Below are positions 1 to 64,000 of a DNA stretch of 64,000 nt, in pieces. The translations under genes were made by a program, and so were the position numbers. The notes under the pieces were generated by a model. It saw only the letters and a list, made by a program, of their open reading frames with translations. It had not been told where the DNA came from and ran no database searches. The DNA lies in assembly GCA_022821965.1 (NCBI GenBank), contig JAJECN010000022.1:124001-188000 (forward strand), given 5' to 3'. The DNA comes from Candidatus Poribacteria bacterium. Lineage in GTDB: Bacteria > Poribacteria > WGA-4E > WGA-3G. How positions within the stretch are numbered: the first letter of the stretch is position 1; every line of letters begins with the position of its first letter.

Positions 1-825
1 GGCGCAACGATTAGACACCTCTTGTCTGTCGTCTCTCACCAACTCGGAATCACTCTCACACAACAACCTGTCAATGCCAAAACAAACGAGATACCAATCG
101 CAACACAGATACTTCAGGCTCTCGATGTCTCTGGGAAGATCGTCACAACCGACGCCCTCCTGACACAAAAGGCGTTTTGTCAAACACTCCGTGAGAAAAA
201 TGCCGATTATGTCCTGCCCGTGAAAGCCAATCAGAAACAGACGTATCAAGACATAAAACTTCTCTTTGAACCCGAAACGCCCCCGAAAACTGACGTTGAC
301 CCCCAAGACTATCAAGCCCGCGTCTTTGAAACCCTCCATCAGGAAGCAGACGCACATTTCGATACCTACTCTTGTATGGAAAATGAACATGGGGTCATCA
401 CGACACGAACATTGACGACTTCCACTTTGCTCAATGAACACTTAGCATGGCCAGGACTCGCTCAAGTTTATGAATATCGGACACACCGCAAGCATAGACG
501 CACCGGAAAGATTACGCACCATGTGCAGTATGGGATCACGAGTTTGTCCACAGCACAAGCATCCGCCCAACGCTTATTGGAACTCCGCCGCGGACATTGG
601 GCAATAGAAAATCTCTCCCACCGCACACGCGACATGCTTTTGGGGGAGGACGCTTCACAGGTTCGCTGCGGCAACATTCCACACGTCATGGCAACCCTGC
701 GTAATACTGTGCTAACGCTGCTCCGCATATCAGGGTATACAAAAATAGCACAGGCATTCCGATTTTTCGCCGCACGTCCCACTGAAGCACTCAAAATCAT
801 TCAAAACCCAATACTCGACAATTGA
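1..825 (+). CDS. ISAs1-family transposase, C-terminal part (5' end outside window)
   Basis: The frame is open from base 1, so the protein begins upstream of the window. The visible ~274 residues match the DDE transposase half of ISAs1-type elements: a segment around TNEIPIA followed by VTTDALLTQKAF (catalytic Asp region), then ADYVLPVKANQ, and near the end GHWAIENLSHRTRDMLLGED, the family's conserved C-terminal Glu block. It cuts and joins its own element's ends. The stop at 823-825 overlaps the 3' end of the opposing WD40 gene by 25 bp, so the element's right end must lie about here. Family call is firm; whether the full gene is intact cannot be seen. Confidence 0.9.
   Translation, partial: GATIRHLLSVVSHQLGITLTQQPVNAKTNEIPIATQILQALDVSGKIVTTDALLTQKAFCQTLREKNADYVLPVKANQKQTYQDIKLLFEPETPPKTDVDPQDYQARVFETLHQEADAHFDTYSCMENEHGVITTRTLTTSTLLNEHLAWPGLAQVYEYRTHRKHRRTGKITHHVQYGITSLSTAQASAQRLLELRRGHWAIENLSHRTRDMLLGEDASQVRCGNIPHVMATLRNTVLTLLRISGYTKIAQAFRFFAARPTEALKIIQNPILDN
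1..825 (+). mobile_element. Insertion sequence of ISAs1 type, right end
   Basis: This is the right-hand part of the insertion sequence encoding the transposase. The boundary is placed near 820-826 because the WD40 protein on the other strand loses its repeat pattern there. I could not identify the terminal inverted repeat because the left end is outside the window. Confidence 0.6.
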
Positions 826-2276
826 ATGCCTCTGGGATTGAGCGCAATAGCCTTGACTCCGATGCCTGGATCGGGTGCCGTTATATTTCCTGTGAACATC
901 TGCAGAAGATGTCCGGTGGCAACATTCCACAAACGGATTTCATTATCCCAACTTCCACTCACAAGGGACTTACCATCGGGTGTATAGACGATAGAACGCG
1001 CCCCTTTCGTATGAGCAGTGATGGTTTTGAGGAGTTCTTCGGTATGCACATCCCACATACGGATTTTACCATCCCGATTCCCACTCGCCAATGTCCCACC
1101 ATCTGGAGAATAAGTCACTGAAAGAACTTCATCTGTATGTCCAGTGAGCGTTTTCACGATTTGCCCACTCTGTACGTCTCGTAGCACAATTGTATTGTTG
1201 CCTCTACTAATTGCGAGTGTTTTGCCATTCGGTGAAAAAGCCAATGACCTCGATCCAAACCTATGTGAAGTAAAGGTTTTGAGGAGTTCTCCAGTGCCAA
1301 TATTCCAAAAGCGCAGGGTTCCGTCGTATCCGCTACTGACAAGGGTTCCTCCATCGAGTGAATACTTCAAAGCGTCAACGTCCCGTGTATGACCCTTAAG
1401 AATTTTTATAGTCTTACCAGTGCCAACATCCCACATACGGATTGTCTTATCCCGGCTTCCGCTGACAAGTGTGGTGCCATCTGGTGAATAGATTATAGAA
1501 CCGACCCGATCTGTATGTCCGCTAAAGGTTTTCAAGAGTTTTCCGGTCCTAACATCCCAAATACGAATCTTGGCATCCCGCCCACCAGTTGCAAGTGTTT
1601 GACTATCAGGTGCATACACAATACTTTCGATGCGCTCGGTGTGTCCCGTAATGGCTTTTAGGCGTTCTTCAGTCCTTACATCCCAAATAAGAAGCGTATT
1701 ATCCCTCCAAGCGGTGCACGCCAATGTCTTTCCATCGTTTGAATATGCGATGAAGCGGATCCTTTCTGTATGCCCAACGAAAGTCTGTTTCAACTCACCG
1801 GTGCTAACATCCCAGAGTCGAACCGTGGTGTCCCGACTTCCACCTGCGAGGGTTTCTCCAGTTGGACTGAACGCCAACGAATAGATCCTGTCCTTGTGCC
1901 CCACAAGCAATTTATTGAGTTTGTTAGTTTGTAGGTCCCATAACGCGACTTCATGATCACTTGCAGCAGCAAGCGTCCTACCATCAGGACTGGGCACCAT
2001 GACATTCCACACTTGTTTCGTTCCCAAGTCTGTGAATAGATCCAGTTCCTCGCCTGTGTGGACATCATATATCCAGAGGCCGATTTCACTTAGAACAGCA
2101 AGCCGATTTCCGTCCGGAAGATACGCTAAATCGCGGATTCCACCTTTCTCGAAGCGGACAATAGCCCCTTCGGGAAGATGCCATCGGGTGTAATCTTGGG
2201 CGGAACTACTCGGTAGAAAGAGAGCGGCGGTTAATAAGATGATAAGCGTAAAGTAAAAAAATCTCGCTGTTCTCAT
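801..2276 (-). CDS. Exported WD40-repeat protein, C-terminus cut by an insertion sequence
   Basis: A 491-residue protein with a signal peptide (hydrophobic core about residues 6-22, ending SSSAQ) followed by about ten WD40 blades of ~42 residues, each with an SPDG-type turn, a GS.D segment and a WDV ending. This should fold as one or two beta-propellers and act as a protein-binding scaffold outside the cytoplasm. The eleventh repeat stops after LNPRGIQ, and the last residues (LSSIGF) are read from insertion-sequence DNA, so the gene is truncated. Start ATG at 2274-2276. Ligand unknown; call is firm. Confidence 0.88.
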   Translation of the reverse strand: MRTARFFYFTLIILLTAALFLPSSSAQDYTRWHLPEGAIVRFEKGGIRDLAYLPDGNRLAVLSEIGLWIYDVHTGEELDLFTDLGTKQVWNVMVPSPDGRTLAAASDHEVALWDLQTNKLNKLLVGHKDRIYSLAFSPTGETLAGGSRDTTVRLWDVSTGELKQTFVGHTERIRFIAYSNDGKTLACTAWRDNTLLIWDVRTEERLKAITGHTERIESIVYAPDSQTLATGGRDAKIRIWDVRTGKLLKTFSGHTDRVGSIIYSPDGTTLVSGSRDKTIRMWDVGTGKTIKILKGHTRDVDALKYSLDGGTLVSSGYDGTLRFWNIGTGELLKTFTSHRFGSRSLAFSPNGKTLAISRGNNTIVLRDVQSGQIVKTLTGHTDEVLSVTYSPDGGTLASGNRDGKIRMWDVHTEELLKTITAHTKGARSIVYTPDGKSLVSGSWDNEIRLWNVATGHLLQMFTGNITAPDPGIGVKAIALNPRGIQLSSIGF

Positions 2277-2753
2277 GTCAATAATTTCCTAATGATATTT
2301 GGTGCGGTTAGAAACCATACCATCAGTGTCAATTTAGAGATTTTCACGGTATTTTGTAGGAATGTTTCTACAAATGCCGCCCCTACGGGGCTTGTTTTTT
2401 TTGCTACATGCTGCTATAAACATGCCATCCCTACGGGATTCAAGAGGTTTTTGAACGCTTCAAGGTTTCTGTGTAAAACTCGGTGCGGTTGCAAACCATA
2501 CCATCCGGGCCTGGGGAAAATATCAAATTACCGAAATATTGATACCTCATAAAAATTGTGCTACAAAGGTGGCAACTTAGGTTGTTTATACACACTTTTG
2601 GATGCACTTTGCGGGTTGCGTAGAATTATACAAATTAGACAAAATTGAATCATGGAGACATCCGTTTAAAAATAGAGGACAGAGAAGTATAAACTCTCTG
2701 TCCTCTTCTAAAGGGCGCGACACGTTGTGCAATGCAATTTGTTGCGATAAAAA
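2277..2753. other. Intergenic region with dispersed hairpin repeats
   Basis: No gene is recognisable in this 477-bp stretch. It holds two copies of the GGTGCGGTT..AAACC repeat (2301-2316 and 2481-2497, the second followed by CCGGGCCTGGGGA at 2505-2517) and a GCCCC-TAC-GGGGC hairpin at 2379-2391 followed by a T-rich run, which looks like a plus-strand intrinsic terminator although no plus-strand gene ends nearby. Confidence 0.6.
2301..2517. repeat. Two copies of the GGTGCGGTT dispersed repeat
   Basis: Copies at 2301 and 2481 share the core GGTGCGGTT(A/G). Related copies are at 7002 and 51661. At 51661 the core is followed by its own inverse (AAACCGCACC), so the intact unit is a 9-bp-stem hairpin. 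Confidence 0.6.
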
Positions 2754-3584
2754 TTATTCCTCGGTGTCGAAAAACGATTTGAGCGGTGTACTGAGCCGCG
2801 GGGTTACGGTCTGTTCATCTATCGACTTCTCGCCCCTCCATTCGGCATGTTCAATACCCATCATATAAGTCTGCTCTCCAGTATCAGTGTAACTGAGGTA
2901 TTGAAACCCGGCATTCTCAAAACAGATGAGTGCGGGTCCGTTGTCAGGGGATACCTGTAGGGTAATGTGCTCAGCCTCCAGCTCCTCAAAAGCGTAGCGG
3001 ACAGCTTCAAGGAGCGCATCAGTGCCGTATCCGCGAGCACGATAATCGGGTCGAATAATGACGAATTCGAGGGTAACGATGTTGGTATCGGCTCGGAGAA
3101 GGATGAATCCAATGAGAAGACGTGTGTTATGAACTTCAATAGCGAGGGCGTGCATCTGTTCGTCTGCTACCCAACGGTGCCAATCCGAAACAAAGGTTTC
3201 AAAAGAGACTTGTGTTGTATAGAGGAGATTCCTGATGCCCGGTCGGTTTATCCATCCCCAAATTCGGCGCAGTTCATTTTTAGCGATCTGTCGGAGGAAA
3301 ATGCCTCCGCCGTGAAGGCGTTCCAACTGGTGCAATTGGCTCCGCAATCCTTCCAATTGCGCTGAGTGCGCCCCGACTTGTGCCCCCGCGGCACGAACCA
3401 TGCGTTGATTCGGCTGATCCATGAATTTCGCTTGCTTCACACGGTTTTGGAAGTACCCAAGTTTCTGTTCACTTCTTTCAATAATGCGTAGTAAGTTCTG
3501 GATAGCATCCGCCCACTTTTGCGGGTTAGCGTCTACGTCGTCGCGCGTTTCTGTCCGTTCTCTTCTTATTTGAGTTTCGTTCAT
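2754..3584 (-). CDS. GNAT-family N-acetyltransferase with N-terminal helical region
   Basis: The C-terminal ~150 residues have the GNAT fold signature: a beta-4 strand (TLEFVIIRPDYRARGYGTDA) carrying the R/Q-x-x-G-x-G/A acetyl-CoA loop as RARGYG, and a late ENAGFQYL motif. The first ~110 residues are charged and helical and look like a coiled coil (SEQKLGYFQNR..., QLEGLRSQLHQLERL). I chose the ATG at 3584 because a strong Shine-Dalgarno (GGGAGGGG) lies just upstream; the frame extends 24 codons further. It overlaps the end of rsgA by 59 bp, so the two are probably co-transcribed. Substrate unknown. Confidence 0.78.
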   Translation of the reverse strand: MNETQIRRERTETRDDVDANPQKWADAIQNLLRIIERSEQKLGYFQNRVKQAKFMDQPNQRMVRAAGAQVGAHSAQLEGLRSQLHQLERLHGGGIFLRQIAKNELRRIWGWINRPGIRNLLYTTQVSFETFVSDWHRWVADEQMHALAIEVHNTRLLIGFILLRADTNIVTLEFVIIRPDYRARGYGTDALLEAVRYAFEELEAEHITLQVSPDNGPALICFENAGFQYLSYTDTGEQTYMMGIEHAEWRGEKSIDEQTVTPRLSTPLKSFFDTEE

Positions 3585-4515
3585 ATCTCCCCTCCCTGAA
3601 TCCAGAAATCCGAAGGTAGCTTTCATATCGGAGTGGATTAATATCGCCAGTTTCAACTGCGCGTTTAACTGCGCATGCTGGCTCGTGCTGATGCGTACAA
3701 GCTGCGAATTTACACTCCGGGATATAAGAACGCATCTCCGGAAAATGAATATCTAATCCCTGTTCGTCATCAATTTCAAGCAAGCCGAGGGTTCGGATGC
3801 CGGGTGTATCTGCGACGAACCCACCGAATTCGAGTGGTAGGAGCATGACTTCCGTTGTCGTATGTCGCCCTTTGTGGATACGCTCGTCTACTTCACCTAT
3901 ACGCAATTGGAGTCCAGGCTGTAAGGCGTTGAGCAGAGAGGACTTCCCGACCCCCGATGAACCTACAATCGCTGAAATTCTATTTTTCATCACCTCCCGC
4001 AATTCTTCAATACCGACACCAGTTACAGTACTAGTATAAACCACTTTATAGTTTAATTCTTCATATAATTTGAGTTCGCGTTGTACATTCTCGAATTTTG
4101 CTAAATCCAGTTTGTTAATACAGATAACGGGTTCCACGTCAGATGCCTCTGCGGTAACGAGAAATCTGTCAAGCATTCTGAGTTTGAGGGTTGGGTGTCG
4201 CGCGGCGAAAATGATGAGCAGCATATCAAGGTTGGCGACGATAACCTGCCGCCAACCATCCATTCGGATACGTCCAAACTGGGTTTCACGCGGGAGACAT
4301 TCCTCAATATATCCAGTGTCCGCTGTAGATGCTGCAGTAGAGATACAGACTCGGTCACCAACAGCGACCAAATCGACGTACGGCATCTCTTTCGTCTCAG
4401 CGAGTCGCCGCTTTTCATCTTCAATGAGGTGGTGCCGTAAGGCGCAGGTATAGCACTGTTTGCCAACCTGTACCTCATAAGTACCACCTCGTGCTTTTAT
4501 CACAATACCTTCCAT
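3526..4515 (-). CDS. rsgA: Ribosome small-subunit-dependent GTPase A
   Basis: A 329-residue circularly permuted GTPase that helps late 30S maturation. N-terminal OB-fold (about 1-75), then the GTPase motifs in permuted order: G4 NKLD at 134-137, P-loop GSSGVGKS at 185-192, a basic switch region, and DTPG at 236-239. The C-terminal zinc site is complete: C268, C273, H275, C281. Its length fits the family. It lies between infA and the GNAT gene, so two translation-related genes sit together. The tail is very basic (NSNKKRTDRNARRRRR), which may contact rRNA. Confidence 0.95.
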   Translation of the reverse strand: MEGIVIKARGGTYEVQVGKQCYTCALRHHLIEDEKRRLAETKEMPYVDLVAVGDRVCISTAASTADTGYIEECLPRETQFGRIRMDGWRQVIVANLDMLLIIFAARHPTLKLRMLDRFLVTAEASDVEPVICINKLDLAKFENVQRELKLYEELNYKVVYTSTVTGVGIEELREVMKNRISAIVGSSGVGKSSLLNALQPGLQLRIGEVDERIHKGRHTTTEVMLLPLEFGGFVADTPGIRTLGLLEIDDEQGLDIHFPEMRSYIPECKFAACTHQHEPACAVKRAVETGDINPLRYESYLRISGFREGRYERNSNKKRTDRNARRRRR

Positions 4516-4619
4516 ATTTAGATTTACCTGCGAAAGCGAGCGTTGTAAAATACGCTGCGTTCAGAGCGCACCGCGGATTAAGGTAGATATGAAGGAATTC
4601 CTCATGTATCCGTGCCTAC

Positions 4620-4901
4620 CTAAGTCCCCGGATTTCGCCAAATAATTCGTCCACGCGTCAGGTCATAAGGCGAAAGTTCAAGAGTGACTTGGTCGCCGGG
4701 AAGCACCCAGATTTTGTGTTGCATGAGTTTGCCAGCGAGATACGCCACAACTTTGTGGTCGTTATCTTCTAACTTCACATGAAACAGATTACCGGGTAGG
4801 GATTCCAAGACTACGCCAATTACACGGATAGCTGCGTCTTTAGTAGATTCAACTGTTTTAGTAGATTCATCAGTTTGGGGGGTTACATTTTCATTTCTCA
4901 T
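4620..4901 (-). CDS. infA: Translation initiation factor IF-1
   Basis: A 93-residue S1/OB-fold protein. From about residue 22 it follows IF-1 closely: IGVVLESLPGNLFHVKLE, then KLMQHKIWVLPGDQV and the signature LELSPYDLTRGRI. IF-1 binds the 30S A site during initiation. It is longer than the usual ~72 residues because of a ~20-residue Thr/Glu-rich N-terminal extension. A Shine-Dalgarno (AAAAGGAGAAAA) precedes the ATG. In most bacteria infA lies near secY/rpmJ; here it sits about 33 kb away beside rsgA. Confidence 0.93.
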   Translation of the reverse strand: MRNENVTPQTDESTKTVESTKDAAIRVIGVVLESLPGNLFHVKLEDNDHKVVAYLAGKLMQHKIWVLPGDQVTLELSPYDLTRGRIIWRNPGT

Positions 4902-4985
4902 TTTCTATTTTCTCCTTTTTGTAATTGCTTGTTACTTTATACATTACATTGGATGCACTTTATTAACGAATTGTTCGGAAAAAAG

Positions 4986-5014
4986 TTGACATGAAGCCTT
5001 AAAAGTTGTAAAAT
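4986..5014 (+). promoter_or_regulatory. Sigma-70 promoter for the phytanoyl dioxygenase gene
   Basis: TTGACA at 4986-4991 and TAAAAT at 5009-5014 with a 17-bp spacer, 60 bp before the start codon at 5075. One base off consensus in the -10 box. Confidence 0.8.
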
Positions 5015-5074
5015 GCACAAGTAAGTAGGAAATTAGATGTTGAGTTTCGCTATATATCATAAGGAGAAAAAAGA

Positions 5075-5878
5075 ATGAGCCAAGCCTTACCTCTTGTAGC
5101 CTATCCTGACCTTGAAGGGCAAGTCAAAGCGATGGAGGAAGACGGATATGCCTATCTACCAAAGGTTATCGAGGGCGAACAACTCACGGAACTTCGTGCT
5201 GCGATGGATCGGTTAACAGCATTCCCGGAAAGTTTTGATCGGCACGGCACGCCAGAGAATGGAAATGGTTTCCTTAACAAACACATCAATAACGCCTTTA
5301 ACCGCGACACCGTTTTTTTACGATACCTTGATAGGTCTCCAGTTATTGAATTGGCAGAGGCAGTGCACGGCGAAGATTGCCACGTCATCGGTATGACAGC
5401 ATGGGTAACGGGCCCTGGTCGCCCTGATCAAGGGTTGCACACGGACTGGCTGCCGATCCCACTGCCAGCGGACCTTCTCGAAGACCCACGTGTTAAGGTG
5501 CCAATTTTCATCTCAACAGCGCACTACTACTTGGATGACCTCTACGAAGACCTCGGTCCAACAAAATTTGTTCCGGGTAGCCATCTTTCCGGACGGCGAC
5601 CGGACGGCGAGACAGAATGGAAGGGGGCATCAGAAAAGAGTATTCTTTGCAACGCCGGTGATGTGGTGCTTTTCCGAAGTGAAGTCTGGCACCGAGGCAC
5701 AGCGAACCGTAGTGAGCAGACCCGTTATCTCTTACAAGTGCATTACGCGCAGCGGATGATAACGCAGAAATTCCCACCCTATCTGAACAGGTTTCAGTTC
5801 AATGAGGAAATCTTAGAGCAAGCAACGGAACGGCAACAACGCTTAATGGGCAATCACCGCCCTGGTGCCTACGATTGA
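5075..5878 (+). CDS. Phytanoyl-CoA dioxygenase family protein (Fe(II)/2-oxoglutarate)
   Basis: A 267-residue cupin-type oxygenase. The facial triad is visible: H122 and D124 in GLHTDWLP, and H206 in VWHRGTANRSEQTR; R217 is the likely 2-oxoglutarate-binding Arg. Members hydroxylate varied small molecules using 2-oxoglutarate and O2; the substrate cannot be read from the sequence. AAGGAG precedes the ATG. It has its own strong promoter and is followed 50 bp later by a DMT permease, so the permease might move its substrate or product (inference). Confidence 0.88.
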   Translation: MSQALPLVAYPDLEGQVKAMEEDGYAYLPKVIEGEQLTELRAAMDRLTAFPESFDRHGTPENGNGFLNKHINNAFNRDTVFLRYLDRSPVIELAEAVHGEDCHVIGMTAWVTGPGRPDQGLHTDWLPIPLPADLLEDPRVKVPIFISTAHYYLDDLYEDLGPTKFVPGSHLSGRRPDGETEWKGASEKSILCNAGDVVLFRSEVWHRGTANRSEQTRYLLQVHYAQRMITQKFPPYLNRFQFNEEILEQATERQQRLMGNHRPGAYD

Positions 5879-5928
5879 TCCTAAATTTTTCAGAGAACGA
5901 TGACCTCCATTGAGGATAACAGTTTCCT

Positions 5929-6849
5929 TTGAACAGAAAAGAGAGTATTGAGACATCGTCACGACCAAACGTCATTAGCGAGGAGCCGCACGGGAAAATT
6001 ATTGCCCTGAGTTTGCTCCTCGCGTTTCTTTGGGGTGGGAATTCGCCTTCCATAAAAGTCGGCTTGCAAGATTTTCCACCGATGGCGTTGGCGTTTCTCC
6101 GTTTTGTAATTGGGCTTATTGTGATCGGAGGTTGGTCTCTCTATCGCGGAGTCTCGCTCTCCTTGCGCAAGGGTGAACTCCCTCGATTGATCTTGCTCAC
6201 AGCGATTTTTATACTCCAAATTATCTGTCTGAACACCGGTACCTTACTCACGACTGCATCCCGCTCCACTATTTTTATCAACGTCTACCCGTTTTTCACG
6301 GCACTTTTTGCACATTTGTGGATTCCCGGTGAACGCCTCTCTATCACAAAGACATTAGGGATTATTGTCGCTTTTAGTGGCGTTTTCATTACAGTTGCCC
6401 CGAATCTCGGTGAAGGTGAAACGGATGTTCTCGGCGATCTTCTCGTCCTCATTAGTGGCGGTTTCTTGGGGCTACGCGTCGTGGTGACAAAACTACTCGT
6501 CCAAGCTATACACCCGTACCGACTTCTCGTCTGGTATTTAAGTTTGAGTCTCCCGTGTTACGCCGCAATGAGTTTGCTACTGGAACGCGGCGACCCGATG
6601 CAGCTGACGCTTTCAAGTGCTGTTGCACTCCTTTATCAAGGCGGTGTTATCGCTGGCTACTGCTTTTTGGCGTGGACTTCAATACTTGAGAGATACAGTG
6701 CAAGTAAATTGGTTGTGCTTTTTTTTGCAACGCCCCTGTCAGGTGTCGTGTTTAGCTATCTGGTCTTGGGGGACGAACTAACACTGAGTCTGCTCGTCGG
6801 TGCTATTCTCGTGGCAGCTGGGATCTATCTTGTGAATATACGGCGTTGA
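5929..6849 (+). CDS. EamA/DMT-superfamily transporter
   Basis: A 306-residue membrane protein with about ten hydrophobic segments in two EamA repeats. The first has LLLAFLWGGNSPSIKVGL and FLRFVIGLIVI; the second ends FFATPLSGVVFSYLVLGDEL, the usual late EamA signature. It is a likely drug/metabolite exporter of unknown substrate in the inner membrane. The start appears to be TTG at 5929, since no in-frame ATG lies between it and the hydrophobic core. A C-terminal remnant of a paralogue lies at 13240-13317. Confidence 0.85.
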   Translation: MNRKESIETSSRPNVISEEPHGKIIALSLLLAFLWGGNSPSIKVGLQDFPPMALAFLRFVIGLIVIGGWSLYRGVSLSLRKGELPRLILLTAIFILQIICLNTGTLLTTASRSTIFINVYPFFTALFAHLWIPGERLSITKTLGIIVAFSGVFITVAPNLGEGETDVLGDLLVLISGGFLGLRVVVTKLLVQAIHPYRLLVWYLSLSLPCYAAMSLLLERGDPMQLTLSSAVALLYQGGVIAGYCFLAWTSILERYSASKLVVLFFATPLSGVVFSYLVLGDELTLSLLVGAILVAAGIYLVNIRR

Positions 6850-7189
6850 TGTGCTTAGGTTTTTTTCTGGCAAGATAGATATGGTTCCGTACAGTGAATT
6901 GATGAGTTACGTAATATACTATAACGCAAGTTGCTACCTATGCATAGACATAGCACCCCTAATGAAGATTAACTATTTAATCGGGTAATTTTTTCCGATG
7001 TCCGGTGCGGTTAGGAAATCGTGAAGAAACACCCAAGCAAAAACCCCCTACGGGGCTTCGGAGAGCGTAGAATTACCCAAATATTTTATTAAACTTCATC
7101 AAACCTCGCCAGCGGCGGTAGAGGTGTTTTTGATAGGTTGTTCCGCGTTCGCGGAACAACTGTCTACATATTTTCGGGCTTTACTATAA
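6850..7189. other. Intergenic region with three dispersed repeats and a palindrome
   Basis: No gene is seen in these 340 bp. It holds a degenerate GGTGCGGTT repeat (7002-7018), a CCCCCTACGGGG segment (about 7045-7056), an AACCTCGCCAGCGGCGG repeat (7102-7130) and a perfect 11-bp-stem palindrome, GTTGTTCCGCG-TT-CGCGGAACAAC (7138-7161), just past the 3' end of the minus-strand gene at 7190, where it may act in termination. Confidence 0.6.
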
Positions 7190-7678
7190 CTACTGTTTGA
7201 ATGAACGGAGCTTACCCAATTTATCTATTGTGGAGACAAAACCATCACCTTTGTCTATGCCTAAGGCAGCACCGCCTTTTCCAGCTAAAGCCCCCTCTAT
7301 AGGAAAAATGGTTACGCCGCCACCCTCCAGACCAAACGTGAGACTCGCGCCACTGGCGTTTCTATCGGTAACGCCTGCGATTCCACCCAACTGACCGACT
7401 AAGAGAGCAGCCCTATGCGCAACATCCATCCCTCCCGGACCGTAACAGGATACCTGCCCACTAAGTTCATTCCAAGATATAACAACTCGATGCTCCCCAT
7501 TGTCCGCCATCACGGCTATGTCTTCAAGCACGGTTAACTTCCGGACGGTCAACTCATCAATTGTGTCAGATCCAAGTTCTGCTTTCGTATCATTGTTCAT
7601 GTTACCAAGGATAAAGCCTGCAAATGCCAGTAATCCGACTAAAAACATATATTTCAACTTTTCGCGTAATCTCAACAT
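7190..7678 (-). CDS. Membrane-anchored or secreted protein, paralogue of the next gene
   Basis: 162 residues, not recognised. The N-terminus (MLRLREKLKYMFLVGLLAFA) is a basic patch plus one hydrophobic segment, a signal anchor or signal peptide. The next part, TIDELTVRKLTVLEDIAVM, is shared with the neighbour at 7801-8262, followed by short Gly-rich stretches that read like beta repeats (VVISWNELSGQV, GASLTFGLEGGGVTIF). Both genes end in DKLGKLR/DKLGKIN. The Shine-Dalgarno AAGGAG and the flanking leader match the neighbour almost base for base, so the duplication included the leader. Function unknown. Confidence 0.75.
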   Translation of the reverse strand: MLRLREKLKYMFLVGLLAFAGFILGNMNNDTKAELGSDTIDELTVRKLTVLEDIAVMADNGEHRVVISWNELSGQVSCYGPGGMDVAHRAALLVGQLGGIAGVTDRNASGASLTFGLEGGGVTIFPIEGALAGKGGAALGIDKGDGFVSTIDKLGKLRSFKQ

Positions 7679-7732
7679 GATAGATGCTCCTTGTATAAAA
7701 TTGTGTGTTGTCTGAAATCGTTCCTGCTGCTG

Positions 7733-7776
7733 AAAAAAAATCTGCGAGACGATCTCTTGTTTACCAAGAGAAGATC
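7733..7776 (-). terminator. Possible intrinsic terminator between the two paralogues
   Basis: Read on the minus strand, a bulged stem (arms at 7765-7776 and 7751-7759) is followed by a short linker and a run of eight T (7733-7740). It would end transcription of the gene at 7801-8262. The linker between stem and T run is longer than ideal. Confidence 0.4.
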
Positions 7777-7800
7777 AGGCGACCTTTTTATAAAGTTGTT

Positions 7801-8262
7801 TCAATCCAGGGCATTTATTTTTCCAAGTTTATCTCTTGTGTAAACAACCCCGTTTTCTTCGTATATAGCTAATGCAGCAGCACCCGGTCCATTTATGGAA
7901 CGAACGACTACGGTTCCACCATTCTCATTCATTGTGACTTGCGCACCATTTTTTCCTTCTGCGTTGCCAACTTGTATAAGTCCGCCATGTTCACCAACGC
8001 CGAGCGCAGCCTGACCTCTTGGGCTGTGGGCTGATACGTTTCCACCATTTTCATCCCAAGTGATTACAACTTGAGGGACATTGTCGTCGTTAATTACTTT
8101 TATACTCTCAAGTACAATCATATTTCTAACGGTCAGTTCATTAATAGTTTCAGCTCCAGATTGTGCTTCGGTATTCTTGTTCATGTTACCAAATACAAAT
8201 CCTGCTAAGACTATCAACCCTCCCAAAGTCATATATTTCAACTTTTCGCGTAGTCTAAACAT
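7801..8262 (-). CDS. Membrane-anchored or secreted protein, paralogue of the previous gene
   Basis: 153 residues from ATG 8262, chosen because AAGGAGC lies 8 bases upstream and because the N-terminus (MFRLREKLKYMTLGGLIVLA) then matches the neighbour. Shared blocks: the hydrophobic anchor, ETINELTVRNMIVLESIKV, PQVVITWDENGGNV, and the C-terminal RDKLGKINALD. The middle has repeated short strands with Gly turns. I do not recognise the family. The pair most likely arose by tandem duplication; an envelope location is likely. Confidence 0.75.
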   Translation of the reverse strand: MFRLREKLKYMTLGGLIVLAGFVFGNMNKNTEAQSGAETINELTVRNMIVLESIKVINDDNVPQVVITWDENGGNVSAHSPRGQAALGVGEHGGLIQVGNAEGKNGAQVTMNENGGTVVVRSINGPGAAALAIYEENGVVYTRDKLGKINALD

Positions 8263-8368
8263 TATAGATGCTCCTTGTATAAAATTGTGTATAGGTCTGA
8301 TTGTAGTATGCAAACTTTGCTGCTACTTTTCAAAACTATGCCTATGGTTGTATCCATTGGGTTATCCG

Positions 8369-8881
8369 CTAAATGCTATTCAGCATTAGTGCCAAAAAGC
8401 CTAAGTTAGAGGTGATGGAACCTGCGGTGACTAACCTTTTCCGAAGCGATATTGTTTTGGCTCGATAGGCTTGGGTGTAGGCTTCGACATATTCAGCACT
8501 TTTGCCGAGGAGTCGTTCTGGCGGCGGATTTGGATTGTGTGGATATTCAAAAACAGCGGCTGGCACCGCCAAGACACCGAGAAGGAAAGCACCCCCGAGC
8601 AGACAACCCGCTTGTCCGTCACTGGTCACAGGGGAATAGATGAAAAAGTCGGGTGCCGAACCGGGATCCAAGATACCTCCTACGAGACACCCGCCGACAC
8701 AGCCGAGGATACAGCCAGCCGTGCTACTCACCGCACCTAACATGAACCACCTAACTTTTGGCATATCGGAATTCGCATCGGCTTCCGCCTCTGCTTGCAC
8801 GGGACTCTGCTTTGCAAGACTGACGGGCATTGCGCTAAAAAGCAGTAGCGTTGTCATAAGAAGGACAGATATACGGAACAT
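8369..8881 (-). CDS. Secreted/membrane protein, tandem paralogue 1 of 4
   Basis: 170 residues from ATG 8881 (AAGGAG upstream). Signal peptide (about 1-24, ending PVSLAKQ), an Ala/Glu/Asp-rich stretch, then two Gly/Cys-rich hydrophobic segments (SSTAGCILGCVGGCLVGG and AGCLLGGAFLLGVLAVPAAV), then the block most conserved in the four copies: YPHNPNPPPERLLGKSAEYV, a helical AYTQAYRAK segment, and SLRKRLVTAGSITSN, and a last hydrophobic end. This fits an envelope protein with two or three membrane segments. I do not recognise the family. Copies 1 and 3 (MFRIS start) resemble each other more than copies 2 and 4 (MSR start). Confidence 0.75.
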   Translation of the reverse strand: MFRISVLLMTTLLLFSAMPVSLAKQSPVQAEAEADANSDMPKVRWFMLGAVSSTAGCILGCVGGCLVGGILDPGSAPDFFIYSPVTSDGQAGCLLGGAFLLGVLAVPAAVFEYPHNPNPPPERLLGKSAEYVEAYTQAYRAKTISLRKRLVTAGSITSNLGFLALMLNSI

Positions 8882-8907
8882 GAGTATCTCCTTGAGGGAC
8901 TGCGAAT

Positions 8908-9399
8908 TCACAAATTACTGATTATGAGCAGTAGCATCGTACCGGTAATGCCTAAGTTAGAGGAGAGAGAGCCTGCTGTGACCATCTTTCTCCGAAGCGA
9001 GACTGTTTTGGATTTATAGGCTTGGGCGTAAGTCTGAACGTACTCAGGGGATTTGCCAAGCAACCGCTCTGGTGGCGGATTTACGGTGTGCGGATATAGA
9101 TAAACAGCCGCCGGCATTGCCAAGACCCCGAGAACGAGCGTGGCTGGAATGATACAATACGTCGAGTCGTCAACTTCGGTCGCGCCGATGAAACACCCGC
9201 CGACAAAGCCCGTGACAAAACCCGCAGTACTACCCGCCAGTCCGAACATAAACCACCATACTTTTTTCATATCGCGGTCTGCGTCCCTGATGGCATCGGC
9301 ATTCGCGTTTGCTCGTATAAAGTTCTGTTGTGCAAGACTCACAGGTATTGTGCTAAACAGCAGTAGGGCTGCCATGAAAAAGACAGGAAGACGGGACAT
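8908..9399 (-). CDS. Secreted/membrane protein, tandem paralogue 2 of 4
   Basis: 163 residues from ATG 9399, where AAAGGAAA gives a ribosome site; an earlier in-frame start adds 14 residues and has no such site. It has the same plan as its neighbours: signal peptide ending SLAQQ, an acidic AIRDADRDMKKVWW stretch, Gly-rich hydrophobic segment (GSTAGFVTGFVGGCF), second segment (LVLGVLAMPAAVYLYPH), NPPPERLLGKSPEYV, SLRRKMVTAGSLSSN. It has fewer cysteines than copies 1 and 3. Only 26 bp separate it from copy 1, so they are probably co-transcribed. Function unknown. Confidence 0.75.
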   Translation of the reverse strand: MSRLPVFFMAALLLFSTIPVSLAQQNFIRANANADAIRDADRDMKKVWWFMFGLAGSTAGFVTGFVGGCFIGATEVDDSTYCIIPATLVLGVLAMPAAVYLYPHTVNPPPERLLGKSPEYVQTYAQAYKSKTVSLRRKMVTAGSLSSNLGITGTMLLLIISNL

Positions 9400-9512
9400 G
9401 CGGTTTCCTTTTTTATCTCGGTTCTGAGAATAGTACAGCATAAAGCAAAAATCCTCTGATCAAGGCCCTGCGGAACATCGTAGGGGCAGATGTAAATTGC
9501 GTAAGTCCTGCT

Positions 9513-10028
9513 CTAATAGGCATTTGAGAGCAACAGCAGCGTCCCAACCACAAAACCTACATTGCTGGTGATAGACCCTTTCGTTACGATTGATTTTCGA
9601 AGCGAGGCTATTTTCGATTTATAGATTTGGGTATAAGCCTCAATATACTCAGGAGATTTGCCGAGGAGTCGCTCTGGGGGTGGCGTTGCGTTGTGTGGAT
9701 ACATGTGCACACCGATCGGCACTGCCAAGACACCAAAAAGGATAGCACATCCGACAGCACAACCCGCCTCGGAAGGCGTCGGAAAAAAAGACACTCCAGC
9801 CGGGTCCAACCGTGCTCCTAATGCAACCCCCCCGACACAACCGAGGAGGCAACCTGCAGTACTCCCCAATCCACCTAACATAAACCACATAGTTTTTGAC
9901 ATACCCGACATATCGGAAGTCGCATCGGCTTCCGCTTGTGCTTGCACAGAACTCTGTTGCGCAAAACTGACAGGTGTCATGCTGAAAATCAATAAGGTTG
10001 CTATGAGAAGGGCAGATATACGGAACAT
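9513..10028 (-). CDS. Secreted/membrane protein, tandem paralogue 3 of 4
   Basis: 171 residues, ATG 10028 with AAGGAGATG-type ribosome site. Signal peptide ending PVSFAQQ, a Gln/Ala/Glu-rich stretch, the Gly/Cys segment GSTAGCLLGCVGGVALG, a second segment (GCAVGCAILFGVLAVPIGV), then YPHNATPPPERLLGKSPEYI and SLRKSIVTKGSITSN. This is closest to copy 1 in the first half and in its cysteine positions, which suggests duplication of a two-gene unit (MFRIS type plus MSR type). Function unknown. Confidence 0.75.
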   Translation of the reverse strand: MFRISALLIATLLIFSMTPVSFAQQSSVQAQAEADATSDMSGMSKTMWFMLGGLGSTAGCLLGCVGGVALGARLDPAGVSFFPTPSEAGCAVGCAILFGVLAVPIGVHMYPHNATPPPERLLGKSPEYIEAYTQIYKSKIASLRKSIVTKGSITSNVGFVVGTLLLLSNAY

Positions 10029-10082
10029 AGAGCATCTCCTTGGAGGTGTTGCAAATTCGCAAATGGTTTGGTTTTCTAACGG

Positions 10083-10595
10083 CTATCTATTCGTCATATT
10101 ATCCAGCAGTAGCATCGCGCCCATACATAAGTTAGAGGTGAGGGACCCAGCGGTGACCAGCCTTTTGCGAAGCGATACTGTTTTCGATCTATAGGTTTGA
10201 AGGTAGACTTCAATATATTCAGGGGGTTTGCCGAGGAGTCGCTCCAGTGGCGGATTTGGATTATGCGGAAGTATGAAAACAGCGGCTGGCACTGCCAAGA
10301 CCCCGAAAAGGATACTACAACTCAGCATCGCCCTGTCAGAGCCAATACAGTTCGTATCTGAACCAGCATCTATGAACATCCCGAATAAACACCCTCCGAT
10401 ACCGCCAGCGGCACAACCCACACTACTGCTCACCAGTCCTGACATAAACCACCACGCTTTTTTCATATCGTGGTCTGCGTCTCTTATAGCATCGGCTTTC
10501 GCTTGTGCTTGTATAGGGTTCTGTTGTGCGAAACTGACAGGCACTTCGCTAAAAAGCAGTAGTACTGCTATGAAAAAGGTGGCGATACGGGACAT
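10083..10595 (-). CDS. Secreted/membrane protein, tandem paralogue 4 of 4 (first in the row)
   Basis: 170 residues from ATG 10595, preceded by GAGGGAG. Signal peptide ending PVSFAQQ, AIRDADHDMKKAWW as in copy 2, a Gly/Cys hydrophobic segment (GCAAGGIGGCLFG), a second one (CSILFGVLAVPAAVF), PHNPNPPLERLLGKPPEYI, SLRKRLVTAGSLTSN. It is the 5'-most gene of the row, so the promoter for the set probably lies in 10596-10749, which contains a perfect palindrome (10670-10689). Function unknown. Confidence 0.75.
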   Translation of the reverse strand: MSRIATFFIAVLLLFSEVPVSFAQQNPIQAQAKADAIRDADHDMKKAWWFMSGLVSSSVGCAAGGIGGCLFGMFIDAGSDTNCIGSDRAMLSCSILFGVLAVPAAVFILPHNPNPPLERLLGKPPEYIEVYLQTYRSKTVSLRKRLVTAGSLTSNLCMGAMLLLDNMTNR

Positions 10596-10669
10596 GAGAC
10601 TCCCTCTTTTCACTCGGTTCTGGAGATAGTATAGTATATCTCGCAGCTAATAAACATCAGCACTCCAGC

Positions 10670-10689
10670 TATCATAAGGTCTTATGATA
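10670..10689. promoter_or_regulatory. Perfect palindrome, possible operator
   Basis: TATCATAAG-GT-CTTATGATA, nine bases each side of a 2-bp centre, 75 bp upstream of the first gene of the four-paralogue row. The loop is too short for a good RNA hairpin, so a dimeric DNA-binding protein site is more likely than a terminator. Inferred. Confidence 0.4.
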
Positions 10690-10749
10690 CTATTTGAGAG
10701 TACTTATGTAAACATAAATAAAGCAGTTTAGGAGTTTTAACCCCGATTC

Positions 10750-12927
10750 CTATTTCAGATAAATCTCGCCATCTAAATCAGAGATAGTGTGATTAACACC
10801 GATGCCACCGCTTGTGACAGCAGTAACTTGCATAGGTAGTTGCATCTTTTGTGGCTTTCCACTACGATTGTAGGCTACCCAACCGTTGGTGAACTCGCGG
10901 ATGAATAAGCCCTCTTGATTTTCATACAGTTGTGCCTTTTCACCGACAGGTTGTCCGAGATTCGCGTTCCAGAACGGGTACCAATAGTGGGAGTGGTGTG
11001 ATGCATCGGGATCAACAGAACGCATGCCATCGGTATACAATACATAGCCATCAGAATGTATAAGGCTGAGTGTTGTGAATACTCGTGCCCAACGGATATT
11101 CTCTGGACTATCTGGCGGAGATGTCCCAACCCCTTCACCCTCCAAACAGGTAATCTGCGGTGCTCGGAGCCGTGTTTCTGCCCATAGCAGTGTCTCCTCA
11201 ATTTTCTGTAGTTCCTCGCGGGTATAACTGCCGTTGGAATCGCGATGGATCCCCATGAAAATGCCGTTGACATATTCGGTATAGGCTGTCGGTTTCGTTG
11301 CGTCGGTATTGACGAGTATGAGAAAGTCGTCTCGCACGCGTGTGCGAACTTCTCGTAAAATTCGGGTTGTTGCTGCAATGATCTCTTCATCTGTGGCGTT
11401 GTGAAAATGACGGTCAATAAAATCCGTGGCATTTGAATGGAATCCAGCAATCATGACTCCATCAAAAAGTCCACATCTGGCAATTGCCCCAATCCGTTCA
11501 ATAAGCAAATCCTGCAAATCTGGATGCAAGAAATTCACCATATACTCGCCACTCCTGTTTTGGAGAATCCGGTTGTTACTATCTCTGAGCCAGAAATCAG
11601 AATATGGCGGAAACGCAGCGGCTTGCAAATGATTATGAATGCGAACCTCAACAAGAAACAACATATTTGGATTTCGCGCGAGTCTTTGTTGACGTATCGC
11701 TTTTGCCGCTTCCAACGCGCCCCCTAACCGTGTTGACAACCCGTAAGTGGGTTCCGCGTCGGAGGTATCCCACCAGAGTCCGAAAAAAGGACTCCAATGA
11801 AGATCGTGCTTCGTAAGACGTTCTGTGTAAAGTGTTTCACTGTCCCAGAGCTCTATATTTTCCGGTGCCTGTTCATTCCCTATAGATCCGATAAGATCGT
11901 CCCATGCTTGGAATACCGAAGGGAAACTTCTGTTTTCCATGCGTGAGACGACTGGTGGATTATCTGTTACATCACTGACGATATCCGACGCTTTCTGCGG
12001 CAGCTGAATTTTCTGTGGTTTGCTACTACGGTGTCTCCTATTTTCATTAGGAACCACAGTCCGTCCTATCCGATTTCGCACGGCAGGCTTTGATACAATA
12101 TCAAGCACAATCGGGGTATCAATAATTTCAACAGTCGGTTCGGATGTTGCCTCGAAACTATAGGGTTTCTGAAAACGAGTGAGGTATTGGTCGTTAGCAC
12201 CGAGCATCAATAGAGTTGCTAAAACCACAGCGGTCCCAAAAGCCACCCATGGCAAGAAGGGTTCCATTTTCGGAGAGGGTGTCGGTTTCATGTCAACAAC
12301 TTCTCGCATAATATTCTGCCTTATACTCGCTGATATTTGCACCCCACCGAGGACTTCTTGGACTAAGAGTTCCTCTTCTTTTTCTAACCGTTTTCGGGCA
12401 CGATGCATCCGAGTCCTTATTGTCTCCACGGACACGCCCAAGAATTTACCAATTTCCTTCGTTGTCATTTCGCCGAGGTAATAGAGTGTCATCACTGTAC
12501 GTTCACTCTCCGGCAATTTTTCCAAAAGTTTCTTGACGATTTCAAAACGATGTTCGGTTGCTTCCATCTCGCGCTGTTCCAATACGTAACGCGCATAAGC
12601 AGATTCAGCTACTTCTTCCATAGGTGTGTCCTCCAACGATTGCAATTGATTTGCTGACTTATGTTTGCGTAGCCAATTCAGACAAAGCCGATTCGCGATG
12701 ACATACAGCCACCCAAGAAACTGGCTCGGATTTCTGAGCGTTGAAAGGTTTTGATATGCGCGGAGGAAGGTATCTTGTGTAATTTCTTCTGCATAGTGAA
12801 AATCACCGATTTTCCGCCACGCAAGGGCGTGAACACTTTTTTGGTATTTTTCAACTAAAGTGTCAAATGCCGCGTTGTCGCCCGACAAAACAGCGTGAAT
12901 CAACTGAACATCGTCTTCTCTTTGCAC
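10750..12927 (-). CDS. ECF-type sigma factor fused to a membrane segment and a large hydrolase-like domain
   Basis: A 725-residue chimera. Residues ~10-90 are sigma region 2 (EEITQDTFLRAYQNL, FLGWLYVIANR), ~125-182 sigma region 4 (LPESERTVMTLYYLGEM, then the helix-turn-helix TTKEIGKFLGVSVETIRTRM). A single membrane span follows at ~224-243, a basic Pro/Gln-rich linker to ~360, then ~365 residues with a TIM-barrel-like feel (NMLFLVEVRIHNH, GLFDGVMIAGF, DDFLILVNTD, GYVLYTDGMRSV), perhaps a glycoside-hydrolase-like fold. GTG start at 12927 with GAGGAGAG. It may tie transcription to an extracytoplasmic carbohydrate signal (inference). Confidence 0.8.
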   Translation of the reverse strand: MQREDDVQLIHAVLSGDNAAFDTLVEKYQKSVHALAWRKIGDFHYAEEITQDTFLRAYQNLSTLRNPSQFLGWLYVIANRLCLNWLRKHKSANQLQSLEDTPMEEVAESAYARYVLEQREMEATEHRFEIVKKLLEKLPESERTVMTLYYLGEMTTKEIGKFLGVSVETIRTRMHRARKRLEKEEELLVQEVLGGVQISASIRQNIMREVVDMKPTPSPKMEPFLPWVAFGTAVVLATLLMLGANDQYLTRFQKPYSFEATSEPTVEIIDTPIVLDIVSKPAVRNRIGRTVVPNENRRHRSSKPQKIQLPQKASDIVSDVTDNPPVVSRMENRSFPSVFQAWDDLIGSIGNEQAPENIELWDSETLYTERLTKHDLHWSPFFGLWWDTSDAEPTYGLSTRLGGALEAAKAIRQQRLARNPNMLFLVEVRIHNHLQAAAFPPYSDFWLRDSNNRILQNRSGEYMVNFLHPDLQDLLIERIGAIARCGLFDGVMIAGFHSNATDFIDRHFHNATDEEIIAATTRILREVRTRVRDDFLILVNTDATKPTAYTEYVNGIFMGIHRDSNGSYTREELQKIEETLLWAETRLRAPQITCLEGEGVGTSPPDSPENIRWARVFTTLSLIHSDGYVLYTDGMRSVDPDASHHSHYWYPFWNANLGQPVGEKAQLYENQEGLFIREFTNGWVAYNRSGKPQKMQLPMQVTAVTSGGIGVNHTISDLDGEIYLK

Positions 12928-13408
12928 GGAATTCTCTCCTCATAAACAGATCCAGTTGTGTTGACATCCACTGAAACATCGAATTCAGGGTTGAGTCTCG
13001 GACTGTGTGCGCTGCAAAACAGTCCACACAATTATGTTATGGCAATATTAAAGACACAATTTTTACGCGAAACGTTACATCATGTGAAAAAAATAAATTT
13101 TATCAGACAGTGATTTATGATTGTAGAAGGAACTCCGACTTTCGACTCCATCTTGGGACCGGCTCAGAAAACCAAGGAAATAGCGAAAATTAAATGACCT
13201 ATTGTGGAAGCATTTAATCTATCCAAGCCAATAATTTTCTTCCGTCTGACGCTCAGTCTATTGGGGGGTGTTGCTCTCGTGGCAGGAGGGATTTATCTTG
13301 TGACTATGCGACGTTGAAAGATTCACGGCTGACTTTTACAAGGTGGAAAACAGGCGGGGATCTTAAGAATTGATGAGGATGTCTACGAGTTTTGTTGTGA
13401 TTGTGTTT
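12928..13408. other. Intergenic region holding a transporter remnant
   Basis: No intact gene in 480 bp. The only recognisable content is the C-terminal remnant of a DMT permease at 13240-13317. The part between 12950 and 13200 is AT-rich without clear features. Confidence 0.6.
13240..13317 (+). pseudogene. Remnant of an EamA/DMT transporter, C-terminal 25 codons
   Basis: The frame reads FRLTLSLLGGVALVAGGIYL then VTMRR and a stop. This aligns with the end of the intact permease at 5929-6849 (ELTLSLLVGAILVAAGIYLVNIRR) over its last transmembrane segment. No start or upstream permease sequence is present. It is a leftover of a deleted paralogue. Confidence 0.7.
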
Positions 13409-13591
13409 TCATGCTGTCTTGACATTCGTGGTATCATCATTTATCCACTTCTGACGTTCAGCGGTATAATCGCCAGTGCATGGTTTACACTGACGAAGGA
13501 ATTGGAATAGACCAGCAGGTCCCAATCTATCCAAAAGGATTTCAATCCCGCGTTCATAAACTTCAGCATCAGTCATATCGTTGGTGTTCAT
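13409..13591 (-). CDS. Small single-domain protein, same domain as the putative antitoxin at 14061
   Basis: 60 residues: DAEVYERGIEILLDRLGPAG, FQFLRQCKPCTGDYTAERQK. It is one copy of the domain present twice in the 157- and 151-residue genes at 14061 and 57603 (Y-E-L/R-G-I, LGP-G, RF-R, G-DYTAER-KW). It overlaps the end of the PIN gene by 23 bp and would be translated after it. It lacks the KLD..TILEGIQ tail of the longer genes, so it may be a truncated or reduced antitoxin-like gene. Confidence 0.6.
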   Translation of the reverse strand: MNTNDMTDAEVYERGIEILLDRLGPAGLFQFLRQCKPCTGDYTAERQKWINDDTTNVKTA

Positions 13592-14051
13592 TTGCAGTCA
13601 CTTCCTGTAACCATGTATACGGGTTTTCAACGCGCATGCGAAGTCGTGAGCGAAAACGGGTTGCTCGGTTGAGCAATTTGTCGTCGGTTGTCAATAGGAC
13701 ATCTGTGCCACCGCTTTCCGCACACGCAATATGTAAAGCATCAAATCGCTTAAATCCCAGCGATTCAAGATAGTCGCTTCTTGCTATTTCCGTTGTGCCC
13801 ACTAAAACGGTTTCATAGGCAAGACGGAGGAGGTCCTCTAAGTTTGCGCGTTGTTCTAAATCTGGATTTTGAACGATTTCAAATTCCAGAACGCCGCTGG
13901 CAATCCAGGACCAGTGTCCTGCATCAACACGCGAGAGAATTGTATTAACCGCCCCTGTTTCCTGACGGATACGCTCTTGTATCTGAGGGTCAAAGAGTCG
14001 ATCTAAGCAGCACGTGTCGAGGTATATTTTCCAAGACTGAGAGATTTGCAT
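13569..14051 (-). CDS. PIN-domain protein (putative toxin ribonuclease), copy 1
   Basis: 160 residues. PIN signature: D12 in YLDTCCLDRL, an acidic residue in LEFEIVQNP, D in KRFDALHIACAESG, and DD in LLTTDDKLL, the four acidic positions that hold Mg2+ in these RNases. It closely matches the copy at 57136 (shared NPYTWLQE end) but has a longer N-terminus and C-terminal tail running into the next small gene. It begins 9 bp after the 157-residue gene, as expected for an antitoxin-toxin operon. Toxin function is inferred. Confidence 0.82.
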   Translation of the reverse strand: MQISQSWKIYLDTCCLDRLFDPQIQERIRQETGAVNTILSRVDAGHWSWIASGVLEFEIVQNPDLEQRANLEDLLRLAYETVLVGTTEIARSDYLESLGFKRFDALHIACAESGGTDVLLTTDDKLLNRATRFRSRLRMRVENPYTWLQEVTANEHQRYD

Positions 14052-14060
14052 GTGTTCGGG

Positions 14061-14534
14061 CTATTTTTTTTTCTTTGTTGGTGCTGCTGAGTATTTTTGT
14101 TGAATCTGCTGGATTCCTTCCAAGATTGTGTCCCGGTCAAGTTTGTCAAGCCATTTATGGCGTTCCGCAGTATAATCAACATTGCCCGGTTTGCGTATTC
14201 TGATAAAGCGCGCCATTCCGAGGGGCCCAAGTGCGTCCGAAATTGCTTTAATGCCGAGTTCATAAAACGCAATATCAGAATGTTTAGTTATCTTTGGGTT
14301 GCGTTCTTTTTTAGACGTGGGGGACTTTGCTGCGTACATCTTGTACACTTTCTCACGAATCTCTTCCATCTCAAGAATAGTGAGTTTTTGCCCGGTCCCA
14401 CTGACCTCATCTTTGTGAGGTTGGCATATTTGAAGAAACCGCGTAGTGCCAATAAGCCCAAAGGATTCTGTCAGGGCTTTAATACCGAGTTCATAAATCT
14501 GGGCATCTGCCGTATCTGTTATGTTCACTTGCAC
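14061..14534 (-). CDS. Putative antitoxin with a duplicated ~55-residue domain, copy 1
   Basis: 157 residues with an internal duplication. Unit 1 (about 10-50): DAQIYELGIKALTESFGLIG, TTRFLQICQP. Unit 2 (about 88-140): DIAFYELGIKAISDALGPLG, MARFIRIRKPGNVDYTAERH, KWLDKLDRDTILEGIQ. Basic Lys-rich end. It precedes a PIN gene by 9 bp, and the same two-gene order recurs at 57136-58058. I recall similar short single-unit proteins in other bacteria but no characterised function. The antitoxin role is inferred from position. Confidence 0.7.
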   Translation of the reverse strand: MQVNITDTADAQIYELGIKALTESFGLIGTTRFLQICQPHKDEVSGTGQKLTILEMEEIREKVYKMYAAKSPTSKKERNPKITKHSDIAFYELGIKAISDALGPLGMARFIRIRKPGNVDYTAERHKWLDKLDRDTILEGIQQIQQKYSAAPTKKKK

Positions 14535-14590
14535 TCACCTCCTGAAACTATTAGATATCCGGGTTTCCAATACGGACCTAAGCATAATCC

Positions 14591-14620
14591 ATAAGGCGAG
14601 GCATAAGAACCTCGCCTTAT
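14591..14620. terminator. Perfect hairpin downstream of the 14640 gene
   Basis: ATAAGGCGAGG at 14591-14601 and its exact complement CCTCGCCTTAT at 14610-14620 with an 8-base loop. It lies just past the 3' end of the minus-strand pair at 14640-16345 and upstream of the PIN module. No T run follows on the minus strand, so it is a weak intrinsic terminator or an RNA-stabilising stem. Confidence 0.5.
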
Positions 14621-14639
14621 AGATAAATGAAAAATAAAC

Positions 14640-15263
14640 TTATTTGCGTTCAGGTTGTGCTTCCATGGCTGGATAGACTACTATATCGGATTGCGTGATG
14701 AGTACGCCGACGTAAAAAGTCAACCAGTCGCCGCAGCGTTCAATAGACATGTACTCGTCGTTATCGCTGGCGTACTCGTGAAGCTCAACCTCAAATTTCT
14801 CTTCGCCTTCGGCATTGGTAAGGGTGAGCATTCCGGGGATAACATCCTGTCGGTTGTATTCAACAGCGATGTCTTCGTTCTCATTCTCCGGATCCGGAAA
14901 ATAGAGGGTCATTTCATCCGGTAACGGATCGCCAAGTTCGCATTCGTCGTCAACAATCCATCGGGAAACCTCGTAGTCGTCTTTAGTTCCGGCGACATGA
15001 TCGACACCAATAACAACCTCTTCCTCAGCATCTCGGACATGGTACATATAGCGACGGAGGCTGTCGCCTTCATATTTCTTTCGCGTGACCAGTTTGAAGG
15101 CGTGCGAAGTATCTCCGGTCTCCTCATACGTAATGATGTCGGAGAGTTCAATCATGCTGTCAATCGGAATGTCAACTAACTCATGCCGTTCCGGCTTTTT
15201 GGGTTCAGCGTCCTTTCGTCTACCAAACAGGGATTTGCCGTCTTTTCTGCCAAATAGTGCCAT
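14640..15263 (-). CDS. Acidic cytoplasmic protein of unknown function
   Basis: 207 residues, not recognised. A short basic start (MALFGRKDGKSLFGRRKD) precedes an acidic beta-rich body (IELSDIITYEETGDTSHAFK, RWIVDDECELGDPLP, MSIERCGDWLTFYVGVL). No signal peptide or membrane span. It begins 8 bp after the RS-rich membrane protein at 15272 and shares its strand, so they form an operon. Such membrane-protein/companion pairs may act together at the envelope, but nothing here shows the function. Confidence 0.7.
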   Translation of the reverse strand: MALFGRKDGKSLFGRRKDAEPKKPERHELVDIPIDSMIELSDIITYEETGDTSHAFKLVTRKKYEGDSLRRYMYHVRDAEEEVVIGVDHVAGTKDDYEVSRWIVDDECELGDPLPDEMTLYFPDPENENEDIAVEYNRQDVIPGMLTLTNAEGEEKFEVELHEYASDNDEYMSIERCGDWLTFYVGVLITQSDIVVYPAMEAQPERK

Positions 15264-15271
15264 ATTCCCAC

Positions 15272-16345
15272 CTAAAAATAACCCTTATTATACATCACTA
15301 ACACAATCACACCAACAACAAGGATGCTTCCGAAGATGAGAAGGAACCAAGTCCCACCGGATGTCCCCCTCTGGACAACAACGGTTCGTGTGGGGGGTGC
15401 GCGCGCTGTGCTTGTGGTGGATGCGGGTGCAGTTACGTTAGGTGTTTCTTGGGCAGCTGCAAGGAGTTCTTCTTTCAACGCTTCTTCATCTGGGAGCTCC
15501 TCAACAGTGAAAGATTCAGCATTTTCCCCATAAAACTCATTAGGATTTTCCTCGACATAACTCGCGACATAATCTTCATCGCGGTTCGTGCCCGGGTCCA
15601 CGTAATTCGGGTTCGGTTCGACACCTTGGCTTTCGTAGTACTCCTTATAATACTCATACTCCGCCTGCTTTTCGGCACTCCAATGCGATCTGTCATAATC
15701 GCGATGGTGGTAGTGCCACAGGTAACTATGGCGAATGGCATGGTTGTAGTAGTCGTGGAAATAGATACCGAACATGAGATTGTTAAACGCCATAGATGCA
15801 GCTAAGGGATACATCGAATATCCCATCATGGGATAGTAGCCACCGTAGTTATTGACGTTAATCGTTTGGCGTCCCTCTCGACGTGCACGTGCGGTTTGTC
15901 GATTCGCTGTTCGGTTCTGGCGTTTCAAACTGCGGTTTTCCGCTTTGAGTTGTCGAACCTGTTTCCGGTTTTGTGACTTCACTTGCCGTTGTTGGCTGCG
16001 TGTCGCGGTCCTGTTTCGATTTGTTGCGGTTGTCGCCCTTGCACGGCTTGTCGCGGTCTGCCTCTGACGCGCCACGGTACTGGAGCGCGTGGTGCTTCTG
16101 GTTGCGCGGTTTCTGCTATAACTGCTACCGGTACTGCGTGTCGTCCGCGTCGAACTTCGCGGGGTACTGTAAGAACGCCTCGGTGTGGAACTTCGGCGAC
16201 TGGTGCTGCGGCTGAAACTCCGGCTGCGACTAAAACTCCGCCCACCCCCAAAGCCGCGGCGGCTTTCTACGATATCCGGTGCAAAACTAAACAAAAAGAC
16301 AACCAAAACAGCGAGGATTGAGAATTTTTGAAATTTACGTTTCAC
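15272..16345 (-). CDS. Exported Arg/Ser/Thr-rich membrane protein
   Basis: 357 residues from a GTG start with AAGGAGGAAGA upstream. Signal peptide (1-~28), a ~120-residue low-complexity region rich in Arg, Ser and Thr (SRSRSFSRSTSRRSSTPRRS), a basic coiled part (QKSQ/QLKAENRSLKRQNR type), a His/Tyr-rich stretch (YFHDYYNHAIRHSYLWHYHH), an acidic part (~245-295), and a C-terminal membrane span (WFLLIFGSILVVGVIVLVMY). So it is anchored at the C-terminus with a strongly basic extracytoplasmic domain, perhaps binding polyanions. Family unknown. Confidence 0.75.
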   Translation of the reverse strand: MKRKFQKFSILAVLVVFLFSFAPDIVESRRGFGGGRSFSRSRSFSRSTSRRSSTPRRSYSTPRSSTRTTRSTGSSYSRNRATRSTTRSSTVARQRQTATSRARATTATNRNRTATRSQQRQVKSQNRKQVRQLKAENRSLKRQNRTANRQTARARREGRQTINVNNYGGYYPMMGYSMYPLAASMAFNNLMFGIYFHDYYNHAIRHSYLWHYHHRDYDRSHWSAEKQAEYEYYKEYYESQGVEPNPNYVDPGTNRDEDYVASYVEENPNEFYGENAESFTVEELPDEEALKEELLAAAQETPNVTAPASTTSTARAPPTRTVVVQRGTSGGTWFLLIFGSILVVGVIVLVMYNKGYF

Positions 16346-16382
16346 CCTGATCTTCCTCCTTAAATTTTTTCAGTGAAAAAAC

Positions 16383-16411
16383 TTGACAAAAGACACCGAA
16401 TTTGTTAAAAT
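16383..16411 (+). promoter_or_regulatory. Sigma-70 promoter for tRNA-Arg
   Basis: TTGACA at 16383-16388 and TAAAAT at 16406-16411, 17-bp spacer, about 57 bp before the mature tRNA. Confidence 0.78.
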
Positions 16412-16468
16412 ATTAAAGATATATGTGAATTCAGGCTTGGTTTCGTAACCTTCCTGATTTTAATTTAT

Positions 16469-16542
<74 letters not shown>

Positions 16543-16661
16543 TTTTTTCACTTAATGGGCGTGCAAGCTCCAATCTCGCTGCACGAACCCCTAACCCACC
16601 ACTTTAAAGAGTATGCTAACATTAATTAAGATAGTTGTCAAGGACATTTGAAAGGAAAGAT

Positions 16662-17546
16662 ATGGCACTTGACGTACACGATCCACGACTCTTGGATTTG
16701 ATTGATGCAGAGGCAGCTGTTGAACAAATAGCAACGGGCTGCGAATTCACCGAGGGACCACTCTGGCACGCGATGGAACAGTTTTTGCTTTTCAGCGATA
16801 TTCCTGCGAACAAGATGCGGAAATGGGATGCAGAGGCTGGAATGACTGTTTTTCGTGAACCGTCCGGTAAGTCAAACGGTTTGACGTATGATAAGGGTGG
16901 ACATCTTATCGCTTGTGAACACGCAAACCGCCGAGTTTCGCGAACGACGGCAGATGGACAGGTGCTCACAATTGCGTCCCACTATCAGGGCAAACGCTTG
17001 AACAGTCCGAACGATGTTGTTGTGAAATCCGATGGAAGCATCTATTTCACCGACCCACCATACGGGTTAAGCGCAGCATACGGTGTTGAATCGGAGAAGG
17101 AACTCGATTTTCAGGGGGTCTATCGCTTGTCCCCAAACGGTGATACATTGACGCTTCTCGTTGACGATTTTGACAGACCCAACGGTATCTGTTTTTCACC
17201 AGACGAGTCCATCCTCTATATCAACGATACCGAACGGATGCACGTCCGCGCATTTGATATACAGTCCGACGGCACAATCACGAACGGGCGCGTTTTTGGT
17301 GAAGAGGAAGGGGATACCGGAAAACCAGACGGAATGAAAGCCGATACACACGGAAATGTTTATTTAACCGGTCCTGATGGTATTTGGGTTTTCGCGCCGG
17401 ATGGAACGCACCTCGGAATTATTCTCGTCCCAGAACGCTCAGCGAATTTGGCGTGGGGTGGAGATGGTTGGAAAAGCTTGTTTATCACGGCGAGTACCTC
17501 TGTCTATCGCGTAGAATGCAAAGTAACCGGGGTCGCAGTGCCGTAA
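16662..17546 (+). CDS. SMP-30/gluconolactonase family protein
   Basis: 294 residues from ATG 16662 (AAAGGAAAG upstream). Six-bladed beta-propeller lactonase: the metal Glu in EGPLWHAMEQFLLFSDIPAN, the Asn in LNSPNDVVVKSDGSIYFTDP, and the Asp in GICFSPDESILYINDTE are all there. Members hydrolyse sugar lactones such as glucono- or xylonolactone with a divalent metal. No signal peptide, so probably cytoplasmic. Its stop overlaps the dut start (TAATG), so the two are translationally coupled, though the pathways are unrelated. Confidence 0.87.
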   Translation: MALDVHDPRLLDLIDAEAAVEQIATGCEFTEGPLWHAMEQFLLFSDIPANKMRKWDAEAGMTVFREPSGKSNGLTYDKGGHLIACEHANRRVSRTTADGQVLTIASHYQGKRLNSPNDVVVKSDGSIYFTDPPYGLSAAYGVESEKELDFQGVYRLSPNGDTLTLLVDDFDRPNGICFSPDESILYINDTERMHVRAFDIQSDGTITNGRVFGEEEGDTGKPDGMKADTHGNVYLTGPDGIWVFAPDGTHLGIILVPERSANLAWGGDGWKSLFITASTSVYRVECKVTGVAVP

Positions 17547-17983
17547 TGCCAATGGAAATCAAAATCAAACGCATAGATAAAACGCTTCCCTTGCCGAAAT
17601 ATGAAACTGCAGGGTCTGTAGGTTTTGATTTAATCTGTCGCGAATCAGCAGAGATTGCCCCGAACTCTATTGTCCTCATCCCTGCGAATGTTATTGTCGA
17701 AACACCCCCCGGCTATATGCTGATGGTATGTTTGCGAAGCAGCACGCCTCGTAAATTGGGATTAATGATGCCGCAAGGCGTAGGCATCGTCGATAACGAT
17801 TATTGCGGCGAAGAGGACGAACTGAAAATTCAGGTTTACAATTTTACGGATGAGGTTGTGCACGTTGAAAAAGGGAGTCGGATTGCACAAGGAATTTTTG
17901 TGCGAGTGGACACCGCAGAATGGAACGAAGTTGAACAGATGACCACACCGTCTCGCGGCGGATTTGGCAGCACAGATCGGTAG
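17546..17983 (+). CDS. dut: dUTP diphosphatase
   Basis: 145 residues. The five trimeric dUTPase motifs are visible: AGSVGFDLICR (1), RSSTPRKLGL (2, usually RSG/RSSxA), GVGIVDNDYCGEE (3, uracil pocket), GSRIAQGIFVRV (4) and the C-terminal SRGGFGSTDR (5, the mobile lid). It hydrolyses dUTP to dUMP, the substrate of the thymidylate synthase encoded 64 bp downstream. The start is in the TAATG overlap with the SMP-30 gene; ATG 17552 is an alternative. Confidence 0.9.
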   Translation: MPMEIKIKRIDKTLPLPKYETAGSVGFDLICRESAEIAPNSIVLIPANVIVETPPGYMLMVCLRSSTPRKLGLMMPQGVGIVDNDYCGEEDELKIQVYNFTDEVVHVEKGSRIAQGIFVRVDTAEWNEVEQMTTPSRGGFGSTDR

Positions 17984-18047
17984 TCATAAACTACGAAGTG
18001 CGTCTTATGGGAGGAATGCCAGTACCAAAGACTGGTAATCAACAGGC

Positions 18048-18845
18048 ATGAAACAATATCTTGAAGGACTTCAGCAGGTGTTAGATGCTGGGGTTGACCG
18101 AGTGGGTAGAAACGGGAAAACTCGTGCCCTCTTCGGCATGCAGATGCGATATAATCTGGAAGACGGATTTCCGGCTGTAACCACCAAGAAACTTGCCTTC
18201 CGTTCCGTAAAGGCGGAACTCTTAGGTTTCTTGCGCGGCTACGATCACGCTGAGCAGTTTGAGAAACTCGGGACACAGATATGGAATGCGAACGCTGATG
18301 CTTGGGGACGTGATGGTTACCTTGGACGGATATATGGTGTTCAGTGGCGAAAGTGGAGAACAGAAGAGGGCACGATTGATCAGCTCGCCAAGGTCATTGA
18401 ACAAATTCAGATAAACCCGCATAGCCGTAAACATATTGTTACGGCATGGAACCCGGCAGACTTAGATGAGATGGCATTATCACCTTGCCACGCGTTGTTT
18501 CAATTTTTTGTCGCAAACGGTAAGTTGTCGCTACAGATGTATCAACCGAGCTGTGATATGTTTTTAGGAGTCCCGTTTAACATCGCATCCTACGCGCTCC
18601 TCCTACACATGGTGGCTCAGGTAACAGATTTAACGCCATACGAATTCATTCATACTTTAGGTGATGCGCACATCTATCACGCCCACTTTGACGCTGTTCA
18701 AAACCAATTGGAACGGAGTCCATATCCGCTCCCCCGACTTGAACTGAACCCGAAGATTAAGTCAATTGATGCCTTCAAGATGCAGCACATTCAGTTAGAA
18801 GATTATCAACATCACGACGCTATTCGCGCTCCCATGATTGTTTAA
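18048..18845 (+). CDS. thyA: Thymidylate synthase
   Basis: 265 residues, a normal ThyA length. Catalytic C147 lies in DEMALSPCHALFQFF; WNPADLDEM and SRKHIVTAWNP give the dUMP phosphate and folate sites; QPSCDMFLGVPFNIASYALL is the second hallmark block. It methylates dUMP with methylene-tetrahydrofolate, producing dihydrofolate that the folA product downstream recycles. The dut-thyA-folA order forms a compact dTMP pathway cluster. Confidence 0.96.
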   Translation: MKQYLEGLQQVLDAGVDRVGRNGKTRALFGMQMRYNLEDGFPAVTTKKLAFRSVKAELLGFLRGYDHAEQFEKLGTQIWNANADAWGRDGYLGRIYGVQWRKWRTEEGTIDQLAKVIEQIQINPHSRKHIVTAWNPADLDEMALSPCHALFQFFVANGKLSLQMYQPSCDMFLGVPFNIASYALLLHMVAQVTDLTPYEFIHTLGDAHIYHAHFDAVQNQLERSPYPLPRLELNPKIKSIDAFKMQHIQLEDYQHHDAIRAPMIV

Positions 18846-18911
18846 CGCGGCGAATCAAGATAGCAAAAATAAAAGTTGTGTGCCTTGTGAGAGGCAGCAT
18901 TTCAGGAGAAA

Positions 18912-19415
18912 ATGATCCAGAGAAAGCAAAGTCAAAGTAATCTCGGCAATTCAGAACAGAACGGGAATCACGCAGTTGCAAACGAACTCACACTGTCAGA
19001 AGAAGCAACATTTCTCATCCGACTTATTTTTGAGGAATTTGAAGAGATTATAATCAATTATCCCCATCACGCTGCCTACTGCTTTGCCTCAATCACCCAT
19101 TTAGTAGAAACAACCGAAAATCTTTCACACCTTGCCCGACGACTCGGAATGTGGCTCTGGATAGAAGCACTCGCCTTTCAAATTGAGGAACCCTTAGACC
19201 TCAAGGAGATCGCTGATCATTTTGAAATTGGTATGGAAACTGTCCAAAGTGGAATTAGCGAACTCGTTCAGGCAGGAGAATTTAAGATGGAGTGGGAACA
19301 GAAAGAACGGATTAAAATAGTTCCGTGTATGTTAAAAGAGACAGTGATCCATTTTGCTGAACAGGTTTTGAACGGGATAAAGGCAGGAGAACGCGAGGAA
19401 GGAGTATCCCCTTAA
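18912..19415 (+). CDS. Winged-helix protein resembling a Crp-family C-terminal domain
   Basis: 167 residues. The middle (YPHHAAYCFASITHLVETTE..., LARRLGMWLWIEALAF) resembles the helical linker of Crp/Fnr regulators, and ~95-155 is a winged helix-turn-helix (LDLKEIADHFEIGMETVQSG, ISELVQAGEFKMEW). The N-terminal cyclic-nucleotide barrel of Crp is missing: only ~30 polar residues precede. AGGAGA precedes the ATG. It lies between thyA and folA, so it could regulate this cluster, but no target site is evident. Confidence 0.6.
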   Translation: MIQRKQSQSNLGNSEQNGNHAVANELTLSEEATFLIRLIFEEFEEIIINYPHHAAYCFASITHLVETTENLSHLARRLGMWLWIEALAFQIEEPLDLKEIADHFEIGMETVQSGISELVQAGEFKMEWEQKERIKIVPCMLKETVIHFAEQVLNGIKAGEREEGVSP

Positions 19416-19416
19416 A

Positions 19417-19905
19417 ATGGTAATTTCAATGATTGCCGCGATGGACAAAAACCGGCTTATTGGCAACGGACCGGATATTCCGTGGCAGCTGCCTGCTGAC
19501 CGACGGCATTTTCGCGATATGACAATCGGTAAACCGGTGGTTATGGGACGTAAGACTTTTGAAACGCTCAAACGTCCGCTTGGCAAACGGCAGAACATCA
19601 TTCTCACGCGAAATACTGCTTACAAGGCACCGGAAGGTTGTATCGTCGTCCATTCGGTAGAAGAGGTCCTTAACGTTTGTAAGGATTCAGAAGAGCTCAT
19701 GATATGTGGCGGTGCTCCTATCTACGAAGCCTTTTTAGCGCACGCGGACCGGCTCTATCTCACACAGGTTCACGCCACGTTTGAAGGTGATGTCTATTTC
19801 CCAGCGTTTGATATGGAAGCGTGGCGAGAAGTGAAACGCATTGATGGCGAATCCGACGAGAAAAATCCTTATTCCTACAGTTTTCTGTTTTTAGAAAGAA
19901 AATAG
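19417..19905 (+). CDS. folA: Dihydrofolate reductase
   Basis: 162 residues. Family blocks: ISMIAAMDKNRLIGNGPDIP (substrate loop; W-Q-LPAD follows with the catalytic acidic residue), VVMGRKTFETL (NADPH phosphate site), IILTRN, and MICGGAPIYEAFLAHADRLY. It reduces dihydrofolate with NADPH. The start is 1 bp after the stop of the winged-helix gene, so they are co-translated; AAGGAG lies inside the end of that gene. Confidence 0.95.
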   Translation: MVISMIAAMDKNRLIGNGPDIPWQLPADRRHFRDMTIGKPVVMGRKTFETLKRPLGKRQNIILTRNTAYKAPEGCIVVHSVEEVLNVCKDSEELMICGGAPIYEAFLAHADRLYLTQVHATFEGDVYFPAFDMEAWREVKRIDGESDEKNPYSYSFLFLERK

Positions 19906-19915
19906 GAGCAAACTT

Positions 19916-20548
19916 GTGCTTAATTTGTGTATGCTTTCCGGTTCCTTTGAATACGACTCCGAAGTATCGTTGAAGATTTTCAAAACGTTTGTTGAGAAAC
20001 ATTATCCGATTCAAGCGAATTTAATTGTTTACGGCTCCGAGGATGACGATCCCTCTTTGGAGGCATTGGATGACGCAGACGCTTTGTTAGTTTTCACACG
20101 CCGTCTTAATACAGATGGGGCATCGCTCAGACAGTTTCAAATGTACTGTGAACAAGGTAGACCGATCGTCGGGGTTAGGACAGCAAGTCACGCGTATGAA
20201 AACTGGCTTGCATTTGACAAAGATGTTCTCGGTGGTGACTATCAAGGACATTACGGTCATGGCCCGATGACGCGTGTTGAAATTGTTGAGGCGGAACACC
20301 CCATTCTGAACGATATACCAGCGTTCGATTGTTATGGGAGCCTTTACAAAAACCCATCGCTTCGTGATGATACATCTTTACTATTAATGGGACACACAGA
20401 TGAACATTCAGAGCCTGTCGCATGGACGCGTTTGCATAACGGGGGTCGCATCTGTTATACTTCTTTGGGACATCAGCAAGACTTTGACATAGAACCCTTT
20501 CTGCGATTTCTGGCACAAAGTATTTTGTGGGTGTCGGAACAGATTTAG
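19916..20548 (+). CDS. ThuA-like domain protein
   Basis: 210 residues from a GTG start. The fold matches ThuA/glutamine-amidotransferase-like proteins: a short N-terminal strand and Glu-rich pocket (LSGSFEYDSEVSLKIF), DDADALLVFTRR, a GRPIVGVRTASHAY nucleophile-elbow region, then GHGPMTRVEIVEAEHPI, and the characteristic GRICYTSLGHQQDF. The family is linked to sugar metabolism but has no firm enzymatic role. It lies 10 bp after folA and upstream of the NagA-like gene, so it may belong with amino-sugar use. Confidence 0.75.
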   Translation: MLNLCMLSGSFEYDSEVSLKIFKTFVEKHYPIQANLIVYGSEDDDPSLEALDDADALLVFTRRLNTDGASLRQFQMYCEQGRPIVGVRTASHAYENWLAFDKDVLGGDYQGHYGHGPMTRVEIVEAEHPILNDIPAFDCYGSLYKNPSLRDDTSLLLMGHTDEHSEPVAWTRLHNGGRICYTSLGHQQDFDIEPFLRFLAQSILWVSEQI

Positions 20549-20575
20549 AAAAAAAATTCGAGGCATTTTGGAGAT

Positions 20576-21820
20576 ATGGAAACACTGACGATTGTGAATG
20601 GCGACATCTATACCCCAACGCATTACGGGCAGGGGAGTATCGTCATTCAAGATGACAAAATTTCAGCGATAACATCAGAAGCACTTCAACCATCCGGGGA
20701 GGTTATTGATGCATCTGGATGCCTCGTGATTCCAGGATTGATTGATGGATTAGTGCATGGTGGCGGCGGTTATGATAGCATGACCGGTCAAGTTGAAGAT
20801 ATTGCGACAATTGCGCGGGCACATGCGCAAAGCGGTGTCACTTCGTTAGTGTTAGGGATTTCTTCTGGGAGCATGACACAAATCAACAGTGCCTTAACTG
20901 CTATTGCACAGATCGTCGATGAACCTGTCGCGGACGGTTCTCAGATTTTAGGTTCGTATGTGGAAGGGAAATTTGGGAGTCTCGCTAAAAATGGAGCACA
21001 GAACGCGAAGTATATTACACCCCCGAATTTTGAAGAATTCCATGCAATGTGGGCGGCTTCCGATGGCACCTTAAAAGTTATTTCTATCGCACCGGAAAAC
21101 GACGAAAACTTTCAATTCATCAAACACCTCTCAACCTTTAAGGCGGACGCTTACAACAACATCGTCATTGCGATGGGGCATACAAATGCAACATATCAAC
21201 AGGCGATGGCAGCGATTGACGCGGGTGTGACACGCGCTACACATACCTATAACGGCATGAGTGGAATGCACCACCGCGATCTTGGTGCTATTGAAGCTGT
21301 CCTCTCCCATCCAGATATCCATGCGGAGCTCATCGTCGATGAACACCATGTTCACCCTTTCTGGGGCAATAACCTGATTCAGCAGAAAGGTATTGATGCA
21401 GTCGGATTAATTACAGATTGCACAGAACTCGCAGGTGTTCCTACGGAGGAATGGCAGGCATCGGCAACTTATGTTCCTGAACTTGACGCTTATCGTCTCA
21501 ACGAAGCCGTGGTTTCTGATGAAGCTGATGGCACCGAGAAATACATCCGTAACGGGGCGATGTGGTTAGATGTGGGGGAACCTGCTGAACGGCTTGCTGG
21601 TGCGACAATTACACTTATGGATGGCATTCGCAACGTTATAAATTGGGGACAATCCATCGAAGCTGCCTTAACAATGGCAACATTAACACCTGCACAAAAT
21701 TTAGATGTTGCGGAATCGATTGGTTCGATAGCCACCGGTAAAATAGCAGATGTCGTTATTGTCGATGACAATTTAAGCGTTCAAACGGTTATTTTACGTG
21801 GAAAACCACTGAAAAATTAG
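20576..21820 (+). CDS. nagA: N-acetylglucosamine-6-phosphate deacetylase-like amidohydrolase
   Basis: 414 residues of NagA type: E130 (SYVEGKFG), H202 (MGHTNATY), H223 (ATHTYNGMSGMHHRD), the H in ELIVDEHHVHP, and catalytic D281 (LITDCTELAG). The reaction is deacetylation of GlcNAc-6-phosphate. The beta-1 metal motif, often D-x-H-x-H, reads DGLVH (57-61), with one His replaced; one-metal NagA enzymes such as E. coli's also lack this pair, so it need not be inactive. It is the last gene before the ribosomal cluster. Confidence 0.85.
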   Translation: METLTIVNGDIYTPTHYGQGSIVIQDDKISAITSEALQPSGEVIDASGCLVIPGLIDGLVHGGGGYDSMTGQVEDIATIARAHAQSGVTSLVLGISSGSMTQINSALTAIAQIVDEPVADGSQILGSYVEGKFGSLAKNGAQNAKYITPPNFEEFHAMWAASDGTLKVISIAPENDENFQFIKHLSTFKADAYNNIVIAMGHTNATYQQAMAAIDAGVTRATHTYNGMSGMHHRDLGAIEAVLSHPDIHAELIVDEHHVHPFWGNNLIQQKGIDAVGLITDCTELAGVPTEEWQASATYVPELDAYRLNEAVVSDEADGTEKYIRNGAMWLDVGEPAERLAGATITLMDGIRNVINWGQSIEAALTMATLTPAQNLDVAESIGSIATGKIADVVIVDDNLSVQTVILRGKPLKN

Positions 21821-21867
21821 AAAATTCGTAGAATTTCAATATTTTTCGCATTTTTTTCAAAAAAAAT

Positions 21868-21896
21868 TTGACATCGCCTAATTTATAGTGTATAAT
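21868..21896 (+). promoter_or_regulatory. Consensus sigma-70 promoter of the ribosomal cluster
   Basis: TTGACA at 21868-21873 and TATAAT at 21891-21896 with a 17-bp spacer: a perfect consensus, preceded by an A/T run (21851-21867) that could act as an UP element. The rpsL start codon is 170 bp downstream. Confidence 0.9.
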
Positions 21897-21932
21897 ATAT
21901 GTTTTGGAAGCCTAATCAATCTGTTTTAGAAA

Positions 21933-22024
21933 CGAGGGGCACTTATCCGGAAAACATTCTAACGTCGTACCCAAAATTCCACGTTAATTTGTTGAAGTTG
22001 TGATGCCCCGCGCGGGGCTTTTTT
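21933..22024 (+). promoter_or_regulatory. Attenuator-like leader of the str operon
   Basis: An intrinsic terminator, GCCCC-GCGC-GGGGC (22005-22018) followed by six T (22019-22024), lies between the promoter and rpsL. An upstream segment, GGGGCA at 21936-21941, is exactly complementary to TGCCCC at 22004-22009, with two more pairs just outside, and could act as an antiterminator by occupying the 5' arm. This suggests regulated read-through into rpsL. The structure is seen; the switch is inferred. Confidence 0.6.
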
Positions 22025-22065
22025 AATGCGAGAAGCCCATAAGATGCCATTTCGGAGGTTATGAA

Positions 22066-22437
22066 ATGCCGACGATTAATCAATTAATCAAAAAACCGCG
22101 CAAAAGATCCCGGAAGAAGACGAAATCACCGGTGCTTGAGCAGTGTCCCCAGCGGCGCGGTATCTGTTTACAAGTGAAAACGGTAACACCGAGGAAACCG
22201 AACTCGGCACTGCGTAAAGTGGCTCGGGTACGTTTCACGACTGGCTACGAAGCCACCTGTTACATTCCGGGGATTGATCACAATTTGCAAGAACACTCAG
22301 TCGTTTTGGTTCGGGGTGGAAAGGTGAGGGATCTCGCTAACGTGCGTTACCACATCGTCCGTGGGCAGTTAGATACAGCAGGCGTTGATAATCGCCGCCA
22401 AGGTCGCTCAAAATACGGGACACGGAAACCGGGTTAA
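22066..22437 (+). CDS. rpsL: 30S ribosomal protein S12
   Basis: 123 residues. It has the family core [51 protein letters not shown] and [11 protein letters not shown]12 sits at the decoding centre. Position 43 is Arg (codon AGG at 22192) and position 88 is Arg (AGG at 22327), where most bacteria have Lys; position 91 is Ala where Pro is usual. These are classic streptomycin-response sites. GGAGG precedes the ATG. First gene after the leader. Confidence 0.97.
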
Positions 22438-22455
22438 ACAACGGAGGGATTGTAG

Positions 22456-22926
22456 ATGCCGAGGCGTGGAAATATCAGCAAACGGGATGTGAACCCCGAT
22501 GCAGTTCATAACAGTAAGTTAGTGTCAAAGTTCATCAACAGCCTCATGTTGGATGGGAAGAAGAGTACAGCGCAATCCATCCTTTATGAGAGTTTTCAGA
22601 TTATCGAATCTCGGACGAATGAAGAGGGTTTCGCTGTGTTCCGCCAAGCGATCAACAACGTTAAACCGGTATTGGAAATTAGGCCACGGCGTGTAGGTAG
22701 TCAGACTTACCAAGTTCCCGTCGATGTAAAGGCAGAACGGAAACAGCGATTGGCTTTTAGTTGGCTTATCCAATCGGCGCGCGAGCGTGGTGAAAGACGG
22801 ATGGCAGAACGCCTTGCAGGCGAGATACTTGAAGCCTCACGTAACGAAGGCGGCGCAATCCGCAGAAAAATGGATCAGCATCGCATGGCAGAAGCCAATC
22901 GAGCTTTTGCGCATTACCGATGGTAA
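22456..22926 (+). CDS. rpsG: 30S ribosomal protein S7
   Basis: 156 residues, standard length. Core motifs: MPRRGNISKRDVNPDAVHNS, KFINSLMLDGKKSTAQSILY, VLEIRPRRVGSQTYQVPVDV and the C-terminal MAEANRAFAHYRW. It organises the 3' domain of 16S rRNA near the E site. It follows rpsL by 18 bp with GGAGG upstream. In E. coli S7 is the translational repressor of the str operon; no comparable rpsL-rpsG structure is evident here. Confidence 0.97.
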   Translation: MPRRGNISKRDVNPDAVHNSKLVSKFINSLMLDGKKSTAQSILYESFQIIESRTNEEGFAVFRQAINNVKPVLEIRPRRVGSQTYQVPVDVKAERKQRLAFSWLIQSARERGERRMAERLAGEILEASRNEGGAIRRKMDQHRMAEANRAFAHYRW

Positions 22927-22983
22927 AAACGTGATCGGGGCTTATAACCGAAACGCGAATAGACAATAAGGAGTCGCTGGACC

Positions 22984-25101
22984 GTGGTAGACAAAAAAAA
23001 TAACAATTCACAACGCTTAGAACTGCCCCACATGCGAAACATCGGTATCATGGCTCATATTGATGCCGGAAAGACTACTGTAACCGAACGCATTCTGTAC
23101 TATACCGGCAGACTTTATCGGATCGGCGACGTAGACGATGGCACCACCGCTATGGACTGGATGGTGCAAGAGCAAGAACGCGGTATTACAATTACTGCGG
23201 CTGCGACGACTTGCCAGTGGAAAGAACACTCTATCAATATCATTGATACGCCGGGGCATATTGATTTTACCGTCGAAGTTGAACGCTCCCTCCGTGTCCT
23301 TGACGGTGCGGTAGCAGTTTTCTGCGCAGTTGGTGGCGTTGAACCGCAATCTGAAACCGTTTGGAGACAAGCGGATAAATATGACATACCGCGAATTGCA
23401 TTCGTCAATAAAATGGATCGGACCGGTGCCGACTTCTTCCGTACTGTTGAAATGATGGAAGAACGCCTCGGTGCTACCGCAATCCCGGTGCAACTTCCTA
23501 TCGGTTCGGCGGAACAGTTCACAGGAATCGTAGATCTCATCTCCATGAAGGGCCAGATATGGAACATCGGGAACGATGCTGGTAGTGATGGTACTGTTAT
23601 TCAAGAAACAGACATCCCCAAGGAAATGGAGGAAATGGCAAATGACTATCGGGATCGTATGTTAGAGGCTATCGCTGATCACGATGACGAACTCCTGATG
23701 AAATACGTAGATGGTATTGAAATCTCGCCTGAAGAAATTAAAACAGGAATACGGAACGCTGTAATCGCTGGTAAAGCTGTCCCGGTCCTATGCGGAACCG
23801 CTTTAAAAAATAAAGGTGTTCAGCCCCTCTTAGACGCGATTGTCTCCTATCTGCCAGCCCCTACGGATGTACCGCCAGTAGCCGGATTTAATCCAGCGAC
23901 GGAAGAAGATGAAACACGTCCACCGAATGACAATGAGCCATTCTGCGCTTTAGCATTCAAGATTATGACCGATCCACACGTTGGCAAACTCACTTACCTG
24001 CGTGTATACTCTGGTGTCCTCAAGAAAGGGGATACAGTTTATAATAGTAAAACAAGGAAGCACGAACGGATCGGACGATTGATGAAGATGCACGCGAATA
24101 AGCGGGAAGAGCATCAAGCAGTTTACGCGGGCGACATTGCTGCAGCAATCGGATTAAAAGACCTCTCAACGGGTGATACACTTTGCGATCCGAAGGCGCA
24201 TATTACGCTGGAAACTATGGTGTTTCCGCTTCCAGTAATGTCTATCGCAGTTGAACCACGAACACAGTCGGATATCGATAAACTGAATCTTGCGCTCTCG
24301 AAACTCGCCGAAGAGGACCCCACCTTCAAAGTGCATCAAGACAGTGAAACAGGACAAACGTTGCTGTCTGGTATGGGAGAACTTCACCTCGAAATCATTG
24401 TTGACAGACTTGTGCGTGAGTTCAATGTCTCAGCGAATGTTGGCAATCCGCAGGTTGCGTATCGAGAAACAATACTTAAACCGGTCAAATCTGTGGGGCG
24501 TTTCGTCCGTCAGTCTGGTGGTAGAGGTCAATTCGGTCACGTCGTGATCGAGGTTGAACCGCTTGAGAAAGGGACTGGCTTTGAATTCATCGATGAAACC
24601 AAAGGTGGTGTTATTCCACAGGAATATATCCCAGCCGTCCAGAAAGGCATTGAGAACGCGATGAATGTAGGTATCCTTGCTGGCTATCCGGTTGTTGATG
24701 TAGCCGTAAGACTGATTGATGGTTCACATCACGCCGTAGATTCATCGGAAATGGCGTTTTCTATCGCGGGTTCAATGGCATTTAAGGATGCAATGAAGGT
24801 AGCCTCACCAATACTGCTTGAACCGATTATGGACGTTGAGGTTATCGTCCCTGACGAATATCTCGGCAAAGTGATAGGAGATTTAAATTCGCGGCGTGCA
24901 CAGATACGTAATACGGAAACGCAAGCGAAATCTCGTATTCAAGTTATCAGTGTTGATGTGCCTCTCTCGGAAATGTTTGGGTACGTCAAAACCCTTAGGT
25001 CGCTCACACAGGGTAGAGCCAACTACTCTATGGAGTTTGCACACTATAACGAAGTCCCCACGAGTGTAATGGAGGACTTAATTTCATCAGCGAATCGTTA
25101 A
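22984..25101 (+). CDS. fusA: Elongation factor G
   Basis: 705 residues, a full-length EF-G. G domain: [20 protein letters not shown] (G1), [11 protein letters not shown] (switch I), DTPGHIDFT (G3), NKMDR (G4). Domains II-V follow, with the domain IV loop [16 protein letters not shown] and a C-terminal [11 protein letters not shown]. It drives GTP-dependent translocation. The start is GTG at 22984 with AAGGAG 11 bases upstream. Confidence 0.97.
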
Positions 25102-25107
25102 GTAATT

Positions 25108-25253
25108 GTGAAGTGTCCGAACTGTGGGAGTGTTCTGACTTCCCATAAGCGGACACAAGATTTAGTTAAAAGGTGTGTTCGGACGCCAACACGTTTGAAC
25201 ATTTCATAGAAACGGGGATGCGCAGTTTTAAGGCAGATATTGTAAGTCGATAG
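25108..25253 (+). pseudogene. Possible frameshifted remnant of a small zinc-ribbon gene
   Basis: In the 218-bp gap between fusA and tuf, a GTG-started frame (25108-25209) reads VKCPNCGSVLTSHKRTQDLV, KRCVR, then loses sense. Another frame picks up as NTFEHFIETGMRSFKADIVS and stops at 25253. Together they resemble a CxxC...C zinc-ribbon followed by an aromatic F.tf segment, as in small nucleic-acid-binding or IS-accessory proteins. The joint needs one frameshift. Weak call. Confidence 0.3.
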
Positions 25254-25319
25254 TGGAAATACTGTAAACCGCGCCTACAATGCCCGCAACAATAAACTTT
25301 TAGTGGAGCTCGGACAAAA

Positions 25320-26519
25320 ATGGCTAAGGAAACATTTGAAAGAACTAAGCCGCACGTTAATGTTGGAACAATCGGCCACGTTGACCACGGTAAGACGACG
25401 CTGACAGCAGCAATTACTATGGTGCTCTCAAAGCTTGCCGATACCGATTACGTCATGGAATATGACGAAATCGACAAGGCACCAGAAGAAAAAGAGCGTG
25501 GCATTACCATTAACACAGCACACGTTGAATATGAAACCGAGAATCGGCATTATGCACACGTGGATTGCCCTGGACACGCCGACTATATCAAGAACATGAT
25601 TACCGGTGCAGCACAGATGGATGGCGCGATCCTCGTTGTATCCGCTGCTGATGGTCCTATGCCTCAAACGCGTGAGCACGTGCTACTCGCGCGGCAGGTG
25701 AACGTGCCCTCTCTCGTTGTTTTCCTGAATAAAGCAGATATGGTTGATGACGAAGAGCTTCTTGAACTCGTTGAATTGGAAGTTCGCGAATTGCTCAGCG
25801 ATTATGACTTCCCTGGTGACGATATTCCTATCGTCATAGGTTCCGCCCTTGAAGCGATGGAATCCGGCGGCGATCCGGGCAACGAAGCATGTCAACCAAT
25901 TCTGGAACTCATGGAAGCTGTTGATGATTACATTCCAGAACCTGTGCGTGATACGGACAGACCCTTCCTGATGCCGATAGAAGACATCTTCACCATCAGT
26001 GGACGTGGTACTGTTGTAACGGGACGTGTGGAACGTGGTACCGTTGAAATCGGAAACACGGTTGAAATCGTTGGTTTGCGCGAAACACAGGACACCGTCG
26101 TCACGGGTGTTGAGATGTTTAAGAAAAGCCTCGACGAAGGTCAAGCTGGTGACAATCTCGGTGCGCTGCTACGTGGTGTTGAGCGTGATGAGGTTGAACG
26201 TGGACAAGTCTTAGCAGTCCCTGGGACCGTTACGCCGCATACGCAATTTGAAGCCGAAGCCTATATTCTCACAAAAGATGAAGGCGGACGTTGGAATCCA
26301 TTCTTTAGCGGCTACAGACCGCAGTTCTATTTCCGGACAACCGACGTAACCGGAGAGATGAATCTCCCAGAAGGCATCGAAATGATTATGCCTGGCGACA
26401 ACGCAAAGATCACCGTAAAACTTTCCAAACCGATCGCGATGGAAGAACAACTCCGATTCGCGATTAGGGAAGGCGGCCAAACTGTCGGTGCCGGTGTTGT
26501 GTCCAAAATCATTGAATAA
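25320..26519 (+). CDS. tuf: Elongation factor Tu
   Basis: 399 residues. [14 protein letters not shown] (G1), [14 protein letters not shown] (switch I), [20 protein letters not shown] (G3), NKADMVDD (G4), then the two beta-barrel domains with [14 protein letters not shown] and the C-terminal [15 protein letters not shown]. It delivers aminoacyl-tRNA to the ribosome. It is followed at once by a strong intrinsic terminator, so the str part can end here. Confidence 0.98.
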
Positions 26520-26527
26520 AACGTTTA

Positions 26528-26553
26528 GGGCAGGACTCACGTCCTGCCCTTTT
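26528..26553 (+). terminator. Intrinsic terminator after tuf
   Basis: GGGCAGGAC (26528-26536), loop TCAC, exact complement GTCCTGCCC (26541-26549), then TTTT. It is 9 bp past the tuf stop and separates the str genes from rpsJ. Confidence 0.88.
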
Positions 26554-26626
26554 AATGCTATCGACACAGAGCGTTGGGTATGTAAAACAGTGGCAATGCT
26601 CTGTTTGATAAAGGCGATACGAAAAG

Positions 26627-26938
26627 ATGGACAATCAAAAAATTCGCATCCGGCTCAAGGCATTTGACTATCGGTTGTTAGACCTGTCGTCAAAGCAGAT
26701 AGCAGAAACTGCGAAACGTACGGGCGCAGCTGTCTCCGGTCCGATTCCATTGCCGACGAAAAAGCATACCTACACCGTTCAACGTTCAACGTTTACAGAC
26801 AAGAAGTCGCGTGAACAGTTTGAGATGCGGATTCATAAACGTCTGCTGGATATCTTAGAGACGACCCCTAAAACCGTTGATGCTTTGATGCGTTTGGACC
26901 TGCCGGCAGGTGTCGATGTCAAAATTACGCTTCTGTAG
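26627..26938 (+). CDS. rpsJ: 30S ribosomal protein S10
   Basis: 103 residues, standard length: [51 protein letters not shown] and a C-terminal GVDVKITLL. First gene of the S10 block, 74 bp after the tuf terminator; its product is also the NusE antitermination factor. The next gene is separated by an inverted-repeat element. Confidence 0.97.
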
Positions 26939-26943
26939 AAAAT

Positions 26944-27029
26944 AGTCGTCGGTTATCGGTTATCGGTTTTCAGTTAAAGAGGGGTTCGTTAAACGAAAAC
27001 CTCTTACTGGTCCCTGACAACTGACAACC
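26944..27029. repeat. GTTATCGG inverted-repeat element, copy between rpsJ and rplC
   Basis: The left arm holds GGTTATCGG units (GTCGTCGGTTATCGGTTATC); the right arm ends CTGACAACTGACAACC, the approximate complement. The arms flank GTTAAAGAGGGG..CCTCTTAC, so the transcript could fold into a long stem. The ~90-bp element lies inside the operon. Relatives at 36207, 38860, 41732 and half a copy at 49283. Confidence 0.75.
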
Positions 27030-27049
27030 ATTAAAAAAGGCGAAAGAAA

Positions 27050-27691
27050 ATGGTTAATGGAATTATTGGCCGCAAAGTCGGCATGACACAAATCTTTGAG
27101 GATTCAGGAGAAGCCGTGCCTGTTACCGTCATTGAAGCAGGTCCTTGTCCAATTGTTCAACTCAAAACAGCAGAAAAAGACGGATACCAAGCAGTTCAGT
27201 TAGGTTTCGGAGAACGGAAAGAGAGCCGCGTGAATAGTCCGAAGCGTGGACATTTCGCCAAAGCCGAAGTTGATCCAACTTTTGTGCTTCGGGAGTTTCG
27301 TGTGCAGAGCCTCGAAGACGTATCCGTAGGAAGTGTTGTTGATGCCAGTGTCTTTTCAGAGGGTGAACTTGTTGATGTGACCGGTACCTCAAAAGGACGT
27401 GGTTTCACGGGTGTCGTAAAACGCTGGAAGTTCGCTGGTGGTAAGAAGAGCCACGGTGGGGAACAAGACCTTCGGCGTCCCGGCTCGATTGGAGCGAGCG
27501 CGACACCGTCACGAGTCTTCAAAGGAAAACGGATGGCTGGACGTTCGGGTGCTAAACGCCATACTATCCAAAATTTACCTGTGATTCAAGCCGATCCTGA
27601 ACGTAACCTGTTGGTGATAAAAGGGGCTGTTCCCGGACCACCCAACGGTTTACTTCTGATTAGAAAGGCATCTAAAGCACCGAGTGCATAG
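27050..27691 (+). CDS. rplC: 50S ribosomal protein L3
   Basis: 213 residues: [20 protein letters not shown] start, [35 protein letters not shown] and [20 protein letters not shown], all typical of L3, an early 23S rRNA-binding protein whose loop reaches the peptidyl-transferase centre. The ATG follows a repeat element and an AAGGCGAAAG ribosome site. Confidence 0.97.
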
Positions 27692-27730
27692 GTAGACAAT
27701 CTCCACCAAACAGATTGTCAAGAGGAAAAT

Positions 27731-28378
27731 ATGTCAACTTTAGCTGTACACAACAGATCCGGAGCCGTCCTTCACGAAAAGGAATTAGCCGATGCCTTTA
27801 CCAATACTGAGGTAAATGTCCCTGTGATCCACCAGTGTGTCGTTGCCTACCTCGCCAATCAACGGCAAGGTACTGCGTCAACGAAAACTCGGAGTGAGGT
27901 GAAAGGCAGCGGAAGAAAACTCTACCGCCAAAAGGGAACCGGTAGGGCTCGTGTCGGACATGCGAAGTCTCCAAATCGAGTGCATGGTGGTGTCGCATTC
28001 GGACCGAAACCGCGCAGTTACCGGCAATACACCCCGAAACGGGTTCGTCAACTTGGGCTCCACAGCGCACTTGCAGACAGGTTTCAGAATCAGCAGTGCA
28101 TTCTTGTTGAAGATTTCACACTCGAACGCCCGCGAACCAAGGACATCATCAACATGTTAAAGGCTGTGAATGCTGAAGGAAAAGTGTTGCTGGTTCTCAA
28201 TGAACACGACACGAATATCCACCTCTCTGTAAGGAACATTCCACAAGTTAATAGCTGCATCTGGAATAACCTCAACGTTTATCAGGTCATGTGGCATGAC
28301 ACACTGATAATCACTGAAAACGCCGCTGAGAAACTGGAATCCAAATTTGTCAGCATTGGTGTAGAGACAGAAGGATAA
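27731..28378 (+). CDS. rplD: 50S ribosomal protein L4
   Basis: 215 residues. The long exit-tunnel loop is clear: VKGSGRKLYRQKGTGRARVG, then HGGVAFGPKPRSY. L4 lines the tunnel constriction and in E. coli also represses its operon. C-terminal part RTKDIINMLKA and the NLNVYQVMWHDTLIITENA segment fit. AGAGGAAAAT precedes the ATG. Confidence 0.96.
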   Translation: MSTLAVHNRSGAVLHEKELADAFTNTEVNVPVIHQCVVAYLANQRQGTASTKTRSEVKGSGRKLYRQKGTGRARVGHAKSPNRVHGGVAFGPKPRSYRQYTPKRVRQLGLHSALADRFQNQQCILVEDFTLERPRTKDIINMLKAVNAEGKVLLVLNEHDTNIHLSVRNIPQVNSCIWNNLNVYQVMWHDTLIITENAAEKLESKFVSIGVETEG

Positions 28379-28383
28379 AGCTG

Positions 28384-28686
28384 ATGAAAGACGCATATCA
28401 GGTTATATTACAGCCACTAATCACGGAGAAAAGCACAATACTCCGCGAGGGTAACAAGTACGCGTTTGTTGTTAATCGCGATGCGACGAAACCCCAAATT
28501 CGGCGAGCTGCGGAAGAATTGTTCGATATTGAAGGGGATATTCTCAAAGTTCGTACGATGCGCGTTCGCGGCAAACCTAAAGGTAAAATGTTGCGTTACC
28601 AACGTGGTAGAAAACCGAATTGGAAGAAAGCGATCATTACTTTAAGAGAAGGTGCAACCATCCAAGCCTTTGAAACGATATTATAG
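28384..28686 (+). CDS. rplW: 50S ribosomal protein L23
   Basis: 100 residues: [40 protein letters not shown], then the basic loop [20 protein letters not shown] and [11 protein letters not shown]. It sits at the tunnel exit, docking site for trigger factor and SRP. It starts 5 bp after rplD. Confidence 0.96.
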
Positions 28687-28709
28687 GGACATCAAGTGAG
28701 GAAATCAGA

Positions 28710-29525
28710 GTGCCTAAAACTTATTCACCGATAACCCCAAGTCGCCGGTTTATGACCGGGTATACCTTTGAAGAAATTACGCGGGACAAACCGGAGAAAT
28801 CTCTTGTCAAAGGTATGAAGCAGAAAGCTGGTCGAAATGCCAGTGGTCGTATGACAGTGAGACGGCGTGGTGGCGGCCACAAACGTCGATACCGGGTCAT
28901 TGATTTCAAACGAGACAAGTTTGGCATCCCTGCTAAAGTTGCCTCAATTGAATACGATCCGAATCGGTCAGCACATATAGCACTGCTACACTATGTTGAC
29001 GGCGAAAAACGTTACATTCTCGCGCCTGTTGGTATTCAGGTTGGCGACATGTTAAATTCAGGTGCGGACGCGGAAATTCGCGTTGGTAACGCTTTACCGC
29101 TTGAAAGGATTCCGCTCGGCTCCTCAATTCATAACATAGAGATGCATCCTGGCAAAGGTGGACAACTGGTACGGAGTGCTGGCGGTGCTGCGCAATTGGT
29201 TGACAGAGAAGGAAAATACGCGCGTATCCGACTTCCGTCAGGCGAAATTCGGCTTGTCTTAGTGCAAGCAATGGCAACACTTGGACAAGTTGGCAACGTT
29301 AGTAAAATCGTCATCGGTAAAGCGGGCCGCTCAAGATGGCTCGGAAAACGACCGAAGGTTCGTGGTGTGGCAATGAATCCGATTGATCATCCACATGGCG
29401 GTGGAGAAGGGAAGAGCTCCGGTGGTAGACATCCAGTTACCCCTTGGGGCGTTCCAACGAAGGGATATAAGACGCGAAATCCGAAGAAGAAATCGGGTCG
29501 TTATATTGTTGGAAAACGTAAATAA
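28710..29525 (+). CDS. rplB: 50S ribosomal protein L2
   Basis: 271 residues from GTG 28710, close to the usual ~275. Blocks: [40 protein letters not shown], the C-terminal [20 protein letters not shown] with the His needed for peptidyl-transferase assembly, and [27 protein letters not shown] ribosome site precedes it. Confidence 0.97.
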
Positions 29526-29585
29526 TCCTTTTCGTAACGCCTCGTTCGGTACGGACTAAATGTTTACAAGGTAGAGGAGAACATA

Positions 29586-29876
29586 ATGGCGCGCTCTCTG
29601 AAAAAAGGACCTTACATAGATACCAAACTTGCTAAGAAGGTAGCTGCTATGGAACGTTCCGGTAGCAAGCGGGTGATTCGGACTTGGTCCCGTCGTTCAA
29701 TGATTACCCCTGAGTTGGTAGGACACACTTTGGCGATTTATAACGGCAAAAAATTCTTTCCGGTGTACATTACGGAGAACATGGTAGGACATAAGCTGGG
29801 GGAATTCTCGCCAACTCGCACCTTCCGCTCTCATGCTGGTGGTGGCGGTGGTGGTGGTGTTGTTGCCAGAAGATAA
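29586..29876 (+). CDS. rpsS: 30S ribosomal protein S19
   Basis: 96 residues: [67 protein letters not shown]. It binds the 30S head. The end is a run of Gly ([11 protein letters not shown]) in place of the usual KxxKK tail. Confidence 0.96.
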
Positions 29877-29997
29877 TTTTGTGATAGCCTTCATCGCAGA
29901 TTGAGGCACGTTGCATGCTCTTTTATGAAGTGATGCGTTTGAATGTCTCATATAAATCACGATGAAATCAGTTAATTGCTTTTATTAGGAGACACTG

Positions 29998-30351
29998 ATG
30001 GAAGCCAGATCTAAGATTAGGAACGCGTCGGTTGCACCCCGGAAAGCACGCTTAGTAGCCGATCTCGTCCGTAATCAGTATGTTGAGGATGCGTTAAGTC
30101 AGCTGCGCTTTACGCATAAAGCCGCGTCCCCTATAATTTACAAACTGATTCAGTCAGCAGCTGCAAATGCGCAATATCAGGATCCGAACATCGATATCAC
30201 AAACTTATATGTCAAAGAGATTCGGGTTGATGAAGGGATTACGCGGAAATGGATACGTCCCCGGGCGCGAGGCATGGCAAATAGAATTCTAAAACGGAGC
30301 AGTCATATCGTCGTTGTTGTTGATGAAGAGAGTAGCGAAAATGGTGAGTAA
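29998..30351 (+). CDS. rplV: 50S ribosomal protein L22
   Basis: 117 residues: IRNASVAPRKARLVADLVRN, KAASPIIYKLIQSAAANAQY, and the tunnel-loop/C-terminal block WIRPRARGMANRILKRSSHI, with a short acidic tail. L22 contacts the exit tunnel. A 121-bp spacer separates it from rpsS. Confidence 0.96.
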   Translation: MEARSKIRNASVAPRKARLVADLVRNQYVEDALSQLRFTHKAASPIIYKLIQSAAANAQYQDPNIDITNLYVKEIRVDEGITRKWIRPRARGMANRILKRSSHIVVVVDEESSENGE

Positions 30352-30415
30352 CAACACGCTGACAACGCGCCGATAGCACCATAGCGAACGGGAAATAGTT
30401 TGACAGGAGGTTTGC

Positions 30416-31243
30416 GTGGGACAAAAAACTCACCCGCGTGGATTACGCTTAGGAATCATTGAAACGTGGGATTCAAAGTGGTACAGTGAACGCGATTACG
30501 CCAAGTGGCTCCACGAAGATTTTAAAATTCAAGAGTTCGTCAAAGAGCAACTTGCGCGTGCTGGTATTTCGCGTGTTGAAGTGGAACGCGTCGCTGACCG
30601 CTGCAGTATTAATATCCATACAGCCCGCCCAGGTATCGTGATCGGTCGCCGCGGTGCAGAAGCCGAGAAGCTACAAGCACTCATCGAAAAAGAGGTCGGT
30701 TGTTCTGTCCGGATTAATGTCTCGGAAATCAGAGAACCAGAACTTGATGCGCAACTCGTAGCAGAAGATGTAGCGACACAAATAGAACGCCGTGCTGGCT
30801 TTAAGCAAGCGATGCGGCGTAAAATTTCCGGTTCAATACAAGCAGGTGCATTGGGCGTTAAGATCATGGTGAGTGGCAGGTTGGATGGTAAGGAAATTGC
30901 CCGTGCGGAGTCGAGTATCGAAGGACGGGTACCTCTTCACACACTCAGAGCCGATGTTGACTACGGGTTTACGGAAGCAAACACGACATACGGTAAAATC
31001 GGGGTCAAAACATGGATTTTTAAAGGTGAAATTATTGGGGTCCCGGACAAATTAAAAGGTGAACCGTCTGTCCGCCGTCAATCTGGGCGCCGTGAAGACA
31101 CAGGTTCGCAACGTTCCGAACGCCGCCGTAGTGACAGACGTTCTGGACAATCCGGTGAGCAAGGTAGAGGCAGAGGTGAACAGGGTAGAGGCAGAGGTCG
31201 TCGTCGGCAACGTCGGAGCGGAGGGAACTCTGAGAGTCGTTGA
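30416..31243 (+). CDS. rpsC: 30S ribosomal protein S3 with an Arg/Gly-rich tail
   Basis: 275 residues from GTG 30416 (AGGAGG upstream). The core (1-~217) is S3: GQKTHPRGLRLGIIETWDSK, the KH motif GIVIGRRGAEAEKLQALIEK, RRAGFKQAMRRKISGSIQAG, YGFTEANTTYGKIGVKTWIF. A further ~58 residues are almost only Arg, Ser, Gly, Glu and Gln, with a direct repeat (EQGRGRGEQGRGRG). S3 is usually ~210-240 residues. The tail would lie at the mRNA entry side. Confidence 0.95.
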   Translation: MGQKTHPRGLRLGIIETWDSKWYSERDYAKWLHEDFKIQEFVKEQLARAGISRVEVERVADRCSINIHTARPGIVIGRRGAEAEKLQALIEKEVGCSVRINVSEIREPELDAQLVAEDVATQIERRAGFKQAMRRKISGSIQAGALGVKIMVSGRLDGKEIARAESSIEGRVPLHTLRADVDYGFTEANTTYGKIGVKTWIFKGEIIGVPDKLKGEPSVRRQSGRREDTGSQRSERRRSDRRSGQSGEQGRGRGEQGRGRGRRRQRRSGGNSESR

Positions 31244-31277
31244 TAACCGCATTTATGACTTTTAAGGAGGCATTTAA

Positions 31278-31691
31278 GTGTTAATGCCGAAACGTGTGAT
31301 GCGCCGGTATGTGCATCGCGGAAAACGCCGTGGAAAGCCGCTCCGAGGTTCCAGGATTAACTTTGGTGAGTACGGCTTGCAAGCGATGGAAGCTGGTTGG
31401 ATTACCAGCAACCAAATTGAATCGGCACGTGTCGCTATTACGCGATATGTACGCCGTGGTGGAAAACTTTGGATTAAAATTTTTCCACATAAACCACTGA
31501 GTAAACAACCTGCTGAAACACGCATGGGTAAAGGTAAAAAGGGTCCGCCTGAACATTGGGTTGCTGTTGTTAAACCCGGTAGAGTCCTTTACGAATTAAG
31601 CGGGGTTTCGCTTGAAGATGCAAAAGGGGCGATGGAACGAGCCGCCCACAAATTGCCAATCAAAACTAAGTTCGTTGCACGGAATGAGTAA
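31278..31691 (+). CDS. rplP: 50S ribosomal protein L16
   Basis: 137 residues. GTG 31278 gives the usual MLMPKRV start, with AAGGAGG 7 bases upstream. Blocks: [61 protein letters not shown]16 helps place A-site tRNA. Confidence 0.97.
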
Positions 31692-31777
31692 TTTCGTCTG
31701 CGACTCCGACGTTGGAAAAATCATGGGTGTAGTAACGCAGCCCCGTGGTTTGAGAACACGCAAGGAGATTCGGAAAA

Positions 31778-31966
31778 ATGAAAGCGGATGAACTACGAGG
31801 AAAGACAACCGAAGAATTAGAAGGTGAACTGAAGGCTCTGAAAGAGAATTTGTTTAACCAGAAATTCCGAAATATCTTAGGCCAACAAGAGGACACAACG
31901 CTTATTGGAAAGATCCGGAAGGACATTGCACGTGTGAAAACTGTTCTAAGGTCCCGTTCAGAGTAA
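31778..31966 (+). CDS. rpmC: 50S ribosomal protein L29
   Basis: 62 residues: MKADELRGKTTEELEGELKA, LKENLFNQKFRNILGQQEDT, IRKDIARVKTVLRSR. Standard two-helix L29 at the tunnel exit near L23. Confidence 0.95.
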   Translation: MKADELRGKTTEELEGELKALKENLFNQKFRNILGQQEDTTLIGKIRKDIARVKTVLRSRSE

Positions 31967-32070
31967 TGGAACTCATAGGGCAAGGTTGCGTGCCTCAGCA
32001 GTATTCCGTTTCGCCAAATTTGTACTGTGTACTTACAAAAAATAGGTTTTGACTGGTTTGGAGGATAAAG

Positions 32071-32346
32071 TTGAACGAGGAAAGACGAAAACATCGTAAA
32101 TCTCGGACAGGTCTTGTTACAGGTAACAGTATGGACAAAACTGTCGCAGTGTCACTTGTTCGGCGCTATCAACATCCCCTTTACAAAAAGGTAGTCCGGA
32201 AAACGAAAAAGGTTTTGGCTCACGATGAGCAGAATAGTTGTAACGTCGGTGACGTGGTGCAGGTTGTCGAAACCCGGCCGCTGAGTCGTCATAAAAGGTG
32301 GCGGGTCCAAGCGATAGTAAGCTCAGTACAACCCGCAAACGATTAA
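32071..32346 (+). CDS. rpsQ: 30S ribosomal protein S17
   Basis: 91 residues from TTG 32071 (GGAGGA upstream). Blocks: RTGLVTGNSMDKTVAVSLVR, HPLYKKVVRKTKKVLAHDEQ, GDVVQVVETRPLSRHKRWRV. An OB-fold protein of the 30S body. Confidence 0.96.
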   Translation: MNEERRKHRKSRTGLVTGNSMDKTVAVSLVRRYQHPLYKKVVRKTKKVLAHDEQNSCNVGDVVQVVETRPLSRHKRWRVQAIVSSVQPAND

Positions 32347-32504
32347 GAAGTGCCTCTACCAATAGCACGCGTGGTTTGTAACGTGTCTGTGAAACCAAAT
32401 AGCGTAGCAACGTGGATCGTATAGCACTTGAGAAGAAAGGGTTTGATCTCCACTCTGACGTTTCCAAACAAACCGCTTTGAAAACGATAGAGGAGGATAT
32501 AAAA

Positions 32505-32873
32505 ATGGTTCAATCATATACTCGATTAACCTGTGCTGATAATACTGGCGCAAGGCAATTAATGTGCATTAGCGTGCTTGGTGGAACTCGTCGTCGCTAT
32601 GCGCGCGTAGGCGACGTGATCGTAGCAAGCATTAAGGAAGCGATACCTAATACACAGGTAACTGCTGGTGAAGTTGTGCGCGCAGTCGTTGTCCGTACTA
32701 CCAAAGAATATCGACGTGCAGACGGCTCCTATATTAAATTCGACCAGAATGCTGCGGTTCTAATTGACCCGCAGAATGAACCACGTGGCACCCGAATTTT
32801 CGGACCAGTTGCTCGTGAACTCAGGGAAAAGAAGTTCACCCGAATTGTCTCGCTTGCACCGGAGGTTATTTAG
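32505..32873 (+). CDS. rplN: 50S ribosomal protein L14
   Basis: 122 residues from ATG 32505, where GAGGAGG gives a ribosome site; the open frame runs 31 codons further upstream without L14 likeness. [58 protein letters not shown] and [17 protein letters not shown] match L14. Confidence 0.97.
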
Positions 32874-32883
32874 GAGGACGATT

Positions 32884-33117
32884 GTGGCAAAGCAAAAACT
32901 ACATATCAAGAAGGATGACACGGTAGTAGTTCTTAGTGGGAAGAACCGGGGTAGACAAGGTGTTGTTTTAGAGGTGTTCCCAAAGAAACAGCGGGCAATC
33001 GTTGAAGGCGTTCATATCGTCACACGACACCTTCGGCCCAACCAAGCAGGACAAGGTGGTGTTGTTGAACGCGAAGGCACTATTCACGTTTCTAACCTCA
33101 AAAAGGTTGATGCCTAA
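32884..33117 (+). CDS. rplX: 50S ribosomal protein L24, short form
   Basis: 77 residues from GTG 32884 (TAGGAGGAC overlaps the rplN stop). LHIKKDDTVVVLSGKNRGRQ (KOW motif), EVFPKKQRAIVEGVHIVTRH, REGTIHVSNLKKVDA. It ends soon after the conserved HVSN, whereas most L24 continue ~25 residues further. L24 starts 50S assembly. Confidence 0.95.
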   Translation: MAKQKLHIKKDDTVVVLSGKNRGRQGVVLEVFPKKQRAIVEGVHIVTRHLRPNQAGQGGVVEREGTIHVSNLKKVDA

Positions 33118-33207
33118 ACCGGAGCAGATCGCTCCAGACACCGCAGAAGAGGTGTCCTATAACAGCCCCCTTCATGGAATACACGATTTCTATAGGATAC
33201 AAGGCTT

Positions 33208-33771
33208 ATGAGCCCATTCAAAGAATTTTATCAATCGGAAGTCATACCCGCACTGCAAAATCACTTTAACTATGAAAATGTGATGCAGATTCCGAAATTG
33301 GACAAGGTTACACTGAACATCGGTGTTGGTGCGGCGGTTCAGACTCCAAACGTATTGGAAGATGCCGTCGAAGAATTGAGTCTAATTGCGGGGCAACGGG
33401 CAATCATCACCCGTGCCAAAAAGTCGATCTCTGCCTTCAAAATCAGAGGTCCATCGAAGTTAGGACGTACGCCGGGCATGGCTATCGGGTGTAAGGTTAC
33501 ACTTCGGCAGCAAAGGATGTATGAGTTCCTCAATCGCTTGATTAACGTCGTACTCCCCCAAATTCGGGACTTTCGTGGTGTATCGCCTGATTCTTTTGAT
33601 GGTCGCGGTAACTATTCCCTCGGTCTCACCGAGCAGTTAATTTTTCCCGAAATTGAGTACGACAAAGTTAACGACATCCGCGGACTGAATGTAACCATTG
33701 TTACCACCGCGCCAACGGACGAAGAAGGTCACGAGTTGCTAAAACTGCTGGGGATGCCGTTTCGGCAATAG
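33208..33771 (+). CDS. rplE: 50S ribosomal protein L5
   Basis: 187 residues: [80 protein letters not shown] and the C-terminal LLGMPFRQ. It binds 5S rRNA and the P-site tRNA. Confidence 0.97.
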
Positions 33772-33889
33772 ATTCAGTGTGCAGGGTTTTTTGGTAAATC
33801 TACAACCAAGCACATAGGCTTCCCTGAATCCGCAGCTAACTTCCAACATCCGTACACATTACGGGTAAGTCAGGAAAGGAGCATCCAGA

Positions 33890-34075
33890 TTGGCAAGTAA
33901 ATCATGGATTGCGAAACAGAAAAGAACCCCGCGGTTCCAAACCCGACAATACAGCCGCTGTAAAAGTTGCGGTAGGGCGCGTGGGTATCTTCGCAAGTTT
34001 GAATTGTGTCGCATATGTTTTCGCCTCTATGCCCGCGCCGGTAAAATCCCCGGTGTCCGAAAGGCGAGTTGGTAA
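33890..34075 (+). CDS. rpsN: 30S ribosomal protein S14, zinc-binding short type
   Basis: 61 residues from TTG 33890 (AAAGGAG upstream). Two CxxC pairs, [20 protein letters not shown], mark the zinc-containing type-Z S14; the end [11 protein letters not shown] is standard. TTG is used though the gene is highly expressed. Confidence 0.96.
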
Positions 34076-34157
34076 AAACTGAAAGTTGTCCTCAATTACA
34101 GAAACATGACGGGCACAGCGACCCTTCAGAAACGAGAACAAATAAGGAGAATCTTTC

Positions 34158-34559
34158 ATGTCGATGACCGATCCGATTGCAGATATGTTGACCCGTATCC
34201 GCAATGCCAATATGGCAGGACATGAACGCGTTGAAATTCCCTCTTCAAAAGTCAAAGCTGAGATCGCACGCATTTTGGCAGAAGAAGGTTTCGTCCGCAA
34301 CTACCGCTTACTTGAAGACGAAAAACAGGGGATTTTAAGAATTTACTTGAAATACGGAAACACAAAAAAAGAGAAGGTCATCACAAACCTTAGGCGCGTC
34401 AGCAAACCCGGCAGGCGAGTTTACGCGAAAGCCGATAATCTGCCACGGGTTTACGGAGGACTTGGTGTCGCAATCTTATCGACATCTGGGGGGCTAAAAA
34501 CCACCCCAGAATGCCGTAGAGAAAAAATCGGCGGTGAAGTCCTTTGCTACGTCTGGTAA
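34158..34559 (+). CDS. rpsH: 30S ribosomal protein S8
   Basis: 133 residues: [73 protein letters not shown], ending GGEVLCYVW. In E. coli S8 represses the spc operon by binding near rplE. Confidence 0.97.
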
Positions 34560-34598
34560 AATCTTGCTGATGACTCTCAACGAGTTGGGAGAGATAGA

Positions 34599-35168
34599 AT
34601 GTCACGTATTGGACTACAACCGATTCCGGTGCCTGACAAGGTGCAGGTAGTTTTGGACAAAAGCGACGTGCAGGTGGATGGACCGAAAGGGAGTCTCAAT
34701 TGGAAACTTCCAGAAGGGATCAATGCGACGCTTGAGGAAAACGTCCTAACCGTCCAAAGAACGAGTGAACTCAAACAATACAAAGCCTTGCACGGATTGG
34801 CACGTAGCCTCATCGCTAACATGATTGCTGGTGTTTCAGAAGGCTTTGAGAAAAAACTAAGAGTCGTTGGTACGGGTTATCGTGCCGAAGTCAATCGCGA
34901 TAAAAATTTGGTTCTTGACGTTGGCTATTCGCACTCCGTCACTTATACCCCACCTGAGGGAATAACATTGAGTGTTGAAGCGACTGAAACAATAGATGGA
35001 CAGACCCACACACCCGTTATTGTCAGTGGCATTGATAAACAACTGGTTGGACAAGTAGCGGCTTCTATTCGTCAAATTAAGAAACCGGAAATTTACAAAC
35101 CTTCCAAAGGTATCCGCTACGACGGGGAGCGCGTTCGAGATAAAGAAGGAAAAGCTGCTATTGGCTAA
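34599..35168 (+). CDS. rplF: 50S ribosomal protein L6
   Basis: 189 residues with two L6 repeats: MSRIGLQPIPVPDKVQVVLD start, KALHGLARSLIANMIAGVSE, LRVVGTGYRAEVNRDKNLVL, then the C-terminal KPEIYKPSKGIRYDGERVRD. Binds near the factor-binding site. Confidence 0.97.
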   Translation: MSRIGLQPIPVPDKVQVVLDKSDVQVDGPKGSLNWKLPEGINATLEENVLTVQRTSELKQYKALHGLARSLIANMIAGVSEGFEKKLRVVGTGYRAEVNRDKNLVLDVGYSHSVTYTPPEGITLSVEATETIDGQTHTPVIVSGIDKQLVGQVAASIRQIKKPEIYKPSKGIRYDGERVRDKEGKAAIG

Positions 35169-35228
35169 CGTTATTAGACTTTGTGCGTTAGGAAATAGCA
35201 AGCGTGTTTATAGTAATAAGGAGAACCC

Positions 35229-35597
35229 TTGGCACTCATTAAAAAGAAACGGATGGGCCATTTACGGCGCCGGAGACGTGTCCGCCAAAAGATTAGTGGC
35301 ACCGGTAACAGACCGAGGCTCTCTGTTTTTCGAAGCACAAAACATATTTATGCGCAGCTTATTAACGATGAACTTGGCGTGACGGTCGCGGAAGCCTCAA
35401 CTTTGTCCCCTGAACTGAAAGAGAACCTTTCAACCGGCGGAAATGTAACGGCAGCGGAAAGCGTTGGTGCCCTTATCGCGCAAAAAGCCAAACAGCAGAA
35501 GATTGAGGTAGTGGTCTTTGACCGGGGCGGACATCTCTACCATGGGCGCATAAAAGCGCTTGCTGAAGCTGCGAAAGCGGAAGGATTGAAGTTTTAA
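35229..35597 (+). CDS. rplR: 50S ribosomal protein L18
   Basis: 122 residues from TTG 35229 (AAGGAGAA upstream). [60 protein letters not shown]. It binds 5S rRNA with L5. Confidence 0.96.
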
Positions 35598-35688
35598 ATA
35601 CCCCGCGAACCGGGTTCTGTTGTCAGAAAGATTGTAGGATTGACGCTATACCTAAGATAACAGGACTAACACCGGATAGGAGATTTCT

Positions 35689-36201
35689 TTGCTGAAAGAT
35701 AAAATCAACCCTGATGACTTTGAATTTGAGGAGCGCATGATTAAAATCAACCGCGTGATGCGAGTCGGTAAAGGGCGGCGCACGCCCAGTTTCAATTCGC
35801 TCACCGTTGTTGGCAATCGTGACGGTATTGTTGGTATTGGATTCGGAAGCGCGAGCGAGGTAGCAGGCGCGCTCCGAAAAAGTTTCGCGGATGCCCGAAA
35901 AAATCTGATTCGGGTTCCAATCGTCAACGGCACACTTCCACATGAGATCGTCAGCGAATTCAAATCTGCCAAAGTTTTGTTAAAACCGGCGAGTCCGGGA
36001 ACAGGTATCATCGCAGGGAATGCAACACGTGCTATCCTCGAATTTGCAGGCGTTCGAGATGCGTTGACTAAATGTCTTTCTTCGCGAAACGTGAAAAATA
36101 TCGCTGAAGCTACTATGTTAGGGTTGAAAAACCTCAAAGATGTTAACGAAGTCGCACGGTTAAGAGACCTGCCCGTCGAAGAACTACTCAAGAAACGCTA
36201 A
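35689..36201 (+). CDS. rpsE: 30S ribosomal protein S5
   Basis: 170 residues from TTG 35689 (TAGGAGAT upstream). INRVMRVGKGRRTPSFNSLT (spectinomycin loop region), GNRDGIVGIGFGSASEVAGA, RKNLIRVPIVNGTLPHEIVS, KPASPGTGIIAGNATRAILE, VRDALTKCLSSRNVKNIAEA. The next gene should be rpmD but is absent. Confidence 0.96.
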   Translation: MLKDKINPDDFEFEERMIKINRVMRVGKGRRTPSFNSLTVVGNRDGIVGIGFGSASEVAGALRKSFADARKNLIRVPIVNGTLPHEIVSEFKSAKVLLKPASPGTGIIAGNATRAILEFAGVRDALTKCLSSRNVKNIAEATMLGLKNLKDVNEVARLRDLPVEELLKKR

Positions 36202-36206
36202 AGATT

Positions 36207-36303
36207 GGTAATCAGCGGTTAGCAGTCAGTGGTCAGAAAGAGGGTAATTGAACATTCAAATTCCTTTTACCTGACAATTGAAAGCCGACAGCCGATAGCC
36301 ATA
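36207..36303. repeat. GTTATCGG-type inverted-repeat element in the rpmD position
   Basis: Left arm GGTAATCAGCGGTTAGCAGT, right arm GAAAGCCGACAGCCGATAGC, approximate complements, in the rpsE-rplO gap. The gap holds no L30-like frame. The copy is more diverged than those at 26944 and 38860. Confidence 0.65.
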
Positions 36304-36323
36304 AAGGAATGGAGTAAATCCTG

Positions 36324-36800
36324 ATGAAACTGAATGAACTCAAACCTGCGCCTGGTGCAAACCGTTCCAGAAAGCGGGTAGGGAGAGGCAACGCTTCGGG
36401 TAAGGGTGGCACTTGTGGTCGTGGTCACAAGGGACAAAAATCTCGATCTGGCAGTTCAATTCCCGCATGGTTTGAAGGCGGGCAGATGCCGCTCGTGCGT
36501 CGGCTCCCGAAGCGAGGACCGCGGCGGACTGCACATAAACGAGTTGAATACGACATCATTAACGTAGAAACCCTTAATCTGTTTGAGGACGCAGCGGTCG
36601 TTAGTCTTGAAGCCCTACGCGAAGCAGGCTTAATTAAACGGAAGAATGCGCTGGTAAAGATACTCGGCGACGGTGAACTGGAAAAACAGCTGAAAGTCCA
36701 AGCGCATCGCTTCTCAAAATCCGCAATCGAGAAAATTGAATCCAAAGGTGGCACAACCGAAGTCCTTGAGATGCGCGCAAATACTGGCAACGCTGCGTGA
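36324..36800 (+). CDS. rplO: 50S ribosomal protein L15
   Basis: 158 residues: MKLNELKPAPGANRSRKRVG, ASGKGGTCGRGHKGQKSRSG, FEGGQMPLVRRLPKRG, then the C-terminal AHRFSKSAIEKIESKGGTTE. A late assembly protein of the central protuberance region. Confidence 0.96.
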   Translation: MKLNELKPAPGANRSRKRVGRGNASGKGGTCGRGHKGQKSRSGSSIPAWFEGGQMPLVRRLPKRGPRRTAHKRVEYDIINVETLNLFEDAAVVSLEALREAGLIKRKNALVKILGDGELEKQLKVQAHRFSKSAIEKIESKGGTTEVLEMRANTGNAA

Positions 36801-36830
36801 GAACTTGCAGGCGAGGAGGAAAAGAAATAA

Positions 36831-38162
36831 GTGATTAAGGCATTTCAAAACGCTTTTAAAATACCCGAATTGCGGAAACGCATCATGTTTACAGCGTTGC
36901 TCTTGATTGTTTACCGCCTTGGTGCCCACATTACGCTTCCGGGTATCGACGACCAGGCACTTGAAGCTTTTTTTCAGCAACTTATGGAGCGCGGGGGTAA
37001 TGTCATTGGATTCATTGACCTGTTTTCTGGTGGTGCCTTTAGCCAGATGACAATTTTCGCGCTCGGCATACAACCTTATATCAGTGCCTCAATCATTATG
37101 CAGCTCCTCGCTGTCATTGTTCCTTCATTGGAGAAACTCTCCAAAGAACCTGACGGCAGAAAGAAGATCACTCAGTATACGCGATATGGCACGGTTATAC
37201 TCAGTATCATTCAAGGCATAACGATCAGCATCGTCTTGCGGAATCCAGAGAACATTACAGGACAAGCAGGTGAGATTGTCAGGGATCCTAATTTATGGTG
37301 GCATTTTCTCGTAGTCTTGACGCTCACAGCAGGTACCTCTTTTGTAATGTGGTTGGGTGAACAGATTACTGAACGCGGCATTGGACAAGGTATTTCGTTA
37401 ATTATCACAGTCGGTATTATTGCTGGATTGCCCGGCGGTGTTACAACTGTTTTCAATAATTTGGTAACGAGACCAGAGTTCGGCATTTTACAACTCGCTC
37501 TCTTAGTCGGTCTTGTTGTTGTAGCGGTCATGGGAACTGTGTTTATCACGCTTTCTGTGCGGAAGATTCCGGTGCAATACGGCAGGCAGATTCGCGGACG
37601 TAGAGTCATTGGTGGACAATCAACACATTTGCCGCTTCGTGTTAACGCAGCAGGCATGATTCCAATCATCTTCGCTGTCACGCTTATCCAGTTTCCACCG
37701 ACTGTACTTGGTTTTCTCCCGCGGGATTGGGAATGGGTAGCGGGTGTAGAAACGCTTATTGCTCCGGGAACACCGTTGTATCTCGCTGTTTATGGGTTGT
37801 TAATTATTGGCTTCACCTATTTCTACACAGCCGTGCAAATCAACCCGATTCAAATGGCAGAGGATTTACAAAAATACGGCGGTTTTATCCCCGGTATCCG
37901 TGCCGGTAAACAGACTGCAGATTACATTAACACCACACTGACACGTATCACACTTCCGGGGGCGGTTTTTCTCGCTGCTATCGCCGTGATTCCGATTATT
38001 ATCACAAGTCGGCTTAACGTTGGAAACATGGTGGAAGGTGCTTCTATCTTGATTGTCGTAGGTGTCGTGTTAGATACAATGTCACAAATCGAATCCTATT
38101 TAACGGTACGCCATTATGAAGGATTCTTAAAAGATCGTAAGCTCAAAGGCAGACGGCGTTAA
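36831..38162 (+). CDS. secY: Protein translocase subunit SecY
   Basis: 443 residues with ten membrane spans, from GTG 36831 with GAGGAGGA upstream. Blocks: [60 protein letters not shown] (pore region), [40 protein letters not shown]. It is the channel of the Sec translocon. It ends LKGRRR and is followed by rpmJ, with no adk, map or infA. Confidence 0.97.
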
Positions 38163-38187
38163 GCGCTTTCACCTGAAAGAGGACATC

Positions 38188-38304
38188 ATGAAAGTCAGAC
38201 CTTCTGTTAAAAAGATGTGTAACCAGTGTAAAATTGTCAAACGAAAAGGGGTAGTCCGCGTCATTTGTCCTTCAAACCCGAAGCACAAACAGAGACAGGG
38301 CTAA
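38188..38304 (+). CDS. rpmJ: 50S ribosomal protein L36
   Basis: 38 residues: [38 protein letters not shown]. The three Cys and His of the zinc form are present (C11, C14, C27, H33). It starts 25 bp after secY; GAGGAC is upstream. Too short for routine gene callers. Confidence 0.95.
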
Positions 38305-38454
38305 TCCACTTTTTAAACTATGGGATCCTGTGCATCGTTCCACGATGGTTCTGACCTTTGAACACCTAAAATGGGTTGGGATCCACAGGAAAACCACTAT
38401 GAAACGTAGTGGTGCTGGGACCTGATTCCTATAGTTAGAAAAAGGAGAAAACTG
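38305..38454 (+). promoter_or_regulatory. Structured leader between rpmJ and rpsM
   Basis: 150 bp with two nested complementary pairs: TCCTGTG (38326-38332) with CACAGGA (38384-38390), and hairpin CCACTA-(7)-TAGTGG (38394-38412), 43 bp before the rpsM start. In E. coli the rpsM leader binds S4 as the alpha-operon repressor site; a similar role is inferred by position only. Confidence 0.4.
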
Positions 38455-38847
38455 ATGGCAAGGATAGCAGGGGTTGACTTACCCCGAGACAAACGGGTGG
38501 ATATTGCCCTAACAGCAATTTATGGTATCGGTCGTTATACCGCATCACAAATTGTCACCGATCTTGACCTGGATCCAGGGAAAAAGGTTGATAACCTCGC
38601 TGAAAATGAGATTAACCAACTCCGAGACAAGGTTCAAGAATACAAGATTGAAGGTGATTTGCGGCGCGAAATCGACCAGAACATTAAACGGCTAATGGAT
38701 ATCAATAGTTATCGTGGTTTGCGGCACCGTCGGCAGCTACCTGTCCGCGGACAGCGTACGAATACCAATGCTCGTACGCGCAAAGGAAAAGCACGAACGA
38801 TTTCCGTTGGTAGAAAAGCCAAAGAGGCAGCGCGCAAGGGCGGCTAA
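38455..38847 (+). CDS. rpsM: 30S ribosomal protein S13
   Basis: 130 residues: [85 protein letters not shown]. It contacts P-site tRNA in the head. AAAAAGGAG upstream. Confidence 0.97.
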
Positions 38848-38859
38848 CGAAATTGTCCT

Positions 38860-38982
38860 CAGTTATCGGTTATCAGAGGAAATGGTTATCAGTTAAAGAA
38901 GTCCGTAAAGTTATCAACTTCGCAACTTTAGCACACTTGCTACCATTGACAACTGATAACCGATAGCCGACAACCACTGATA
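38860..38982. repeat. GTTATCGG inverted-repeat element between rpsM and rpsK
   Basis: Left arm CAGTTATCGGTTATCAG plus a second GGTTATCAGTTAAAG; right arm TTGACAACTGATAACCGATA and CGACAACCACTGATAAG. The arms are clear complements. About 120 bp, inside the alpha operon, ending 16 bp before the rpsK start. Confidence 0.75.
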
Positions 38983-38998
38983 AGAAAGGAGAACCGTT

Positions 38999-39370
38999 TT
39001 GCGTGGAAGAAGAAGGGAACGCAAGAACGTCCCCGAGGGTATCGCACACATACAGGCGACCTTCAATAATACAATTATTACGATAACAGACTTAAACGGA
39101 AATACTGTTGCGTGGGCAAACGCCGGTATGACCTTTACTGGTTCACGGAAGTCAACGCCCTTTGCTGCACAACAAACAGCAGAAGCGTGTGCCCGCAGAG
39201 CAATGGATCACGGCGTGAAACGCGTAGAGGTTAGAGTCAAGGGGCCCGGATCAGGACGCGAGTCTTCAATACGGGCACTCGCTGCAGCCGGTCTCGAAAT
39301 TAGTTTAATGAAGGACGTGACTCCGATCCCACACAATGGATGTCGTCCGCCGAAGAGACGACGGGTTTAA
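38999..39370 (+). CDS. rpsK: 30S ribosomal protein S11
   Basis: 123 residues from TTG 38999 (AAAGGAGAA upstream). [77 protein letters not shown]. Forms part of the 30S platform. Confidence 0.97.
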
Positions 39371-39395
39371 GGGTTTTTATATACAAGGAGACGGA

Positions 39396-40031
39396 ATGAG
39401 CAGATATTTAGATTCAGTCTGTAAATTATGTCGACGGGAAGGTGAAAAACTCTTTCTGAAAGGGCGGCGCTGCGATGGTCCGAAGTGTTCTTTTGAACGC
39501 CGCAGTTATCCGCCTGGCGAACACGGACAGACTATTCAGCGCAGAGGTCGCGGTGACGACTTCCGACGACAGTTGCGCGCTAAACAGAAAGTGAAACGGA
39601 CTTACGGTGTTTTTGAGAAACAATTTCGGAATTATTATTTCAAAGCGGCGCGCCAAACCGGTATCGCTGGCGAGAACTTAATTAGTTTCCTTGAAAGCCG
39701 GTTAGACAATGTCGTTTATCGACTCGGATTCGCAACTTCCAGAAATCAGGCGCGCCAACTTGTGAAGCACAACCACTTCACGGTGAATGGCAAGCGAGTT
39801 AACATCCCTTCTTATGTAGTGAAAGTCGGAGATGTCATTACGCCACGCGAACGGAGTCAGCATCTCGCTACTATTCAAGAGGCATTAGATTACTCACAGC
39901 ATCGCGGGGCACCTGAATGGCTGGAAATTGATAGGGACAAACCAGAAGGGCGTGTTCAGGGTGTACCGGTGGTGGAGCAGATCGCTGCGGACCTTGAAAT
40001 GCAACTCATCATTGAACATTACTCCCGATAG
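39396..40031 (+). CDS. rpsD: 30S ribosomal protein S4
   Basis: 211 residues from ATG 39396 (AAGGAGACGGA upstream). A zinc-type N-terminus with four Cys (C9, C12, C26, C31: SVCKLCRREG, RRCDGPKCSF), RRSYPPGEHGQ, FRNYYFKAARQTG, the S4 domain LDNVVYRLGFATSRNQARQL, NHFTVNGKRVNIPSYVVKVG. It nucleates 30S assembly and in E. coli represses the alpha operon. Confidence 0.96.
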   Translation: MSRYLDSVCKLCRREGEKLFLKGRRCDGPKCSFERRSYPPGEHGQTIQRRGRGDDFRRQLRAKQKVKRTYGVFEKQFRNYYFKAARQTGIAGENLISFLESRLDNVVYRLGFATSRNQARQLVKHNHFTVNGKRVNIPSYVVKVGDVITPRERSQHLATIQEALDYSQHRGAPEWLEIDRDKPEGRVQGVPVVEQIAADLEMQLIIEHYSR

Positions 40032-40272
40032 GTACATCCCCATACCCGTGTGTTACTGCATATAGGTTTCATAAACCCGTATGCGATACTATTGCGTACC
40101 TATTATATCCAATCAAGAGCTTAGCAGCAATCTACCTCACACGAGGAAATTAGGGGATGTCCGAAAATACAATACAGACAGAAAATTAAGAGGGCGTGTA
40201 CGAAAGAAAAACACGCTGCCGCTCAGTTTGTCCGTATGCTAACACTTAATCTATTCCTGTAGGAGGAAATCG

Positions 40273-41292
40273 ATGATAAGGTCCGAGCTAGAAATGCCCG
40301 AACGGCTGAAAACTGATACAGTCTCGTTACGCCCCGATTACGCGAAGTATACCGCTGAACCTTTCGAGCGCGGATTTGGGATGACCCTCGGCAATTCACT
40401 ACGCCGAGTCCTCCTTTCTTCAATTAAAGGTGCAGCGATTACAGCTGTTCAAATTGAGCAAGTAAAGCACGAGTACGCTACGATTCCCGGAGTTCTGGAA
40501 GATGTCGTACAGATTATTCTCAATCTCAAAGAGATCCGATTAAACATATCAACCGACGATCCAATGCGACTCACACTGACAGCAGAAGGTTCCGGCGAAA
40601 TTACAGCTGCTGACATTCGTCCGAATGCGTACGTTGAGATTATAAACCCTGACCAGCATATAGCGACCCTCGATGAATGCGAAGGATTGGACTTAGAGAT
40701 TCACGTGCAAACCGGAAGAGGCTACTCTCTCGCCGAAGAGCACAGACCACCGCGGCACGACATCGGATTGATTCCGGTTGACGCGAAGTTCTCACCCGTT
40801 GAGAAAGTCAACTTTTGGGTAGAGGAAACACGTGTCGGAGATATGACGAACTTCGATAAACTCAACCTCGAAGTCTGGACGGATGCGACGATCACAGCGA
40901 AGGAAGCTGTCACACGCGCTGCGAACATCTTGCTGCAACAACTCGAGATCTTTACAGAATTTGACGAAAGCTATGTTGAACCGGAACCTGAGATTGATGA
41001 GGCGAAACTGCGCCGCAACCGCTATCTCGCGAAACCCGTTTCCGAGCTTGAACTCTCAGTTCGCGCCAGCAACTGTCTTGAAACTGCTAATATTAAAACC
41101 ATACGAGAACTCGTCACAAAAGAGGAAAAGGATATGTTGGAGTACAAGAATTTCGGGCGGACATCGCTGAACGAAATTAAGGAACAACTTGACAACATGG
41201 GACTTTCCCTCGGAATGAATCTGGACGATGTAGACGACGCGGACATCGACGAAGAAGATATGATGCAAGCTCCCTTGCAACCCGCTACGTAA
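40273..41292 (+). CDS. rpoA: DNA-directed RNA polymerase subunit alpha
   Basis: 339 residues. N-terminal dimer domain: FERGFGMTLGNSLRRVLLSS, HEYATIPGVLEDVVQIILNL, a linker at ~240-255, and the C-terminal domain VSELELSVRASNCLETANIK, EEKDMLEYKNFGRTSLNEIK (UP-element binding), with an acidic end (LDDVDDADIDEEDM). AGGAGG is upstream. A 241-bp spacer without recognised features precedes it. Confidence 0.98.
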   Translation: MIRSELEMPERLKTDTVSLRPDYAKYTAEPFERGFGMTLGNSLRRVLLSSIKGAAITAVQIEQVKHEYATIPGVLEDVVQIILNLKEIRLNISTDDPMRLTLTAEGSGEITAADIRPNAYVEIINPDQHIATLDECEGLDLEIHVQTGRGYSLAEEHRPPRHDIGLIPVDAKFSPVEKVNFWVEETRVGDMTNFDKLNLEVWTDATITAKEAVTRAANILLQQLEIFTEFDESYVEPEPEIDEAKLRRNRYLAKPVSELELSVRASNCLETANIKTIRELVTKEEKDMLEYKNFGRTSLNEIKEQLDNMGLSLGMNLDDVDDADIDEEDMMQAPLQPAT

Positions 41293-41326
41293 ATTCTTCA
41301 CGACAACGCGGACATGGAGGAAAACG

Positions 41327-41731
41327 ATGCGCCATAGAAAACGTGGAAGGAAATTGGGACGAACGACCAGTCATCGAAAAGCACTTTTCCGCAACCAAGC
41401 CACGGCACTATTTGAACATGAACAAATTCGGACAACGTTACCGAAGTGTAAAGAACTTCGGCGTGTCGCTGAAAAGTTGATTACGCTCGCGAAACGTGGA
41501 GATCTACCCGCACGTCGGCAAGCCGCAAAGATGCTCTATGGGACGAACCTGCATTACAAACCCAGAAGGGGAGAAGAGGGCAGTGGAATCGATAAACAGA
41601 ACATCTTGCGTAAACTGTTCGATGACATCGGACCGCGATATCAAGACCGAAACGGCGGATACACACGTATCATACGCGGTGAACTCCGAAAAGGCGATGG
41701 CACCCAGATGGGTTATATTCAATTGGTCTAA
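41327..41731 (+). CDS. rplQ: 50S ribosomal protein L17
   Basis: 134 residues: MRHRKRGRKLGRTTSHRKAL, FRNQATALFEHEQIRTTLPK, KELRRVAEKLITLAKRGD, and a C-terminal GGYTRIIRGELRKGDGTQMG. Last gene of the cluster. GGAGGA upstream. Confidence 0.97.
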   Translation: MRHRKRGRKLGRTTSHRKALFRNQATALFEHEQIRTTLPKCKELRRVAEKLITLAKRGDLPARRQAAKMLYGTNLHYKPRRGEEGSGIDKQNILRKLFDDIGPRYQDRNGGYTRIIRGELRKGDGTQMGYIQLV

Positions 41732-41870
41732 TAGTTGTCAGTTGTCGGTTATCAGTCGTCGGTTAAAAGAGATTCTAACAATCCCCCCCTGCTTGAAGTT
41801 CTCTAAGGATGGGCAATTGTTAACAGAGTCTTCTTACCTGAAAACTGGTAACTGACAACCGATAACCAAC
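41732..41870. repeat. GTTATCGG inverted-repeat element after rplQ
   Basis: Left arm AGTTGTCAGTTGTCGGTTAT with CAGTCGTCGGTTAAAAG; right arm GGTAACTGACAACCGATAAC. About 130 bp between the convergent ends of rplQ and the OMP gene, where the stem could end transcription from both sides. Confidence 0.75.
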
Positions 41871-43151
41871 CTAAAACCGATACGCTGCCGATACAAACAC
41901 TCGATGTGTCAAGTGTTCGGTTTTGACCTCATTGCGTTGTTGTGCCCAACCACCGAGCACATATGTAGCATCGAGTTTCAAGGAATCCTCGAAAATTTTA
42001 CCGACTCCTGCTGTCAAGAAATCATACGTATCTACCTGGGTATATCTGAACGGGATAGGGTCGCGAAGATAGCCAAGACGGATATGTGTTGCAATGATGG
42101 GTATCTGATATTCCGCGCCGAGTCTCACCTGAAGGGTTGTGTCGTAGAATCTCTCAAAATTATCTTCTGAAATATCCTCCGCCGGACTCGGATCGTAGCG
42201 CGTCTGTCTCCAGTCCGTGAATTGAACATCTCCAGCTAAAATCAACTGTTTGTTGAATAATTTCACAGCAGCACCGGCTCCTATTTCAAAGGGACGCTCA
42301 ATATCAAACGTTTGTGCGCCGTCGAGTGCATCAGATGTTTCCTCACCGTCATCATAGACCACCCGAGTTGATTCATACCAGAGTTCATCAACGCCCAATT
42401 CGACGGGTGTGACGAAGGTCAGACCGAGGCTGACAGTATCCGTCAGGTGCGCTAAAAGTCCTATCCTACCGCCTATACCCGAATATTCGCGATCAATTTC
42501 GTCTTGGTATCTGAAACGTGCCAATTCCCGGTCTATGTTTGCGATGTCAGTAGCGGTTGTATCCAATTCATTGAGACTGTTTCCTTGCCAAAAATCCAGG
42601 GAACCTCCAATCAGGATCCGCTTTGAGATATATACGCTCGTTCCAAAACTCCAAATTCCGATGCCTCCACTATTTGCGTTGGTTTCATCTATGGCAAGTC
42701 CGCTGAATTCGGTGCCATTGCTGGGATCAACACCTTGAATTGCGATCTGATCGTCGAAATTCTGCGAACGGTTGTAACCGAAAGCGATCGCCAAACCGCC
42801 TTGTTTCGTCAGAAACGGGTAAACAAATCCGATAGAATTCAGACGCATCTGTGAGCGACTCGTTGCTGTTTTCACTGCATCACCCGTAAAATAGGTATCA
42901 GCAATCGCTGTGTTGTGCGACAGGCTGCTGAACATCTCGAATTTTTGGATTTGCGCCATCCCTGCCGGATTCCAATAGAGGGCGGTGAAATCATCTGAGA
43001 GTGCAAGTGAAGCACCTCCCATCCCCATTGTTCGTGCCCCGACACCAAACGTTTTCCCGATCGCCATCTCTTCTACTTGTGCTACACCGACAGTCGTAAA
43101 AAACACGGCAGCAAACAGGAAAATAAAAATCGTATACACTGTTCGTTTCAT
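41871..43151 (-). CDS. Outer-membrane beta-barrel protein (FadL/PorV-like)
   Basis: 426 residues from ATG 43151 (GGAGGAATCGG upstream). Signal peptide to about residue 24 (VGVAQ), then TFGVGARTMGMGGASLALSD and DDFTALYWNPAGMAQIQKFE, the start motif of FadL/OMPP1- and PorV-like barrels. Many alternating strands follow, ending in an aromatic residue (FVSAAYRF) as needed for barrel assembly. Probable role: transport of hydrophobic compounds or a secretion-linked barrel. Substrate unknown. Confidence 0.82.
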   Translation of the reverse strand: MKRTVYTIFIFLFAAVFFTTVGVAQVEEMAIGKTFGVGARTMGMGGASLALSDDFTALYWNPAGMAQIQKFEMFSSLSHNTAIADTYFTGDAVKTATSRSQMRLNSIGFVYPFLTKQGGLAIAFGYNRSQNFDDQIAIQGVDPSNGTEFSGLAIDETNANSGGIGIWSFGTSVYISKRILIGGSLDFWQGNSLNELDTTATDIANIDRELARFRYQDEIDREYSGIGGRIGLLAHLTDTVSLGLTFVTPVELGVDELWYESTRVVYDDGEETSDALDGAQTFDIERPFEIGAGAAVKLFNKQLILAGDVQFTDWRQTRYDPSPAEDISEDNFERFYDTTLQVRLGAEYQIPIIATHIRLGYLRDPIPFRYTQVDTYDFLTAGVGKIFEDSLKLDATYVLGGWAQQRNEVKTEHLTHRVFVSAAYRF

Positions 43152-43243
43152 TGTTCCGATTCCTCCATTTTTTAATTTTTCCTTGCGATTCATTCAGGTG
43201 GGTTTCGGATTTTGCAGTGTTTCTCCGTAGACCCACCCTTCCA

Positions 43244-43813
43244 CTATTTTTCGTTCCGATCTTTTGCCCGTCGCTGCAGTCGTTCCGATCTTGACTTTGG
43301 TGAAGTCACGCTGCGTGAACTCCGAGAACGCTTATTTTCCAACCGCAAATCACCTTTTTTGTACGTCCGCCGTGAAAGTGGCACATATCGACTTCCGCGA
43401 TAGTACCGTCGGTAGACGTTTGTATAAGGATAATAGCCTCGATAATAGGGTGCGTAACCGTAATACCTATATCCGTAAAACCAAGGATGCGGATAATATC
43501 GCACACCCGGTAGATAATAGCCATACGGATACGGCATGTAAGGCATCCAATAGTTACCGTAACTGGAAGGGGACGCGTAAACGGTACGACGGGTATACTT
43601 CCGTCGCCCGTAATAACCTTCCGATTCTTCAGCATCCTCTGACTTTAATCCTTCCGATCCCGCCTCAGAACCCTCTTCCGTTTTCTCTTCTTCCAAAATC
43701 CTATTGTATTTCTGATCAAAACCCGAAGATGCATGATAGCCGACCTGCGTATAACACCCGGCAAATGCGACCATTGCTAAAAGCAGTAGTGTGAAAGCCA
43801 CTCTCAACTTCAT
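43244..43813 (-). CDS. Tyr-rich lipoprotein
   Basis: 189 residues. Lipobox VAFAGC gives Cys19 as lipidation site. Then a short acidic Glu/Ser-rich spacer (EEEKTEEGSEAGSEG), a ~80-residue Tyr/Pro/Gly-rich stretch (YPYGYYLPGVRYYPH, YRYYGYAPYYRGYYPY) and a basic Arg/Ser end. It looks like an envelope-bound unstructured or adhesive region. Family not recognised. It has its own promoter and lies 92 bp upstream of the OMP gene. Confidence 0.78.
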   Translation of the reverse strand: MKLRVAFTLLLLAMVAFAGCYTQVGYHASSGFDQKYNRILEEEKTEEGSEAGSEGLKSEDAEESEGYYGRRKYTRRTVYASPSSYGNYWMPYMPYPYGYYLPGVRYYPHPWFYGYRYYGYAPYYRGYYPYTNVYRRYYRGSRYVPLSRRTYKKGDLRLENKRSRSSRSVTSPKSRSERLQRRAKDRNEK

Positions 43814-43850
43814 CTCTCTTCTCCTTTGGATTCATCCATGAGTCTCGACT

Positions 43851-43880
43851 ATTATAGCACATTAAACGAGACACTTCCAA
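43851..43880 (-). promoter_or_regulatory. Promoter of the Tyr-rich lipoprotein gene
   Basis: On the minus strand TTGGAA (43875-43880) and TATAAT (43851-43856) with an 18-bp spacer, about 38 bp before the start codon. Confidence 0.55.
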
Positions 43881-44085
43881 GTAGGTTTACATCTGAGGTG
43901 TGTAAATATTTTGTCAACCCAATTCCCACGATTGATAGATAGAACATTACTATGAGGCAAAACTGGTCATCTTTTCTGCAGAATGTGGTATAATATTAAA
44001 TAATCATTTGTGGTGACGCGCCGTTAAGGAGGATTTTTAACCAGTATTTAAACAAAGGATCTTCTCATTGTGAGGACCCATTTTT

Positions 44086-44886
44086 ATGACTTATAAAATT
44101 TATACGTGCCAACAACTTACAAGGTTTCTATGCCTCAGCATTTTGCTACTTTCTGGATGTACAGAGCAGTCAGACGACATGCTAATGACTTCCGAGGAAA
44201 CAAGGTCGAATTCTACTGTGGGTTCCGAACCTATCGCAAACTTGGAGGAAAGAACATTTTTTACACTCCAATCAGCGTTTCCATCTCCAATTTTAGATGA
44301 GGACTTTAAAACACTCGGTGCTCTTGCAAACTCAGATACCTACTTAGCGTTTCTCTCTCGCACCTTCAAACCAGTGAAACCCTTTCAAAACTTTGATGAG
44401 TTCCTTGAAACGGTGCCACCGGATGCTGAAAAGAAAATCCGTCCTATTTTAAAAAAGCACCTGGCACATCTTGCAATTAACGATCAAGATATAGCAGGCT
44501 TTTATGAATTTGCTATCACAGACCAAAGTGTAACTATCCTTAAGAATCTTAATTTCCGTTTCCATCTTATGCCACAACGGATAAAAGAAGCAGAAGAGCG
44601 CGCAGTTAAAAATGTACCACTTTTCAGGTGGTTCCCACCAAAAGACTTCGATCCGCATATACGCCAAGCTTTTTGGAAAGATTATGTAAAATTTGTCGAA
44701 GATGCCAATGAAACAGCAAGGAAAAAAACACAAAACACTTTGCATGAACACGGGCAAGACGACGGATTGATTTGGCTTGCGATCCAAGAACCCAGAATTC
44801 TCGGAATTATCGTTAACACTTTTATCGAGCCTGTAACCCCTGCTGACTTCCTTCGCTGGATAGAACTTGAAGGACAAGCAAATTAG
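44086..44886 (+). CDS. Lipoprotein of unknown function
   Basis: 266 residues. Lipobox LLLSGC gives Cys25. A polar Ser/Thr-rich linker (to ~50) leads into a helical body with no family I recognise: FQNFDEFLETVPPDAEKKIR, LFRWFPPKDFDPHIRQAFWK. It lies alone on the plus strand between convergent or divergent envelope genes. Likely anchored to the inner or outer membrane. Confidence 0.75.
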   Translation: MTYKIYTCQQLTRFLCLSILLLSGCTEQSDDMLMTSEETRSNSTVGSEPIANLEERTFFTLQSAFPSPILDEDFKTLGALANSDTYLAFLSRTFKPVKPFQNFDEFLETVPPDAEKKIRPILKKHLAHLAINDQDIAGFYEFAITDQSVTILKNLNFRFHLMPQRIKEAEERAVKNVPLFRWFPPKDFDPHIRQAFWKDYVKFVEDANETARKKTQNTLHEHGQDDGLIWLAIQEPRILGIIVNTFIEPVTPADFLRWIELEGQAN

Positions 44887-44960
44887 CCAGTAGTAGATGC
44901 TCCCCGCCAATCCAATATATCTATTCCGAGAGAACCTCTATCCCCTTTATATCAGTGCAA

Positions 44961-45042
44961 GGTCATTTAGTTTTCTCTTTTGTAGCGTCCACTTTTAGTT
45001 TGCGCCCTATACAGGCACAGACTAACAGTCTATGCTACAAGG
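44961..45042. repeat. TTGTAGC dispersed repeat, copy 1
   Basis: The 61-bp core at 44980-45040 begins TTGTAGC and ends GCTACAA, and contains CACAGACTAACAGTCTATGC. An inverted copy of almost the same sequence lies at 51409-51469, and the likeness extends ~20 bp on one side. A partial copy is at 47118-47143. Confidence 0.75.
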
Positions 45043-45129
45043 GTTCCCGTGTCTGAACGACAAGGGTTAGTGCTGTACATCAGTGGCTTTTTACTTTACC
45101 CCATTCAATATCCATGCTAAACTGCTACC

Positions 45130-46038
45130 ATGAGAGTTTTTATTCAAATCGGACACGGCATTGTGGGTGCTGCTGTTATCTCAGGTCTATGCATTTGGCA
45201 GGCAGGGAGTTTCGGTGAAGCGAGGCATACGCTCAGCATCATCGGTGCGATTGCTATTGTTATTGCCAGCCTGTATCTGCTCCGAAGTCGTTGGATTCGG
45301 TGGGGCAATCGGCAGACATGGCTCAAATACCATCAACGGCTTGCCTCTTTAGGATTGTGCTTGGTGCTATTGCATTCCGCATTCCAACCGCTTGTGTGGC
45401 ATTCGTGGCTGACATTTTTGCTCGCCCTGTCGAATTTAGGAACTGGGGTTGCTGTAAGTCTGACATCTCGCAGCGCGCGGCGGATTTTGCTTCGATGCCA
45501 TCTCATCCTTGCCCCGATTCTGCTCGTCAGTATCGTGTTCCATGGTCAAAAGAAATTGGAGCATGACGAATTCTTTCCACTCACCGATGTCCACGACGTG
45601 CCTTGTGCAAGATGCCATACGCCTGAACGCTTCCTGTTCCATGTTCTTACAACCTTTCCAGAAGAATTGGACACGTCAGATACTATTCCTGAGGACTTAC
45701 ACTGGTGGTTCATACAAAATGAACGCAGAGTCCCCGCAACTGCTCCTATCTCAATCAAGGAAAGAGGAAACGCTTGGACGGTTACCGACACAGAGAATAA
45801 ACAGACCTACCACATCCGGAAGGCTACAGATAAAATCGCCATCCACGCCGATTCCGATTATCGGAGTTACACTTGTCTCAAATGCCACGTGCATAACACA
45901 GAAGAAATTCAGTTAGCACACGAGTTACACGGTGTTAGCGATTCCCAGAGGTGCCTTGTCTGTCACCAGACCGAAATTGACGGCACGCGTTATGGACGAC
46001 AGCGCTTTGATTGGGAATATGCCCCGCACCGCCGGTAG
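45130..46038 (+). CDS. Membrane cytochrome with three haem-c motifs
   Basis: 302 residues. Four hydrophobic spans in the first ~145 residues, with His in spans 3-4 (VLLHSAFQPLVWHSW, RCHLILAPILLVSIVFH) as in cytochrome-b561-like membrane anchors. The exported part has three c-type haem sites: CARCH, CLKCH and CLVCH. It could carry electrons between quinone and a periplasmic partner. No partner reductase lies nearby. A terminator follows. Confidence 0.72.
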   Translation: MRVFIQIGHGIVGAAVISGLCIWQAGSFGEARHTLSIIGAIAIVIASLYLLRSRWIRWGNRQTWLKYHQRLASLGLCLVLLHSAFQPLVWHSWLTFLLALSNLGTGVAVSLTSRSARRILLRCHLILAPILLVSIVFHGQKKLEHDEFFPLTDVHDVPCARCHTPERFLFHVLTTFPEELDTSDTIPEDLHWWFIQNERRVPATAPISIKERGNAWTVTDTENKQTYHIRKATDKIAIHADSDYRSYTCLKCHVHNTEEIQLAHELHGVSDSQRCLVCHQTEIDGTRYGRQRFDWEYAPHRR

Positions 46039-46052
46039 ATCGACCAAAAAAA

Positions 46053-46087
46053 CGGTTTGAACATAGGAAATCCCTATGCTCAAACCG
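46053..46087. terminator. Hairpin after the cytochrome gene
   Basis: CGGTTTGA-A-CATAGG (46053-46067) pairs with CCTATG-C-TCAAACCG (about 46073-46087), one mismatch, 15 bp past the stop, followed by a weak T run. Confidence 0.6.
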
Positions 46088-46225
46088 CTTTATTGGCTGT
46101 TCAACGTGCGATAATGCAGTTCACAAGCCCCCTTTATCCCCCCTTATCCCCCTTCCCAGTAACGGGTGGGGACCCCGGGGGCAGGTGAGTACGCCGCAAA
46201 ATCGCACGATTACGAACAGGTAATC

Positions 46226-47044
46226 TTATCGGCGTGCCTTAAGGCTGCCCCACGTTGTGGTGAGTTTATCCGCCGGTGCCACCGACAGAAATTCGCCATC
46301 CATGACCTCTTTAATTTCATCTTCTGACAACGCCCGAGCGAACATATAGAATTCGTCCATCAATCCGTCGAACCAACGGGAATTCTTATGGTGACCGATT
46401 TCGGCTTGGACTCCCCAATTGTCCGAGAGTTTGCCGTCCCCTTTCGCTTCGTGTGTCTCCTTTCCATCAACATAGGTTTTCGCCTCACCGCTCTTGCTAT
46501 CGTAGGTACCGGTGAAGTGCACCCATTTTCCGCCTTTGATAATGGGACCGGGATTGATGTTGAAGACCTGTTTTTCGGCACCATCTCGATGGAAAAATCT
46601 GAATCCAGCGGGTCGGATTTCGACGTGGTAGAGACCACTCCCGTGATCCGTTCCGATTGAGTCAAAGATGCTTTGCGGATCGGGCGGATCGTTATGATTG
46701 ACCCAAACAGCGATTGTGATACCTTCAAGTGGAACATTTTTAAACTCGGGTCCGTTCATATCTATCCACGTTTGCGGCTCTAATACGATGGCTTTGTCAA
46801 TAACGCCTTTATCTCTTTTGGATTTCCCTTCAATTTTTCCATCATTACCGTGAATGGAACCGTCTTTGACGGTATCGCCACTTTCGTCGAAACTATAGTA
46901 GACAGATAACGTCGGGTCGCTGAGGTCTGCTTCAATTGAAACAGCAGAAACTATTAACATTGCCACAACTACAAGCGTTGTCTGCAAGAGACGCAGCGAA
47001 ACGCTCAGTTTCCCGATATGGAAACGTGTTAACTGGTAGAACAT
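46226..47044 (-). CDS. LamG-domain (concanavalin A-like) exported protein
   Basis: 272 residues from ATG 47044 (GGAGG upstream). N-terminal signal (hydrophobic ~19-38), then one LamG fold: VYYSFDESGDTVKDGSIHGN, KAIVLEPQTWIDMNG, GITIAVWVNHND, WVHFTGTYDSKSGEAKTYVD, FDGLMDEFYMFARALSEDEI. Such domains bind glycans. It is typical of Poribacteria-like genomes. Ligand unknown. Confidence 0.85.
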   Translation of the reverse strand: MFYQLTRFHIGKLSVSLRLLQTTLVVVAMLIVSAVSIEADLSDPTLSVYYSFDESGDTVKDGSIHGNDGKIEGKSKRDKGVIDKAIVLEPQTWIDMNGPEFKNVPLEGITIAVWVNHNDPPDPQSIFDSIGTDHGSGLYHVEIRPAGFRFFHRDGAEKQVFNINPGPIIKGGKWVHFTGTYDSKSGEAKTYVDGKETHEAKGDGKLSDNWGVQAEIGHHKNSRWFDGLMDEFYMFARALSEDEIKEVMDGEFLSVAPADKLTTTWGSLKARR

Positions 47045-47075
47045 TTTACTTTCCTCCATTAAGAAATTTCATGTA

Positions 47076-47194
47076 ATACCATTTCTAAAAGCTTATATCG
47101 CATTAACCGCACCTTAGGCACAGACTAACAGTCTATGCTACAACGGAACACAACCTATGAAGTTTATGCTACAATTTCAATCAGAAATGGTATA
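47076..47194. repeat. MITE-like element with 11-bp inverted ends, copy 1
   Basis: ATACCATTTCT at 47076-47086 and exact complement AGAAATGGTAT at 47184-47194, 119 bp. It contains the partial TTGTAGC-family repeat at 47118-47143, so one element is nested in another. A related copy spans 49318-49453. Confidence 0.6.
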
Positions 47195-47275
47195 AAAAGA
47201 TATTTGCCCACCATTATAACACAAAATCCCTAAAATCAAAGCAGAATTTATGCATCACTTACCGCCATCGAAAAG

Positions 47276-47304
47276 TTGACAATTTCCGCTGTTCTCTGTA
47301 TAAT
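47276..47304 (+). promoter_or_regulatory. Consensus sigma-70 promoter
   Basis: TTGACA at 47276-47281 and TATAAT at 47299-47304 with a 17-bp spacer, 18 bp before the start codon at 47323, so the mRNA leader is very short. Confidence 0.85.
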
Positions 47305-47322
47305 GAAAGCGGGAAACTAAAA

Positions 47323-49281
47323 ATGCCAAATAACTTTCGTAGCGCAAGTTCTGGCTCGCAGGCTGCGCCAACAGTCAGCTTCCGTGCTGTATTGCTTGCC
47401 CTCCTCATCACCATTCCAAATTCCTACTGGCTCATGATCAACTGGGGACCCAGTGGTTATGGCACAGGTCAGAGTTTCCCGACCGTCTCAACCGTCTATT
47501 TCAATGTCATTTTCGTTGTGCTGGTTTTAATGGCAGCAAACCCGTTGCTTCGTTTAATTCGGAAAAGTGCTCCGCTCACCGATGCTGAATTGATGGTGGT
47601 TTATTTACTCGTATCTATCGCTTCCTCCATCGCGGGACACGACACACTCCAGATATTATGGCCCCTGCTAACCTATCCGATCTGGTTCGCAAGTCCAGAG
47701 AACGAATGGGGCGAATTGTTCCATCGACACATGCCGGATTGGCTTACTATCAAAGAGCGAGGCGTATTGGCAAACTTCTATCAAGGGGACGACTCACTCC
47801 ACACTGTACAACACCTACAACTCTGGATGCCACCCGTGCTCTGGTGGTCGGCTCTGATTATCGTGCTAACACTTATGATGCTCTGCATCACGATCCTCAT
47901 TCGGCACCAGTGGGTAAACCACGAAAAACTGAGCTACCCCGTCATTCAGATTCCATTGCACTTGACCGAAAACGGGGGGCGCACCCTCCTGAGTAATCGA
48001 CTGTTTTTGTTAGGTGCTGTGCTGGCAGGTGGAATTAATCTCCTTAACGGACTCCACTTTCTCTTTCCAGTCGTTCCAGGATTAGGCGGAAGTCTCTACA
48101 ATTTGGGTCAGTATTTCCAGACAAAGCCGCTAAACGCCATCGGTAGATTGCCCATTGCTGTCTATCCGTTTGCTATCGGGATGAGTTTCTTTATACCTTT
48201 GGAGCTCTCGTTCTCCATCTGGTTTTTCTACCTTTTCCACAAAATGATGCGTGTATGGGGCACGATGGCAGGCATTGGACATCTACCGGGATTCCCATTT
48301 CTGGATGCTCAATCGTTCGGGGCATGGTTTTGCTTAGGGGTTTCTGCGATATGGCTTACGCGGAAATTCATCGTGAGGCAGGTGAAAAACGCCTTTCGCG
48401 GAAACAACGCTGAACCGCCTACAGATGGCACCCCCTCAGCACATATCCGATATGCGATAATTGGATTGATACTCGGAAGCATTTTCATTCTCTTCTTCTT
48501 CAAAAGTACAGGTACACCGATCTTCAGTATCTTCGGCTACTTCACGCTCTTCTTCGCATTAGCCATTGCTATTACCCGTATTCGTGCGGAAGTTGGACCA
48601 CCGGCACACGACGTGCCTTGGAGACCAGATAAGGTGCTTGTTTCCTTCTTAGGTACACGTCGTATCGGTGCTGAGGGATTAACGACGTTCAGTATGTTTC
48701 ACGGCTTCAATCGCTCCTATCGCTCTCATCCGATGCCAATTATGTTAGAAGGTTTCAAGGTCGCACAGGTCCGTGGACTGTCGCACAATCACTTTATTGT
48801 TGCCATTATCCTTGTGACGGTCGTCGGGACGATTTCATCGGCGTGGGCATACTATGCACAGGGTTATCACTACGGCGGAGCAGTCTACGGCGAACAGGCA
48901 CAATGTCGCTGGACTTACGAGCAGCTGAAGCAGTGGCTCATTAACCCACAATCTATAGATGTTGGTGCCGTCTCAGCCTCCAGTGGTGCAATCGCCTTAA
49001 CAACACTCCTAATGGTGTTACGCCGCCGTTTTATCTGGTGGCCCTTCCATCCGGCAGGCTATGCTTTGTCGCTCAGTTTTTGGAATACCAGTTGGTATTG
49101 GTTCTCAATTTTCTTGTCGTGGGGGATAAAAGCGATTCTTTTTCAGACGGGTGGTCTGCGCACCTATCGCCGCGCGATGCCGTTTTTTATTGGTTTAGTC
49201 ATCGGCGAATTTACACTTGGTGCCATTTGGACACTCATCGGTATCGCCTTAGAACGTCCGATGTATCGGTTCATGTTTTAA
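47323..49281 (+). CDS. Polytopic membrane protein, DUF6785/DUF6784 type
   Basis: 652 residues with about 14 hydrophobic segments. Family features I recall from planctomycetes and Poribacteria: an N-terminal VLLALLITIPNSYWLM, AELMVVYLLVSIASSIAGHD, EKLSYPVIQIPLHLTE, then the C-terminal half with FRTYRRAMPFFIGLVIGE-like FQTGGLRTYRRAMPFFIGLV. Looks like a transporter or channel; function not known. Very short leader suggests little upstream regulation. Confidence 0.75.
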   Translation: MPNNFRSASSGSQAAPTVSFRAVLLALLITIPNSYWLMINWGPSGYGTGQSFPTVSTVYFNVIFVVLVLMAANPLLRLIRKSAPLTDAELMVVYLLVSIASSIAGHDTLQILWPLLTYPIWFASPENEWGELFHRHMPDWLTIKERGVLANFYQGDDSLHTVQHLQLWMPPVLWWSALIIVLTLMMLCITILIRHQWVNHEKLSYPVIQIPLHLTENGGRTLLSNRLFLLGAVLAGGINLLNGLHFLFPVVPGLGGSLYNLGQYFQTKPLNAIGRLPIAVYPFAIGMSFFIPLELSFSIWFFYLFHKMMRVWGTMAGIGHLPGFPFLDAQSFGAWFCLGVSAIWLTRKFIVRQVKNAFRGNNAEPPTDGTPSAHIRYAIIGLILGSIFILFFFKSTGTPIFSIFGYFTLFFALAIAITRIRAEVGPPAHDVPWRPDKVLVSFLGTRRIGAEGLTTFSMFHGFNRSYRSHPMPIMLEGFKVAQVRGLSHNHFIVAIILVTVVGTISSAWAYYAQGYHYGGAVYGEQAQCRWTYEQLKQWLINPQSIDVGAVSASSGAIALTTLLMVLRRRFIWWPFHPAGYALSLSFWNTSWYWFSIFLSWGIKAILFQTGGLRTYRRAMPFFIGLVIGEFTLGAIWTLIGIALERPMYRFMF

Positions 49282-49282
49282 A

Positions 49283-49316
49283 AGTTTTCAGTTGTCAGTT
49301 ATCAGTTTTCAGTTAT
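49283..49316. repeat. Half of a GTTATCGG-type element
   Basis: AGTTTTCAGTTGTCAGTTAT followed by CAGTTTTCAGTT matches one arm of the elements in the ribosomal cluster. No second arm is visible. Confidence 0.5.
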
Positions 49317-49317
49317 T

Positions 49318-49453
49318 ATACCAAATCTGAAAAATAAAGTCGCATTATAGAGATTTTGGAACGCTATGAGGTATCCGCATGTCCGAGCGCAATGAATTGC
49401 GCGACTACGAACCGGATTTTCCTTAATGAGAGGCGTTTATTTAGAAATGGTAT
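49318..49453. repeat. MITE-like element with ATACCA ends, copy 2
   Basis: ATACCAAATCT at 49318-49328 and AGAAATGGTAT at 49443-49453 (9 of 11 complementary), 136 bp. The inner left end (AAAATAAAGTCGCATTAT) resembles copy 1 (AAAAGCTTATATCGCATTA). Confidence 0.5.
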
Positions 49454-49506
49454 TAGTTGTTAGCAGCGCGGTTTCAAACACCGCCAGTGAAGAAAGGAAA
49501 CATACA

Positions 49507-50337
49507 ATGAAACTTAGCTGTCTTCCTGTTTCTCTTTACGATGACATCTTCACAGGAAAAAGCACCGTCGCCGATTGGATCCGACTCGGTGCTGAATTAG
49601 GATTAGATGCGGTTGATTTTAGTATCAAATTCTTCCCAAAGCGCGATGCGGAAACGATAAGAAATATACGCACAGCCCTCGAAAGGTGCAGCATAGAACC
49701 GTGTATGCTCGCCTGCTATTCCGACTTTACGCATCCCGACGCGGGGCAACGCGCCCAAGAATTAACCGATCTGAAGGCGGACATTGCATTGGCGAAAGCG
49801 TTAGGCGCAAGATTTATTCGCGTAACAGCGGGACAAAGCCATCCGGGTATTGAACGCGAAGTAGGCGTGCACTGGGTGACAGATGGGTTTCGCCGTGCTC
49901 TCGACGAAGCGGAAAGACACGGTATCACCCTTGCTTATGAGAATCACACGAAAGGTGCGCCGTGGAACTATTGGGACTTCTCACAACCCACAGAAATTTT
50001 CTTAGAGATATTAGATGCGCTCTCCGATACACCCCTCGGTGTGTGCTTCGACACAGCGAATCCACTCGTTCTTGGTGAAGATGTACTCGCACTTCTGGAA
50101 AAGGTTGTTCATCGGGTCGTTGTGCTACATATCTTCGACCTGCGTGAAGTCGGCGTGTTTGAAGCGGTTCGTGTTGGGACCGGTGCCTCACCTATTCCGC
50201 AAATCCTTTCACGCATGAGACAGGCAAACTATGACGGCTGGCTCAGCATTGAAGAAGCCAGCCGTTCGGGACAGGAAGGTTTTACACAATCCATTGAGTT
50301 TGTGCGAGAAACATGGAAACAGGCATCATCCGCGTGA
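49507..50337 (+). CDS. Sugar phosphate isomerase/epimerase family TIM-barrel protein
   Basis: 276 residues from ATG 49507 (AAAGGAAA upstream). AP-endonuclease-2-like barrel: DWIRLGAELGLDAVDFSIKF, ALGARFIRVTAG, AERHGITLAYENHTKG (metal Glu), LGVCFDTANPL (metal Asp), VVLHIFDLREVG, GWLSIEEAS (metal Glu). Xylose-isomerase-like enzymes of this family act on ketoses or inositols. Its stop overlaps the convergent dioxygenase gene by 12 bp. Confidence 0.87.
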   Translation: MKLSCLPVSLYDDIFTGKSTVADWIRLGAELGLDAVDFSIKFFPKRDAETIRNIRTALERCSIEPCMLACYSDFTHPDAGQRAQELTDLKADIALAKALGARFIRVTAGQSHPGIEREVGVHWVTDGFRRALDEAERHGITLAYENHTKGAPWNYWDFSQPTEIFLEILDALSDTPLGVCFDTANPLVLGEDVLALLEKVVHRVVVLHIFDLREVGVFEAVRVGTGASPIPQILSRMRQANYDGWLSIEEASRSGQEGFTQSIEFVRETWKQASSA

Positions 50338-51177
50338 GGGTTCGTTCATCCGCTCCTGCGCCTGACGCGAGAGTTCGGCGAGATGCCCATCGTTTGCCCT
50401 CACCTGTTCAAGATGTATCCACCGTTCCGATGTCGCTGTCCGTATCATCTTCTCGCCATACTTTCGATCAATCCAGAAGCGCGCCGATCCCGCGATATAT
50501 GCTTGTAGTGCATCTAATTTATCATCAGGATAGCGTTGGCAAAGATTCATCGTAAACATGCGGCGGCGTGCGCCGCCTCCGAAGGCGGCATGTTTCGTGT
50601 TATGGTTAAACAGGACCAGATCGCCGGGGGTTGTCTCAAAAACCTTCGCTGGGACATCTTTCCCATGTATTTCCCAGAAGTCTTGGCTCTTTCCTGCCTG
50701 CTGAGAGAGCGCGTCGGCATAGTTATCACCAAAAAGATGACTACCCGGAATAACACGGAGTGCGCCTGTGTCGTGAGTGAGTGGGTCGAGATAGAAGGCA
50801 ATCTTAATGTGCATCGGGTCTTCTAACTTATGTCCACCATCAGAATGCCATCCGGTATCACCGACGTAAAAATTGCCATCGCTTCCCATATAGTTGAAAT
50901 CATCGCCGAGGAGAGCCTTCGCAATCCCCAAAATTCGCGGGTCATCCAGCAGTGATGACAACTCCTCGCTCTGATCAATGAACGGGACGATACAGGAACG
51001 GGCTGTGCCTTCGTGCGGTCTACCGTTATGCCCTCCGCCCCTCTCCTTCCAGACATCTTCAAAAGCGTCTTGGATCGCCGTAATCCGATCCGCCATGAGT
51101 TGCGGAAAACTGAGATAACCGAACGTCTTGAAAAAATTAATCTCCGAATCGGTGACGGTAAAATCATGCTGATTCAT
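50326..51177 (-). CDS. Phytanoyl-CoA dioxygenase family protein
   Basis: 283 residues. Fe(II) triad H111 and D113 (TGWHSDGGHK) and H196 (NHNTKHAAFGGGARRR), with R204/R205 for 2-oxoglutarate. A second, distant member of the family besides the one at 5075. The end is polar and convergent with the TIM-barrel gene. Substrate unknown. Confidence 0.87.
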   Translation of the reverse strand: MNQHDFTVTDSEINFFKTFGYLSFPQLMADRITAIQDAFEDVWKERGGGHNGRPHEGTARSCIVPFIDQSEELSSLLDDPRILGIAKALLGDDFNYMGSDGNFYVGDTGWHSDGGHKLEDPMHIKIAFYLDPLTHDTGALRVIPGSHLFGDNYADALSQQAGKSQDFWEIHGKDVPAKVFETTPGDLVLFNHNTKHAAFGGGARRRMFTMNLCQRYPDDKLDALQAYIAGSARFWIDRKYGEKMIRTATSERWIHLEQVRANDGHLAELSRQAQERMNEPSRG

Positions 51178-51818
51178 TTTTTTAATTTTCCTTATTGGCT
51201 TGCAATGTTAGGTTAAGAAGAGGATAGGAAACCTCGGAAACGTATATTTGGTTCCCTTAACGCCAGAATATCTCATTACTGATACGCTATGATAGCATAT
51301 CTATCTTTAATTTTGCAATCCGATCGATAAATGAGAACAGGACTATTTAATTTTATAGTTTTGGAACTCATTTTCAATAGCCGACCTGCTGCCTGTATAC
51401 TGAGCCCCTTGTAGCATAGACTGTTAGTCTGTGCGTGTATAGGGCGCAAACTAAAAGTTTACGCTACAACAGCGAAAACTAAATGACCCTGTAAATGAGA
51501 ACAGGTATTTATAGTAAACCTACAATTAATTAGACATTGTAAAAGGGCGAGGTTCCAAACCTCGCCAGCGGCGGTGAGGTGTTTTGTGTTTTCCAAAGTG
51601 TTCTTTTATTTTTGCATAAACTATTGAATTTCATAGATGTTTGATTTTCCTCTTTCAGTCCCGGTGCGGTTAGGAAACCGCACCTACCGCGCCTGGGGAG
51701 TCAAAAGTGGACGAAAAACCGAAAACTAAATAGCCCCGAACTATAATCGTAAAAAACTTGCGAAACTCACAGATTAATGTTAATATTATTAAGACTCTCA
51801 TCCCCTGAAAGGTTATTA
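51178..51818. other. Repeat-rich intergenic region
   Basis: No gene seen in 640 bp. It contains, in order, TTGTAGC repeat copy 2 (51407-51488), the AACCTCGCCAGCGGCGG repeat (51558-51585) and a perfect GGTGCGGTT hairpin repeat (51661-51700, with GCGCCTGGGGAGTC). The rest is AT-rich. Confidence 0.65.
51407..51488. repeat. TTGTAGC dispersed repeat, copy 2 (inverted)
   Basis: The inverse of the element at 44961-45042; the core (51409-51469) has the same 61-bp length and differs at a few bases. Bounded by TTGTAGC/GCTACAA. Confidence 0.75.
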
Positions 51819-52613
51819 ATGGCTACCAATACAAACACATTTCCTGCCTATTTCGCACTCTTCAAGGCGACCTTCCGTCAGATGTTCTGGAGCCGACGGA
51901 CTGTGTTGATTCTGCTCGGATGTCTGTTATCACTTGTTATCGCGCTCGCATTTCGGTTCATGGGACGAGGGAGTGGAAGCATCAACCGATTCATCCCACT
52001 TATAACACTCTCACTCTACGGACTCTTGATGAACCTATCGGCGATTTTTTATGGCACTGCAATCATCTCTGATGAAATTGACGGTAAAGGTTTGACGTAT
52101 CTTCAGATGCGTCCTCTCCAGAAATCGACACTCCTGCTCAGTAAATTCGCTGCATACTTCGTCGGCACTATTGCGATTATTGCCGTATCTCACCTGATTC
52201 TGACTGGTATTATGATAACACACCCGAAATTACAGAATGGTGTGCTTTTTCACTTGGGTATGAGTTTGCAATACACGGGCTCAATGGCATTGGGATTGTT
52301 AGTTTACGGGGCACTCGCTGCGGTCTTGGCAGTCAAATTCAGGAATCCGGTATTATGGGGGTTGCTATTTGTGATGGGATGGGAACGGATTACATCAAGT
52401 CCGATGATGCCAACAGGAATCAAGCGGATCTCTATATCGCACTATCTTTATGTCCTATTTCCGCATTACAAGCTGCCCCGAAGCGATTTCAATGAATTTT
52501 TAGGAACCTCACCGCCATCCGCATGGGTAGCACTTCTGGTAGTTTTCATATTGACAGCGGCACTGCTGTGGCTCGCTATCCGAATTTTCAAGGAACGAGA
52601 ATATTTGATGTGA
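51819..52613 (+). CDS. ABC-2-type transport permease, without adjacent ATPase
   Basis: 264 residues from ATG 51819 (GAAAGG upstream). Six hydrophobic spans: LFKATFRQMFWSRRTVLILL, LNLSAIFYGTAIISDEIDGK (ABC-2 core), LQMRPLQKSTLLLSKFAAYF, SLQYTGSMALGLLVYGALAA, and a last span before REYLM. Such permeases pair with an ATPase; none is adjacent. The nearest is at 62846. Confidence 0.78.
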   Translation: MATNTNTFPAYFALFKATFRQMFWSRRTVLILLGCLLSLVIALAFRFMGRGSGSINRFIPLITLSLYGLLMNLSAIFYGTAIISDEIDGKGLTYLQMRPLQKSTLLLSKFAAYFVGTIAIIAVSHLILTGIMITHPKLQNGVLFHLGMSLQYTGSMALGLLVYGALAAVLAVKFRNPVLWGLLFVMGWERITSSPMMPTGIKRISISHYLYVLFPHYKLPRSDFNEFLGTSPPSAWVALLVVFILTAALLWLAIRIFKEREYLM

Positions 52614-52620
52614 GTAGCCT

Positions 52621-53838
52621 TCAGCCGTGTGCCTTGAGAACCCGTGCAGTCTCACGTGATACGATCAACTCTTCATTCGTAGAAACGATGAGAATCTTCG
52701 TGCGACTGTCATCCGCAGAGAGATCAGTTTCGCCGGTCGCCTGCTCATTTTTCACGGCATCCAAGTGAATACCGCACCACTCAAGTCCCTCGCAGACCTT
52801 CGCGCGTGTTGTCGCGCTTTTCTCTCCGATACCACCAGCGAAAGCAATGACATCCACCCCACCAAGTGCGGCGATATACGCGCCGATATATTTTTTTATA
52901 CCGTAAACGTAAGTATCCAACGCCAAACGGGCATTATCGTTACCTGCTGCGATTGCCGCTTCTACATCACGCATATCTCCACTCGTACCAGAGATGCCTT
53001 TCAGACCGGAATCCTCAATCAACTGACGGCGGATTTCATCTGTAGAGGTTCCCTCTTTGTCGAGCATATACAGCACCGCAAATGCATCCAACTCCCCACA
53101 ACGGGTAGACTGAATCATCCCGTATTGCGTTGACGTTCCCATTGACGTATCGATAGATTCCCCATCCTTAATAGCGCAGAGAGATGAACTCCCGCCGAGG
53201 TGACAAGAGATAATGCGTAATCCTTCTCCTGTTTCCCGTCCAAGCAGCTGCGGTACACGTTCAGAGATGTATCGGTGGGAAGCACCGTGGTAGCCGTACC
53301 GACGGATGTCGTGTTGTTCCATCCAGAAACGAGGCACCCCGAATTCGGCGGCGTAATCCGGGATTGTCTGATGGAACCATGTCTCAAAAACAGCAACGAG
53401 CGGTGTGGTCGGGAGCAATTCTTGAAAGGCACGGATAGACGCGATATAGGCGGGATTGTGCATCGGCGCGAGCGGTGTGGATGTCTCCAGTGCGGTTATC
53501 ACGTCTTCGGTAATCCGTGCTGAACGCCAGTAGCCTCTGGCAAGAATCGTTTTGAAACCGACACCGTCCAATTGTCCCAAATCTTCAAAGCATCCGACTT
53601 CGGGATCGGTAATGAGATCCATGGCGTGCGCGATTGCAGCAATATGTGTTGGGGCATCAATCTCACCTTCGCGGGCAGGTTTGTCCGGTACTGCGTGTGT
53701 GAAGGCAGATGGCGAATTACCGATACGTTCCACGCCTCCCTTGACGAGGGAGGTTGTGGTTTCCATATCAATAATTTGGTATTTGAAGGAGGTGCTTCCT
53801 ACATTGGCACAGAGTATATGCATGGTGATTTTTGGCAT
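52621..53838 (-). CDS. ackA: Acetate/propionate kinase family protein
   Basis: 405 residues. AckA motifs: ILCANVGSTSFKYQI (usual NxGSSSxK), TPLAPMHNPAYI, FETWFHQTIP, GYHGASHRYISERVP, IISCHLGGSSSLCAIKDGES, ID TSMG, IAFAGGIGEKS (adenine site). It makes acetyl- or acyl-phosphate from the acid and ATP, or the reverse. No pta lies nearby. The start is uncertain: ATG at 53838 or 53823. A fragment of its 5' end is repeated at 54273-54371. Confidence 0.88.
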   Translation of the reverse strand: MPKITMHILCANVGSTSFKYQIIDMETTTSLVKGGVERIGNSPSAFTHAVPDKPAREGEIDAPTHIAAIAHAMDLITDPEVGCFEDLGQLDGVGFKTILARGYWRSARITEDVITALETSTPLAPMHNPAYIASIRAFQELLPTTPLVAVFETWFHQTIPDYAAEFGVPRFWMEQHDIRRYGYHGASHRYISERVPQLLGRETGEGLRIISCHLGGSSSLCAIKDGESIDTSMGTSTQYGMIQSTRCGELDAFAVLYMLDKEGTSTDEIRRQLIEDSGLKGISGTSGDMRDVEAAIAAGNDNARLALDTYVYGIKKYIGAYIAALGGVDVIAFAGGIGEKSATTRAKVCEGLEWCGIHLDAVKNEQATGETDLSADDSRTKILIVSTNEELIVSRETARVLKAHG

Positions 53839-53875
53839 CTAACAAGAAAAAATTTACTTGAACTATCGGCTTAAA

Positions 53876-54274
53876 TCAAGATAGGGGCGGTTCAACTACT
53901 TGCTCTACGCCTTTCTCCACAGCTGTGTTTACGTCTGCTCTTTCTTTGCCCTTGGGCTTAAAACGATGGTCTGTGTCTGATATCGGTTCAATCAAGAGCC
54001 GACATCCAAGTGCGTTGAGGATGGTGCTGAGCGTGTCAATTCGCGGTGCTTCGTCGCTGGACAGAATGTCAGAGAGGGATTCTTGAGCGATTCCGGTTTT
54101 CTTGGCGAGTACAGAAATCCCACCTTGTGACTCTACGACAGTCCGAAATGCAAGTAGCAGCAAAGGCGTATCACCGTCAACTTGGTATTCTTCAAGTGAG
54201 AATTTGAGATACCGAATTGCCGCCTCTTGATTGGCAGCAAACCGTTCAGTTAGATATGCTCGCCATGTTCTCAT
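53876..54274 (-). CDS. HigA/TIGR02684-like antitoxin, orphan
   Basis: 132 residues from ATG 54274, chosen because AAGGGG lies 10 bases upstream. Body: TWRAYLTERFAANQEAAIRY, a linker, then a Cro-type HTH (GGISVLAKKTGIAQESLSDI) and TLSTILNALGCRLLIEPIS, the pattern of addiction-module antidotes that normally follow a RelE-like toxin. No toxin gene adjoins it. The ribosome site and first codons lie inside a duplicated ackA fragment. The gene ends 38 bp before ackA. Confidence 0.78.
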   Translation of the reverse strand: MRTWRAYLTERFAANQEAAIRYLKFSLEEYQVDGDTPLLLLAFRTVVESQGGISVLAKKTGIAQESLSDILSSDEAPRIDTLSTILNALGCRLLIEPISDTDHRFKPKGKERADVNTAVEKGVEQVVEPPLS

Positions 54275-54371
54275 ACGTTCCATGCCCCTTGACGAGAGAA
54301 ATTGTGGTTTCCATATCAATAACTGGATATTTGAACGAAGTACTGCCTACATTCACACAGACTACATGCAT
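54273..54371 (-). pseudogene. Duplicated 5' fragment of the acetate kinase gene
   Basis: On the minus strand the bases from ATG 54371 read MHVVCVNVGSTSFKYPVIDM, ETTISLVKGHGTYE, matching the start of the intact ackA (MHILCANVGSTSFKYQIIDM, ETTTSLVKGG). The DNA is highly similar, including GATATGGAAACCACAA and GGAACGTAT. Likeness stops at 54273, where the antitoxin gene takes over. Confidence 0.85.
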
Positions 54372-54425
54372 AGGGTGTTTCTGTCCTTTTTGAAGTCAAT
54401 AGAATGGGCGAGATGGAAAGCAATG

Positions 54426-56306
54426 CTAAATACTAACTCCATTATAAGAAAGAGGTAAAGCATCCCAAGTTCTCCCTTCCAAAAGCCTACCTGTTTTTTT
54501 CTTATTTCGACCACCCCATTGTTTAAAAAAGAAAGGAATTGCAGCTCGCTGACACTGATTTCGAATATCAATTACCCACTTCTCTTGGATAGGACGCGCT
54601 TGGGGCCCAGATTCTCCACCGACAATGACCCAATCTATGTGAGATAAATCAAGGTTTTGGAGTGCTCCTATCAACGGTTCAAGAGAGAGAAATTTAATTT
54701 GAGCACCTGTTTGTCGTAAATGGTCAATGCGGAATGTGTAATCTTGATCTTCAACACTGACTCCCATCCATACATTTTTGGGCCACTGTATTTCACAACT
54801 AAGTTCAGCCAGACGCTCTGATCGCTTTGTGAGCACTTGAAAGTGATGCTGTTCTGCTTTGTTCATCGTGTCAAAGACCTGTAAAATATACTCTAATGGA
54901 ACATCGTCATGGAACAAATCACTCATAGAATTAACAAAGATTAACTGAGGGGTTTTCCATCTCAAAGGAGCATCAAGTAACTCTGGAACAAGCCGCACTT
55001 TATTCAACCATCTTGGTCCTGCTTTAGTCATTTTTGCCAGACCTTCGTAAGCGAAACCCTTCTTTGAAAATCGAGCAGCAATTCGTTCGGCGTAACAGAA
55101 CCGACATCCCTCGGAAACACGGGTACAGCCTCGAACAGGATTCCAAGTCGATTGTGTCCACTCAATTTTGGATTTAGTCGCCATTTTCAGGCTCCCCTTC
55201 GGTGGAAATGTCACCTTGACTTTTGGGCCGAATGTAACCTTACCTTTTCTCTTTTGACGCTTACTTGCTGGTGGTTCGGCTTGGATTTTGCCCTCAATCT
55301 CAAGATTAGTAAGAACGTCCTTATAGTTGTACTCAAGGTACGGTGTTCCGACATTATGCCAATCATAAATTTGCTTCATCGTCATCGTCCTACCAGTAAA
55401 ATTCTCCAACAACATATCAGCTAAATCGTCGAGTGGATTTGAATCCCCAAACAAAAGAGGCTGAGGATTATATTCAAATGAAGCATCCCCTTGCTCTGAG
55501 TCCGTACTTTCTTTAGCCATGATGCGCTTCATTATCTGATACCCCCTTACATGCTTAGAAACGAAGATTAAATGATGGCTTGAACGCCTACCACTCAAGG
55601 ATTTGAAGCAGAACGGTAAAACGTACTGACCTGCTCTCTCTTTAAGCGATTGGCACATTGCTTCAATAATAGATAATTCCCGTTCAAATGGGCGCATATT
55701 CCTCAGTCTGATTCGGAGTTCTTCCGCTTGTTCTTTACCAAAAAGTGCGTTCATACGTTCTATGACAAGTGGATTATCAATGTCCATATTGATACGGTTA
55801 TAGTTAAAGAAAAATATACAATCACAACCCCAATTTTTGACAGTGGAACTGATAAGTTCAAGGGAAAGTCCCTTGTAGCCCCAGGGGTCCACAAAAAACA
55901 GAGTTGGTATTGCTTTCACACGCTCTAAAATCCGAGCTGCTTCTTCATCAACCTCCGTATTTTCAACAATTGGTTTGTTTTCAAGAGCACAGATACCTGG
56001 AATTGAGTCGATAGCATTTTGAAGCGACAGAGCATATTTCGGATTAACGTCGTTAAAGATGCTCACGAGTCTATCCCCTATATTCTTGTCTTCAATTGCC
56101 TTTTCGAGTATAAGAACTGGGGTTGATTTTGATCCGTCTGTGTACCTGCCTGGACCAGCGAAAAAATCTACATAGCCAATTTTGCCTCCCCATCCCTTGA
56201 CCTGTGAAATCATCACTTTCGCCCAAGCCCAGAAGTATTTCCCAACGATGCTCGCCTTAACCTTGGACTGTTCTGTAGGTTTATCATAAAAAGAATTATT
56301 CCGCAC
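54426..56306 (-). CDS. tcmP: Fusion of TcmP (three-Cys-motif partner) with three-Cys DUF5131/Gp37Gp68 protein
   Basis: 626 residues. Residues 1-~345 are TcmP: TEQSKVKASIVGKYFWAWAK, GYVDFFAGPGRYTDG (SAM-like pocket), LFFVDPWGYKGLSLELISST. From M375 the second protein starts as it normally does alone: ATKSKIEWTQSTWNPVRGCT, then C394-x6-C401-x2-C404 (CTRVSEGCRFCYAERIAARF), and LIGALQNLDLSHIDWVIVGG, ESGPQARPI. AAGGGGAG lies before the M375 codon (55184), so a separate product is possible. The two are usually neighbouring genes. Confidence 0.85.
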   Translation of the reverse strand: MRNNSFYDKPTEQSKVKASIVGKYFWAWAKVMISQVKGWGGKIGYVDFFAGPGRYTDGSKSTPVLILEKAIEDKNIGDRLVSIFNDVNPKYALSLQNAIDSIPGICALENKPIVENTEVDEEAARILERVKAIPTLFFVDPWGYKGLSLELISSTVKNWGCDCIFFFNYNRINMDIDNPLVIERMNALFGKEQAEELRIRLRNMRPFERELSIIEAMCQSLKERAGQYVLPFCFKSLSGRRSSHHLIFVSKHVRGYQIMKRIMAKESTDSEQGDASFEYNPQPLLFGDSNPLDDLADMLLENFTGRTMTMKQIYDWHNVGTPYLEYNYKDVLTNLEIEGKIQAEPPASKRQKRKGKVTFGPKVKVTFPPKGSLKMATKSKIEWTQSTWNPVRGCTRVSEGCRFCYAERIAARFSKKGFAYEGLAKMTKAGPRWLNKVRLVPELLDAPLRWKTPQLIFVNSMSDLFHDDVPLEYILQVFDTMNKAEQHHFQVLTKRSERLAELSCEIQWPKNVWMGVSVEDQDYTFRIDHLRQTGAQIKFLSLEPLIGALQNLDLSHIDWVIVGGESGPQARPIQEKWVIDIRNQCQRAAIPFFFKQWGGRNKKKTGRLLEGRTWDALPLSYNGVSI

Positions 56307-56401
56307 AATTTTCTCCTAACTACACATTATACAGATGTTGCTTTGCTGTTTAAATAGCATCGTCCACCATTTAATCAGAATCTTGTCCCAATTGTAAATA
56401 T

Positions 56402-56430
56402 ATAATACTATATTTTTAATGAGTTGTCAA
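56402..56430 (-). promoter_or_regulatory. Promoter of the TcmP fusion gene
   Basis: On the minus strand TTGACA (56425-56430) and TATTAT (56402-56407) with a 17-bp spacer, about 95 bp before the start codon. The surrounding stretch (56390-56440) is very AT-rich. Confidence 0.7.
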
Positions 56431-56579
56431 TAAAAAACGCCGCAATTTAATCAATCTAAGAAAGCTTGTCTATATTCCAGTTAATAGCACGTAGACCTCT
56501 TCTGAAATGAGGAGCGCACCATTACACCTCTCGAAGAAGGTTCAACTGTTTAATTTTCGAGAGCTCAATTAACGGTGTA

Positions 56580-56888
56580 CTATTTGTGACAACTTTCATC
56601 ATCTTGGTTACCCAAAACCTCCATGGCAGTTTCAACTTCAGCTGCTAATTCTTCAGCAGTAACTTCAGCAAAAGGAGAAATTCCAGCCTCAGACATCAAG
56701 TCTGAGAGATCCCACCGAGAAATATCAAGGAGTTTTGCAGCTCTACCAGCACTAATATCCCCGTGCCGAAGGAGCTCAAGTACAAAAGCCTCTTTCGCTT
56801 TACGCTCTGCATCAGTTTTATGTTGCAGAAAACTCTCGTCAATACGGAGTGTGAATGTGAATTGGACTTCAACTTCTGTCTTTGCCAT
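56580..56888 (-). CDS. UPF0175 family protein (antitoxin-like)
   Basis: 102 residues: FTLRIDESFLQHKTDAERKA, FVLELLRHGDISAGRAAKLL, DISRWDLSDLMSEAGISPFA. UPF0175 proteins carry a small HTH-like unit and are commonly encoded beside PIN toxins. No toxin starts directly after it; the PIN gene at 57136 belongs to another pair. Ends QDDESCHK. Confidence 0.78.
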   Translation of the reverse strand: MAKTEVEVQFTFTLRIDESFLQHKTDAERKAKEAFVLELLRHGDISAGRAAKLLDISRWDLSDLMSEAGISPFAEVTAEELAAEVETAMEVLGNQDDESCHK

Positions 56889-57135
56889 AGAGATTACCTC
56901 ACCTCAGTTTTTTCATTAATGTTCTCAAGAAGGGTGTGTAAATATTTTGTCAAAAGGCAAATAGTTACGACACGCAGAACCCCACACTTATCGGGCAACG
57001 CAAAAACAGATTGTGTTTTGGTATATTTTCGACGCTGAACGCAAAATCAATGCGTTATAAAGCGTATGGTTCCGCTGTTCTTGTAATTGCAGATTGCGTT
57101 TTTTTGCGTTTGGAAGGTAATGTTTAAAACATCTG

Positions 57136-57576
57136 TCAATTTATCTCCTGTAACCATGTATATGGATTTTCGACGCGGACTCGGAGTTGTGCGCGGTAGC
57201 GTTTCGCGCGTCTTAACATCCGGTCATCGGTTGTGAGAAGGATATCTGCGTTGCCGCTTTCGGCACACGCAATATGCAAGGCATCAAATTTCTTGAATCC
57301 TAAGCCTTCAAGTTCTTCGCCTCTCAATATTTCTTTGCCACCAACGAAGATGATTTGATGCCGCAATTGTAGCAAAGTCGTCAAGGAAACACGTTGATCT
57401 AAATCAGGGTTCTGGTTAATTTCAAATTGCAGAATGCTGCTGGAAATCCAATGCCAGCGTTTTGTGCGAAAATTCGATAACATTATATTTACAGCCTCTG
57501 TTTCTTGACGAATTCGCTTCTGAATCTGGCGATCAGAAAGACGGTTTAAGCAGCATGTATCCAGATAAATTTTCAT
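57136..57576 (-). CDS. PIN-domain protein (putative toxin ribonuclease), copy 2
   Basis: 146 residues: D5 (IYLDTCCLNRL), E52 (LQFEINQNP), D98 (KKFDALHIACAESG), D117/D118 (LLTTDDRML), ending NPYTWLQEIN. It matches the copy at 13569 through its length, but with a clean end. It starts 26 bp after the duplicated-domain gene. Mg-dependent RNase toxin by family and position. Confidence 0.82.
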   Translation of the reverse strand: MKIYLDTCCLNRLSDRQIQKRIRQETEAVNIMLSNFRTKRWHWISSSILQFEINQNPDLDQRVSLTTLLQLRHQIIFVGGKEILRGEELEGLGFKKFDALHIACAESGNADILLTTDDRMLRRAKRYRAQLRVRVENPYTWLQEIN

Positions 57577-57602
57577 AGACTAAAAAATTTGCATCTGTTT
57601 TC

Positions 57603-58058
57603 CTATTTCGGATGTCCTATCTGTGTTGCCTTGATTTCTTTTTCTACCTCCTGAATTCCTTCAAGGATTGTTTTCCGATCGAGTTTATCCAGCCACTGAT
57701 GGCGTTCAACCGTATAATCACCGGTGCCGGGCCTGCGTATTCTGATAAAGCGCATCATTCCGACGGGACCCAGCTGGTCCAAGATAATGTTAAGTGCCAA
57801 CTCGTAAAAAGCTATGTCAGACATTTGACTGAGATCTCTATGAGATACTGGCGGTTTCGTTCCATAAGTCTTATAGATTTTTTTCTCAATCTTTTTCATC
57901 TCAGTGTGGGAAAGCGTTTGTCCTCCCACTTCGGCAGAGTCCTCACGCGGTTTACAGATGCCGAGAAACCTTGTTGTTTCATCGCGTCCCAGGTGTTCCG
58001 CGAGCGTTGCGATCCCCAGTTTATAAAGCTTAGCGTCAGGCATATCTAATATATTCAT
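57603..58058 (-). CDS. Putative antitoxin with a duplicated ~55-residue domain, copy 2
   Basis: 151 residues with the same plan as 14061: unit 1 (DAKLYKLGIATLAEHLGRDE, TTRFLGICKP), a linker KKIEKKIYKTYGTKPPV, then unit 2 (DIAFYELALNIILDQLGPVG, MMRFIRIRRPGTGDYTVERH, QWLDKLDRKTILEGIQ). The first unit is more diverged than the second. Precedes a PIN gene as in copy 1. Confidence 0.7.
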   Translation of the reverse strand: MNILDMPDAKLYKLGIATLAEHLGRDETTRFLGICKPREDSAEVGGQTLSHTEMKKIEKKIYKTYGTKPPVSHRDLSQMSDIAFYELALNIILDQLGPVGMMRFIRIRRPGTGDYTVERHQWLDKLDRKTILEGIQEVEKEIKATQIGHPK

Positions 58059-58241
58059 CTACATCTACCTCCCTGAATTGTATGTATGGCGAATTTTCTA
58101 AAGTTGATGGGCAGTTACAGACAGAAACCTTCTACCTAAGCTTCAACGTTGTTTTCGTGTAGGTGTACTTTCCAACTGCATAAGGCGAGAAGAGCGTTTA
58201 GAAAGTGCACCCACAGAAAATTATCCACTACGCATATCATA

Positions 58242-61200
58242 TCACGCTTTCGGCAGTGTGGGCAAGGTTAAACGCGGACGTTCACCGAAATCGGGGAGTT
58301 GCGGTGGGTTCTCCTCCATCTGTCGGAGGAGTTCTTCAATTGCGCGGTCGAGCTGCGGATCGTTCTCTGTGGTATAGTCTTGTGGACGATAATCCACCTC
58401 AATATCTGGATCCGTGCCGTAGTTCTCAACGTTCCAGCCGACATCAACAAACCAGAAGGAATACTCCGGTTGCGTCGTTCCGCCTCTATCCACGAACATC
58501 TGATGCGGTGAGATACCGATGACACCACCCCACGTCCGCTTCCCGATAAGCAAGCCCAACTCCATGAGTTTGAAACAGTGTGAGAAAATATCGCCATCGG
58601 AACCTGCGTTCTCATTGGTGACAGCCACCATCGGACCCAAGACCGAGGCATCTGGATACGGATGCGGTGTCCCCCATCGTGGCACGTCATATCCAATGCG
58701 ACGACGAGATAACTTCTCTAAAAGCAGCTGCGAAACATGTCCACCTGTATTGTAACGCACATCGACCAACAAACCGGGATAACTTACCTCAGCGAGGAAG
58801 CCACGGTGAAACTCCGCATACCCACTCCGTCCCATGTCCGGAATATGGACATACCCGACCTTACCCTCCGTTTTTTCGTGGACATACCGCCGATTTTTAG
58901 ATACCCACTCGCGATACCGAAGTTCGTTTTCGCTTCCCAATACCTTGAGTGTGACGACGCGTTCTTCGTCATTGTCCGCGCCTCGGAATGTTGCTTGTAC
59001 CTCTTGATTCGCGAGATTCACGAGCAGTTCACCCGGCGAAACGGTTTCACTGACAGGCTGTCCGGCGATAGTGAGTAAAACATCTCCTTCGCGGATATTA
59101 ATCCCGGGCGCATTGAGCGGTGAATCCTTCGTCACCTCCCAGCCATCGCCGCGCGGGATGTGCGTGATGCGATACCCCTTCCGCTCCGCATCGTAGACGA
59201 AATCGGCACCGAGAAACCCCTGCGCGTAATTCGGTGAACTCCGATAATCGCCACCCATTTCATACGCATGCGAGGTACCGAGTTCTCCCTGCATCTCCCA
59301 CATCAAGTCCGAAAATTCACCGCGTGTCGCGATCCGTTCAAGGAGTGGCAGATAGCGTTGATACACATGCTCCCAATCCACATCCGACATATCCTCTGTC
59401 CAGAAGTAATCCCGCTGAAGTCGCCACGCCTCTCGATACATCTGTTGCCATTCGGCTGTCGGAACGACGGAGGCTTTGATACGATTCAGGTCAATCCAAC
59501 CGTTCTGCCGACTCGGGCCGCCCCTGCTCTCAGACTTGGATTCACTCTCAGTCTTTTTCCCCGCCTTGATAACACGTAACCGACTTCCGGTAGAATAAAC
59601 AAGTGTTTTCGCATCACGCGAAAGTTGAAAATCACTAATGCCAGAGACAAGCGTCTCCTTTTTCTGCTCCTTGAAGTCGTAGGCGTGGAGTGCCCCTCTC
59701 GGAGTGCTACTGCCATCATCGTCCTGAGGCGTTTCTTGTACCGGAAACGATGTAAAAATCGCTTTGCCTTCAATACCAGCGATCTGCCCATAACGTCCAT
59801 GCGGATATGGAAACGCGACGACGCGTTGTGTGATACCTTCCACATCTATGGTAATCGGTTCACGTTTATCTTTCTTCTTCTCAGATTTCTCGTCAGATGC
59901 CTTGTCTTTTTCGCCCTGCTTTTCCTCATCTTCTTTATCTTCCTTTTCTTCCTCAAACGGACGAGGCTCTGGCACGAATGGATTGCCCAACGTCTTTTGC
60001 AAGGTCACCAGCAATGGACGCATTGCCGTAGGAAACCCAAGATCGAAGTGGAGCGCGTCGTAGACCGGATTGAACTCACGATAAGAGAGAAAATAGAGAT
60101 ACTTCCCCTCTGGATCCCATGCGGGACCGAAATCGTTGAATTCTGAATCCGTGACGAACCATGTCTCGCCCGTTTCAATCTTGCAGAGTTTGATTGAACG
60201 GGTGGTTTCTGTTGCAGCAAAACTATACGCACACCATTTACCATCCGGCGACCATGCTACATCTTGGATATTGCGATAATGACCTTTGTCGAGTACCCGC
60301 ATCTCTTGTGTCTCTAAATCGATATGCAAAAGTTCAAGACGGTTATTGATAAGAAGTAACTGATCGTTCTCGTTGTCTTCAGTTTGGGGAGCAACCGTAA
60401 GTCGCCGAACATGTCCGATGTCAAGAGCGTCAAGGCGAACAATGTCAGCACTCCCATCGCGGGTGTGGATTTCCAGTGCTTCTTCACCTTCAGCATCAGA
60501 GAGGGTAACGAGACGCTTGCCGTCGTTGAGCCACTGTGTGAAGCGGTAACGAGTTCCACTACGCTCGCCGTGCTGGAGAACCGCCCCCTCCCAATTCGCC
60601 ATCGTGAAGGGTTTCCCTCGAACTGTCAACGCCAAGGCGTGCCCGTCTGGGGTCAGGGCATAATCTTGTAGGTAGCGCGAAGCACTGACGAATTTGCGTT
60701 GTCGCTGGATACGTGGACTGTGGAATTGGACATCAACACGGGCTTCAGTGTCGTTTTCGATCTCATAAACAAACAGATCCGCACCGGCGTGATAGACAAT
60801 CCGTGCGCCATCTGTTTGGGCAGAACGGCAGTAGTAGGTATCCTGATGCGTGTGGCGTTGAATGTCCTCACCGGTAGGAAGACAGGAGTAGATATTACCG
60901 ACACCCTCATGGTCAGAAATAAAATAGATGCGTTCACCGATCCACATTGGTGTTGTGAAATTACTATCCACGGGTGCAAGGGGTTGAAACTCTCCGTCCC
61001 CTTCAATGTCTACCCAGAGTTGTCCTGCTGTGCCGCCGCGGTAGCGTTTCCAGCGTGCGGGTTCTCGTGTCAATCTGCCGAGGACAACACCACCAGCGTC
61101 ACTGAAATCAATATGATTCGCTGGCCCGTAAGACTGACATTGCGGTTCACCGCCATCTGCGCAGATTTTCCATATCCACGGATCAAAAGCTAAACCCGCG

Positions 61201-61511
61201 CTGCTTGAATAGAGAATATCCTTCGCATCGGTATCCCAACCAACAATAGATACATTGCTTCCTTGATAGGTGAGCCGTTTCGCTTCGCCACCGAGGGCAG
61301 GCATGATATATACCTCTGATGGTCCTTCTTCACGTCCTGCAAAAGCGAGCAATTCGCCATCCGGTGATAAGCGTGGTGAACCCGCGGCACCAAGATTCGA
61401 GGTGAGCCGCCAAGCAACACCGCCTTCAACAGGAACTGTCCATAAGTCATCTTCGCACACAAAAACAATGGTATCCTGACAAATTGTTGGTGATCTATAA
61501 TATCCTGACAT
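58242..61511 (-). CDS. Tricorn-like S41 serine protease
   Basis: 1089 residues from ATG 61511 (GGAGGCG upstream). N-terminal beta-propeller with PDG/PEG-type strands (SPRLSPDGELLAFAG, RLTYQG), a second propeller, a Lys/Glu-rich insertion at about residues 525-560, then PDZ and the S41 core. Catalytic residues of tricorn are kept: His in LGTSHAYEMGGDYR, Ser-Asp in NENAGSDGDIFSHCF, Glu in WNVENYGTDPDIEVDYRPQD. It degrades peptides downstream of the proteasome in archaea; no signal peptide is seen. Confidence 0.88.
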   Translation of the reverse strand: MSGYYRSPTICQDTIVFVCEDDLWTVPVEGGVAWRLTSNLGAAGSPRLSPDGELLAFAGREEGPSEVYIMPALGGEAKRLTYQGSNVSIVGWDTDAKDILYSSSAGLAFDPWIWKICADGGEPQCQSYGPANHIDFSDAGGVVLGRLTREPARWKRYRGGTAGQLWVDIEGDGEFQPLAPVDSNFTTPMWIGERIYFISDHEGVGNIYSCLPTGEDIQRHTHQDTYYCRSAQTDGARIVYHAGADLFVYEIENDTEARVDVQFHSPRIQRQRKFVSASRYLQDYALTPDGHALALTVRGKPFTMANWEGAVLQHGERSGTRYRFTQWLNDGKRLVTLSDAEGEEALEIHTRDGSADIVRLDALDIGHVRRLTVAPQTEDNENDQLLLINNRLELLHIDLETQEMRVLDKGHYRNIQDVAWSPDGKWCAYSFAATETTRSIKLCKIETGETWFVTDSEFNDFGPAWDPEGKYLYFLSYREFNPVYDALHFDLGFPTAMRPLLVTLQKTLGNPFVPEPRPFEEEKEDKEDEEKQGEKDKASDEKSEKKKDKREPITIDVEGITQRVVAFPYPHGRYGQIAGIEGKAIFTSFPVQETPQDDDGSSTPRGALHAYDFKEQKKETLVSGISDFQLSRDAKTLVYSTGSRLRVIKAGKKTESESKSESRGGPSRQNGWIDLNRIKASVVPTAEWQQMYREAWRLQRDYFWTEDMSDVDWEHVYQRYLPLLERIATRGEFSDLMWEMQGELGTSHAYEMGGDYRSSPNYAQGFLGADFVYDAERKGYRITHIPRGDGWEVTKDSPLNAPGINIREGDVLLTIAGQPVSETVSPGELLVNLANQEVQATFRGADNDEERVVTLKVLGSENELRYREWVSKNRRYVHEKTEGKVGYVHIPDMGRSGYAEFHRGFLAEVSYPGLLVDVRYNTGGHVSQLLLEKLSRRRIGYDVPRWGTPHPYPDASVLGPMVAVTNENAGSDGDIFSHCFKLMELGLLIGKRTWGGVIGISPHQMFVDRGGTTQPEYSFWFVDVGWNVENYGTDPDIEVDYRPQDYTTENDPQLDRAIEELLRQMEENPPQLPDFGERPRLTLPTLPKA

Positions 61512-62015
61512 TAACGCCTCCATGTTATAGTAGAATCCAAAAATATGTTTACAGTTCGCCAGGGAACAACCCCCCACCGCCGCTGGCGAGGGAGTTTTTG
61601 CTGGGGTGTTTCTTCTAGTATCCTCGCCTTGTGTTGGTGTATAAATAATTACGGACTTTACTGTAAATAGTTGTTCCCTTTACTGGGTAAGGTTTGAAAC
61701 TGCACCATAGGTGTCAATTTTAGGAAAACGCATCATAGCATTCATTGTAGGTTGGGTTGAGCGGAACCCAGAAAAGCGATACGGATAACATAAGCACATT
61801 TCAGGACCCAACGCCGGCATAGAAATCAACGCTATAGCAAAACCCAACGCAAACTTACCACTATATTTCCAGCGTTTCACCCAAAGAGCGTTGGGTTTCA
61901 CTGGGGACTTGAGTCTATAAGCGGGTCTGTTAGGTCCGATGTCCGTTGACATACCAGTATTTGATTTTCAACACCGTTCAACCCAACCTACAATACTACA
62001 AGCGACTCGACCAGC
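61512..62015. other. Intergenic region with a MITE-like element
   Basis: No gene seen in ~500 bp. It carries an inverted copy of the AACCTCGCCAGCGGCGG repeat (61574-61590) and the 251-bp element at 61744-61994. Confidence 0.65.
61744..61994. repeat. 251-bp element with 21-bp inverted ends (MITE-like)
   Basis: ATTGTAGGTTGGGTTGAGCG at 61744-61763 pairs with the complement of 61974-61994, 20 of 21 bases. Several GTTGGGT/ACCCAAC units lie inside. No coding frame of note. Ends of this GTAGGTTGGGTTGAG type are widespread in bacterial non-autonomous repeats. Confidence 0.75.
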
Positions 62016-62822
62016 CTATCCACTTCTCTTTAGTCTACCAACGCGTTTGGCATACTTTTCACCCAAATGGAAAACCCAAAATCCGAGTGGAATGAGTAGA
62101 ACACCAATGACGAGTAATAGAAACAGATTGCCCAATTGGCTTTCAATCGAAGCATTCTCCAGTATCGCCGCACGAATGGACCTGATCGTATAGGTGGCAG
62201 GCGAAATTCTGGAAATCGGTTGGAGCCATTCCGGTAATACCTCAATTTCATAATAGATACCGGAAACTAAGAGTAACATCGATTGAATGATACCTGTTGC
62301 AGCTTGTCCCTTTTCCGGTGAAAGTAAGGGAAAGATCGCCGCCATCAAACCAATCCCAATGAAAGAGAGACTTGAGATGCCAACAGTGACCACCATTGTT
62401 AGCCAATTCGCATTTCCTAAGTCAATGTGTTCACCGAAAAAGAAAGGCATTATCGCCAAAACTAAACCGGTTCGTAAGAGTCCATATAGGATCGCAAAGA
62501 AGCAAGACCCAACAAGATGGGTAATACGATAGATGGGTGCCATAAAGGTATATTCGATCGTGCCTTCCCATCTCTCCCACGTAATAGCGTCGCTGACCTC
62601 GCGCATCATAATGGAGAGAAATCCCCAGATTAATGCACCAATGACGAGGTAGAGTACATCTTTACTGGTGCCGCGTCCGACCATAATCAAGCCGATCGTC
62701 AGGGCATTAACAATGGAGTAACTGAAAAAGAGAATTTCCCAACTTAGATACCGCTTTAGTAGATTAAAGTTGCGTTCAATAAAGGCATAAGAAACAACGG
62801 TTTCACGTATAAGATTCAGCAT
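62016..62822 (-). CDS. ABC-2-type transport permease
   Basis: 268 residues, six spans. LIRETVVSYAFIERNFNLLK start, SIMMREVSDAITWERWEGTI, SFIGIGLMAAIFPLLSPEKG, LLLVSGIYYEIEVLPEWLQP and ISRISPATYTIRSIRAAILE, the typical ABC-2 C-terminal box. Partner of the ATPase 23 bp upstream. Likely lipid, polysaccharide or drug export. Confidence 0.88.
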   Translation of the reverse strand: MLNLIRETVVSYAFIERNFNLLKRYLSWEILFFSYSIVNALTIGLIMVGRGTSKDVLYLVIGALIWGFLSIMMREVSDAITWERWEGTIEYTFMAPIYRITHLVGSCFFAILYGLLRTGLVLAIMPFFFGEHIDLGNANWLTMVVTVGISSLSFIGIGLMAAIFPLLSPEKGQAATGIIQSMLLLVSGIYYEIEVLPEWLQPISRISPATYTIRSIRAAILENASIESQLGNLFLLLVIGVLLIPLGFWVFHLGEKYAKRVGRLKRSG

Positions 62823-62845
62823 TTTTGGGTGTAGTTTGTGAGAAA

Positions 62846-63736
62846 CTACTCTTCCTCCTCGATCGGCTTACCAGTGAGGGCAATAAAAACGTCCTCCAAT
62901 GTTCCGAGGTCACCATTCTCTGATGGTGTGTTAGCAATGAGTTCTTCGACGGTCCCTTCAGCGATAAATCGTCCTTTGTCAATAATCGCGATCTTATCAC
63001 ACAATCTTTCAGCCTCCGCCATATCGTGTGTCGTTAGGACGATGACAGCGTTGCGTTCTTGGCGGATCTCCTCAATAAAGGCTTGCACATCGCGCTTGGA
63101 TTTGGGGTCGAGTCCTGTTGTCGGTTCATCAAGCAGAAGGAGCATAGGAGTGGTGAGTAGGGCGCGTGCGATTGCGACTTTCTGTTGCATCCCGCGCGAT
63201 AAGTGCTCCATCTCTTCGTTCATCCGATCTGGGTCAAAACCGAGTCTTTCTAAAATCTGCTTTGATTTTCGCTCGGCTTCGTCAGCGGGAATACCGTAAA
63301 GGCGTGCAGCATAAATCAGATTTTCTGCTGAAGAGAGGCGTTTAAAGAACGAGGCTTCGACAGACACACGATTCATTATCTGTCTGACCTTTAGGCTCTC
63401 CGTTACAACATCGTCTCCGAAGACGTGAATACTCCCCGCATCAGGGGTAAGTAGCGTTGAAATAAGGCGAATCAAGGTTGACTTCCCTGAGCCATTTGCA
63501 CCGAGAATACCATAGATTTCCCCGATGTTAACTTCTAAGGAGATGTCGTCAACTGCACGGATGACCTCTTTCTCTCGCTTGAACACGTTCTGAATTTTCT
63601 GATGAAAACGTAATTTATCATTTGTCCGCTTGGTTCGATGAAAATGTTTCGTTACCTTGTGGACAGCTAATCCATAGATAGGTTGCTCCACCTTTTTCCC
63701 TCTCACTAAACTGGTAGTTTCCAAAACTCTTGACAT
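62846..63736 (-). CDS. ABC transporter ATP-binding protein
   Basis: 296 residues from ATG 63736. Walker A GANGSGKST, signature LSRGMQQKVAIARALL, Walker B LLLLDEPTTGLD, switch TTHDMAEAE. A TTG ten codons earlier exists, but it overlaps a TATAAT box. The ~50-residue N-terminal extension (HKVTKHFHRTKRTNDKLRFH) resembles polysaccharide- or drug-export ATPases. Confidence 0.9.
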   Translation of the reverse strand: MSRVLETTSLVRGKKVEQPIYGLAVHKVTKHFHRTKRTNDKLRFHQKIQNVFKREKEVIRAVDDISLEVNIGEIYGILGANGSGKSTLIRLISTLLTPDAGSIHVFGDDVVTESLKVRQIMNRVSVEASFFKRLSSAENLIYAARLYGIPADEAERKSKQILERLGFDPDRMNEEMEHLSRGMQQKVAIARALLTTPMLLLLDEPTTGLDPKSKRDVQAFIEEIRQERNAVIVLTTHDMAEAERLCDKIAIIDKGRFIAEGTVEELIANTPSENGDLGTLEDVFIALTGKPIEEEE

Positions 63737-63885
63737 TTCACAGGCACTCTTATATATTATACCCAAAGTTCGTGAACATTTGGTAATTTATTTTTCGCCG
63801 ATTTGAAACAGAGTGGAGCATTTAGCAATAACACTCACACCTCTTATATTGTTGGAACTTATACAAAGAAAAGAGCGGAGGAACA

Positions 63886-64000
63886 ATGCCGAAGATCAAA
63901 GGTCCAGCTATCTTCCTCGCCCAATTTATGCGGGACGAGGCTCCATACGATACTATGGAAAATATTGGGAAATGGGTTGCAAGCTTGGGGTACAAAGGTG
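63886..64000 (+). CDS. Sugar phosphate isomerase/epimerase-type TIM-barrel protein, 5' end
   Basis: The first 38 codons are in the window (GGAGG upstream of ATG 63886): MPKIKGPAIFLAQFMRDEAP, then YDTMENIGKWVASLGYKG. The SLGYKG ending resembles the first strand of AP-endonuclease-2-type barrels. The rest is beyond the window. Confidence 0.6.
   Translation, partial: MPKIKGPAIFLAQFMRDEAPYDTMENIGKWVASLGYKG

Follow-up and report, generated by a model that had tools for sequence, protein, structure and literature searches.

An ackA fragment in front of a toxin-less antitoxin gene in Candidatus Poribacteria: probable scar of one-sided recombination between two alleles

The window analysed here, a stretch of 64,000 nucleotides, belongs to a 5.7 Mb genome (G000) from the Poribacteria, which are sponge symbionts. 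On its minus strand a TcmP-DUF5131 gene is followed by a fragment of the 5' end of ackA, an HI1420-like antitoxin gene, a 37-nt linker and a complete ackA (Table 1). The true start of ackA is most likely 53823, because the five additional codons read from 53838 are absent in relatives, and this start would therefore place the joint between fragment and antitoxin at ackA codon 34. On profile matches the antitoxin is assigned to PF21716 only: its score against the NCBIfam equivalog TIGR02684 (32.4 bits) falls below the cut-off of 53.7, as does that of the toxin-paired antitoxin of the relative G017 (31.3 bits). No solved structure matched either this antitoxin or the HI1419-type toxin in sequence.

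Table 1. Features of the ackA locus and of the interval upstream of it (positions in the window).
Feature	Positions	Strand	Basis
ackA, intact acetate kinase gene	52621..53823	-	TIGR00016 354 bits (above cut-off), PF00871; ATG at 53823 common to relatives; longer reading from 53838
Linker, native downstream sequence of the antitoxin module	53839..53875	-	Also follows the antitoxin in G017, G009, G012 and G018
Toxin-less HI1420-like antitoxin (HTH)	53876..54274	-	PF21716 41.9 bits, cut-off 27; probable start 54274, alternative 54283
Joint: new ATG, AT from ackA and G from antitoxin codon 4 (native TTG/CTG)	54272..54274	-	Comparison with ten fragment-free antitoxin starts and G020
ackA 5' fragment: leader of about 20 nt, ATG at 54371, codons 1-34 with small deletions	54273..54393	-	Repeat and alignments to relatives
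AAGGGG, ackA-derived ribosome-site-like sequence, 10 nt before ATG 54274	54285..54290	-	Sequence; AAGGGA in G020; function inferred
Fused TcmP-DUF5131 gene, now left of the fragment	54426..56306	-	Profile matches and PADLOC
First 25 codons of a DUF3368 (PIN-type) toxin, rest lost	56525..56599	-	96% identity to the first 25 residues of the G006 protein; complete in G003, G006 and G020
UPF0175, antitoxin-like partner of DUF3368, without intact toxin	56580..56888	-	PF03683 44.9 bits
Tricorn-type protease gene, conserved left border of the hotspot	58242..61577	-	Pfam; adjoins ackA at 64-169 bp in G041, G016, G023 and G046

A preliminary description of this DNA had noticed that about 99 bp at 54273-54371 repeat the 5' end of ackA, and these coordinates are exact. 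The likeness, read on the minus strand, begins about 20 nt upstream of the ATG at 54371 and runs down to 54273, ending in the start region of the antitoxin, as had been described. The alignment that the description had proposed gives 81-83% identity: a direct repeat of 95 nt (53738-53832 against 54286-54380) is 81% identical, and a gapped alignment of the fragment to the 5' end of ackA is 83% identical over 101 nt (E 1.5e-22 in a whole-genome search), which together rule out chance similarity. An assembly chimera is also ruled out, since the identical joint occurs in G020, a separately assembled genome of another species. Among the genomes examined these two alone carry the fragment, and the intervals examined held no further pieces of ackA. 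The fragment of the window is no closer to the ackA of its own genome (84% identity) than to others, that of G017 reaching 87%. Both fragments share a G-to-A change that is absent from 37 of 37 ackA genes, together with a missing base beside it; thus a single event is likelier than two.

To place the fragment in context, the regions upstream of ackA were extracted from congeners (ackA was not found in two of them, G048 and G049). A tricorn-type protease gene lies upstream of ackA in 25 of the 25 genomes where both could be read, and four genomes have 64, 165, 167 or 169 bp between the two genes, others as much as 7258 bp. AckA is 89-98% identical within the genus, whereas the DNA directly before its ATG varies among many species, and the contents of the interval vary as well (HI1419-like toxin with HI1420-like antitoxin, UPF0175 with DUF3368, PIN, TcmP-DUF5131). 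From these comparisons the tricorn-ackA interval, at 64-7258 bp, is a turnover hotspot of toxin-antitoxin modules. A search for mirror-image scars, that is tricorn 3' ends duplicated within the interval, found none.

Twelve genomes carry an HI1420-like antitoxin in this interval. In five of them (G007, G009, G012, G017 and G018) it stands behind an intact toxin of about 112 aa, of RelE/ParE, HI1419 type (TIGR02683, 118.5 bits, cut-off 62.85). The window antitoxin has no such toxin upstream; the toxin is missing. All ten antitoxin-bearing genomes other than the window genome and G020 lack the ackA fragment. Because the antitoxin precedes ackA in these ten without any fragment, it need not have jumped into ackA; it is an old resident of the interval.

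In both genomes that have the fragment, the ackA part ends in GAACGTAT and continues directly into the antitoxin at GAGAACATGG, which joins ackA codon 34 to antitoxin codon 4. In toxin-paired relatives the native start region of the antitoxin reads AAGGAGACACAACA ATG AGA AAA TTG AGA ACA TGG or a close variant; at the joint the native ribosome site, start and first codons are absent, as is the toxin. Comparing the ackA end with the native AAATTG or AAACTG that precedes GAGAACATGG gives an overlap of 0-1 nt and no extended homology. The preliminary description had set a ribosome site and an ATG at this joint, and the DNA that now holds this putative start region does come from the ackA piece. 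Two in-frame ATGs follow the AAGGGG of the window, one at 54283, which at 1 nt beyond is too close, and one at 54274, 10 nt beyond. The latter is the likelier start, because G020, with the same joint, has ATA at the first position, so that the joint ATG is the ATG start common to both genomes; translation would then begin at 54274, with MRTWRAYL. The ackA-derived AAGGGG of the window and AAGGGA of G020 sit 10-11 nt before it. A promoter scan returned one minus-strand site (54468-54441), and sites were no more numerous than in shuffled sequences.

The left flank identifies a second allele. In G020 the stretch from -1636 to -711 (counted from the ackA ATG) aligns unbroken with -826 to +100 of G006, covering UPF0175, DUF3368 and the first 100 nt of ackA, and the stretch from -709 to +120 aligns with -710 to +120 of G001, covering the antitoxin, an intervening piece and ackA. 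The switch between alleles coincides with the joint, the G001 allele beginning at nucleotide 10 of the antitoxin. G020 is thus a two-allele mosaic, the pattern to be expected of one-sided recombination anchored in ackA. Since G020 matches a UPF0175-DUF3368-ackA allele left of the joint, the fragment can be read as the stump of an ackA from a different allele. In the window, TcmP-DUF5131 replaces all of DUF3368 after its first 25 codons. Because UPF0175 and the DUF3368 start remain left of the fragment, this side probably derives from the same ancestral UPF0175-DUF3368-ackA arrangement as that of G020. The right flank of the window is G017-like and its left is now TcmP-DUF5131, so later exchanges in this genome must be assumed.

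Two observations on this flank may be added. At 56525-56888 the interval holds a second antitoxin-like gene, UPF0175, without a toxin, next to the 25 remaining codons of DUF3368. TcmP and DUF5131 form one 626-aa open reading frame (54426-56306, minus strand), and PADLOC lists proteins that match them as distinct components of a candidate defence system (PDC-M30A and M30B, also PDC-M41B); in G005 no single continuous frame spans the two parts.

I consider it probable that the fragment was left behind when two alternative tricorn-ackA alleles fused, by recombination that was homologous on the right and illegitimate at the left joint. The first allele would have ended UPF0175 - DUF3368 toxin - ackA and the second HI1419-like toxin - HI1420-like antitoxin - (X) - ackA. 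In both types ackA lies immediately to the right, which provides long homology on one side. A homologous exchange there would have been paired with an illegitimate joint on the left, at which the antitoxin, from its codon 4 on, came to follow codon 34 of the first ackA. This joint would have cost the module its toxin as well as the native ribosome site and start of the antitoxin, and would have placed an ackA-derived AAGGG and a new ATG before the antitoxin. The arriving DNA would have brought its own ackA, and for this reason the gene stayed whole. Since then the antitoxin would have been retained without its toxin while the ackA scrap decays. The anatomy, the common joint, the mosaic, the missing toxin and the coding constraint are direct observations; the recombination pathway, the use of the new start and the reason for retention are the proposed part. 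Neither an intermediate nor the exact parental alleles were found among the genomes examined.

Other routes to the same anatomy are less likely. A tandem duplication within one allele, in which the segment from antitoxin codon 4 to ackA codon 34 was doubled in a toxin-antitoxin-ackA genome and the first antitoxin copy and the toxin were later replaced, would yield the same joint, and suitable genomes exist (G017 and G007). However, it predicts downstream sequence of the antitoxin left of the fragment, where G020 instead shows UPF0175-DUF3368 continuing into ackA with no break, an arrangement also seen in G006 and G003, and it requires the later replacement to end exactly at the leader of the fragment. 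With the left context belonging to the other allele this route is disfavoured, and I regard it as unlikely. A two-step path, in which the whole region was duplicated so that the alleles stood side by side with two full copies of ackA (a merodiploid) and a deletion from the first ackA into the antitoxin then left the stump, predicts the same mosaic and is identical in outcome to the fusion that I favour. Many toxin genes in the interval have indeed been struck by deletions, but no genome examined has two copies of ackA or a further piece of it in the interval, and this path seems decidedly improbable.

The preliminary description itself had proposed that the antitoxin was inserted at about codon 33 of ackA, which stayed whole because the insertion carried or rebuilt its 5' end. 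Parts of this hold, since the joint does lie at about codon 34 and the arriving DNA would have carried its own ackA; nothing, however, points to rebuilding or to a target-duplicating element. Insertion of a mobile antitoxin unit that duplicated or rebuilt the gene start would account for a direct repeat of that start flanking the antitoxin and for the intact ackA, as in insertions with long target duplication, which have been reported for restriction-modification genes. In those insertions too, the acquired gene is bordered by a direct repeat of its target, which itself stays intact. Here, however, the repeat is explained by two alleles, each with its ackA, and the joint truncates the gene that was gained. 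The target is duplicated on both sides, but the comparison with relatives that the description had suggested finds the antitoxin upstream of an intact and unduplicated ackA in ten genomes, five of the relatives still having the toxin in front, which speaks against a lone antitoxin entering ackA. The antitoxin is moreover cut at the joint with its toxin missing, the scanned genes of the interval include no recombinase, and the left context belongs to another allele. I therefore hold such an insertion to be very improbable, and prefer the fusion of two alleles.

Following the fusion, fragment and antitoxin appear to have had different fates. The fragments of the window genome and G020 differ at 26% of positions, and that of G020 holds a stop in the ackA frame, whereas the two antitoxins keep open frames along their whole length and differ at 12% (46 of 390). 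Between the antitoxins dN is 0.051 and dS 0.378, a dN/dS of 0.14 compared with 0.13-0.32 for toxin-paired copies, and of 36 differences, 23 fall in third codon positions (p 2e-4). In the 66 nt that directly follow the joint one site differs. The last 22 nt of the fragment, which include the ribosome site, are identical at 20 positions, as against 54 of 78 for the rest (p 0.053), so better keeping of this end is only suggestive. The antitoxin looks to be kept by selection, and its conservation against the decaying scrap, which serves as a clock, argues for a job without its own toxin; the low dN/dS could also stem from later recombination with toxin-bearing alleles, the antitoxin tree being poorly resolved. 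Neutralisation of related toxins, or gene regulation, would most likely be the reason for retention, both as candidate functions.

Antitoxins without toxins are not confined to this joint. Seven of the twelve HI1420-like antitoxins in the interval have a broken or missing toxin, and a full-length DUF3368 match occurs in only three (G003, G006 and G020) of the 14 genomes with a UPF0175 match there, G042, one of the remainder, being truncated where its contig stops. The converse, an HI1419-like toxin lacking its antitoxin, was not seen. That antitoxins outlive toxins is partly expected, because losing the antitoxin first would be harmful. At other loci of the window genome there are four intact HI1419-like pairs, on contigs C2, C8, C28 and C32, and three further antitoxins without an intact toxin; of the latter, one has a toxin stump fused to it in frame and two retain a native-type ribosome site. 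Capture of a start was not found at any of these seven loci, nor did repeats of the starts of other genes stand out around the antitoxins there. Since intact HI1419-like pairs lie elsewhere in the genome, targets for cross-protection exist, which makes this a candidate role. At two loci, L003 of the window genome (G000:C9:240959-241393) and L041 of G001, the toxin is cut to about 40 residues and lies in frame with the antitoxin, forming a toxin-stump-antitoxin fusion ORF.

The proposed event resembles homology-facilitated illegitimate recombination, described in E. coli (PMC3240628) and in earlier work cited in PMC5361080 (de Vries and Wackernagel 2002; Prudhomme 2002). As in those cases, a homologous anchor on one side, here ackA, is combined with a non-homologous joint on the other and linked foreign DNA is gained, but here the process is deduced from sequence only, with a joint overlap of 0-1 nt. 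Among published cases the closest is in Vibrio cholerae, where orphan immunity genes have accumulated in arrays at T6SS clusters and where the same mode of recombination has been proposed (PMC5361080). There also modules are added beside a conserved anchor, the older toxic gene is lost and the protective gene kept; the present modules, however, are toxin-antitoxin pairs acting inside the cell, and a housekeeping gene serves as the anchor, its stump supplying the start region of the survivor. That the anchor's stump took over this region is what is distinctive here. Compared with the HI1419/HI1420 pair (TIGR02683 / PF21716), the five relatives have the same order of toxin upstream of HTH antitoxin and both family models match, but in the window the toxin is gone, the first codons of the antitoxin are replaced and the cut-off of TIGR02684 is not reached.

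Orphan antitoxins are common (PMC7192599, PMC2701414). For most of them it is hard to say how they arose and whether they are kept for a reason. In the present case the loss of the toxin can be traced to an event that is placed within one or two bases and is common to two species, and the useless scrap of ackA beside the gene provides an internal clock. The mechanisms are ordinary and unusually well resolved, making the locus a clear example of known processes, not a new system, in which a housekeeping gene acts as a handle for swapping neighbouring addiction modules. One might speculate further, as a possible but rather doubtful generalization, that the tricorn-ackA interval is a standing exchange site with ackA as its homologous handle, where modules move from species to species, every replacement tends to destroy the toxin already in place, and the antitoxins that survive are kept as an inherited immunity list with scraps of host genes as start signals.

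Two further repeats were seen in the window. An inverted repeat of 86 nt, 93% complementary, lies at 44958-45043 and 51406-51491, 6.4 kb apart, and possibly represents copies of a small repeated element. At 7524-10638 diverged repeats stand in a tandem array, each unit about 510-630 nt long; they may be a cluster of small paralogous genes.
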